DNA from: Pseudomonadota bacterium
Lineage (GTDB): Bacteria > Pseudomonadota > Alphaproteobacteria > RF32 > CAG-239
DNA: 38,767 nt
Assembly (NCBI GenBank): GCA_030523245.1
Contig: JAUNIW010000006.1
Location: 1-38,767, forward strand
Reading direction: 5' to 3'
The notes beneath the pieces are model-generated. The model was not told where the DNA came from and did no database searches. It saw nothing but the letters and a program-made list of their open reading frames with translations. Numbering within the stretch: position 1 is the first letter of the stretch; the number at the start of each line of letters is the position of its first letter. Shown here piece by piece: positions 1 through 38,767 of this stretch. Made by a program: the position numbers and the translations under genes.

Positions 1-34
1 GAATCATTCCCAAACTAAAAAACTTCTTCTTCAT
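1..34 (-). CDS. possible 5' end of a leftward gene, cut by the window edge
   Basis: Read leftward from an ATG at 34-32, the first eleven codons encode a Lys-rich start followed by hydrophobic residues (MKKKFFSLGMI), like the beginning of a signal peptide. No stop occurs before the window edge. I see no clear ribosome binding site upstream, and the fragment is far too short for a family assignment, so this is only a possibility. Confidence 0.3.
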   Translation of the reverse strand, partial: MKKKFFSLGMI

Positions 35-190
35 AAAAAATAAAAATTAAATGACACAAAAATTTATATCTGTTTTTTTTATAGCCTGAAATTATATTTT
101 TGTCAATAATATTTGTGATACGGCCTTTTTCCGATAAAAGAACAAAAAACGATTTTTTAGACGAATGGGATATTTAAGGCGGTTTGTTTC

Positions 191-218
191 TTGACAAAAA
201 AAATAAAATGTGTAAAAA
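191..218 (+). promoter_or_regulatory. candidate promoter of the 276-aa gene
   Basis: A perfect -35 box TTGACA (191-196) is followed after 16 nt by a weak -10 box TAAAAA (213-218). The rest of 35-255 is very A+T rich and holds no gene that I can see. The -10 match is poor, so the exact start point is uncertain. Confidence 0.4.
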
Positions 219-255
219 TAAAGCATATTCAAATTATTAACTAAAAATTACTATT

Positions 256-1086
256 ATGAGTTTTCCTAAATTTTTGGCTGATATCAACCGGACCATACCG
301 CTTGGTCAGCAAAGGGTTTTTATCGAAAGAGTTAACGGCAGAATGTTTATAAAGACAAATATTCTTGCCGGTGATTTTCTTTTGGCGGACGGCAGTTATT
401 CCGCTTCTTCCGTTTTTCATCAGGAACGTGGTATTTTTATCGGCAAGGACGATAAGTTTATCGAAATTTCTTCCATTTCGGGAGAAGTGTTCAGTCGTGA
501 AGATGCAAGGAACTGGTGCGAACAGAACCGGATAATTTTACCGTCAAAGGCAGATTTGCAGGCTATTGATATCAAGACTGCAGCCGCTATCAATAACAGT
601 TTGCGGTGTATCGGATTGGGTCATCTCGGCCTGTTAAATGGTGCAGTGACTGATTTTTGGTCACAGGAAAGTATTGCCGATGAAAGATGTGTCGTCCGGC
701 GCCGTATTATGGTTATAAAACAGGCGGTTCATCTGAATAAGCCCGATTTTTCAAAGCTGGACGGTCTTGTCGGCAAAATGAAAGTTCATGTGCCGGATGT
801 ATTTGCGGTTCATCGTTATGAAGAGGATTCCCGTCTTTACGATGAAGAAAGTTTTTGGGTACTGCAACGTGTATTCGGTGACTGCTGTCAGGTTTTACCC
901 GTCCGGTTGGAAAGCAGGGGCTCCATTTATCTGGAGTGTCCTTATCTGGTCATAGAGAATCCTGTCGGTGGTGTTTATTGCGATGGCGGTGTGAATTATG
1001 TGCCTACTCATAAGGATTATTTCCAGCGCCATTCTTTTGGTCTTTATGTCAAAGTGAGTGAAGATAACGGCCGACGTCCGGTTTAG
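256..1086 (+). CDS. hypothetical protein, 276 aa
   Basis: I do not recognise this protein. It has no signal peptide or membrane segment, so it is probably cytoplasmic. Around residues 78-100 the stretch SREDARNWCEQNRIILPSKADL, followed by DFWSQE near 135, faintly resembles the 'pick the row, then LP-S' pattern of formylglycine-enzyme or C-type-lectin-like folds, but this is too weak to name a family. The C-terminal third has four cysteines (two adjacent, near residue 210) and several Gly/Tyr-rich strands. No Shine-Dalgarno sequence precedes the ATG, whose upstream bases are nearly all A and T. It is transcribed alone: a candidate promoter lies upstream and a strong terminator directly downstream. 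Confidence 0.75.
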   Translation: MSFPKFLADINRTIPLGQQRVFIERVNGRMFIKTNILAGDFLLADGSYSASSVFHQERGIFIGKDDKFIEISSISGEVFSREDARNWCEQNRIILPSKADLQAIDIKTAAAINNSLRCIGLGHLGLLNGAVTDFWSQESIADERCVVRRRIMVIKQAVHLNKPDFSKLDGLVGKMKVHVPDVFAVHRYEEDSRLYDEESFWVLQRVFGDCCQVLPVRLESRGSIYLECPYLVIENPVGGVYCDGGVNYVPTHKDYFQRHSFGLYVKVSEDNGRRPV

Positions 1087-1094
1087 GTTTAATT

Positions 1095-1130
1095 AAAAAA
1101 CAGCCTCCTTTTATCAGGGGCTGTTTTTTT
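1095..1130 (+). terminator. intrinsic terminator after the 276-aa gene
   Basis: CAGCCTC (1101-1107) pairs with GGGGCTG (1117-1123), with one G-U pair. It is flanked by an A-run and followed by seven T. It lies 9 nt after the stop codon. Confidence 0.85.
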
Positions 1131-1184
1131 GTTACGGTTTTGAAATCAAACGTAAATGTATTGTATATAATAATATCTTTTTGG

Positions 1185-1213
1185 TTGCAAATAGTATTTA
1201 ATTAGTTTATATT
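1185..1213 (+). promoter_or_regulatory. candidate promoter of the RHH gene
   Basis: -35 TTGCAA (1185-1190), a 17-nt spacer and -10 TATATT (1208-1213) place a start point near 1220, about 25 nt upstream of the RHH gene. Confidence 0.5.
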
Positions 1214-1244
1214 ATTCTTAAATACAACTTAAGTGGAGAAAATG

Positions 1245-1535
1245 ATGACTATTTTGTTAAATCGGGTTATCTCAGTCTGTGAACGCAAAACGAGTATGCG
1301 TCTGGCAAAGTCAGAATGGTATATTCTGGATAGAATTTGTGTTCGTGAAAATTTAAGACGGAACCAATTATTACAGCTTATTGACCAGCACAGAGATAAA
1401 AATATCGGTTTAACACCGGCTGTCCGGCTTTTTTCATTGTTATACCTTCATGATTTGGCGCGGCGTAATCTTAATTATTCGTATGCACCGGATAACAGCA
1501 CAATCAGTGAAGCGCTTAAAGAAATGTCATTTTAA
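1245..1535 (+). CDS. ribbon-helix-helix (RHH_4-like) protein, 96 aa
   Basis: The protein fits the RHH_4 pattern common in Alphaproteobacteria: a short strand with basic residues (NRVISVCERKTSMRL), an aromatic helix (SEWYILDRI), a second helix ending in LIDQHR, then GLTPAVRLFSLLYL, which corresponds to the 'LSSALRVFVL' end of the family. By homology it should bind DNA as a dimer, or act as a small adaptor; the target is unknown. GGAG (1235-1238) is 6 nt from the ATG at 1245 and only 3 nt from the ATG at 1242, so I chose 1245. A GTG at 1233 is in frame but lies on the ribosome binding site. The gene ends 3 nt from the convergent trmB stop. The product has about the usual length for the family. 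Confidence 0.8.
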   Translation: MTILLNRVISVCERKTSMRLAKSEWYILDRICVRENLRRNQLLQLIDQHRDKNIGLTPAVRLFSLLYLHDLARRNLNYSYAPDNSTISEALKEMSF

Positions 1536-1538
1536 TTT

Positions 1539-2297
1539 TTATATTCTTTGATATTCAAAAAATACGGGTCTGCGCCCTTCTTTCACGGCTTTTCTCTGAT
1601 ATTTTGTTTCAAACCAGTCTGCCGGCGGATTACGCCAGTCATCAGAACATTTTGCCGTCCAGATAAAATCTTTATTCTGAGCCATTGTATGCAAAACCCA
1701 GCTTTTATATACGGGGTGGTCGGTTGCAATTTGCAAAATGCCGCCTTTTTTCAGCAGTCTTGCCAGCTCGGTCAGATTATGAGGGTTTACAAAACGTCTG
1801 TCGGCATGTTTTTTCTTTGGCCACGGGTCAGGGAATAACAGGTAAATTTTATCAAAACAGGCATCAGGTAAAGAGGCAAACAACAGTCTTACATCGTCAT
1901 CATAAATCCGGATATTGTCTGTCCGTCCCTTTTCCAGAACAATTTCCTGCGACAGATTTTCTGCATCACCGTCTTTAAGTCCGGTCATCAGAGAGAGCAG
2001 GTTTGCTACGCCGTTTTTGTAAACCTCGACACCGATAAAGCCCGTATCAGGACGGCTTTGGGCCAGAGCAGCCAAGTGTGCGCCGTCACCAAAGCCGATT
2101 TCCAGAGCATAGCGTCTTATCTCCGGTCGGGTAAAACAGGAAGGTAAAAAAAGTCCGGCGGTTGGTTCTATACGCACCTTGGGCAAAAAATTATCCAAAA
2201 GAAAACTTTTTGCCTTGCGGATTGTTCTGCCTTTGCGCCGGCCGAAAAACTTTGGTTTTTCGTCTTGGGCTGTCGGATTATTAGAATCTGGCGTCAT
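1539..2297 (-). CDS. trmB: tRNA (guanine-N7-)-methyltransferase TrmB
   Basis: This enzyme methylates N7 of G46 in the variable loop of many tRNAs using S-adenosylmethionine. The SAM-binding motif EIGFGDGAHL is near residue 68. The family signature LLFPDPWPKKKHADRRFV is near 155, followed by LLKKGGILQIATDHPVY. The C-terminal FETKYQRK...PVFFEY segment is also typical. At 252 aa it is slightly long because of a basic N-terminal tail. Its ATG lies inside the end of the XRE regulator gene (17-nt overlap), so the two are probably co-transcribed and translationally coupled. The assignment is secure. Confidence 0.96.
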   Translation of the reverse strand: MTPDSNNPTAQDEKPKFFGRRKGRTIRKAKSFLLDNFLPKVRIEPTAGLFLPSCFTRPEIRRYALEIGFGDGAHLAALAQSRPDTGFIGVEVYKNGVANLLSLMTGLKDGDAENLSQEIVLEKGRTDNIRIYDDDVRLLFASLPDACFDKIYLLFPDPWPKKKHADRRFVNPHNLTELARLLKKGGILQIATDHPVYKSWVLHTMAQNKDFIWTAKCSDDWRNPPADWFETKYQRKAVKEGRRPVFFEYQRI

Positions 2298-2793
2298 CAG
2301 TATCTTTTTCCGCCACAGCCAGATTGCTGTTAGATTTGGACAGAGCCACCATCAGATTAAACAGATTTCTGGCAATGGAACGATTAGGGATTTTATAATA
2401 AGCGCGAACCAGTTCAAGCGTTTCTTTTCTTTTCATCGGGTCATCATCAAATGAGCGGTGTTCTTCTTCAAAGAAATAATTTTTCTCATCTTGATTTTTG
2501 TTGAGCATCCGCGGACTGTTTCTGACAACATTTTCATCCATGTCTTCAAAAAAGAAGCCCATCGGTACTTCCAGAACACGACTGATATCCCACAGTCTGC
2601 TTGCGCCGACACGGTTCATGCCTTTTTCATATTTTTGAATCTGTTGGAAGGTCAGTCCTAACATTTCAGCCATTTGCTGCTGGGTAATATGCAAAATTGT
2701 ACGGCGTAAGCGAATTCTGTTGCCGACATGCACATCAACCGGATTTGGCTCGTTATCATTAACTCTGCCTCTAAGAGATTTCGTTTCTTTCAT
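2281..2793 (-). CDS. XRE-family helix-turn-helix transcriptional regulator, 170 aa
   Basis: An N-terminal XRE/Cro helix-turn-helix covers about residues 20-77: VGNRIRLRR, then TQQQMAEMLGLTFQQIQKYEKG, then the GASRLWDISRVLEVPMGFFFED tail. It is followed by an acidic linker and a helical C-terminus (LVRAYYKI...RNLFNLMVALSK). This layout is common in Alphaproteobacteria for regulators of surface, symbiosis or stress genes (PraR/PhrR type), but the target here cannot be inferred. GAGG lies about 7 nt upstream of the ATG. The gene has a near-consensus promoter and overlaps trmB downstream. Confidence 0.9.
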   Translation of the reverse strand: MKETKSLRGRVNDNEPNPVDVHVGNRIRLRRTILHITQQQMAEMLGLTFQQIQKYEKGMNRVGASRLWDISRVLEVPMGFFFEDMDENVVRNSPRMLNKNQDEKNYFFEEEHRSFDDDPMKRKETLELVRAYYKIPNRSIARNLFNLMVALSKSNSNLAVAEKDTDDARF

Positions 2794-2826
2794 TTTTATA
2801 CCTCAAAAATCAAACATACACTAATT

Positions 2827-2855
2827 CATATAGAATCAACAAGGAAGTTTGTCAA
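2827..2855 (-). promoter_or_regulatory. promoter of the XRE regulator-trmB unit
   Basis: On the minus strand a perfect TTGACA (2855-2850), a 17-nt spacer and TATATG (2832-2827) give a start point near 2820, about 27 nt before the regulator's ATG. Because the regulator binds DNA, this would be the natural place to look for self-control, though I see no clear inverted-repeat operator. Confidence 0.6.
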
Positions 2856-3023
2856 ACATTAAATAACAAAATAGTGGGAAAACACAACTATTTATTTAAA
2901 TAACAGTATCATTCGTAATATAACGGAATGTATCGTAACGTCCCCTTTTTAGTGTAAAACTATGGTAAAAGAACAATAGATTTATAACATGATTCCGGAT
3001 AAATTTCAAACAGAATTTATTTC

Positions 3024-3052
3024 TTGAGTTTTTGATAAAATTGCTGTATCAG
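3024..3052 (+). promoter_or_regulatory. candidate promoter of the 100-aa lipoprotein gene
   Basis: TTGAGT (3024-3029), 17 nt, then TATCAG (3047-3052) lie about 34 nt upstream of the ATG. The -10 box matches the consensus at four of six positions. Confidence 0.4.
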
Positions 3053-3085
3053 AAATATAGAACTCTATAGATTAAGGATAAAAAA

Positions 3086-3388
3086 ATGAAAAGAATCGGT
3101 TTGTTGGCAGTGTTGTTGTTTTTGGGTGCCTGTTCGGATGTGTCCCGATATACAACTGTTTCGCCCAATGCTTCGGTCAGACAGAAAATGCAGGCCTGTA
3201 TGATCAGCGAGGCCAACAGCCGTCTGCAGTCCGGAACTTTGTTTGCCAATACGGTCAGGGCAACTGCGGAAGATATCACCAATACCTGTCTTAAAAAGCT
3301 GGCACTTCAGGCGGCGGGTATCAGTGAAGAATCCCAATCGGCAGCCGAAAATATTATCAATAATCTTAGAGCGCTCAAAAATAACTGA
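3086..3388 (+). CDS. small predicted lipoprotein, 100 aa
   Basis: A short basic start (MKR) and a hydrophobic helix lead to the lipobox LGAC, with Cys16 as the lipidated residue, so the mature protein of about 85 aa should be membrane-anchored on the periplasmic side. The mature part is helical and polar, with two further cysteines (near residues 38 and 72) that could form a disulfide. I do not recognise a family. AAGGAT lies 7-8 nt before the ATG. It stands alone between the divergent regulator gene and the tRNA cluster. Confidence 0.8.
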   Translation: MKRIGLLAVLLFLGACSDVSRYTTVSPNASVRQKMQACMISEANSRLQSGTLFANTVRATAEDITNTCLKKLALQAAGISEESQSAAENIINNLRALKNN

Positions 3389-3444
3389 ATAAATTATTAA
3401 ATATAAAAAAATTCAGAGGATTGCATTTTTCTGCAAATTAGGGT

Positions 3445-3472
3445 TTGACAACTGAAAAAATGTTGTTATGAT
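3445..3472 (+). promoter_or_regulatory. promoter of the tRNA-Val pair
   Basis: TTGACA (3445-3450), a 16-nt spacer and TATGAT (3467-3472) put transcription start near 3479, just before the first tRNA at 3486. The boxes are close to consensus, as expected for a stable RNA gene. Confidence 0.75.
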
Positions 3473-3485
3473 GCAACTGTATTTT

Positions 3486-3560
3486 AGTTCCGTGGTGAAA
3501 CGGTTATCACGTATCCTTGACATGGATGAGTCTGCAGTTCAACTCTGCGCGGAACTACCA
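3486..3560 (+). tRNA. tRNA-Val (anticodon GAC)
   Basis: The 75 nt fold as a full cloverleaf. The acceptor stem AGTTCCG pairs with CGGAACT. The D-stem is GTGA/TCAC with GG in its loop. The anticodon stem TATCC/GGATG holds the loop TTGACAT, giving anticodon GAC, which reads GTC and GTT valine codons. The T-arm TGCAG/CTGCG holds TTCAACT and has one U-G pair. Discriminator A and an encoded CCA follow. It shares a promoter and terminator with the second tRNA 30 nt downstream. Confidence 0.93.
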
Positions 3561-3590
3561 CTTTTTAACCGGCCGCTATGGTATTTTTTC

Positions 3591-3665
3591 AGTTCTGTGG
3601 TGAAACGGTTATCACATATCCTTCACATGGATGGGTCGGCAGTTCAACTCTGCCCGGAACTACCA
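3591..3665 (+). tRNA. tRNA-Val (anticodon CAC)
   Basis: This is a near-copy of the preceding tRNA. The acceptor stem AGTTCTG/CGGAACT has one U-G pair, the D-arm is identical, and the anticodon loop TTCACAT gives CAC for GTG codons. The T-stem GGCAG/CTGCC is fully paired, and CCA is encoded. The close similarity to its neighbour indicates duplication followed by an anticodon change. Confidence 0.93.
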
Positions 3666-3691
3666 TAACAAATATCGGATTCATGAAATAA

Positions 3692-3729
3692 GCGCCAGAT
3701 AAAGTCGTTATCGGCGATTTTGTTTTTTA
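3692..3729 (+). terminator. intrinsic terminator of the tRNA-Val pair
   Basis: CGCC-A-GATAA (3693-3702, one bulged A) pairs with TTATCGGCG (3708-3716) around a five-base loop and is followed by a T-rich tract (ATTTTGTTTTTT). Confidence 0.85.
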
Positions 3730-3819
3730 AATGGTTTCAGAATTATAAGTTTAATTTAGACTCGGAATAGACTCAATTCGGATTTCTGTCATTTTTTTTA
3801 AAAAATGTGTATTTTTTGC

Positions 3820-3848
3820 TTGCAATGCCGGATGTGTTGTGATATAAG
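3820..3848 (+). promoter_or_regulatory. promoter of the S10-spc ribosomal operon
   Basis: TTGCAA (3820-3825), 17 nt, TATAAG (3843-3848) predict a start near 3855. This leaves a leader of about 155 nt before rpsJ. It is the only convincing promoter between the tRNA terminator and rpsJ. Confidence 0.6.
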
Positions 3849-3854
3849 CACGCT

Positions 3855-4009
3855 ACAACAATTGTTTTGAGGGGGTTGCCCCGCAGCGAAGCAAATATAA
3901 AATATAGCGCAAACCTTTGTTGCGAAAGCGTTTGCAAAATTTAACAAGTTTAGATGGCAGATAACCATAATGGTGTTTTTTGCCGTTTAGTTATAGGAAA
4001 AGTATTAAA
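3855..4009 (+). promoter_or_regulatory. structured leader of the S10 operon
   Basis: The untranslated leader contains several potential hairpins. GGGG/CCCC lies near 3871-3882. A ten-pair stem combines GCAAAC-CTTT (3909-3918) with AAAG-C-GTTTGC (3925-3935) around a six-base loop. A short ACCAT/ATGGT hairpin near 3964-3974 is directly followed by six T. In other bacteria S10 leaders mediate feedback by ribosomal protein L4. Whether this leader does the same is inference. Confidence 0.45.
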
Positions 4010-4318
4010 ATGGATACACAAAACATTAGAATCCGCTTGAAAGCTTTTGACCACAGATTGCTTGATCTCTCTACAGCAGAAATCGTGCATACTGCCAAAA
4101 GAACAGGCGCAAGTGTCAGAGGACCTATTCCTCTGCCTAACAAAATCGAGAAGTTTACGGTAAACCGCTCTCCGCACGTTGATAAAAAATCTCGTGAACA
4201 GTTTGAGATACGTACCCATAAAAGACTTCTGGATATCGTAGATCCGACACCGCAAACAGTTGATGCTTTAATGAAGCTGGATTTGGCTGCCGGTGTTAAT
4301 GTTGAAATTAAGTTGTAA
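4010..4318 (+). CDS. rpsJ: 30S ribosomal protein S10
   Basis: S10 sits in the 30S head and also serves as NusE in transcription antitermination. The 102-aa sequence is canonical: [14 protein letters not shown] at the start, [35 protein letters not shown] in the middle, and a VNVEIKL end. The ATG at 4010 follows AGGAAA by 9 nt. A longer in-frame opening from TTG at 3980 has no support and would not match the family. It is the first gene of the ribosomal operon here; no tuf or str genes lie directly upstream. Confidence 0.98.
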
Positions 4319-4378
4319 TTTAATGTTGGCGCTTTGAAATAAAAGTTGTCAACCTATTAAGAAAAGGAAAAAATAATA

Positions 4379-5098
4379 ATGCGTACGGGTCTAATCGCAA
4401 AAAAATTAGGAATGTCCCGCATTTTCGAAGCAGACGGAACACATGTTCCCGTAACTGTTTTGAGTGTAGACGGTCTTCAGGTTGTTAATGTAAAAACAGC
4501 CGAGAAAGACGGCTACAATGCCGTTCAGCTTGGTACAGGCGCTATCAAAGCCAAAAACGTAACCAAGCCAATGAAAGGATATTTTGCAAAAGCAAAAGTT
4601 GAACCGAAGAAAAAACTGGGCGAGTTCAGAGTTTCTGCTGAATGCCTGCTTTCCGTCGGTGATGAATTATCTGTAGAACATTTTGTTCCGGGGCAATATG
4701 TTGATGTTTGCGCAACATCTATCGGTAAAGGTTTTGCCGGTGTTATGAAACGTCATAATTTTGCCGGTTTGGAAGCATCTCACGGTGTGTCTATTTCTCA
4801 CCGTTCTCATGGTTCTACAGGACAAAGACAAGATCCGGGTAAAGTTTTCAAAGGTAAAAAAATGGCCGGCCATCTGGGTGCCGAACGCGTTACCGTTCAA
4901 AACCTGAAAGTTGTTGCCATTGATGCCGCAAAAGGCCTGATTATGGTTAAAGGTGGTGTTCCTGGTTGTGAAAACGCTTGGGTAAGAGTTACGGATGCCG
5001 TTAAAAAACCGGCTAATGCCTCTGTCCCGATGCCTGCAGGATTGAAAAAAGTTGATGAACCTGTTGCAGCGGCTGAAGCTCCAGCTGAAAATGCATAG
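4379..5098 (+). CDS. rplC: 50S ribosomal protein L3
   Basis: L3 is an early 50S assembly protein near the peptidyl-transferase centre. The N-terminus ([17 protein letters not shown]) and the central loop with [20 protein letters not shown], which carries the Gln methylated in other bacteria, are intact. At 239 aa it is longer than the E. coli protein because of an Ala/Glu/Pro-rich C-terminal tail ([13 protein letters not shown]), as in many Alphaproteobacteria. AAGGAAA precedes the ATG. Confidence 0.98.
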
Positions 5099-5118
5099 TG
5101 AAGTGTAAGGAAAATAAA

Positions 5119-5742
5119 ATGAAACAGGACATCTTAAATTTAGAAAATAAAAATGTCGGCTCAATTGAACTGAATGATGCTATTTACGGTCTGGAAGTTC
5201 GCGCTGATATTTTACAACGCGTTGTAAACTGGCAGTTGGCCAGACTGCAAAGCGGTAATCACCAAACTAAGGGTCGTTCGGATGTTGCTTTGACAGCCGC
5301 CAAACCTTTTAAGCAAAAAGGTTCCGGCAATGCCCGTCAGGGTTCCCGTAAAGGCGCTCAGTTCAGAAAAGGTGGTGTTGTATTTGGTCCGGTTGTAAGA
5401 GATCATTCTTTTGACCTGACTAAAAAATTCAGAAAACTTGGTCTGAAAACTGCTTTGTCTGCAAAAGCAAAAGCAGGAAACCTTGTTGTTATTGACGAAG
5501 CAAAGCTGTCAGCTCCAAAGACAAAAGATTTACAAGCTAAATTGAATGCTTGCGGTCTGACAAACTGCCTCTTCATTGACGGCAAAGAAGTAGATGTTAA
5601 TTTTGCATTGGCCAGCCGTAATATCGCAGGTGTTGACATTCTGCCGACAATCGGTGCCAACGTTTATGACATCTTAAAAAAGGACAAATTGGTGTTAACA
5701 AAAGATGCAGTAAGTTGCTTAGAGGAGAGATTAAATGGTTAA
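5119..5742 (+). CDS. rplD: 50S ribosomal protein L4
   Basis: L4 lines the exit tunnel and in some bacteria represses the S10 operon. The 207-aa product has the conserved loop [24 protein letters not shown] and the [12 protein letters not shown] helix. The ATG at 5119 has AAGGAAA 7 nt upstream; an in-frame GTG at 5098 overlapping the rplC stop is unlikely to be used. The last codons overlap rplW by 8 nt. Confidence 0.97.
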
Positions 5743-6049
5743 GAGCAAATCAAACAATGTAACTGCAGCCATGTATGATACATTGGTTCGTCCGGTAATT
5801 ACCGAAAAATCTATGATTTCTTCGGAAGCTGGAAAAGTGGTATTTATTGTGCCTTTATCAGCTACGAAAGATGACGTTAAAGCCGCTGTTGAAGCCATCT
5901 TTAATGTTAAAGTTAATAAGGTAAATACAATTAAACAATTCGGTAAAGTAAAAACCTTTAGAGGACATCAGGGCGTTCGTTCTGATTTCAAAAAGGCCAT
6001 TGTTACGCTTGCCGACGGTCAAAACATTGATGTTACTACAGGAATTTAG
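5735..6049 (+). CDS. rplW: 50S ribosomal protein L23
   Basis: L23 lies at the tunnel exit and docks trigger factor and SRP. The 104 aa include [11 protein letters not shown] and [24 protein letters not shown], both diagnostic. The ATG overlaps rplD by 8 nt and is preceded by GAGGAGAG, so translation is probably coupled. Confidence 0.97.
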
Positions 6050-6051
6050 TC

Positions 6052-6885
6052 ATGGCTTTGAATACATTTAAGCCCACTTCTGCAGGTCGCCGCCAACTTG
6101 TACTCGTTGATAAAAGCGAGTTATATAAGGGCAAACCTGAGAAAAGTTTAACGAAAGGTCTGAATAAGACCGGTGGGCGTGATAACTTTGGTCACGTTAC
6201 TAGTCGTCGTATCGGTGGCGGTCACAAACGCAGCTATCGTATGATTGACTTCAAACGTAATAAATTTGATTGTGAGGCTGTTGTCGAGAGAATCGAATAT
6301 GATCCAAACCGCACTGCTTTTATCGCGTTGGTAAATTACAATGATGGTGAAAAGGCTTATATTCTGGCTCCGCAACGTTTGAAAGCCGGCGATAAAATCA
6401 TTTCTGCCGAAAAAGCAGATATTAAGCCGGGTAATGCTATGCCTCTGAAGAATATGCCGGTCGGTACAATCGTGCACAACGTTGAACTGCGTTCTGGCAA
6501 AGGCGGACAGCTTGTTCGTTCTGCCGGTTGCTATGCTCAGGTTGTCGGTAAAGATGCCGGTTATGTTCAATTGAAACTAAACTCTGGCGAATTAAGAATC
6601 GTTCGTGAAGAATGTTTGGCAACCGTTGGTGCGGTTTCCAATCCGGATAATCAGAACGTTTCCCTCAGTAAAGCCGGTCGCGCTCGCTGGATGGGTATGA
6701 GACCTGTTTCCCGCGGTGTTGCAATGAACCCGGTTGATCACCCGCTCGGTGGTGGTGAAGGCAGAACTTCAGGTGGCCGTCATCCGGTTACACCTTGGGG
6801 TAAACCGACTAAGGGCGCTAAGACTCGTTCTAACAAGAAGACGGATCGCTTTATTATGAGATCTCGTCATGATAACAAAAATTAA
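6052..6885 (+). CDS. rplB: 50S ribosomal protein L2
   Basis: L2 is needed for subunit joining and peptidyl transfer. At 277 aa it has the usual length. The RNA-binding N-terminal half ([20 protein letters not shown]) and the highly conserved C-terminal [21 protein letters not shown] segment with its essential histidine are intact. Only 2 nt separate it from rplW. Confidence 0.98.
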
Positions 6886-6900
6886 TAAGGAGAAATGCTA

Positions 6901-7185
6901 ATGACACGTTCCGTATGGAAAGGACCTTTTGTTGATGGCTATCTTCTGAAGAAAGCTGATGCAGCCAGAGCTTCCAGCCGTAATGAAGTAATTAAAATTT
7001 GGTCCCGCCGTTCTACTATGTTGCCGCAGTTTGTCGGTTTGACATTCGGCGTGCATAATGGCCACAAATTTATTCCGGTTCTGGTAACTGAAGATATGGT
7101 TGGTCACAAATTCGGTGAATTTGCGCCGACACGTACTTTCTATGGTCACACTAAAGCTGCTGATTCTACAGCGAAGAGAGGTTAA
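6901..7185 (+). CDS. rpsS: 30S ribosomal protein S19
   Basis: S19 pairs with S13 in the 30S head. The 94-aa product begins [18 protein letters not shown] and contains [27 protein letters not shown] (6889-6892) is 8 nt from the ATG at 6901 but only 2 nt from an in-frame ATG at 6895, so the downstream start is preferred. Confidence 0.97.
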
Positions 7186-7187
7186 TT

Positions 7188-7544
7188 ATGGCTAAGTTGA
7201 ATGAAAAGAAAGCTATGGCTGTTTGCCGCTCTATTCGTACCAGTCCGCGTAAATTGAACTTGGTTGCTCAATCTATCCGTGGTTTGGGTGTTGAAAAAGC
7301 TGTTGCAGAATTAAGCTTTTCCAAGAAGAGAATCGCAAAAATTGCATTGGTTTTGCTGCAATCTGCAATTTCCAATGCCGAAAATAATCATAATTTAAAC
7401 ATCGACAAGCTCGTTGTCAGCGAAGCTTATGTCGGTAAAGGTATTGTAATGAAACGTATGAGTGCACGCGGTCGCGGCAGAGGCGCCAGAATTCTGAAGC
7501 CGTTCTCAAGCATGACCGTTGTTGTTGCAGAGCGTGGGGAGTAA
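7188..7544 (+). CDS. rplV: 50S ribosomal protein L22
   Basis: L22 reaches into the exit tunnel and forms the macrolide-sensitive constriction. The 118 aa show [19 protein letters not shown] and the beta-hairpin end [24 protein letters not shown]. It starts 2 nt after rpsS and ends 4 nt before rpsC. Confidence 0.97.
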
Positions 7545-7548
7545 ACAG

Positions 7549-8217
7549 ATGGGACAGAAAGTAAATCCTACAAGTCTTCGTTTGGGCGTTAACCGCACTT
7601 GGGACTCTCGTTGGTATGCTGATGAAAAGTTTACCGACTATCTCCACGAAGATCTGAAAATTCAAAAATTCCTGAGTGAAAAATTGGCTCAGGCCGGTAT
7701 CAGCCGTATTGTTATCGAACGTCCGGCTAAAAAGGCAAGAGTTACTATTCATTCAGCAAGACCGGGTGTTGTAATTGGCAAAAAGGGTCAGGATATTGAA
7801 AATTTGAGAAAAGATATTCAAAAATTGACTGATTCCGAAGTTCAGTTGAACATCATTGAAGTTAGAAAACCTGAGCTTGATGCGAAGTTGGTTGCCGACT
7901 CGGTTGCTCAGCAGTTGGAACGTCGTGTTTCCTTCCGCCGTGCTATGAAAAGAGTTATGCAGTCTGCTCTTCGTCTGGGTGCAGAAGGTATCAAAGTTTG
8001 CTGCAGTGGTCGTCTGGGCGGTGCCGAAATCGCCAGAACCGAACACTACCGTGAAGGTCGCGTGCCTTTGCACACACTTCGTGCGGACATTGATTATGCA
8101 ACCTCTACAGCTCATACCACTTATGGTGCTTGCGGCGTAAAAGTTTGGATTTATAAAGGCGAAATTATGAGCCACGATCCAATGGCGCAGGACAAAAAGC
8201 TGGCTGAACAAAAATAA
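7549..8217 (+). CDS. rpsC: 30S ribosomal protein S3
   Basis: S3 lines the mRNA entry channel. The start [13 protein letters not shown] at 7549 is the family's own start and follows a GGGGAG site by 7-8 nt; an in-frame opening at 7519 inside rplV is not supported. The KH domain carries [14 protein letters not shown] near residue 70. The C-terminal domain has the conserved [29 protein letters not shown] region. The length, 222 aa, is normal. Confidence 0.98.
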
Positions 8218-8237
8218 TAACATGAGGTTAGAATAAA

Positions 8238-8672
8238 ATGTTAAGTCCAAAACGTTTAAAGTTCCACAAACAGCATAAAGGCCGTATTCACGGTCTGGCC
8301 AAAGGTGGATCAGAATTAAGTTTCGGTTCATATGGATTGAAAGCTCTTACACCTGAACGTGTAACTGCCCGCCAGATTGAAGCTGCGCGTCGTGCTATTA
8401 CCCGTGAAATGAAAAGAGCAGGAAGAGTATGGATTAGAATTTTCCCAGATGTTCCGGTGTCTGACAAACCAGCCGAAGTTCGTATGGGTAAAGGTAAAGG
8501 TGCTATCGAATTTTGGGTAGCAAGAGTTAAACCGGGCCGTATTATGTTTGAAATCGGCGGCGTTCCTGAAGAAGTAGCCCGTAAGGCTTTTGAATTGGGT
8601 GCTGCAAAATTGCCGGTAAAGAGCAAATTCGTGAAGCGTTTGAACTCTGATGCTGTAGAAGGAGAAGCATAA
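8238..8672 (+). CDS. rplP: 50S ribosomal protein L16
   Basis: L16 helps position tRNA in the A site. The 144-aa sequence begins [19 protein letters not shown] and keeps the conserved [19 protein letters not shown] segment and the arginine hydroxylated in E. coli (within that segment). Its stop overlaps the rpmC start by one base. Confidence 0.98.
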
Positions 8673-8869
8673 TGGTTAAAACTAAAGATTTACGCGCTAT
8701 GACTAATGATCAGTTGGAAGAAAAATTGATTGCCGATAAAAAAGAACAGTTCAATTTGAGAATCCAACAGTCAACAGGCCAACTGAAAGATATTTCTAAT
8801 ATGAAGAAAGTTCGCCGTGAAGTAGCAAAAATCAACACGCTCCTTGCCGAGCGCAAGAAGAATAGTTAG
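8672..8869 (+). CDS. rpmC: 50S ribosomal protein L29
   Basis: L29 is a small two-helix protein at the tunnel exit beside L23. The 65 aa have the typical [24 protein letters not shown] start and the [16 protein letters not shown] end. The GGAGAAG preceding the ATG lies within the end of rplP, with which it overlaps by one base (TAATG). Confidence 0.96.
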
Positions 8870-8879
8870 GAGAAAGAAT

Positions 8880-9116
8880 ATGCCTAAGAGAATTCTTCAA
8901 GGTGTTGTTGTAAGTGATAAACAGGACAAAACTGTCGTTGTCAGTGTTGAACGTCAGGTTATGCATCCGGTTTATAAGAAAATCGTGAAAAAAAGTAAAA
9001 AGTTTGCTGCTCACGATGAAAACAATCAGTGCAAGGTTGGTGATAGAGTGTCCATTCAAGAATGCCGCCCTATTTCCAAAAATAAATCTTGGACTGTCAT
9101 TTCTGATAACGCCTAA
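8880..9116 (+). CDS. rpsQ: 30S ribosomal protein S17
   Basis: S17 is a primary 16S rRNA-binding protein with an OB fold. The 78-aa product starts [21 protein letters not shown] and has [19 protein letters not shown] and the [15 protein letters not shown] signature. GGAGAAAG lies 5-6 nt before the ATG at 8880; the longer in-frame opening at 8844 runs into rpmC and is rejected. Confidence 0.97.
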
Positions 9117-9135
9117 TAAATGAAGGAATAAAAAA

Positions 9136-9504
9136 ATGATACAAATGCAAACCAACCTAGATGTTGCTGATAATTCTGGAGCACGCCAGGTGCAGTGCAT
9201 AAAGGTTCTTGGTGGTTCCAAGAGAATGACTGCCTCTGTCGGTGATGTTATCGTTGTCGCAGTACAAGATGCTTTGCCGAAAGGGCACGTTAAAAAAGGT
9301 GATGTACATAAGGCCGTTATCGTAAGAACAGCCAGTGACATCAGACGTAAAGACGGTAGTGTTATCCGTTTTGACAGCAATGCAGCCGTTCTGATTAACA
9401 AAGACGGTGAACCAATCGGTACACGTATCTTTGGTCCTGTAACCAGAGAGCTGCGCGCTAAAAAATTTATGAAAATCATTTCATTAGCACCGGAGGTATT
9501 GTAG
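9136..9504 (+). CDS. rplN: 50S ribosomal protein L14
   Basis: L14 contributes to an intersubunit bridge. It is the standard 122 aa, beginning [27 protein letters not shown] and ending [21 protein letters not shown] clean ribosome binding site (GAAGGAA) precedes it. Confidence 0.98.
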
Positions 9505-9505
9505 T

Positions 9506-9814
9506 ATGCCTAAAATGAAAATTAAGAAAAACGATACAGTTATTGTTCTGTCGGGTGACGATAAAGGCAAAATCGGTGTCGTAAAACAAGCAATGCCTAA
9601 GGAAAACAAGGTTATTGTCGAAGGCGTTAATTTAGTTAAACGTCACACAAAACCTTCTGATAAAAATCCGGGCGGGATTGTAACAAAAGAGGCTGCCATC
9701 AACGTATCTAACGTTGCTATTGCCAAAGACGGCAAAGCAACAAAAGTCGGATACAAAGTCGTTGACGGCAAAAAAGTACGTTTTGCACGTAAATCCGGTG
9801 ACGTAATCGATTAA
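9506..9814 (+). CDS. rplX: 50S ribosomal protein L24
   Basis: L24 starts 50S assembly. The N-terminal KOW motif is clear ([17 protein letters not shown]), followed by [14 protein letters not shown] and the [25 protein letters not shown] end. Its 102 aa are normal. It begins one base after the rplN stop, with GGAGG inside rplN. Confidence 0.97.
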
Positions 9815-9828
9815 TAGGGGAAAATTTT

Positions 9829-10368
9829 ATGGCAAATTTTGAAACATTATATAACGACGTCATAAAGAAATCTCTTGTGGAAAAATTCGGTTACAAGAAC
9901 CCACATGAGATTCCAAAGCTGACAAAAATCGTTTTGAATATGGGTATCGGCGATGCCGTTACCGATAAGAAAAAAGTAACGACCGCTATGGAAGAGTTGG
10001 CTTTGATTGCCGGACAACAGCCGGTTATGACTAAAGCCCGCAAGTCTATTGCTACCTTCAAATTGCGTGAAGGTATGCCGATTGGCTGCAAAGTTACACT
10101 GCGTTCCGAAAAAATGTATGAATTTTTGGAAAGACTGGTTAATATGGCCTTGCCGCGAATCAGAGACTTCCACGGAATTACGGGTAAGAACTTCGATGGC
10201 AGAGGAAACTTCGCTTTCGGTATTAAAGAACAGATAATCTTTCCTGAAATCAACTATGAAAAAGTTGATGAAATCAGAGGATTGGATGTTGTTATTTGTA
10301 CAACAGCTAAGACAGATGAAGAAGCTAAATTTTTGCTGACTTCATTCAACCTGCCTTACAAGAAATAA
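9829..10368 (+). CDS. rplE: 50S ribosomal protein L5
   Basis: L5 binds 5S rRNA and contacts P-site tRNA. The 179 aa contain [13 protein letters not shown], the loop [22 protein letters not shown], and [28 protein letters not shown] precedes the ATG. Confidence 0.98.
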
Positions 10369-10382
10369 GCGGAGATTTTACT

Positions 10383-10688
10383 ATGTCAAAAACAAGTTCG
10401 GTTTACAGAAACTTGAAAAGAGTAAAGATGGCTGAGAAGTATGCTAATCGCCGTCAAAAACAAAAAGCAATTGCGATGGATAAAAATGCTTCTCCGGAAG
10501 AAAGAATGCAGGCGCAGTTTGCTTTGCAAAAATTTCCTAAGAATTCTGCCAGATGCCGTATCAGAAATCGTTGCAGAATTACGGGACGTTCACGCAGTTA
10601 TTACAGAAAATTTGGCCTGAGCCGTGTTGAATTGAGAGATTTGGCAAGCTTTGGTAAAATTCCTGGTTTAGTAAAATCAAGTTGGTAA
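10383..10688 (+). CDS. rpsN: 30S ribosomal protein S14 (long form)
   Basis: At 101 aa this is the long, zinc-free S14 of Proteobacteria. It ends with [27 protein letters not shown] and the ...[12 protein letters not shown]-terminus. It lacks the paired CXXC motifs of the short zinc-binding form. GCGGAG lies upstream of the ATG. Confidence 0.97.
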
Positions 10689-10705
10689 GAAGGGAGAATG
10701 ATATC

Positions 10706-11104
10706 ATGTCTATGAGTGATCCTTTGGGCGATATGCTCGCACGCATTAAAAACGCACAAAGAGCTAAGAAGAGTGATGTTGTATCACCTGCTTCTCGCTT
10801 GCGTGAAAATGTGTTAGAAGTTTTGAAAAGAGAAGGCTACATTGCCGGTTATGAAAAAACCAATGTACGTCCGGGTATTGATGAACTTCATATTCAATTA
10901 AAGTACTACGAAGGTAGTGCCGTTATTACTGAAATTTACCGTGTATCTACGCCGGGTCGTCGCGTTTATTCCAGCGTTAAAGACCTGCCGAGAGTTTACA
11001 ACGGCCTTGGTATTTCCATTATTTCTACCCCGATGGGTGTTATGAGTGATAATGAAGCGCGTAAGGCCAATGTTGGCGGTGAAGTTTTGTGCCAAGTATT
11101 CTAA
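10706..11104 (+). CDS. rpsH: 30S ribosomal protein S8
   Basis: S8 is a central 16S rRNA-binding protein and the spc-operon repressor in E. coli. The 132-aa product has [15 protein letters not shown] at the start and [22 protein letters not shown] at the end. The ATG at 10706 is 8 nt from GGGAGA (10692-10697); ATG 10712 is possible, and the in-frame opening at 10682 overlapping rpsN is rejected. Confidence 0.97.
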
Positions 11105-11116
11105 GGAGAAAACAGT

Positions 11117-11653
11117 ATGTCAAGAGTTGGTAAATATCCTGTTGTTGTTCCTGCTGGCGTAGAATTAACCATCAATAACAACGTTGTAACCGCAAAAGGT
11201 AAATTAGGCGAACTTCATTTTGCCTTTGACGACAGCCATGTTTCAGCTAAGCTGGAAGACGGTAAAGTTGTTGTCACACCACATTCTCTGAGCCTGACAG
11301 CCAGAGCTTTGTGGGGCACAACCCGCGCTCAGATTCAAACCATTGTAAAAGGTGTGAGCGAAGGTTTTACAAAAGATATGGAACTTGTCGGCGTGGGTTA
11401 TAAAGCCCGTGTAGAAGGCAAAAATCTCGTTTTGTCTTTAGGCTTTTCGCATGATGTGGTTTTTCCGGCACCGGAAGGTGTGAAAATTACGTGCGAATCT
11501 CCGACACAAATTAAAATCTTTGGTGCCGACAAACAGCTGGTTGGTCAAGTTGCCGCTGAATTGCGCAAATACAGAAAACCTGAACCTTATAAAGGTAAAG
11601 GTGTGAAGTATGCCGGTGAAGCCGTTCGTCGTAAAGAAGGTAAGAAGAAATAA
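11117..11653 (+). CDS. rplF: 50S ribosomal protein L6
   Basis: L6 stabilises the sarcin-ricin region. The 178 aa start [16 protein letters not shown], contain [20 protein letters not shown] and the second-domain repeat, and end in [29 protein letters not shown]. An AAGGAG site precedes the ATG. Confidence 0.98.
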
Positions 11654-11664
11654 GGAATAATTCA

Positions 11665-12027
11665 ATGAATACACCAAGAAATTTGTTTGAGAGAAGAAAG
11701 GCTCGTGTTAGATCTGCAATTAAAGCAGCTGCAAACAGCAAATTGAGATTATCTGTTTTCCGCAGCGGCAAGCATATCTATGCACAAATCATTGACGATG
11801 TAAAAGGCTCAACAGTTGCTTCCGCTTCTACTCTGGATAAGGAAGTCAGAGCTAACATCAAAAAATCTTCTACAGTTGAAGCTGCCGGCTTCATTGGTAA
11901 ATTAATTGCTGAAAGAGCAACAAAATCCGGTATTTCCGAAGTGGTTTTTGACCGCGGCGGTTATATCTATCACGGTCGTGTTAAAGCTTTGGCCGATGCT
12001 GCTCGTGAAGCTGGTCTGAAATTCTAG
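11665..12027 (+). CDS. rplR: 50S ribosomal protein L18
   Basis: L18 delivers 5S rRNA together with L5. The 120-aa sequence carries [35 protein letters not shown] and the [26 protein letters not shown] end, both diagnostic. Confidence 0.98.
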
Positions 12028-12036
12028 GAGAGAAAG

Positions 12037-12603
12037 ATGGTACAATCTACAGATCGTCATAATTCTAAAAAAGAAGTAAAAGATGAATTGGTTGAAAAAC
12101 TGGTTCATGTAAACCGTGTTGCCAAAACAGTAAAAGGCGGCCGTACAATGTCATTTGCCGCGGTTGTTGTTGTCGGGGATCAGAAAGGCCGTATCGGATT
12201 TGGTTCCGGTAAAGCTGCCGAAGTTCCTGAAGCTATTGTTAAAGCAACCAATGAAGCCAAAAAGAATATGATTCGTATTCCGCTTCGTGAAGGCAGAACA
12301 TTGCATCATGACGTCGCTGGTCGTTTCGGGGCCGGAAAAGTTGTTCTGAGAACAGCTCCTGCCGGTACCGGTGTTATTGCCGGCGGTCCGATGCGTGCCG
12401 TGTTTGAAGTTTTGGGCGTACAGGATGTTGTTGCAAAATCTTTGGGCTCCAACAATCCTTACAATATGATTAAAGCTACTTTTGCTGCTTTACAGGCAAT
12501 CAATTCTCCGAGAATGGTTGCTACAAAACGCGGTAAAAAAGTAGGTGATATTGTGAGCCGCCGTGAAAACACAACCGGTAAAGAAGTGAAAGAGGAGGCA
12601 TAA
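12037..12603 (+). CDS. rpsE: 30S ribosomal protein S5
   Basis: S5 contributes to decoding accuracy and the mRNA helicase site. The dsRBD-like N-terminal domain has [32 protein letters not shown], and the second domain has [34 protein letters not shown]. The 188-aa length and the charged C-terminal tail are normal for Alphaproteobacteria. Confidence 0.98.
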
Positions 12604-12606
12604 TCT

Positions 12607-12792
12607 ATGGCTGCTAATAAAACTATCAAAGTTACCAGAACTGGTAGCACAATCGGTCGTCCGGCTATTCAGGAAACTCACCTGAAAAGTCTGGGGTTAA
12701 CAAAAACAGGCCGCACAGTTGTTGTAGAAGATACACCGGCAATTCGCGGTTTGATTAAAAAAGTGGCTCATCTGGTTAAAGTTGAAGAATAA
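12607..12792 (+). CDS. rpmD: 50S ribosomal protein L30
   Basis: The 61-aa protein has the L30 pattern: KTIKVTRTGSTIGRPAIQETHLKSLGL, then a strand and RGLIKKVAHLVKVEE. It is 3 nt downstream of rpsE, with AGAGGAGG at the end of rpsE as its ribosome binding site. Confidence 0.96.
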   Translation: MAANKTIKVTRTGSTIGRPAIQETHLKSLGLTKTGRTVVVEDTPAIRGLIKKVAHLVKVEE

Positions 12793-12845
12793 TTTTGTGA
12801 GCCTGTGTTTGTTAATTTGTAAATGAAGGCAGGCTCGCAGAAATT
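12793..12845 (+). promoter_or_regulatory. long hairpin between rpmD and rplO
   Basis: About 13 base pairs (two G-U) can form between TTTTGTGAGCCTG (ends 12805) and CAGGCTCGCAGAA (starts 12830) around a 24-base loop. No T-run follows, so it is not an intrinsic terminator. It could be a processing or stability element. It occupies most of the only long gap inside the rpsJ-rplO run, apart from the rpsJ-rplC gap. Confidence 0.5.
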
Positions 12846-12884
12846 TCTTGATTGAATCAGACTAAACTATATAAGGTAAATAAA

Positions 12885-13346
12885 ATGAAACTGAATGAAT
12901 TAAAAGATAACGAAGGTGCGACAAAAAATCGTAAACGCGTTGGTCGTGGTATCGGTTCCGGTAAAGGCAAAACCTGCGGTTTAGGCCACAAGGGTCAGAA
13001 AGCCCGTTCCGGTGGTGCCAAAATGGGTTTTGAAGGCGGTCAAATGCCTTTATACCGTCAGTTGCCAAAGCATGGCTTTAAGAATCCGTTTGCAAAGACT
13101 TATGCCGTTGTAAATCTGGATACGATTCAAAAAGCTATTGATGCCGGTAAATTGGACGCCAAAGCTATTGATGTTGAGTCTTTGTTGAAGTCAAATGTTG
13201 TTTCCAAGCAATTGGACGGCATTCGTCTGCTGGCTCGCGGTGCTGTTACCAGCAGCATCAATATCACAGTCGACTCTGCTTCTAAATCAGCTGTTGAAGC
13301 TGTAGAAAAAGCAGGCGGCAAAGTTAATTTTGTTGCTGCAAAATAA
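12885..13346 (+). CDS. rplO: 50S ribosomal protein L15
   Basis: L15 is a late 50S assembly protein. The sequence begins [22 protein letters not shown] and includes [21 protein letters not shown] and [19 protein letters not shown]. The ATG at 12885 has AAGGTAAA upstream; an earlier in-frame opening at 12852 has no ribosome binding site. In most bacteria secY follows directly, but here a terminator and an RNA-prepilin module intervene. Confidence 0.98.
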
Positions 13347-13371
13347 TTAAAGTTATTTGCTAAAATTATTA

Positions 13372-13414
13372 AAAATCCCCGTTCAGATGAATGGGGATTT
13401 TCTATTTTTTTTCT
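13372..13414 (+). terminator. intrinsic terminator after rplO
   Basis: AAAATCCCC (13372-13380) pairs perfectly with GGGGATTTT (13393-13401), and a TCTATTTTTTTT tract follows. It separates the ribosomal operon from the RNA-prepilin module. Confidence 0.88.
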
Positions 13415-13442
13415 TTACTTTTGTTCTGTCTTTGTTTAATAT
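13414..13442 (+). promoter_or_regulatory. promoter of structured RNA copy 1
   Basis: TTTACT (13414-13419), a 17-nt spacer and TAATAT (13437-13442) point to a start at about 13450, exactly where similarity to RNA copy 2 begins. The same arrangement (TTTACA-N17-TAATAT) precedes copy 2, which strengthens both calls. Confidence 0.65.
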
Positions 13443-13449
13443 TTTAGGT

Positions 13450-13636
13450 GGATGACGGATAGTTTATCTGGGGTGTGACAACCTCTTGAAGATACGTCTT
13501 TATGCAAAGACGCTAAATAAGCATACCTTCTGGTCTATGGATCGGAAGGTAGCAAAATGTGCTATGTGCTAATATGCTACACTGCATTATCTTCAGCAGT
13601 TGTCAACTTCCGGTCGTCTTTTTAGACGGCTTTTTT
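13450..13636 (+). ncRNA. structured leader or small RNA upstream of a prepilin gene, copy 1 (unrecognised family)
   Basis: The roughly 187-nt RNA begins with a stem-loop whose loop and 3' arm contain GATAGTTTAT (13458-13467). A closing helix P1 follows (TGACAAC 13476-13482 with GTTGTCA 13599-13605), then P2 (TGAAGATA 13487-13494 with TATCTTCA 13588-13595) and hairpin P3 (CGTCTTT/AAAGACG, 13495-13512). CGGAAG (13543-13548) can pair with CTTCCG (13607-13612), making a pseudoknot across P1 and P2. A local hairpin TACCTTC/GAAGGTA (13524-13551) competes for the same GAAG. The terminator stem starts at 13613, directly after the pseudoknot strand. The prepilin ATG lies 27 nt beyond. Copy 2 keeps the stated pairing of P1, P2, P3 and the pseudoknot with different bases. 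Function is unknown; terminator-controlled leader or separate small RNA are the main options. Confidence 0.8.
13613..13636 (+). terminator. terminator at the 3' end of structured RNA copy 1
   Basis: GTCGTCT (13613-13619) pairs with AGACGGC (13624-13630), including one G-U pair, around TTTT, followed by six T. It abuts the pseudoknot strand and ends 27 nt before the prepilin start codon, so read-through may be what expresses the prepilin. Confidence 0.85.
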
Positions 13637-13663
13637 ATTGTTAATCTTAAAAAGGAAGTTGTT

Positions 13664-14269
13664 ATGAATTTTAATCAATCGGGGCGTTCAATGATAGAAA
13701 TGCTTGGTGTGTTAGCCATTATTGCCGTGTTGTCTGTTGGTGGTATTGCGGGGTATTCAAAAGCAATGCAGCAATGGAAACTGAATAAATGGAAAGCGCA
13801 AATTACAGATATAATCTTTGCGCTTAAAGACGTTTATAAAAATGAAAAAAATTTTGGCAGCAATGGCATTAATCTTTTGCCTTTTTTGAAAGGAATAGGA
13901 GTGGTTCCGCAAGGTATGCTGGATGAGAACAATAAAGATTTATTTGGAAATACTGTATCAATAAATATTCGAGCCGATGGATTGGCAGATGGTTCAATAC
14001 TTCAGCGTTTTGCTGTATATTTTTCTACCCGGCCATCAGTAACGGCAGAGCAAAATTGCCGTGAGCTTTATTCTTTTGCGCAAACAGATCCTGATGTTCA
14101 TGCAGTGGTTAATTGGGCTAACGGATATCGTACTTGCGGTAAATATGTAGAAGATGCGTATAAACAAGTAATGCCTTGCCATGAATATAATATGCAGGAG
14201 GTCGCAAAAAAGTGTAAAGTTTGCCAAGAACGTTCTTGTACTTTGATTCTTTTGTACAGAAATAACTAA
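13664..14269 (+). CDS. type IV pilin-like / type II secretion-like prepilin, 201 aa
   Basis: After an eight-residue leader the motif G|RSMIEMLGVLAIIAVLSVGGIAGY fits a prepilin cleavage site: Gly at -1, Glu at +5, then a single hydrophobic helix. The mature protein should be membrane-inserted and possibly assembled into a pilus or pseudopilus. The globular part shares VPQGMLDENNKDLFGN with the second prepilin in this window, and the C-terminus has a Cys-rich end (CKVCQERSCTL). The ATG at 13664 follows AAGGAAG by 6 nt; a longer in-frame opening starting at 13559 lies within the RNA element and is rejected. The gene sits between rplO and secY, an unusual place. No secretion or pilus assembly genes are nearby, so the partner machine is unknown. 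Confidence 0.9.
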   Translation: MNFNQSGRSMIEMLGVLAIIAVLSVGGIAGYSKAMQQWKLNKWKAQITDIIFALKDVYKNEKNFGSNGINLLPFLKGIGVVPQGMLDENNKDLFGNTVSINIRADGLADGSILQRFAVYFSTRPSVTAEQNCRELYSFAQTDPDVHAVVNWANGYRTCGKYVEDAYKQVMPCHEYNMQEVAKKCKVCQERSCTLILLYRNN

Positions 14270-14323
14270 AATGTCTATCGAATCGAAAAAAGTGTAGAAA
14301 AACTGAGGATAAAGATAAATTAG

Positions 14324-14351
14324 TTGCAAAAAAAATATTTTTGTGTAATAG
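14324..14351 (+). promoter_or_regulatory. candidate promoter of secY-adk
   Basis: TTGCAA (14324-14329), 16 nt, TAATAG (14346-14351) would start near 14358. A promoter is expected here because rplO is followed by a terminator and the RNA-prepilin module has its own. The match is moderate. Confidence 0.4.
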
Positions 14352-14364
14352 ATTAAAGCCAAGT

Positions 14365-14393
14365 GGGTTTTTATAACCCTATGTTTTGTTTTT
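14365..14393 (+). terminator. weak terminator-like hairpin upstream of secY
   Basis: GGGTT (14365-14369) pairs with AACCC (14375-14379) and is followed by a T-rich tract. It could end the prepilin transcript or attenuate secY. With only five pairs it is a weak candidate. Confidence 0.4.
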
Positions 14394-14413
14394 AAAATTT
14401 TAAGGATTAAAAA

Positions 14414-15763
14414 ATGGTATCATTAGCAGAAAAAATGGCGGCCAATATTGATATGTCTGCCTTTAGCAAAGCCGACGAATTAAAGAAAAGACTTTGGTTT
14501 ACGGTATGGGCTTTGATTATTTTCCGTTTAGGCACATATATTCCGCTTCCGGGCATCAACCCTGCGGTATTGGCTGAAATGTTCAGTCGGAATCAAGGCG
14601 GTATTTTGGGAATGTTTAATATGTTTTCCGGTGGTGCATTGGAACGTATGACGATTTTTGCCCTGAATATTATGCCGTACATTTCCGCTTCCATTATTAT
14701 CCAGCTCGGTCAGTCGGTTATTCCGTCTTTAATGGCTTTGAAAAAAGAAGGGGAAGCCGGTCATCGTAAAATTACGCATTATACAAAATGCCTGACGGTT
14801 TTGATTACGATAATTCAAGGTTATGGTATTGCCGTCGGTCTGGAAAGTGTTTCCGGTGCCAATGGCGCATCTGCCGTAATGATTGACAGTTTTGCCTTCA
14901 GATTTTCGACCATTGTTTCTCTGGTCGGCGGTACCATGTTTATTGTCTGGCTGGGAGACCAGATTACACAGCGTGGTGTCGGTAATGGTTCTTCCCTGAT
15001 TATTACCGTTGGTATTATCGCCAATATACCGAATGCTTTGGCTCAGACTTTTGAACTGGGGCGTGCCGGTCAGATGTCGGTTATGACGATTTTGATGCTG
15101 TTGGTAATGGCTTTGGCTTTGATTTATGTTATAGTGTTTGTTGAAAGAGCACAAAGAAAGATTATTATTCAATATCCGAAGCGTCAGATGGGTATGCGCA
15201 TGATGGCTGCGGAAAGTTCTCACCTGCCGTTGAAAATTAACCCGACAGGCGTTATTCCGCCTATCTTTGCCAGCTCTTTGCTGCTGCTGCCGATTACAAT
15301 TGCAAATTTATCTGCCGAAAAAGGTCCGTCATGGGTACAGAGTCTGAGTCAGATGCTGGGACATGGTCAGCCTGTTTATCTGGCCTTGTATGCCTTTTTG
15401 ATTCTGTTCTTTACCTTCTTTTATACCTCAGTGGTATTTAATCCTCAGGAGACGGCGGATAATCTGAAGAAACACGGCGGATTTATTGCCGGTATCCGTC
15501 CGGGTAAAAATACGGCCGAATATCTGGATTATGTGATTACGCGTTTAACGGTGATTGCGTCTATTTATCTGGTTTGTTTGTGTATTTTGCCTGAACTGCT
15601 TATCAGCAAAGTCGGTGTACCGTTTGTTCTGGGTGGCACAACACTGCTCATCGTTGTGCAGGTAACAATGGATTTTGTCGGACAAATTCAGTCGCATCTG
15701 ATTGCTTATCAGTATGAGGGACTTTTGAAAAAAGCGGCTTTGATTAAAAAGAAAGGGCGTTAA
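14414..15763 (+). CDS. secY: preprotein translocase subunit SecY
   Basis: SecY is the channel of the Sec translocon. The 449-aa sequence has ten expected membrane helices, the conserved GTYIPLPGINP entry to the first periplasmic loop, NIMPYISASIIIQL in helix 2, and the cytoplasmic loops with KKEGEAGHRKITHYTK and VVFNPQETADNLKKHGGFIAGIRPG. The ATG has AAGGAT upstream. Its stop overlaps the adk start by one base, so translation is coupled. It normally follows rplO directly, but here the RNA-prepilin module stands between. Confidence 0.98.
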   Translation: MVSLAEKMAANIDMSAFSKADELKKRLWFTVWALIIFRLGTYIPLPGINPAVLAEMFSRNQGGILGMFNMFSGGALERMTIFALNIMPYISASIIIQLGQSVIPSLMALKKEGEAGHRKITHYTKCLTVLITIIQGYGIAVGLESVSGANGASAVMIDSFAFRFSTIVSLVGGTMFIVWLGDQITQRGVGNGSSLIITVGIIANIPNALAQTFELGRAGQMSVMTILMLLVMALALIYVIVFVERAQRKIIIQYPKRQMGMRMMAAESSHLPLKINPTGVIPPIFASSLLLLPITIANLSAEKGPSWVQSLSQMLGHGQPVYLALYAFLILFFTFFYTSVVFNPQETADNLKKHGGFIAGIRPGKNTAEYLDYVITRLTVIASIYLVCLCILPELLISKVGVPFVLGGTTLLIVVQVTMDFVGQIQSHLIAYQYEGLLKKAALIKKKGR

Positions 15764-16431
15764 TGTCTGAAACAAAGAAAGGCTTATATGTTGTTTTTAC
15801 CGGTGCTCCGGGGTGCGGTAAAGGAACACAGGCTCGAATTCTGAAAGAAAAAACTCATATCTGTCATTTATCGACAGGAGAAATGCTGAGGGAGTATGCA
15901 TCAAAGGATACTCCCTTGGGTCGTGATTTAAAAAAGCTTTTGGATAAAGGCGAGTTTGCTACCGATGAGATGATTATTGAAATGGTGCGTAACCGCATCG
16001 GTCAGCCGGATTGCGAACGAGGATTTATTCTGGACGGTTTTCCGCGGACACTTCCGCAGGCCGAAGTTTTGGAAGGTCTGTTAGCGGAAAAGGGAATTAA
16101 ATTAAATTGCGTTTTGGAGATTCAGGTTCCGGATGAAATCATTATGGAACGTATTCTGGGACGATATTCATGCTTAAAATGCGGTGCCGGTTATCATGAT
16201 AAATTCCAAAAACCTAAAGTTTACGGCGTCTGTGATGTTTGCGGCGGAACGGAATTCGGCCGCCGGAAAGATGACAATCGTGCGACGGTACAGAATCGTC
16301 TGGTTAACTATCGTCTGCTGACCTATCCGACAATCCAGTTTTTTGAAAAACGGGGGTTGCTGCGTACGGTTGACGGTACCGGAACGATTGAGGCGGTCAG
16401 TCACAAAATTGATGAGATTCTCGGTTTGTAA
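15763..16431 (+). CDS. adk: adenylate kinase
   Basis: Adk interconverts AMP, ADP and ATP. The P-loop GAPGCGKGTQA is at residues 14-24, the AMP-binding region has HLSTGEMLR, and DGFPRTLPQAE follows. The long lid contains a four-cysteine set (CLKCG...CDVCG) that probably binds zinc, unlike the enteric enzyme but common elsewhere. At 222 aa it has the normal length of long-lid enzymes. It is coupled to secY by a TAATG overlap and followed by a terminator. Confidence 0.97.
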   Translation: MSETKKGLYVVFTGAPGCGKGTQARILKEKTHICHLSTGEMLREYASKDTPLGRDLKKLLDKGEFATDEMIIEMVRNRIGQPDCERGFILDGFPRTLPQAEVLEGLLAEKGIKLNCVLEIQVPDEIIMERILGRYSCLKCGAGYHDKFQKPKVYGVCDVCGGTEFGRRKDDNRATVQNRLVNYRLLTYPTIQFFEKRGLLRTVDGTGTIEAVSHKIDEILGL

Positions 16432-16433
16432 AA

Positions 16434-16462
16434 TTGCCGGCCGTCAAAGGCCGGTTTTGTAT
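16434..16462 (+). terminator. intrinsic terminator after adk
   Basis: CCGGCC (16437-16442) pairs with GGCCGG (16449-16454) around a six-base loop, followed by TTTTG and further A+T-rich sequence. It separates secY-adk from rpsM. Confidence 0.8.
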
Positions 16463-16586
16463 ATATTCTAAAGTTTTGGTTTTAGATATTTTTCAGCATA
16501 AGTACCGTTTGAGGTTAAAAACATCATATACTTTGTTTTATTTGCAAAAATATGTAAAAAAATTTAAGTAATTTGCAGAAAAGGGG

Positions 16587-16615
16587 TTGACTCTGATAAA
16601 TATCGTGCCTATAAT
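16587..16615 (+). promoter_or_regulatory. strong promoter of rpsM-rpsK
   Basis: TTGACT (16587-16592), exactly 17 nt, then perfect TATAAT (16610-16615). Transcription should start near 16622, leaving a leader of about 65 nt. This is the best sigma-70-type promoter in the window. The rest of the adk-rpsM gap (16463-16586) shows nothing else. Confidence 0.8.
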
Positions 16616-16686
16616 CCGCTTAATTTTGAAAAGTGGTGATCAACTTTTTGAATGTATTAATTAATTGAAAGTAATGGAGATTAAAT

Positions 16687-17055
16687 TTGGCTCGTATAGC
16701 TGGTGTAAATATTCCAAGTGCCAAGAGAATTGAAGTCGCACTGACTTATATCTTCGGTATTGGTAGAAAATCTGCTCAAGATATTTGTGCAAAGTCAGGA
16801 ATTGATATGAACCGTCGTGTCAGTCAGCTTTCTGATGAAGAAATCATGAAAATCCGCGAAGTAATCGATAACGGATACCTTGTAGAAGGTGAACTCCGTC
16901 GTGAAGTCGGTACCAACATTAAGAGATTGATGGATTTGGGTTGCTATCGTGGTTTAAGACATCGTAAAGGCTTGCCTGTTCGCGGTCAGAGTACAAAACA
17001 AAATGCTCGTACCCGTAAAGGTAAACGCAAAACCGTTGCAAATAAGAAGAAATAA
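16687..17055 (+). CDS. rpsM: 30S ribosomal protein S13 (TTG start)
   Basis: S13 is in the 30S head and contacts tRNA and the large subunit. The product [26 protein letters not shown] is canonical, and ends [24 protein letters not shown], for 122 aa. The family's conserved start falls on a TTG codon at 16687, with GGAGA (16676-16680) 6 nt upstream. There is no ATG near that would give a normal S13, so TTG initiation is well supported. Confidence 0.97.
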
Positions 17056-17070
17056 GTGAGGTAAGTGCAA

Positions 17071-17457
17071 ATGGCTAAAGCAGTTCTGAAAAAGAAAAAA
17101 GAAAAAAAGAATATCACTTCCGGTGTAGCTCACGTTGATTCTTCTTTTAACAACACAAGAGTTACAATTACGGATGCTCAGGGAAATACCGTGTCTTGGT
17201 CTACAGCCGGTGCGCAGGGTTTTAAAGGTTCTAGAAAATCTACGCCTTATGCCGCACAGATTGCCGCTGAAGAAGCTGGTAAAAAGGCTCAGGAAAATGG
17301 TATGAAAACTCTGGAAGTAGAAGTTAAAGGACCAGGGTCAGGCAGAGAGTCTGCAATTCGCGCATTGCAGGTAATCGGTTTTACAATCACAACAATTCGT
17401 GATGTAACCCCAATTCCGCATAATGGTTGTCGTCTGAGAAAAAGACGTCGCGTCTAG
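17071..17457 (+). CDS. rpsK: 30S ribosomal protein S11
   Basis: S11 forms part of the 30S platform. The 128-aa product contains [41 protein letters not shown]-like sequence, and the [12 protein letters not shown] and [18 protein letters not shown] signatures. The ATG at 17071 is 8 nt from GAGGT. An in-frame GTG at 17065 is possible but less well placed. Confidence 0.97.
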
Positions 17458-17466
17458 TTATTATTT

Positions 17467-17506
17467 TGGCACAGGCCTTTTTCAAGGCCTGTTGCCGTGT
17501 TTTTTA
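17467..17506 (+). terminator. terminator between rpsK and rpoA
   Basis: ACAGGCCTT (17471-17479) pairs perfectly with AAGGCCTGT (17484-17492), and the stem can be extended by GGC/GCC past a bulge. GTGTTTTTT follows. It may be partial, adjusting the ratio of rpoA to ribosomal protein mRNA, because I see no obvious strong promoter between it and rpoA. Confidence 0.8.
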
Positions 17507-17543
17507 TATGTACATGTAACTTTTCTAGAAAAGGACAAAACCG

Positions 17544-18554
17544 GTGATTCAAAAGAATTGGCAAGAACTTATTAAACCAACTAATTTGCAAGTTTCTCAA
17601 GATGAGGCTGCTCATAAAGCAAAGATAGTGGTTGAACCTTTAGAGAGAGGCTTTGGCCTTACTTTAGGTAATGCGTTGAGAAGAGTTTTACTGTCCTCTC
17701 TGCAGGGCGGAGCTGTTTCCGCTATTAAAATTGACGGTGTTTTGCATGAATTTTCCGTTATTCCTGGCGTACGCGAGGATGTGACGGATATTGTGCTGAA
17801 CATCAAAGAATTGGCGGTTGCCGTTCACTCGGAAAGCGCAAAAACAATGACATTGAAAGCTGAAGGTCCTTGTGTGGTCACGGCAGCTATGATTGAAACC
17901 GGTCACGATGTCGAAATTATGAATCCGGAGCATGTGATTTGCACATTGGATGCCGGTGCAAAAATCAATATGGAATTGACGGTTACAACAGGTAAAGGCT
18001 ATGTTCCGGCTTATAACAGCAAGTCGGCAGATGCTCCGATTGGTTTAATCGCCGTAGATGCTATTTATTCTCCGGTTACAAAAGTTTCATACAAAGTTGA
18101 AAATACCCGCGTTGGTCAGATTACCGATTATGATAAGCTGACAATGAACGTTGAAACCAACGGCGTTGTTTCTCCGGAAGATGCTGTTGCATTGGCTGCG
18201 CGTATTCTGCAAGACCAGCTCAAACCGTTTATCAACTTTGACGAACCGGAAAGCGAATCGGAAGATATTCATGAAGAATTGCCGTTTAACCGCAATCTGC
18301 TGCGTAAGGTTGATGAGCTTGAATTGTCTGTTCGTTCGGCAAATTGCCTGAAAAATGATAACATCATCTATATTGGTGATTTGGTTCAAAAGACTGAAGC
18401 AGAAATGCTGCGTACACCTAACTTTGGCCGTAAATCTTTGAATGAAATCAAAGAAGTGCTGGCTAAAATGGGAATTCATCTGGGTATGGAAACACCGGGA
18501 TGGCCGCCTGAAAATATTGAAGAATTGATAAAGCGGTGTGATGAGCATTTCTAA
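17544..18554 (+). CDS. rpoA: RNA polymerase subunit alpha (GTG start)
   Basis: Alpha dimerises to start polymerase assembly and contacts regulators and UP elements. The N-terminal domain has [37 protein letters not shown]. After an acidic linker the C-terminal domain has [48 protein letters not shown]. The 336-aa length is normal. It begins with GTG, 8 nt after AAGGAC. A terminator follows, and rplQ, its usual partner, is not downstream. Confidence 0.98.
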
Positions 18555-18591
18555 AATCTGAGTTAATGGCGTAATCAGCGCCGGACACTGT

Positions 18592-18642
18592 AAAAGAGAG
18601 AAAATTTATGTACTTTGTGTGCAGTTATTTTCTCTCTTTTTT
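18592..18642 (+). terminator. intrinsic terminator after rpoA
   Basis: AAAAGAGAGAAAAT (18592-18605) is the perfect complement of ATTTTCTCTCTTTT (18627-18640) around a loop of about 21 bases, with extra T after it. Confidence 0.82.
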
Positions 18643-18701
18643 GTTTTGGTACAATAAATGTCAGGCTGCTGAATAGTTTTGCCGGTAAATTGTATTTTTG
18701 C

Positions 18702-18730
18702 TTTACAATTTTAGTTTGTTTGGCTAATAT
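18702..18730 (+). promoter_or_regulatory. promoter of structured RNA copy 2
   Basis: TTTACA (18702-18707), 17 nt, TAATAT (18725-18730). The predicted start at 18737-18738 coincides with the first conserved bases of the RNA, as it does for copy 1. Confidence 0.7.
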
Positions 18731-18737
18731 TATAAAT

Positions 18738-18918
18738 GGATAAACGATAGTTTATTCAGGGCGTGAGACCCCTTTGTTCTGTCGGTCGCAAAGGCGACCT
18801 AAAATATGTCGATGTCTGTTGGTCGGATGTCGGCTAAATACGGTTATATACCAAATAGGTCGAGCCGTAGACAGATACGGTGTCTCAACATCCGCCCGCT
18901 TTTATATGGCGGGTTTTT
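18738..18918 (+). ncRNA. structured leader or small RNA upstream of a prepilin gene, copy 2 (unrecognised family)
   Basis: The roughly 181-nt RNA has the same plan as copy 1. A 5' stem-loop joins GGATAAAC to GTTTATTC with a GATA loop (18738-18757). P1 pairs TGAGAC (18764-18769) with GTCTCA (18882-18887). P2 pairs TCTGTC (18778-18783) with GACAGA (18870-18875). P3 is GGTCGC/GCGACC (18784-18799). CGGATG (18824-18829) pairs with CATCCG (18889-18894) as a pseudoknot. As in copy 1, a single A separates P1 from the pseudoknot strand, and the terminator starts at the next base. P1, P2, P3 and one pseudoknot pair all differ from copy 1 yet stay complementary. The inner region 18831-18869 can form alternative stems (CGGCT/AGCCG or TACGG/CCGTA). 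The prepilin ATG is 28 nt after the end of the RNA. Confidence 0.8.
18895..18918 (+). terminator. terminator at the 3' end of structured RNA copy 2
   Basis: CCCGC (18895-18899) pairs with GCGGG (18909-18913), followed by TTTTTG. A shifted alternative CCGCC/GGCGG exists and would consume part of the pseudoknot strand. Confidence 0.8.
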
Positions 18919-18946
18919 GTTTAGGTAAATAAGCGGGGTTGAGAAA

Positions 18947-19582
18947 ATGTATCAGGTGTTTAAAAGCGGCAGCAGTGCTGAACATACGGGCAGAACTGTT
19001 TCGTATGGCGGCCGCTCCATGATTGAAATGTTGGGCGTACTGGCCATTATCGGCGTTTTATCCGTCGGCGGAATTGCCGATTATTCAAAAGCCATGCAGC
19101 GGTTTAAGTTTAATAAGTGGCGGCAACAGATAGAAGATTTGATTTTTTCTGTTAAAGAAGCATACAGATTTGGCGGTCGGTATGGTACGGGAAACGAAAA
19201 TATTTTACCGGTTTTAAAGGATATCGGAGCCGTTCCGCAGGATATGCTGGATAAAAATAATAAGGATTTATTTGGCAATGACGTACGTTTGGTAATGAAA
19301 CCGCTTGATATCTATAACCGACTGAATTTGCAGTTTATTACAGAACCAAATGAAGATGCGGTGCAAGTTTGTCACGATTTATTTTATATGGCAATGATGT
19401 ACCCGAATGATATCTGGACGACGGTAGTTTGTAAAGGCTTTAATTGTAACGGGGCTTGGCTTTTCAGAATATGCGGAAAAGTTGCACCGAAAGGATATGG
19501 CGGCAATGAGTGTCAGGACTATAATCTTACTAAAGTTATGTCTGTTTGTAATATATGCGCAACAAATGTGTGTACTCTTTAG
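18947..19582 (+). CDS. type IV pilin-like / type II secretion-like prepilin, 211 aa
   Basis: The second prepilin has a longer leader (about 22 residues) ahead of G|RSMIEMLGVLAIIGVLSVGGIADY, with Glu at +5 and a single hydrophobic helix. It shares KFNKWRQQIEDLIF, VPQDMLDKNNKDLFGN and a cysteine-rich end (CNICATNVCTL) with the first prepilin, so the two are paralogues whose middle parts have diverged. The start at 18947 follows a weak GAG site. It lies directly downstream of structured RNA copy 2 and converges on ddl. The role is inferred only from the N-terminus: a pilus or pseudopilus subunit needing a prepilin peptidase. Confidence 0.9.
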   Translation: MYQVFKSGSSAEHTGRTVSYGGRSMIEMLGVLAIIGVLSVGGIADYSKAMQRFKFNKWRQQIEDLIFSVKEAYRFGGRYGTGNENILPVLKDIGAVPQDMLDKNNKDLFGNDVRLVMKPLDIYNRLNLQFITEPNEDAVQVCHDLFYMAMMYPNDIWTTVVCKGFNCNGAWLFRICGKVAPKGYGGNECQDYNLTKVMSVCNICATNVCTL

Positions 19583-19606
19583 GTTCTTTTTGACAACAAT
19601 ACTTAG

Positions 19607-20515
19607 TTATCTTTTGCGGCAGGAGGCGCTTTTGACCAATTTGTCACACAGGTCGGCATAAGAAAGGCCGATGTATTTTGCCTGTTCGGGAACAAGAGAT
19701 AAGGCTGTCATTCCGGGGTTGGTATTTATTTCCAGCAGTACGGCACCGTCTTGGGGATTATAGCGGAAATCGCAACGGGCAACCGAACGGCAGCCTAAAG
19801 TTTTATAAACCGTTTCGGTGTTTTCTTTGCATACGCGGGCAATTTCTTCCGGAATTTCTGCCGGCAAAATATGCCGCGTCTGTCCGGTGGTGTATTTGGC
19901 CGTATAGTCATAAAAATTGCAGTCGGTTTTAAGTTCGGTTACAACATAAGAATGTCCGTCCAAACACATAACAGTCAGTTCTTGTCCGGCAATATACTGT
20001 TCAATCAGAACAGGCATATCCGGATTGTCATAACTTACTTTTTGAGCTTCGGACGCATCATGAATGATAAATACGCCGACACTGGAGCCGTCACATAAAG
20101 GTTTGATAACATACGGGTAGGGAACGGTGGTGCCGTTTTGGAAATATTCGGCCGCTGTCTTCTTTTCTCCGGCGGCAACTTTTACGCCGGCTGCGGCAGC
20201 AAGAAGTTTGGTCAGATATTTATCCATGCCGAGTGCGGAAGCCTTTAAGCCGGAATGGGTATAAGGGATTTGCAATAAATCGAGTAATCCCTGAATTTCT
20301 CCGTCTTCGCCCCAGTTACCGTAAAGTCCGTTGTAGACGACATCCGGTTTTTCTGTTTTTAAGACTTCCAAAAACTGCCAGATGTCTGTCAAATCATGCT
20401 GAATCACCGTATAATTTTTGCTTTCAAGAGCAGCGGCTATATCATCTTTGGAAGATAAGCTGACTTCGCGTTCGGCCGAAAATCCGCCATAGAGCAGTAA
20501 AACTTTTTTAGACAT
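19607..20515 (-). CDS. ddl: D-alanine--D-alanine ligase
   Basis: Ddl joins two D-alanines for the peptidoglycan stem peptide. The 302-aa ATP-grasp protein begins SKKVLLLYGGFSAEREVSLSS, and has PYVIKPLCDGSSVGVF (ATP-binding lysine and loop) and ARCDFRYN...LLEINTNPGMTALSLVPEQA (metal-binding Glu and Asn). Two ATG codons lie in tandem (20518 and 20515); AGGA is better spaced for 20515. An in-frame extension to 20659 overlaps the divergent gene and is rejected. It is often found with mur and fts genes but stands alone here. Confidence 0.96.
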   Translation of the reverse strand: MSKKVLLLYGGFSAEREVSLSSKDDIAAALESKNYTVIQHDLTDIWQFLEVLKTEKPDVVYNGLYGNWGEDGEIQGLLDLLQIPYTHSGLKASALGMDKYLTKLLAAAAGVKVAAGEKKTAAEYFQNGTTVPYPYVIKPLCDGSSVGVFIIHDASEAQKVSYDNPDMPVLIEQYIAGQELTVMCLDGHSYVVTELKTDCNFYDYTAKYTTGQTRHILPAEIPEEIARVCKENTETVYKTLGCRSVARCDFRYNPQDGAVLLEINTNPGMTALSLVPEQAKYIGLSYADLCDKLVKSASCRKR

Positions 20516-20572
20516 CATTTTTTCCTTTATAATCTTAATTTTTCTGCTATTGTAAGGAAAATTGTTTAATGA

Positions 20573-21349
20573 ATGGCTAAAATGAAAAAAGGACTGATTA
20601 TATTTCTGCTGGGGTTGTGGCTGACAACGCCAAAGGTTTGGGCGTTGGAAGTCAAGCATACTATTAAAACAAAAATAGGCTTTTGGGATGCCTGTGAAGA
20701 AACACTGACCTATGCTTTTTACGGGGACAGGGATTATGACGTTAAAACCTCAATTCTGACCAGCGGCACCTTTGGGGTGTTGTATCCGTTTTCAGCCTCA
20801 TATCATACGGTTGGCACCTATAGTAAATTTGATTTTAAGCCGCAGGATTATTACTATGAAACGCAGTCGCGTTTCCGGCATCGTACCAAGGAAATTGTTT
20901 ATCAGGACGGTGTGCCTCAGTACCGGATAAGTACAAAAAATGAAAAAAAACGCAAGGATAAAATAGAAACAGATTCTAAATATCCGGTATCTGTCGATTT
21001 GTTATCAGTGTTTGCAGGGTTGGCACAGCGAATCCGGATGAAAGGGGATTGTGACTGGGAACAATATTCTTTTAATGGCAAAAAATATGCCAAATCTACA
21101 GTCAAGACGGTTAAAAAAGAAAAGATAAAAACGGATTATTTTTCGGGTAAGGCACTCAAATGCCGGTATAAACAGGAAATTTTGGAAGACACGGATGCCG
21201 GTTTTTTGCTTAATCCCGAAGAGCCGATTTATTTTTGGGTATTGAAAGATGAAAAAACAAAAGTCTGGTTTATTGCAAAAGTTTTAATAGAAAATACGCC
21301 ATTCGGTAAACTGGAGGCAGTTACAACAAAAATAGAGGTAAAACCATGA
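20573..21349 (+). CDS. DUF3108-like exported protein, 258 aa
   Basis: A signal peptide is evident (KMKKGLIIFLLGLWLTTPKVWA, cleavage probably after Ala near residue 25). The mature protein is beta-rich, with SFWDACEETLTYAF-like opening and the PVSVDLLSVFAGLAQ stretch. The end, YFWVLKDEKTKVWFIAKVLIENTPFGKLEA, matches the pattern of DUF3108 periplasmic proteins, whose function is unknown. AAGGAAA lies 12 nt before ATG 20573; ATG 20582 is an alternative. Its stop overlaps the next start (ATGA). Confidence 0.75.
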   Translation: MAKMKKGLIIFLLGLWLTTPKVWALEVKHTIKTKIGFWDACEETLTYAFYGDRDYDVKTSILTSGTFGVLYPFSASYHTVGTYSKFDFKPQDYYYETQSRFRHRTKEIVYQDGVPQYRISTKNEKKRKDKIETDSKYPVSVDLLSVFAGLAQRIRMKGDCDWEQYSFNGKKYAKSTVKTVKKEKIKTDYFSGKALKCRYKQEILEDTDAGFLLNPEEPIYFWVLKDEKTKVWFIAKVLIENTPFGKLEAVTTKIEVKP

Positions 21350-22752
21350 GAAAAGCAGAATTACTTTTGCCGGCCGGTTCGCTGGTTAAACTGAAAACGG
21401 CTTTATTGTACGGTGCTGATGCGGTTTATGCGGGCACGCCGGATATGAGCCTGAGAACCCAATCCAAATTTTCGCTGGAGGATTTGCGGGAAGGTATTGA
21501 TTTTGTACATGCGCAGGGTAAGAAAATTTATCTGACGCTTAATCTGTACATCCATAATGAAGAAGCAGCCAAATTGCCGCAATTTGTTAAAACTTTGCAG
21601 GATTTAAAACCGGACGGAGTTTTGGTTGCCGACCCCGGAGTGTTTTATTATCTGAAGGAAAATGCGCCGGAACTGAAGCGTTTTGTGTCGACACAGGCGA
21701 ATATTTGTTCGGGACAGACGGTCAAATTCTGGCAGTCTATGGGCGCCAGCCTGTGTGTGCTGGGGCGGGAAGTTACTTTTGCCGAAATGTCGGAAATTCG
21801 CGAACAATGTCCGGATGTTTTGCTGGAATGTTTTGTACACGGCGCTATGTGTATGTCTTATTCGGGCCGTTGTCTGATTTCTAATTTTATGGCGGACCGC
21901 AGTGCAAATAAAGGCAAATGTGCGCATTGCTGCCGTTGGCATTATAAAATGCATCTGCGTTTGAAAGACGGGACGATTAAGGAGCTGGAAATCAATGAAG
22001 ATAATGCTCGGGCTTTTGAGTTTTTACTGGAAGAGGAATTTCGTCCCGGAGAATATTATGAAATTGTTGAAGACGAACATGGCGGCTATTTGCTGAATTC
22101 CAAAGATATGTGTCTGATGCCGCGGCTTGACGATATCTTAAAAATCGGTATGGATTCTCTCAAAGTGGAAGGGCGCAATAAAACGGAGTACTATGCCGGA
22201 ACTGTGGCGAGAGCCTATCGGCAGGCGATAGATGATTATTATGCGAATCCGGAAAAATGGGACTATAAAAAATATATGGCCGATTTATATGCTTTGCAAA
22301 ACAGAGGGTATTGTCTGGGATTTCATGACGGTAAGCTGACAAATGTCAGCCAGAACTATGAATATACCCGTACACTCGGCGAATGGTTGTTTGCCGGTTC
22401 AATTGTCGAGTGGCAGGGCGATGATGCCGTTTTTGAGGTGAGAAATTATATCAACGGCGGGGAATTTATAGAATTTTTGCTGCCGCATACACTGGATAAT
22501 CTCCGCCTGACACTGACATCTTTCGAGGATGCCGACAGCGGGGAAATTACCCCGCGTGTTTCGGCCGGACAAGGCAAAAAAATCCGTATTCGTCCGGCAC
22601 AGTGGGGCTTGCCGGTAGAAAAAGTCAAAGCTATGTTGCCGCAATATGTGATTGCCCGGAAATTACAAGGCTTAAACGGCGAAAATGCTGAAATGTATAA
22701 TCGTAAACAAGCTGAATTTTCACAGTTGATTACTCAGAAAGAAGTTAAATAG
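21346..22752 (+). CDS. trhP: peptidase U32 family protein, probable tRNA uridine 5-hydroxylation protein TrhP
   Basis: The sequence starts KAELLLPAGSLVKLKTALLYGADAVYAG, typical of U32. The family's cysteine signature ECFVHGAMCMSYSGRC...NKGKCAHCCRW is around residues 165-205. Its 468 aa fit TrhP (YegQ), which makes 5-hydroxyuridine at position 34 of tRNAs, better than the longer RlhA. U32 members were once called collagenases, which would be misleading here. The neighbour miaA, another tRNA-modifying gene 2 nt downstream, supports the tRNA role. It overlaps the DUF3108 gene by 4 nt. Confidence 0.85.
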   Translation: MRKAELLLPAGSLVKLKTALLYGADAVYAGTPDMSLRTQSKFSLEDLREGIDFVHAQGKKIYLTLNLYIHNEEAAKLPQFVKTLQDLKPDGVLVADPGVFYYLKENAPELKRFVSTQANICSGQTVKFWQSMGASLCVLGREVTFAEMSEIREQCPDVLLECFVHGAMCMSYSGRCLISNFMADRSANKGKCAHCCRWHYKMHLRLKDGTIKELEINEDNARAFEFLLEEEFRPGEYYEIVEDEHGGYLLNSKDMCLMPRLDDILKIGMDSLKVEGRNKTEYYAGTVARAYRQAIDDYYANPEKWDYKKYMADLYALQNRGYCLGFHDGKLTNVSQNYEYTRTLGEWLFAGSIVEWQGDDAVFEVRNYINGGEFIEFLLPHTLDNLRLTLTSFEDADSGEITPRVSAGQGKKIRIRPAQWGLPVEKVKAMLPQYVIARKLQGLNGENAEMYNRKQAEFSQLITQKEVK

Positions 22753-22754
22753 AA

Positions 22755-24811
<2,057 letters not shown>

Positions 24812-24843
24812 GCCGTCAGAATTTGTGTTAGAAGGATAAAGAT

Positions 24844-25722
24844 ATGAAGCATCGGGGAACCTTGCTTATCAGATTGAGTGAATTAAAGGTTTTACTGCGG
24901 CGGGTTTTTATCTTTATCCTTTTTTTATGTGCTTTTCTTTTTATTTTGCTTAGTCATGTCGACAGTGTGGTGATAGACGCGGCCAATCGGGTTGTTATGA
25001 ATGTTACCGGACCGGTTATGCAGGTTGTCGAGTTGCCGTCGAGACTTATTCATCGGGTTTATACTTATTTTTATGACATTAGCCATATTTATGCCGATAA
25101 CAGGGCGTTGCGGCTGGAAAACAAGCAGATGCTGATGTTGCAAAATAAGGTGCGGACGCTGGAAGTGGAAAATCAATTACTGGAGCGTTTGCTGAATTAT
25201 GTGCCGCCGGAAGATGCAACTTTTATGAGCGCGAAAATTATTGCGGAATCCGGAGACAGTTTTACACATACGCTGTTGATTTATATCGGCCATGAAGCTG
25301 TGCGGAAAGGGCAGGTTGTTCTGGGAAATGAAAGTGTTATCGGCCGTGTGGACAAGGTCAGCGGCAGATATGCCAAAGTTATTCTGGTGACGGATATAAA
25401 TTCAAAAATTCCGGTTGTGGTAGAACGGACGCGGGTTCGCGGTATTTTGAGCGGAAATAATACGGCTATGCCGCAGCTTTTGTTTACGCGTTCTACTTCC
25501 GATATTCAGGAAGGTGACATTATTGTAACGTCCGGTGTGGGCGGAATGTTTCCGTCCGGATTGCCGGTCGGTTTTGTGAACTCTATTAAAAACGGGGTTA
25601 TTGAAGTTGAAACAATGGCGGATATCAGCCGTGTCGAATATGTACGTATTGTGGATTACGGTTTGTCGGAACAAAGTGATGAACTGAACGATCTTTTGGA
25701 AAATGACATCAATGCACGATAA
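24844..25722 (+). CDS. mreC: cell shape-determining protein MreC
   Basis: MreC links MreB to the periplasmic elongation enzymes. One membrane helix near residues 19-40 (FIFILFLCAFLFILL) is followed by a coiled coil (ALRLENKQMLMLQNKVRTLEVENQLLERLL). The beta-domain has SGDSFTHTLLIYIG, VLGNESVIGRV and DIIVTSGVGGMFPSGLPVG. Its 292 aa are normal. It overlaps mreD. Confidence 0.95.
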   Translation: MKHRGTLLIRLSELKVLLRRVFIFILFLCAFLFILLSHVDSVVIDAANRVVMNVTGPVMQVVELPSRLIHRVYTYFYDISHIYADNRALRLENKQMLMLQNKVRTLEVENQLLERLLNYVPPEDATFMSAKIIAESGDSFTHTLLIYIGHEAVRKGQVVLGNESVIGRVDKVSGRYAKVILVTDINSKIPVVVERTRVRGILSGNNTAMPQLLFTRSTSDIQEGDIIVTSGVGGMFPSGLPVGFVNSIKNGVIEVETMADISRVEYVRIVDYGLSEQSDELNDLLENDINAR

Positions 25723-26239
25723 TTTTAAAGATAAATTGTATGTGTTTTTTCGTCATCGGATACCTTTACTGGCAACACTTATTCTGATGTTTTTGTTTTA
25801 TGTGCCGATATATTCGCTGGAACTGAATTATTTCAGGCCGGCCGTCGGGTTTATCTGCGTTTATTATTGGACTTTGAAACGCTCTTATATGTTTAGTTAT
25901 ATTTCTGCTTTTATCATTGGTTTTTTTATGGATATTTACAGTTCGACGCCGTTGGGAATTAACTGCCTGATGATGTTGTTTTTGGTTTTTGTTACGGAAA
26001 TGCTGGCCCGCTATTTTAAGGCAGCGTCTTTTACGGGGAACTGGTTGGTTTTTTCTTTGGCCGGCTTGATTTTAACGCTGATAAAATGGTTACTGATTTC
26101 AGTTTATTTCAGCCGTTTTGTTTCCATATCCGAAGTTATAGTTAATTTGATATCAACCATAATGTTTTACCCTCTGGTTGTTTATTTTAATATATGGATT
26201 CAAAATAATCTTTTGCCGCAGGAGCGTATCAATGAATAG
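25712..26239 (+). CDS. mreD: rod shape-determining protein MreD
   Basis: A small integral membrane protein of 175 aa with about five helices and a SYISAFIIGFFMDIYSSTPLGINCLMML core, which is the MreD signature. The role is inferred from the family and from its place between mreC and mrdA. ATG 25712 is 10 nt downstream of GGAA; ATG 25703 is also in frame but lies right on that site. It overlaps mrdA by 8 nt. Confidence 0.92.
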   Translation: MHDNFKDKLYVFFRHRIPLLATLILMFLFYVPIYSLELNYFRPAVGFICVYYWTLKRSYMFSYISAFIIGFFMDIYSSTPLGINCLMMLFLVFVTEMLARYFKAASFTGNWLVFSLAGLILTLIKWLLISVYFSRFVSISEVIVNLISTIMFYPLVVYFNIWIQNNLLPQERINE

Positions 26240-28040
26240 AAACGGCGAAAAAAGCAGAATCTTGATGCGGCGTGTGCTTGCGGTTATCTTTTTTAATCTG
26301 CTGGCCTTTTCCGTGATTGTGGCCCGTTTATATTTTCTTCAGGTTAAAGAAGCCGACAAATATAAAATGTTGTCCGATGAAAACAGAATCTCTACGCGTT
26401 TTCTGATACCTCCCCGCGGCATGATTTATGACCGGAACGGTGTGGCTATTGCCAGAAATGAACAGGATTTTCAGGCTCTGCTGACGGCTGAGCAGTCGGG
26501 TGATATCGATGAAACACTGCGGACTTTTTCTCAAATTGTTCCCTTGTCGGCAGAAGAAGAACAAAAGATTTATAAAGAACTGAAAAACCGCCGCCGGTTT
26601 ATTCCGGTGAAATTAAAAGATAATCTCAGTTGGGACGAAGTTTCTAAGATATTGCTTCATGCACCGGATTTACCGGGGGTGGAAATAAACGAGGGTTTGA
26701 GCCGTTATTATCCGTATGCGGATATATATGCCCATGTTCTGGGGTATGTCGGACCGGTGTCGGATAAAGATAAAAAGGATAATCCTTTGTATATGGTCCC
26801 CGGTTTTAAAATCGGTAAATCCGGTTTGGAACGTTTTTTTGATTATAAGTTACAGGGTAAAGGCGGAACAATTAAGTTGGAAGTTAATGCCTATGGCCGT
26901 GTTATGAATGAAATTGAACGCAACAGCGGTGAAGAAGGTGAGAGCCTCAATCTGACCATTGATGCCGAATTGCAAAAAGCGGCCTATGAGGCCTTTGGCG
27001 AAGAAAGCGGTGCGGCGGTGGTTCTGAATGTGCGAACGGGAGAAATTCTGGCTTTGGTTTCTACGCCCTCCTTTGACCCGAATTTGTTTACAAACGGTAT
27101 AAGCTATAAGCACTGGAATGCTTTGTTGAATAATGAACGGACACCGTTGGTTAATAAGGCTGTGTCCGGACAATATTCTCCGGGATCGACCTTTAAGGTG
27201 GTGGTGGCACTGGCCGCATTGGAAGCCGGTGTTATTGATTTGAATACGCGGTTTAGTTGTTCCGGCGGACTGGATGTCGGCAATATTCGTTTTCACTGCT
27301 GGCGGCACTCGGGACACGGCAGTCTGAATGTGGTTGAAGCTTTGAAACATTCCTGCGATATTTTCTTTTATGAAACGGCGATGAAACTGGGAATTGATAA
27401 AATTCAGGCAATGGCAGTCAAGCTCGGAATGGGAAATGTGATAGAAGTTGGTCTGGATAATGAAAAAGGTGGTATTATTCCGACAAAAGCATGGAAAAAA
27501 GCCCGTTACGGTACTTCATGGACTTATGGTGATGCGGCAAATGCCGGTATCGGACAAGGATATGTTTTGGTGACGCCGCTGCAGCTGGCTACGATGCTGG
27601 CGAGAGTTGTTAACGGCGGTTACGCCATACAGCCGACTTTCGTCAAACCGACAGAGAAAGAATTATCTAAAGTTAAAAGACTGGATATTTCAACAAAAAA
27701 TATAGAGATTGTTAAACGGGGAATGTTTGAAGTTGTTAATGGTGCCGGCGGAACGGCCGGTCGCGCCCGTTTTGATATAGACGGTGCTTTGATGGGCGGA
27801 AAAACCGGTACGACACAAGTCCGGCGGATTTCCATGAAGGAAAGAAGCAGTGGTATTCTGAGGGATGAACAGCTGCCGTGGCGGTTGCGCAATCATGCTT
27901 TGTTTATCGGATTTACGCCGGTAGATAATCCGCGTTTTGCCGTGGCGGTGGTGGTGGAACATGGTTCGTCCGGCTCCGGTGTGGCGGCGCCGATTGCCAG
28001 TAAAATTCTGCAAAAAGCGTTACAGCTGGATATTAAATAG
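26232..28040 (+). CDS. mrdA: penicillin-binding protein 2 (elongation transpeptidase)
   Basis: PBP2 crosslinks peptidoglycan in the elongasome. After a membrane anchor (RVLAVIFFNLLAFSVIVARLYFL) there is the pedestal domain with RGMIYDRNGVAIARN. The transpeptidase domain has active-site STFK at residues 319-322, SCD about 50 residues later, and KTGT at 524-527. The length is 602 aa. The ATG at 26232 follows GGAG by 8 nt and lies inside the end of mreD; an in-frame opening from 26178 is rejected. Confidence 0.97.
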   Translation: MNRNGEKSRILMRRVLAVIFFNLLAFSVIVARLYFLQVKEADKYKMLSDENRISTRFLIPPRGMIYDRNGVAIARNEQDFQALLTAEQSGDIDETLRTFSQIVPLSAEEEQKIYKELKNRRRFIPVKLKDNLSWDEVSKILLHAPDLPGVEINEGLSRYYPYADIYAHVLGYVGPVSDKDKKDNPLYMVPGFKIGKSGLERFFDYKLQGKGGTIKLEVNAYGRVMNEIERNSGEEGESLNLTIDAELQKAAYEAFGEESGAAVVLNVRTGEILALVSTPSFDPNLFTNGISYKHWNALLNNERTPLVNKAVSGQYSPGSTFKVVVALAALEAGVIDLNTRFSCSGGLDVGNIRFHCWRHSGHGSLNVVEALKHSCDIFFYETAMKLGIDKIQAMAVKLGMGNVIEVGLDNEKGGIIPTKAWKKARYGTSWTYGDAANAGIGQGYVLVTPLQLATMLARVVNGGYAIQPTFVKPTEKELSKVKRLDISTKNIEIVKRGMFEVVNGAGGTAGRARFDIDGALMGGKTGTTQVRRISMKERSSGILRDEQLPWRLRNHALFIGFTPVDNPRFAVAVVVEHGSSGSGVAAPIASKILQKALQLDIK

Positions 28041-28048
28041 GTGGCAAT

Positions 28049-29188
28049 ATGTATGATTTAGATTATAACAGCAGAAATATGGGATTGAAAGACAAACTGT
28101 GCAAACTCAGTTTTTGGTATATTCTGTTGATTGTGATACTGGCAGGTGTGGGAACGCTGACTCTTTACTCGGCGGCTAACGGCAATTGGAATCCATGGGC
28201 AATGCGTCATATTACCCGTTTTGGTGTGGCTATGCTGCTGATGATCGGATTGGCCATGGTTGATATTCGCTACTATTATAACGGTGCCTATATTTTCTAT
28301 TTTGCGACTTTATTTTTGTTGGTTGTGGTTGAAATTACGGGGCATATAGGAATGGGCGCTCAGCGCTGGATAAATCTGGGATTGTTTAAAATTCAGCCGT
28401 CTGAACTGATGAAGGTTGGTATGGTTTTATTTTTGGCACGTTATTTCAGCACAACAACATTACAAAGCATTCGTTCTGTCCGAGGTATTATTATTCCGGT
28501 AATTATGACCGTTATTCCGGTTGCTTTGATTTGTCTGCAGCCGGATTTGGGAACGGCACTTATGCTGTTATTTACGGCAACGATTATTTTGTTTGTGGTC
28601 GGGGTTCAATGGTGGAAGTTTGCCTTGGTTGGTGTTATCGGTGCGGCTTTGCTGCCGGTGGCATGGAACTTTTTGCATGAATATCAGCAAAACCGCGTGT
28701 TGACATTTTTGGATCCGGAGCGGGATCCGTTGGGGGCCGGATACCACATTATTCAGTCAAAAATTGCTTTTGGTTCGGGAGGTATCTTCGGCAAAGGATT
28801 TCTGAACGGAACGCAGACACATCTGAATTTTTTGCCGGAAAAACATACAGATTTTATTTTTACCATGTTTTCTGAAGAATTTGGTATGGTTGGCGGGTTA
28901 TCCCTGATTTTTCTGAATATGCTGGTTATTGCAATGGGATATATTTTTGCTTCCCGAATTTCCAACTATTTTGCCAAACTAGTGGTTATCGGCTTAAATA
29001 CCAACTATTTTCTTTATGTTTTTATTAACATAGCCATGGTTATGGGGGTTTTGCCCGTTGTGGGTATTCCGCTGCCGCTTATTTCTTATGGCGGGACGGT
29101 TATGTTCTCCATTATGTCAAGTTTCGGTATTATCCTTTGTATGAAAGTCAATCAGGATAATGATATCAATTTTAGTGAAGAAGACTGA
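28049..29188 (+). CDS. rodA: peptidoglycan glycosyltransferase RodA
   Basis: RodA is the SEDS polymerase that works with PBP2. The 379-aa protein has about ten membrane helices, the GAQRWINLGLFKIQPSELMK motif, QPDLGTAL, and the FLPEKHTDFIFTMFSEEFGMVG and PLPLISYGGTVM segments that define SEDS proteins. It follows mrdA by 8 nt in the order found in most rod-shaped Gram-negatives. Confidence 0.97.
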   Translation: MYDLDYNSRNMGLKDKLCKLSFWYILLIVILAGVGTLTLYSAANGNWNPWAMRHITRFGVAMLLMIGLAMVDIRYYYNGAYIFYFATLFLLVVVEITGHIGMGAQRWINLGLFKIQPSELMKVGMVLFLARYFSTTTLQSIRSVRGIIIPVIMTVIPVALICLQPDLGTALMLLFTATIILFVVGVQWWKFALVGVIGAALLPVAWNFLHEYQQNRVLTFLDPERDPLGAGYHIIQSKIAFGSGGIFGKGFLNGTQTHLNFLPEKHTDFIFTMFSEEFGMVGGLSLIFLNMLVIAMGYIFASRISNYFAKLVVIGLNTNYFLYVFINIAMVMGVLPVVGIPLPLISYGGTVMFSIMSSFGIILCMKVNQDNDINFSEED

Positions 29189-29209
29189 TTGAATTTTAGC
29201 GCAAGGGGA

Positions 29210-29235
29210 TTATCTCTTTTGCAAAGGAGAGATAA
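29210..29235 (+). promoter_or_regulatory. hairpin that could hide the ribosome binding site of the 131-aa lipoprotein gene
   Basis: TTATCTC (29210-29216) is the perfect complement of GAGATAA (29229-29235), which touches the ATG. The AAGGAG site (29224-29229) lies in the loop and 3' arm. The structure could limit translation start; no ligand or protein is implied. Confidence 0.45.
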
Positions 29236-29631
29236 ATGAAAAAGCTTTTGATTATTACTTTGCTGTGGATTGCATCTGCCTGCGCTACCACCGAAAAATA
29301 TAATACCGAACTGAACGGCTGGATTGGCAAAAAAGAAGTTGCCTTGCTGGAAACATGGGGTAAACCAAGCAGCATTTTTAAGCTGGGACAGCAGGAGCAG
29401 ATTGTGACTTATGTCCATCAGGATAATGAAATTATTCCGGCAGAAAGTATGATGTATACGCCGGATTTTAATAATGGTTATACTTTATACGCTCCGTTCA
29501 GTTATGCAGAAGATTTTGCAGACTGGCCGCCGGCTTTTGTTGTTAAAAATATCTGCCAGACATCATTCCATATCAAAAATGGTATTATTCAGTCATGGCA
29601 ATGGCGGGGTAATGCCTGTCAGGCTGATTAA
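29236..29631 (+). CDS. small predicted lipoprotein, 131 aa
   Basis: A signal peptide MKKLLIITLLWIASAC puts the lipidated residue at Cys16, so the protein should be anchored on the periplasmic side. The mature part has a WIGKKEVALLETWGKPSSIF stretch similar to that in small alphaproteobacterial lipoproteins, with two later cysteines (near residues 109 and 127) that may bond. I do not recognise a named family. It sits 47 nt after rodA, and its start region can form a hairpin. It converges with the leftward 401-aa gene. Confidence 0.8.
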   Translation: MKKLLIITLLWIASACATTEKYNTELNGWIGKKEVALLETWGKPSSIFKLGQQEQIVTYVHQDNEIIPAESMMYTPDFNNGYTLYAPFSYAEDFADWPPAFVVKNICQTSFHIKNGIIQSWQWRGNACQAD

Positions 29632-29632
29632 A

Positions 29633-30838
29633 TCAGGCGACCTGTCTGGATTTTTGTTTGAGTAAAACCGAAGGCATTGTCCGTGACATAATACATTTGC
29701 GTTCCCGTTCGTCAGTCAGTCCTATCATTGTTTCTTTGGCCAGATGCATATCGCGGGAAATAACCAGTGCCTGAATATCTGTCGGCAGTTGTTTAATCAT
29801 CTCGGAATTCGGATTGATACGTTCTCCGTCCGGACTGCGGTAAGGCACGTCATGAATGCAGCAGGCAATCATAAACATCTGTCTGAGTTCGGCCGACATC
29901 GGATGGTGCGAATCGGCGGTATAGTTGCTGAAATCAAGTCCGATGTCACTTTTTTCGGCCTGTTCGACAATATTGTTTACGGTCTGGGCCAGATTTCTGT
30001 TGTGGCCGGCATTGTTTTTTTCAATCAACTGATGTATTTGTATTTTCAGCGGAATGCTCTGCCGCAGATAATTTCTGCGTTCAGATGGCGGAATGTCATG
30101 AAGAACCGTCTGGGACAGCATATCTAAAACATCTTCCCTGAAGTGTGCCAATTTGGCCTGAAGCGGCTTGGTCTTCAAATAGGCCAATAAATGTTCACGG
30201 CGGTCTGATGTTTCTATTTTTTGCATTAAATCCGTTATTTGCGGCAAGAACTCATCTTTATTGATTTTACCCCTGTTGTATTTGCTGAATAAATGAATCA
30301 ACAATTTTTCAGGACAAGTATGATTCCAGTCTTTTTTAATGGTCAGGATATCCTCACGGCGGGATTGACGCCAGGCTTCTCTTTCCAGATGATTCATCGT
30401 ACCGGTCAAAGCCTTTTCCTTCAGGGCATCACGCAACAACCGGTGAGCCGAAAGCTCATAGGCGGCTTGTCTGCTGTAACCGGCAATCATGGCTTCCATA
30501 AACAAGGCACCGGCCATAACCTCTTCAGGAGATGGCGGAGGCGGAAGCAGGCGTGCTTTTTCTTCTTCCGGTTTTGGTGGTTTACGGCCGCTGGCTATCT
30601 CCCGCAGAACCTGTTCTTTGCCGGTAGCTGCCAGATACATAATTTCTTGCGGAACTTTTCCGCCAAAAGCCGCACGAATCGCATACGGCACTTTTATCCA
30701 TATATGAAAAGTATCTTTATGCTCATCAAAAATACGGCTGAGTTTTTCGGGTTTAACATCGTCGGAGCAAGCCAAAATGTAATCCGTGGGGTGATTTGTC
30801 CGCAAGAATTCTAAGAAATCATCATCAAATCCATTCAT
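29633..30838 (-). CDS. hypothetical protein, 401 aa
   Basis: I do not recognise this protein. It has no signal peptide or membrane helix and is mostly alpha-helical and charged. A proline-rich linker (RKPPKPEEEKARLLPPPPSPEE) near residues 84-105 separates a globular N-terminal part from a long helical part. A strong AAAGGAGG site lies just upstream of the start. It is the last gene of a three-gene leftward group, 34 nt after the 660-aa gene, so they are probably co-transcribed. Confidence 0.75.
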   Translation of the reverse strand: MNGFDDDFLEFLRTNHPTDYILACSDDVKPEKLSRIFDEHKDTFHIWIKVPYAIRAAFGGKVPQEIMYLAATGKEQVLREIASGRKPPKPEEEKARLLPPPPSPEEVMAGALFMEAMIAGYSRQAAYELSAHRLLRDALKEKALTGTMNHLEREAWRQSRREDILTIKKDWNHTCPEKLLIHLFSKYNRGKINKDEFLPQITDLMQKIETSDRREHLLAYLKTKPLQAKLAHFREDVLDMLSQTVLHDIPPSERRNYLRQSIPLKIQIHQLIEKNNAGHNRNLAQTVNNIVEQAEKSDIGLDFSNYTADSHHPMSAELRQMFMIACCIHDVPYRSPDGERINPNSEMIKQLPTDIQALVISRDMHLAKETMIGLTDERERKCIMSRTMPSVLLKQKSRQVA

Positions 30839-30872
30839 GGCTTACCTCCTTTAATTTTGCAGCGAAAGAAGT

Positions 30873-32855
30873 CTATTCTCTTCTTTGGCCGAATTTTTGC
30901 TGCAGCATTCTGATTTTATCCTGTCCGACGCGTTCTTGCAGATTTTGCAGTCTTTCGCCGGTTTCTGCCTTTACTTCTTTTCCGCTCAGGTTATTGACTT
31001 TTGCGTCTTCGGGTGTAATTCCCAGACGGGCAGCCATAATTCTGTCACGTATTTCTTGTTTTTCATCATGAGCTTGTCTTTTTTCATCGGTCATTGTGGT
31101 GCGCATTGTTTCAATCTGTTCCTGCTGATAAGTTTCCTGAACTTCTTTTTGTTCGGCCGACAGATTCTTATTCGGAAGGTTCACTTTTCCGGCTTTAACC
31201 AGCAATGAGGCTTGTTTCATAATTTCCTTGGCGGTTTTAACATCTTCTTCAGTACCTTTTTCTCCGGCAACGATTTGCGGTTTACCATCAATTTCTTTAA
31301 TTGCAATTTTACCGTCTTTTTTCATATTGTTAAAATCACCACGTATTTTTCGCAGTTGTTCTATGTTTTCATCGACGTAAGCAGTTTTTTCACCGGTTTC
31401 CTGTTCCTGAGACTGTGTTTGTTCCTGAGCCTGAGCGTTGTTGTGAGCTTTGTAATAGTCGGTAACCTGTTTCATCTGTTCGGCCGACAAACCGCATTTG
31501 GCAAGTTCTTCCATATCAATTTCCTGCGGAACGGCACCCTGCATCGGATTACCGTTTAAGACACAGGCAGCGTACATACGGGTTGCTACTTCTTTGGAAG
31601 CATTTTCCGGAAATTCAATCGGGCGTCCCTGATTGTCTGGTTCTTTGAACATACTGTCAAAAACTTTGAAACCGGCATCGGGAGATACGGTTACATTATC
31701 CGGAGAACTGTAATGAATTTCACTGTTTTCAAGTTTGGCGGCAAAACCTTGTTTGGTTGTATCACGTTCATAACCGGCAATTTGTTTATCTTCGGACAGT
31801 TTTGAATAATATTCGGCTTTGCGTTTTACCCATTCCGGTTCTTGCTGATCTGTATTTTCTTCCGGCTGCGGTTGTGTTGTTTCAACATGCAGAGGTACAT
31901 TGTTGTTATTTTTATCATTTTTCTTATCTTTATCATCTTCTGTATTTTCATGTCCTTCGTCAGAAAGGGTATTATTTTCTTCATTCGGCTGATTAGATGA
32001 GCTGGCTTTTTCTACAGCTGCGGTATAGTCATCAACAGAGTTGATGCCGTTCGGATCAATTCCTAATCTCTCACATACTTCTTTTTGTTCGGGATTGAGT
32101 TCAAATTTCGGATTTTGTTCGTTGGTATCACTCATAGTTGTATTCCTTTCGGTATTTTTAGATTTTCTCTGGGTATTCTGCTTTCTTTTTGTGTCGGGAA
32201 TCTGATAATTTTCCCGTTGGGCAATTTTTTGAAAAGCATTTGATAATTGTTTGCGGAATTTATCGATTCCGCTCTCATCTTTAGGGTTGCGGATAAATAA
32301 TCCGTAATTTCTCAAGGCGCGTAAAACATTTTTCTCGGCGCGTGACGGGACATACCGTCCGTCAACCATTTTTCCTTTTTCAATGGTATTTAACTGCTCT
32401 TGAATTTTTTGCAGAATAGCAGCAGCGCTTTCTTCCTTATAAGGTTCATCTATCTGCAGCGGATTTTTATGGGTGCCGAATTGTGCGCAATTATATAAAT
32501 GTGCTGCCTGAATTTTTGCCCACAGCTCTTTATTTTGACGAATCTCTTTTTCGACTTTATCAATTTCTCCAATAGGAGAATTTTCTCCGGTCAGAGCAAC
32601 ACAGGCATTGTGTCGGGCAATATCCCATCTGTTCGTTTTAATGTTTTTAACAGTCTGTTCTATATCCTGATTTTCAGCTACAATTTTAATGTCTTTAACG
32701 ATTATATTCTGATTTTCAGCTACGATTTTATCGAAATCGTCTTTACTTTCGTAATAGCGCCATGGTAGTCCCAGCACTTTGAGAGCTTGCGCTTCCAACG
32801 GGTTCGGAATGTAGGGCGTTTTTTTGTTTGGGCTATTTTCTGCTGCTTCTACCAT
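30873..32855 (-). CDS. hypothetical protein, 660 aa, with an internal start that may give a 420-aa product
   Basis: This is an unknown, soluble, highly charged protein. Near residues 43-65 a short tandem repeat (IVAENQ[N/D]I) is visible at DNA and protein level. Residues 220-240 are basic and polar (KRKQNTQRKSKNTERNTT). Directly after, ATG 32135-32133 (Met241) has AAAGGAA 7 nt upstream and is in frame, so a 420-aa protein could be made separately. That second part has an acidic Asn/Asp/Lys-rich low-complexity zone and Gln/Glu-rich helices. The main ATG has AAAGGAG upstream and a candidate promoter. An ancestral pair of genes that lost the stop between them is also possible. Confidence 0.72.
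   Translation of the reverse strand: MVEAAENSPNKKTPYIPNPLEAQALKVLGLPWRYYESKDDFDKIVAENQNIIVKDIKIVAENQDIEQTVKNIKTNRWDIARHNACVALTGENSPIGEIDKVEKEIRQNKELWAKIQAAHLYNCAQFGTHKNPLQIDEPYKEESAAAILQKIQEQLNTIEKGKMVDGRYVPSRAEKNVLRALRNYGLFIRNPKDESGIDKFRKQLSNAFQKIAQRENYQIPDTKRKQNTQRKSKNTERNTTMSDTNEQNPKFELNPEQKEVCERLGIDPNGINSVDDYTAAVEKASSSNQPNEENNTLSDEGHENTEDDKDKKNDKNNNNVPLHVETTQPQPEENTDQQEPEWVKRKAEYYSKLSEDKQIAGYERDTTKQGFAAKLENSEIHYSSPDNVTVSPDAGFKVFDSMFKEPDNQGRPIEFPENASKEVATRMYAACVLNGNPMQGAVPQEIDMEELAKCGLSAEQMKQVTDYYKAHNNAQAQEQTQSQEQETGEKTAYVDENIEQLRKIRGDFNNMKKDGKIAIKEIDGKPQIVAGEKGTEEDVKTAKEIMKQASLLVKAGKVNLPNKNLSAEQKEVQETYQQEQIETMRTTMTDEKRQAHDEKQEIRDRIMAARLGITPEDAKVNNLSGKEVKAETGERLQNLQERVGQDKIRMLQQKFGQRRE
32133..32149 (-). 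promoter_or_regulatory. internal ribosome binding site and start inside the 660-aa gene
   Basis: On the minus strand AAAGGAA (32149-32143) is 7 nt from the ATG at 32135. It is in the same frame as the whole gene, at codon 241, where composition changes from basic to acidic. Confidence 0.5.
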
Positions 32856-32877
32856 GATTTTCTCCTTTATTACCTGT

Positions 32878-32906
32878 AGTTTAACACAATTTTTGTATTT
32901 TGTCTA
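32878..32906 (-). promoter_or_regulatory. candidate promoter of the 660-aa and 401-aa genes
   Basis: On the minus strand TAGACA (32906-32901), 17 nt, TAAACT (32883-32878) lies between the 397-aa gene and the 660-aa gene and would start near 32872. Confidence 0.45.
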
Positions 32907-32923
32907 TAAATTTGTGTAAAAAA

Positions 32924-34117
32924 TCAGGCAATATCTTTTTCGACTTTTGCATTGGGAATACCAATATAATCCGTCAGGATTTTATCAATCCGGTTGCGGG
33001 CATTCTGGTAGTTTTGTATAGAATTAAAATAAAAGCGTCCGGTTTTGGTTTTCTGGCAGTCAAGCTGACGGCAGGATTCTACAATATTGCGAATTTTTCC
33101 GATTTCTTCATCGGGCGCAACGGATGGCAGCCGCGGATTTTGGGTTGCCGGACAGGTATCCAGAAATTTGACTTCAAGGGCTTTGCGTACGCCTTCGAGA
33201 TAACAAAGTCTGGTGAATTCGTCAAACATTATCTGGGCGGCTTTTTTTATGGCCAGAATATCATCCAGATTCGGGGCGCGGCGCTGATTGCAAAAGTCTT
33301 TGAAAGCCGTTTTATATTGACGGGGAGATGTCAAAAATAAGCGGGCAAGCTCCAAAAGACTGCTGTTTCCGGCCATGGCTTTCAGTTTATCTATCAGAAC
33401 AAACATATCGCTGCGGTATTTGTCGGCGTAGGATTTACTCCATTTACGGCCGGCTCCCGAAAAAGTATGGTACAATTCGAAAGCAGGCGCGACATTACCG
33501 TCTTCCGTAATAATATCCAAAGCGTCAAGCAAATAACGGCGCAGTCTTTTTTTGTTGTAAAAATAAAGGATGTCCGGCCAGCGGAGAGTACGGATAATAC
33601 GACGGTAGCTTTCCGTAAAATCGGTTATGCGGGCAATTTCTACCGCGTCGAGATTTTCTTCTTCACAAATTTGGATTTTTTTAAGGGCTTTCCGGTAACC
33701 TTTTTCCATTTCGGCCAGTGTTTCTTTGAAACGCGGCGGCATAAGCGTCGCTATGACACGTTTTTTCTGAGCGGCCTGCCGGCTGACCGAGGTTAAATCC
33801 AGCCATAACCGTAAAGACTGGATTGTCGGCGAATTTTCAGGAATAAAACTGTTTTCTTCAAAATAATGGCGGAATGTCTTGTATTCCTCATTCAATTCAC
33901 GGGAACGGCGGATATCGTACCAGGAAGTGTTGATATAGTTTTTAATTTCTACTGCCGATATCTGGCAGGGGGCAAAATGACAACTGCTTTTGTCGCCCAT
34001 GATAAAGCTGCCGTTTGAATCCCGACAGAAAACAAAATCAATATTGTTGTAATCCGTCATTAACGGCTTTTGAAAAGATTGTTCCAGTGCTTTTTGTAAA
34101 AAGGTCTGTCCGTTCAT
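32924..34117 (-). CDS. hypothetical protein, 397 aa
   Basis: I do not recognise this protein. It begins MNGQTFLQKALEQSFQKPL and has no signal peptide or membrane segment. The rest is basic and mostly helical, with many Arg/Lys and paired hydrophobic positions, e.g. RRIIRTLRWPDILYFYNKKRLRRYLLDALDII near residues 173-204. Several cysteines are spread out, without a metal-binding pattern. AAAGGAC lies about 10 nt before the ATG. It is the first of three leftward unknown genes and diverges from leuS. Its A+T share and codon use look like the neighbours, so I see no sign of recent transfer from composition alone. Confidence 0.74.
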   Translation of the reverse strand: MNGQTFLQKALEQSFQKPLMTDYNNIDFVFCRDSNGSFIMGDKSSCHFAPCQISAVEIKNYINTSWYDIRRSRELNEEYKTFRHYFEENSFIPENSPTIQSLRLWLDLTSVSRQAAQKKRVIATLMPPRFKETLAEMEKGYRKALKKIQICEEENLDAVEIARITDFTESYRRIIRTLRWPDILYFYNKKRLRRYLLDALDIITEDGNVAPAFELYHTFSGAGRKWSKSYADKYRSDMFVLIDKLKAMAGNSSLLELARLFLTSPRQYKTAFKDFCNQRRAPNLDDILAIKKAAQIMFDEFTRLCYLEGVRKALEVKFLDTCPATQNPRLPSVAPDEEIGKIRNIVESCRQLDCQKTKTGRFYFNSIQNYQNARNRIDKILTDYIGIPNAKVEKDIA

Positions 34118-34206
34118 TTTTTATCGTCCTTTTGCTCAAGATTAACAAGCAAGCGTTATCATTTGGTTAATTTTTGGCAAGAGTATTGCGTATAAGCTTA
34201 AAAAAT

Positions 34207-34236
34207 CTTTGAAATTTCAAAAACAGTGTGGTAATT
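34207..34236 (+). promoter_or_regulatory. candidate leuS promoter with overlapping palindrome
   Basis: TTGAAA (34208-34213), 17 nt, TAATTT (34231-34236) precedes leuS. The perfect 14-bp palindrome TTTGAAATTTCAAA (34207-34220) overlaps the -35 box and could be an operator, though A+T-rich palindromes also arise by chance. Confidence 0.35.
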
Positions 34237-34279
34237 TGAACGCAGTTTGTAAAGAGTTTTATTACGGAGAAAATTAACA

Positions 34280-36757
34280 ATGTCAGGCAATTCCAGATAT
34301 AATGGAAAAGAAACGTTTGCCGAATGGCAAAAAGAATGGCAGCTGGAAGAAAGATATAACTTCCGCTCAATAGAAGCAAAATGGCAAAAAATTTGGGATG
34401 AAGAAAAAGCATATAAAGTAGAAATTGACCGCTCAAAGCCAAAATTTTATGCCTTGGTGGAATTCCCTTATCCGTCCGGTGCCGGACTGCATGTAGGACA
34501 TCCTCGTTCTTATACGGCGCTTGATGTTGTTTCCCGCAAAAAAAGAATGCAGGGGTTCAATGTTTTGTATCCGATGGGATTTGATGCTTTTGGTCTGCCG
34601 GCAGAAAATTATGCCATTAAGACAGGTGTTCATCCGGCTGTTTCAACCAAGCAGAACATAGAAAATTTCACTCGTCAGCTTAAGTCTATCGGTTTTAGTT
34701 TTGACTGGGACAGAAGCTTTGCTACCTGTGACCCTGAATATTATAAATGGACGCAGTGGATGTTTATTCAGCTGTGGAAACACGGACTGGCTTATAAATC
34801 AAAAATGGCGATTAACTGGTGTCCTTCGTGCAAAGTCGGACTGGCAAATGAAGAAGTGGTCAACGGCTGTTGTGAACGCTGCGGTGCGCCGGTTGTGCGT
34901 CGTGATAAAGAACAGTGGATGGTGGCTATTACCAAATATGCCGACCGCCTGATTGATGATTTAAAAGAAGTTGATTTTATTGACCGCGTCCGCTCGACTC
35001 AGATTAACTGGATCGGCCGGTCGGAAGGTGCCGAGCTGAGTTTTGAACTGACAGATAATTCTGGAACACCGCTGGGTAAAAAAATGGTTGTTTATACAAC
35101 GCGTCCGGATACGACTTTCGGTGTTACCTATACGGTTATGGCTCCGGAACACGCTTTTGTCGGAGAGCTGATGAACCGTCTGGAAAATAGTGCCGAAGTT
35201 CAAAATTATGTTGAAGCCGCGGCCAAAAAATCAGAATTGCAACGAACGGCCGATACGACCAAAACCGGTGTCGAACTCAAGGGTATAAAAGCAAAGAACC
35301 CGTTCACGGGTAATTTGATTCCGGTATTTATTTCGGATTATGTCCTGACCGGTTACGGCACGGGAGCGATTATGGCCGTGCCGGCACATGACCAGCGCGA
35401 CTATGATTTTGCCAAAGTTTTCAATTTGCCGATTGTGCAGGTTCTGGCCGGCGGTGATATCAGTGAAAAAGCATGGGAAGAGGATGGCGTACATATCAAC
35501 TCCGGCTTTATGGACGGAATGGATAAAAAAGAAGCTATGGCCGCGGCAATCAAATATGCCGAAGAACATGGTTTCGGTAAATCAAAAGTTAATTTCAAGC
35601 TGCGTGACTGGGTATTTTCCCGCCAGCGTTATTGGGGTGAACCGATACCGATGGTCTACTGTGAACACTGCGGCTGGCAGCCGATACCGGAAGACCAGCT
35701 GCCTTTGAAACTGCCGGAAGTTCCGGATTACCGGCCGAATGATAACGGGGATTCCCCGTTGGCAAATGCAACGGAATGGGTACACACAACCTGTCCGAAA
35801 TGCGGTGGTCCTGCCCGTCGGGAAACCGATGTTATGCCGAACTGGGCCGGTTCTTCGTGGTATTTCCTGCGTTATTGCGACCCGCATAATGATAAGGAAT
35901 TCGCTTCCAAGGAAGCTTTGGAATATTGGATGAATGTGGATTGGTATAACGGCGGAATGGAACATACAACGCTGCACTTGCTGTATTCCCGTTTCTGGCA
36001 TAAGTTTTTGTATGACTGCGGTTATGTACCGATGCCTGAACCGTATCACAAACGTACTTCACATGGTATGATTCTGGCAGCTAACGGCGAAAAAATGTCC
36101 AAATCCCGCGGTAATGTTGTCAATCCGGACGATATTATTGCAACTTACGGTGCAGATACTTTCCGTTTGTATGAAATGTTTATCGGGCCGTTTGATCAGG
36201 TGGCTATGTGGTCTGAAGAAAGTCTGAACGGTGTGTATCGTTTTATCGGTAAAATTTATGCTTTGTTTAAAAAGGTTTACAAAATACCGGCATCGGCCGA
36301 TGATTTGAGAGCTATGCACAAATGTATTCTTGAAGTTACCGATCGTGTGGATACCATGAAATTTAATACAGCCGTTTCCTCTCTGATGGTTTATGTGAAC
36401 TATATGGCGGATATGGAAAAAATTCCGGCGGAAATGTATGAAACTTTAATCAAACTCTTAAGCCCGTTTACACCGCATCTGGCGGAAGAAATGTGGGCGC
36501 GGCTGGGACACAATACACTGGTTATCATGGAAAGCTGGCCGCAGGGTGATGCCAGACTGGCCGAAGATAATGTGGTTACGCTGGGTGTGCAGATGAACGG
36601 AAAAATGCGCGGTACGATTACCGTTTCCAAAAATGCTTCACGCGAAGAAACCGAAAAAGCTGCTTTGGCACTGGAAAATGTAGCACGGCAACTTGACGGA
36701 AAAGCCGTTAAAAAAATCATTGTTGTACCAAATAGGATTGTAAACATTGTTGTGTAG
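34280..36757 (+). CDS. leuS: leucine--tRNA ligase
   Basis: LeuRS charges tRNA-Leu. The HIGH-type motif is HVGHPRSYTALD near residue 72, and the second signature is GEKMSKSRGN. The editing domain has TTRPDTTFGVTYTVMAPEH and GTGAIMAVPAHDQRDYDFA. Two cysteine pairs (CPSCKVG...CCERCG and CEHCGW...CPKCGG) suggest zinc sites. The length, 825 aa, is typical. It has about 22 extra residues before ERYNFRSIEAKWQKIW, where most LeuRS begin. The start is supported by GGAG upstream. The HPRSYTALD version of the motif differs from what I expect for Alphaproteobacteria, so acquisition from another lineage is possible. Confidence 0.97.
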   Translation: MSGNSRYNGKETFAEWQKEWQLEERYNFRSIEAKWQKIWDEEKAYKVEIDRSKPKFYALVEFPYPSGAGLHVGHPRSYTALDVVSRKKRMQGFNVLYPMGFDAFGLPAENYAIKTGVHPAVSTKQNIENFTRQLKSIGFSFDWDRSFATCDPEYYKWTQWMFIQLWKHGLAYKSKMAINWCPSCKVGLANEEVVNGCCERCGAPVVRRDKEQWMVAITKYADRLIDDLKEVDFIDRVRSTQINWIGRSEGAELSFELTDNSGTPLGKKMVVYTTRPDTTFGVTYTVMAPEHAFVGELMNRLENSAEVQNYVEAAAKKSELQRTADTTKTGVELKGIKAKNPFTGNLIPVFISDYVLTGYGTGAIMAVPAHDQRDYDFAKVFNLPIVQVLAGGDISEKAWEEDGVHINSGFMDGMDKKEAMAAAIKYAEEHGFGKSKVNFKLRDWVFSRQRYWGEPIPMVYCEHCGWQPIPEDQLPLKLPEVPDYRPNDNGDSPLANATEWVHTTCPKCGGPARRETDVMPNWAGSSWYFLRYCDPHNDKEFASKEALEYWMNVDWYNGGMEHTTLHLLYSRFWHKFLYDCGYVPMPEPYHKRTSHGMILAANGEKMSKSRGNVVNPDDIIATYGADTFRLYEMFIGPFDQVAMWSEESLNGVYRFIGKIYALFKKVYKIPASADDLRAMHKCILEVTDRVDTMKFNTAVSSLMVYVNYMADMEKIPAEMYETLIKLLSPFTPHLAEEMWARLGHNTLVIMESWPQGDARLAEDNVVTLGVQMNGKMRGTITVSKNASREETEKAALALENVARQLDGKAVKKIIVVPNRIVNIVV

Positions 36758-37313
36758 ATTGAAATCAGGAATAATGCTGGCGGTGGTCTGCGGACTGGCC
36801 GCCTGCGGTTTTGAGCCTCTTTATGTGGAAAAAACAACAGGGGATGACTTGTGGTATTATAACAACAAGTTTGATACGGATATCGTGCGTGAAATGGCCC
36901 AGATTAAAATCGAAACCGTAACGGATCGTCTGGGGCAGATGATTAAAAACGAATTGATGGATACGTTTAATCCTTACGGAACGCCGGTATGTGCCAAGTA
37001 TTTCCTGAAAATTCAGCCGGCTTCCGCGCAAACGGTGCAGCAGGCTTTGCGTGATGATATTACGGCAACACGTGAAAAGATAAAATATACGGTACAATAT
37101 TCTTTGTGGAGTAAGGAAAGCGGACAACTGGTTGACGGTCGCAGCTGGGTTTATCTGAGCTACGATTTGCTGGATAACCCGTATTCTACGACGATGGATA
37201 AAAAGAAAGTGGAAAAAGACGGTGCGAAAATTATTGCCAATGATATTGCCTTAAGAATCGGTGCTTATTTCCATTCGGTAAAAACAAAACGCGGTAATCC
37301 AAATGAATTTTAA
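36747..37313 (+). CDS. lptE: LPS-assembly lipoprotein LptE
   Basis: LptE plugs the LptD barrel that inserts LPS in the outer membrane. The lipobox LAAC (Cys20 from this start) is followed by GFEPLYVEK, the family's hallmark. The TVQQALRDDITATREKIKYTVQYSLW segment also fits. The most likely start is TTG 36747, 9 nt after AGGA and overlapping leuS, because it gives the basic residues a signal peptide needs; ATG 36774 would leave none. The position between leuS and holA is the usual one in Proteobacteria. Confidence 0.92.
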   Translation: MLCRLKSGIMLAVVCGLAACGFEPLYVEKTTGDDLWYYNNKFDTDIVREMAQIKIETVTDRLGQMIKNELMDTFNPYGTPVCAKYFLKIQPASAQTVQQALRDDITATREKIKYTVQYSLWSKESGQLVDGRSWVYLSYDLLDNPYSTTMDKKKVEKDGAKIIANDIALRIGAYFHSVKTKRGNPNEF

Positions 37314-38346
37314 ACAGGCTCAACTGGAAAGCTTTTGCCGGAATCCGAATCCGGATATAAAATGCGTTATTCTTTTTGGCAGCAATGAAGGGACAATGGC
37401 TTTATTGCAGAAAAAATGCGCTGAAGCCGTGTGCGGAGATGTTCGGGATGCTTTTCGTTTTGCCTTGTTGGATATGAGCGATATTTCTAAAGGCGGTCAG
37501 GAAATTTATGCCGAATATTATGCCCAGTCACTGATGGGCGGTCGTCGTGTCATTGTGGTCAAAAATGGTGATAATAATCTGGCATCTGTTTTGAAAAATA
37601 TGATACCGGATACCAAGTCGGACAATCTTTTACTGGTTGTTTCATCTACACTCAATACAAGGTCTTCATTGATAACGTGGGCAAAAGACAGAGATGATGT
37701 AATTATTGTCGGTTGTTATGAAGACCGTGAAGAGAATATTTCCGAATCTGCAGCAGCTTTGCTGCGGGCGCAGGGATTGAGTTTTGATACATCGGTTTTG
37801 CAAGTTTTGTGTTCCCGATTGTCGCCGGACAGAAAAGTTAATCAAAGCGAAATTGAAAAACTGGCAATGTATCTGGGTGAGCGGAAGACGGTAACAATTG
37901 CAGATGTTAAGGCTGTTGTCAGCGATGTGGCCGGTGCCAATTATGAGGATTTCTGCTATTATGTGGCCGGCGGCGAAGTTCTAAAAGCCTGCGCCATGTA
38001 TGACCGTTTGTTGAAAGAGGGGGAAGAACCGGCTGCTGTAATTCGTCAGCTTTCTTATCATTTCAGTAAGCTTTTGTCTTGTGCGGCACAGGCAGAAAAC
38101 GGAAAATCTTTGGAAGAAACAGTGAAATCTCTTCGGCCTCCGTTGATGTTTTATCGTAAAAATGCTTTTATGCAGCAGCTTCGTATTTGGAATCGTGACC
38201 GTTTACTGGGTGCTTTATCTATGTTATATGACTGTGAGCGCAGTTGTAAGATAACCAATCTTCCGGCAGAGCAAGTAGCCGGATACTGTGGGATGAGGGT
38301 TGCGGCTGCAGCTTTTAAGTTGAGGAGTAGCAGGAACCTCGTCTAA
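37303..38346 (+). CDS. holA: DNA polymerase III subunit delta
   Basis: HolA is the clamp-loader subunit that opens the sliding clamp. It has an N-terminal domain with VILFGSNEG and the central DNNLLLVVSSTLNTRSSLITWAK, and a C-terminal helical collar (EEPAAVIRQLSYHFSKLLSCA). The 347 aa are normal. The start overlaps lptE by 11 nt. The last residues (RSSRNLV) are encoded within the first copy of a repeat (GGAACCTCGTCTAAT), so the original C-terminus was probably altered when the repeat arrived. Confidence 0.94.
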   Translation: MNFKQAQLESFCRNPNPDIKCVILFGSNEGTMALLQKKCAEAVCGDVRDAFRFALLDMSDISKGGQEIYAEYYAQSLMGGRRVIVVKNGDNNLASVLKNMIPDTKSDNLLLVVSSTLNTRSSLITWAKDRDDVIIVGCYEDREENISESAAALLRAQGLSFDTSVLQVLCSRLSPDRKVNQSEIEKLAMYLGERKTVTIADVKAVVSDVAGANYEDFCYYVAGGEVLKACAMYDRLLKEGEEPAAVIRQLSYHFSKLLSCAAQAENGKSLEETVKSLRPPLMFYRKNAFMQQLRIWNRDRLLGALSMLYDCERSCKITNLPAEQVAGYCGMRVAAAAFKLRSSRNLV

Positions 38347-38365
38347 TTAAAGGAACCTCGTCTAA
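38334..38365 (+). repeat. tandem 15-bp direct repeat at the end of holA
   Basis: GGAACCTCGTCTAAT occurs at 38334-38348 and 38351-38365. The first copy supplies the holA stop codon. Its AACCTCG is the complement of CGAGGTT found in each repeat core downstream, so the two repeat types may be related. Confidence 0.85.
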
Positions 38366-38386
38366 TGGTCTATTACTTCTAACTTT

Positions 38387-38692
38387 TTGTGCTCGTGTAC
38401 CGTTTTGTACACGTCGCAAAAAAGTTAATGCGTACCAGCCTCATTATCCGAGGTTCTGCGAGTCTGTACCGGTTGCCGGCAGTCTTCTTCCTTGTTACCG
38501 TTTTGTACACGAGCACAAAAGTTAATACGTACCAGCCTCATTATCCGAGGTTTTGCGAGCTTGTGCCGGTTGCTAGCTGGTAACTACTTGTGCTTTTTTC
38601 ACTCGTGTACTACTATGTACACGTCGTTCAAAAAGTACGGCGTATTTACACACGCTATCCGAGGTTCTGCGAGTCTGTGCCGGTTGCCGGCG
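38387..38692 (+). repeat. cluster of three imperfect repeats in non-coding DNA
   Basis: A 36-bp core, TATCCGAGGTTCTGCGAGTC followed by a CCGGTTGCCGGC-like end, occurs at 38445-38480, 38542-38577 and 38656-38691. The middle copy has the most changes. In front of the first and third cores is a palindrome CGTGTAC-N6-GTACACG, and the middle copy keeps half of it. TTGTGCTCGTGTAC (38387-38400) is the complement of GTACACGAGCACAA (38506-38519). I find no credible gene in 38347-38767; the short open frames there read through the repeats. Confidence 0.82.
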
Positions 38693-38767
38693 TAAGTAAT
38701 TTTCGTATTAAAATACAGGAAAACAAACGTTTTCGGCGTATAAAAAAAGTCCGTTTTAAACGACCGT

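Follow-up and report, generated by a model that had tools for sequence, protein, structure and literature searches.

Phage c4 RNA lies just upstream of an antirepressor gene, and some of its strands are complementary to the leader of that gene near the Shine-Dalgarno (SD) sequence; the sar RNA of phage P22 is transcribed from an antisense promoter of its own. For another described RNA, sRNA-Xcc1 (Rfam: RF02221), we know of no function that has been settled since 2010. RACE mapped an 88-nt sRNA-Xcc1, not the full-length form (PMC2996969), and in the integron cassettes of Xanthomonas it is found directly upstream of symE, in its own transcription direction (PMC12444791). Small RNAs described as lowering antirepressor synthesis are the CA RNA of phage N15 and the sar RNA of P22 (PMC10732415), whose likeness to the RNA studied here is one by description.

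Here we analysed a window of 38,767 nucleotides, corresponding to the whole of contig JAUNIW010000006.1 (C40 in our numbering) of an alphaproteobacterial genome of 1.45 Mb in 97 contigs (assembly GCA_030523245.1; G000, hereafter the source genome). The window carries two copies of a structured RNA that, by sequence and structure, is a divergent, full-length form of sRNA-Xcc1.

Two RNA-prepilin units at ribosomal genes

In the window, rplO ends at position 13346 and secY starts at 14414, and the intervening gap of 1,067 bases holds, in order, the terminator of the rplO transcript, a structured RNA (RNA 1), a terminator hairpin (T) and a prepilin-like gene (Table 1). An earlier note on this DNA had described the insert as a terminator, a promoter, a structured RNA and a prepilin gene; terminator, RNA and prepilin are confirmed, while the promoter is weak, as a consensus scan reported none upstream of RNA 1 and a single one, TTTACA-17-TAATAT, upstream of RNA 2. 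The second unit announced by the same note is indeed found downstream of rpoA, which ends at 18554. RNA 1 scores 155.8 bits with a covariance model that has it in its training set and 132.4 bits with model R2 (see below), and its fold has a z-score of -5.9, with none of 200 shuffled sequences equally stable.

Table 1. Features of the two RNA-prepilin units in the window (positions 1 to 38,767).
Feature	Position	Strand	Basis
rplO transcript terminator	13372..13401	+	13-pair stem, then T run
P1 hairpin of RNA 1 (AGGTGGAT / GTTTATCT)	13446..13469	+	MFE fold; equivalent hairpins precede other copies
RNA 1 core (P2-P7 and strand S)	13470..13616	+	covariance-model match
P2 5' strand (UGACAAC)	13476..13482	+	partner 13599-13605; 99.8% of cells paired, 96 distinct sequences
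P3 5' strand	13487..13494	+	partner 13588-13595; 97.2% paired; two-sided changes at 8/8 pairs
P4 hairpin	13495..13512	+	83% paired; two-sided changes at 7/7 pairs
P5 hairpin	13524..13551	+	90.7% paired
P5 3' strand (GAUCGGAAGGUA)	13540-13551	+	second partner is strand S, 96.3% paired
P6	13549..13580	+	lower stem GUAGC 13549-13553 / GCUAC 13576-13580, 95.8% paired
P7 (ACUGC / GCAGU), flanks P3 3' strand	13581..13600	+	94-97% paired, two-sided changes
Strand S (AACUUCCGGUC)	13605..13615	+	partner: P5 3' strand or SD of the prepilin gene
Terminator hairpin T, with T run	13612..13631	+	hairpin and T run after RNA 1
SD sequence GGAAGTTG	13654..13661	+	complement of S, 8-bp duplex
Prepilin-like gene 1, 201 aa	13664..14269	+	N-terminal GRSMIEMLGVLAIIAVL motif
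P1 hairpin of RNA 2	18738..18757	+	fold
RNA 2	18758..18898	+	covariance model R1, E = 3e-15 (RNA 2 in training set); fold z = -5.0
Terminator hairpin T of RNA 2	18894..18914	+	T run after RNA 2
Prepilin-like gene 2, 211 aa	18947..19582	+	GRSMIEMLGVLAIIGVL motif; 49% identity to gene 1

Type IV prepilins have a short leader followed by a hydrophobic N-terminus with a glutamate at position 5. The prepilin N-terminus GRSMIEMLGVLAIIAVLSVGG is present, by eye, in the products of genes 1 and 2, and matches to the Pfam family N_methyl stay below the cut-off (16.9 bits against 21.2 for gene 1). Together with gene 1, 18 related genes make up 19 prepilin-like ORFs in the source genome.

Between 18554 and 20659 of the window, rplQ is absent after rpoA, and a D-Ala-D-Ala ligase-like gene lies 3' of the second unit on the opposite strand. 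A third ribosomal junction is occupied elsewhere in the source genome (G000:C84, locus L004), where an RNA-prepilin unit lies immediately upstream of rplK-rplA; no empty site was found there, as the gene content upstream of rplK is different in every readable relative of the same genus (the RplK query used for this homology search is approximate in its middle portion). At G000:C48:5988-6448, two tandem RNA copies precede one ORF, whose start has no match in Pfam.

At the Rfam gathering score, only tRNAs were found in the whole window. Matches to the L10 and PyrG leaders in the rplO-secY gap were rejected as chance matches on the rplO terminator, and an early check for the ZTP riboswitch found none in the source genome.

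The RNA family and its competing helices

The RNA belongs to a family of pseudoknotted molecules of about 170 nt with very strong covariation. Ten copies from the source genome were aligned, seven of which gave covariance model R1; a second model, R2, was built from 68 sequences. In a structure test on 98 aligned members, the fold composed of P2-P3-P4-P7, the helix between strand S and the P5 3' strand (S:P5') and P6 has 94.5% of its cells paired, compared to 67.8% in shuffles, of which 0/500 reach this value, and 35-47% in slid controls. Two-sided changes occur at 35 of the 39 pairs, and in P2, over 96 distinct sequences, at every pair. P7 encloses the P3 3' strand, which makes a pseudoknot of P3 and P7, and the internal loop of P6 (AAAUA / AAUA) is conserved in the alignment. 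As S:P5', the lower stem of P6 and P7 are absent from the alignment model, the support for these helices is independent of it.

Two conserved partners exist for the P5 3' strand, namely the P5 5' strand (90.7% paired, with many G-U pairs) and strand S (96.3%, mostly Watson-Crick); the S:P5' helix shows two-sided changes at six of its nine pairs, the other three being invariant. The two helices are mutually exclusive, and their joint conservation is the signature of a switch, with a G-U-rich P5 hairpin competing against a stronger S:P5' helix as expected of a two-state device.

Relationship to sRNA-Xcc1 and phage-type members

RF02221 has no match in the window, where both copies remain under its gathering cut-off (53 bits). 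In the source genome, three copies match it with E-values of 2e-5 to 6e-4, the best at 38.3 bits and all below the cut-off, and among distant copies in the class it matches the 3' half of the RNA, with one (L224) exceeding the cut-off at 56.2 bits and others at 44 bits. The structure in Rfam maps one to one onto S:P5', P6 with its AAUA internal loops, and P7: the helix that closes the 87-nt unit from its 5' to its 3' end is that of the P5 3' strand with S, present here and 96.3% paired, and its two inner hairpins are P6 and P7, both present as well (Table 1). Position upstream of a gene is a further likeness.

The differences lie in extent and in the role assigned. The Rfam model covers 87 positions and only the 3' half, whereas in the gut RNA the 5' half, from P1 to the P5 5' strand, is conserved and pairs with the 3' half. 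When the whole phylum was searched with RF02221, 30 loci matched, nine of which are lengthened by R2 by ~90-110 nt into the 5' half, and at beta- and gammaproteobacterial RF02221 loci R2 matches over its full length, with a best E-value of 5e-6. Moreover, the 5' motif of the Escherichia phage copies, GAGGCGTCGAAACCTC, is nearly letter-identical to the gut motif GAGGTGTCGAAACCTC. The extension and the shared motif indicate that the 88-nt sRNA-Xcc1 of earlier descriptions makes up the 3' half of an RNA that is longer and conserved. Those descriptions treat it as an sRNA of integron cassettes that acts in trans and do not present it as an antisense leader; the SymE/sRNA-Xcc1 cassettes share with our loci an RNA directly upstream of an accessory gene, but that gene is a different one and their integron attC context is not seen here.

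In phages and many Proteobacteria, the RNA lies mostly 23-54 nt before a gene, and all nameable genes in this position are of phage type, including those with P22_AR_N and Rha domains (by Pfam) and KilA-N, AntA and BRO-like ones (by eye). An example of this is found in Escherichia phage Rac-SA53, where the RNA immediately precedes a gene annotated 'ant, antirepressor protein'; in Vibrio phage VPBES, the RNA and a gene for a DNA-binding protein lie between tail genes. The P6 motif occurs in at least 120 stretches of viral contigs. Within the 5' half of phage-type RNAs (L228-L257), the hairpin CCGCACCCGNCAG..TGCGG is conserved and, with the T run behind it, resembles an internal terminator.

Copy number and downstream genes

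R1 finds 14 copies in the source genome, nine before prepilins and five before other genes; two more diverged copies before prepilins (L003, L014), seen by eye, are missed by the RNA models. In the relatives, which were retrieved via SecY and are MAGs of gut and rumen Alphaproteobacteria, R2 finds at least 96 copies in G015, a number reached within 1.6 Mb, at least 62 in G011 and at least 19 in G017. Overall, the RNA is found in 146 of 153 genomes and 16 of 17 genera of the order, and in 43 of 385 genomes of the class; copies per genome in these broad surveys are lower bounds.

An ORF of at least 50 aa begins 10-130 nt downstream in 135 of 142 distinct copies. Prepilins account for 52 of these 135 ORFs, mostly from one genome: in G015, the genes behind the RNA are almost exclusively prepilins, and outside it they encode lipoproteins, secreted and outer-membrane proteins, glycosyltransferases, an MBOAT acyltransferase and DNA methylases, identified mostly by eye from sequence and, for MBOAT and an EcoRI-type methylase, by Pfam. 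That the RNA precedes such diverse accessory genes, many of them exported, argues for a control element and not for a partner of prepilins. The best explanation is that the RNA was amplified within the order in front of genes for exported proteins, the copies at rplO-secY and rpoA being two of 14 in their genome.

G015 prepilins (L063-L082) carry in-frame stretches, for example CHAALAMTK, AEDALTIPAESRH or ESGADAPTVLSAVYT, between the prepilin start and GRSMIEM. The DNA of these stretches recurs in the sampled G015 sequence and in part folds into hairpins, like translated dispersed palindromic repeats.

Antisense pairing with the gene leader

In phage-type loci, pairing between the 3' part of the RNA and the leader of the gene behind it involves two blocks around the SD. 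Across 24 loci, the mean pairing energy is -23.6 kcal/mol with the own leader and -15.8 with swapped ones (permutation p = 5e-5), and a repeat in 19 viral contigs gave -19.5 and -13.0 (p = 1e-4). In the viral contigs, there is also a match between the 5' and 3' halves of the same RNA (p = 1e-4). The leader of the gene mimics the 5' half, so that leader and 5' half compete for the antisense strand.

In the gut clade, pairing is mainly between S and the SD, with S as AACUUCC, AACAUCC or AACUCCC and the SD as GGAAGUU, GGAUGUU or GGGAGUU. The two covary: CUUCC goes with GGAAG in 25 copies and CAUCC with GGAUG in 10, with 0 and 1 cross combinations (Fisher p = 4e-8, in a test that excludes G015 and treats copies without correction for relatedness). 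The same rule joins CCUCC with GGAGG and CUCCC with GGGAG. Nearly all G015 copies have the same S and the same SD, and their pairs are therefore not independent. The duplex extends over only 7-8 bp, eight of them in window copy 1 (CAACUUCC/GGAAGUUG), and is clear in about half of the gut-clade copies; an exact SD partner is missing for 19 CTTCC and 12 CATCC copies. Complementarity between the RNA and the SD region of the gene that follows it, as expected of a c4-like mechanism, is found in both the phage type and the gut clade.

Gene order at the junctions

The gap between rplO and secY measures 73-91 bases in most outgroups, compared to 174-4868 bases in the clade, where the genes may also lie apart; that between rpoA and rplQ measures 25-62 bases in outgroups and 185-3,049 in the clade, or the genes are separated. 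In seven relatives (L142, L144, L147, L112, L115, L139, L119), the RNA lies just before secY on the opposite strand, followed by a methyltransferase-like gene in L142, L144 and L147, a lipoprotein gene in L112 and a prepilin gene in L115, and in L120 it lies at rpoA-rplQ before an XRE-type gene (by eye). One old arrangement common to all relatives, which the earlier note had named as the outcome that would speak against mobility, was not found: RNA and gene content differ at rplO-secY. L106, L107, L110 and L108-L151 have a ribosomal protein operon interrupted at rplO-secY, where the cargo differs greatly between close relatives, or have rplO at another place on the opposite strand. As the junctions change in relatives with and without the RNA, rplO-secY and rpoA-rplQ are labile regardless of it, and they are hypervariable throughout the clade.

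Like the earlier note, we saw no transposase, target duplication or terminal repeats. Its suggestion that RNA and prepilin are duplicated and moved as one module holds as far as the unit is present in many copies (14 RNAs and 19 prepilin-like ORFs in the source genome, at least 96 RNAs in G015), but prepilins are a minority of the downstream ORFs, RNA and prepilin divergence are uncorrelated and no clean empty site was found. Homology among 35 units of G015 starts at the -35 box and ends with the stop codon of the prepilin gene, and the sequences flanking the units are not shared. The divergences of RNA and prepilin give a Mantel r of 0.01 (p = 0.44), for which saturation or recombination could each account. 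Of what marks a transposable module, that is, defined ends, a target duplication and an empty site, we found neither repeats nor a clean empty site in the relatives. Units of promoter, RNA and gene were likely gained repeatedly at these junctions; their transposition as a unit is unproven.

Proposed mechanism and alternatives

We give a probability of roughly two in three to the reading of this RNA as a pseudoknotted antisense leader, akin to sRNA-Xcc1 and c4, that has its own promoter and switches translation of the adjacent gene. It builds on what was observed: the RNA family as such, the conservation of both competing helices, the location of the RNA ahead of genes and the agreement between antisense strand and SD. 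Repression by the pairing, its action in cis or, after processing of the RNA, in trans, and the trigger of the switch are inferred. The antisense strands would reside in the 3' half of the RNA, within which they would be occupied by P2-5', P3-5' and the P5 3' strand. With S held by the P5 3' strand, the SD would be free and the gene on; with P5 closed on itself, or the 3' half freed by processing, S (or P2-3'/P3-3') would cover the SD and turn the gene off. In the phage type, P3-3' and P2-3' would pair with the leader around the SD, as in phage c4 RNA. The logic would be that of the c4 antisense RNAs (RF01695 and c4-2, RF02944; clan CL00128), but the fold is different, larger and pseudoknotted, RF02221 belongs to no clan, and in Rfam E-value scans the c4-clan models had no match at the RNA in any locus scanned. 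A bolder version, which we consider unlikely, is that a phage immunity antisense switch was domesticated into ~100 copies, and that pilin paralogues sharing SD and anti-SD silence each other in trans, choosing among pilins by RNA only.

The compact pseudoknotted core with its conserved internal loop, the conservation of both mutually exclusive helices and a large regulon with exported proteins as its common theme would also suit a riboswitch, in which binding of a small molecule to the core would tip the balance between P5 and S:P5' and so expose or cover the SD of genes for exported proteins. The genes concerned are, however, unrelated across taxa (antirepressors, methylases, pilins), unlike a metabolite regulon, the core strands of P2 and P3 vary freely provided that pairing is kept, and the 3' half of the phage type is antisense to its own leader, which makes a riboswitch rather unlikely; a search of the literature for prepilin riboswitches gave nothing relevant. 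Since a terminator hairpin stands between RNA and gene, the main output could be transcription attenuation, the fold of the RNA setting whether hairpin T, after S, terminates before the gene. Terminator-like hairpins with T runs do follow directly in both window copies, yet the T runs are weak or absent in G015 and in the phage type, S and T overlap by only 2-4 bases, so that T could form in both states, and the matching of S and SD would be left unexplained; we regard attenuation as unlikely.

A free-standing, trans-acting sRNA, as assumed for sRNA-Xcc1 in Xanthomonas, is favoured by the RNA's own promoter and terminator and by the mapped 88-nt RNA (PMC2996969). Its position before genes would then be incidental, which is at odds with the close spacing of ORF starts behind nearly all copies, and the antisense strand fits its own downstream leader better than others, although action in trans on the same target would be compatible with this; overall, such an sRNA seems very improbable. 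Lastly, the dispersed copies in G015 and the fact that several relatives have RNA-gene units, in either orientation, at rplO-secY and rpoA-rplQ could be taken to mean that the RNA is part of a transposition system whose RNA-prepilin units jump into ribosomal-operon junctions. Against this stand the lack of shared ends, repeats or a transposase, the uncorrelated divergences, the many gene families behind the RNA and the fact that the junctions are equally broken where it is absent, so that we give this explanation hardly any credence.

Implications

In the literature searched, mostly without subscription papers, we found no prior statement of the full-length fold, the antisense role, the competing helices or the expansion before pilin and surface genes, and take these to be new. 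With the antisense leader as the preferred reading, sRNA-Xcc1 gains a testable job, the antisense control of the gene behind it, which in phages is often of antirepressor type. In common gut and rumen bacteria, one structured RNA has expanded to very high numbers within a single genome, at pilin and surface genes, and this expansion makes the choice among many pilins directly testable.
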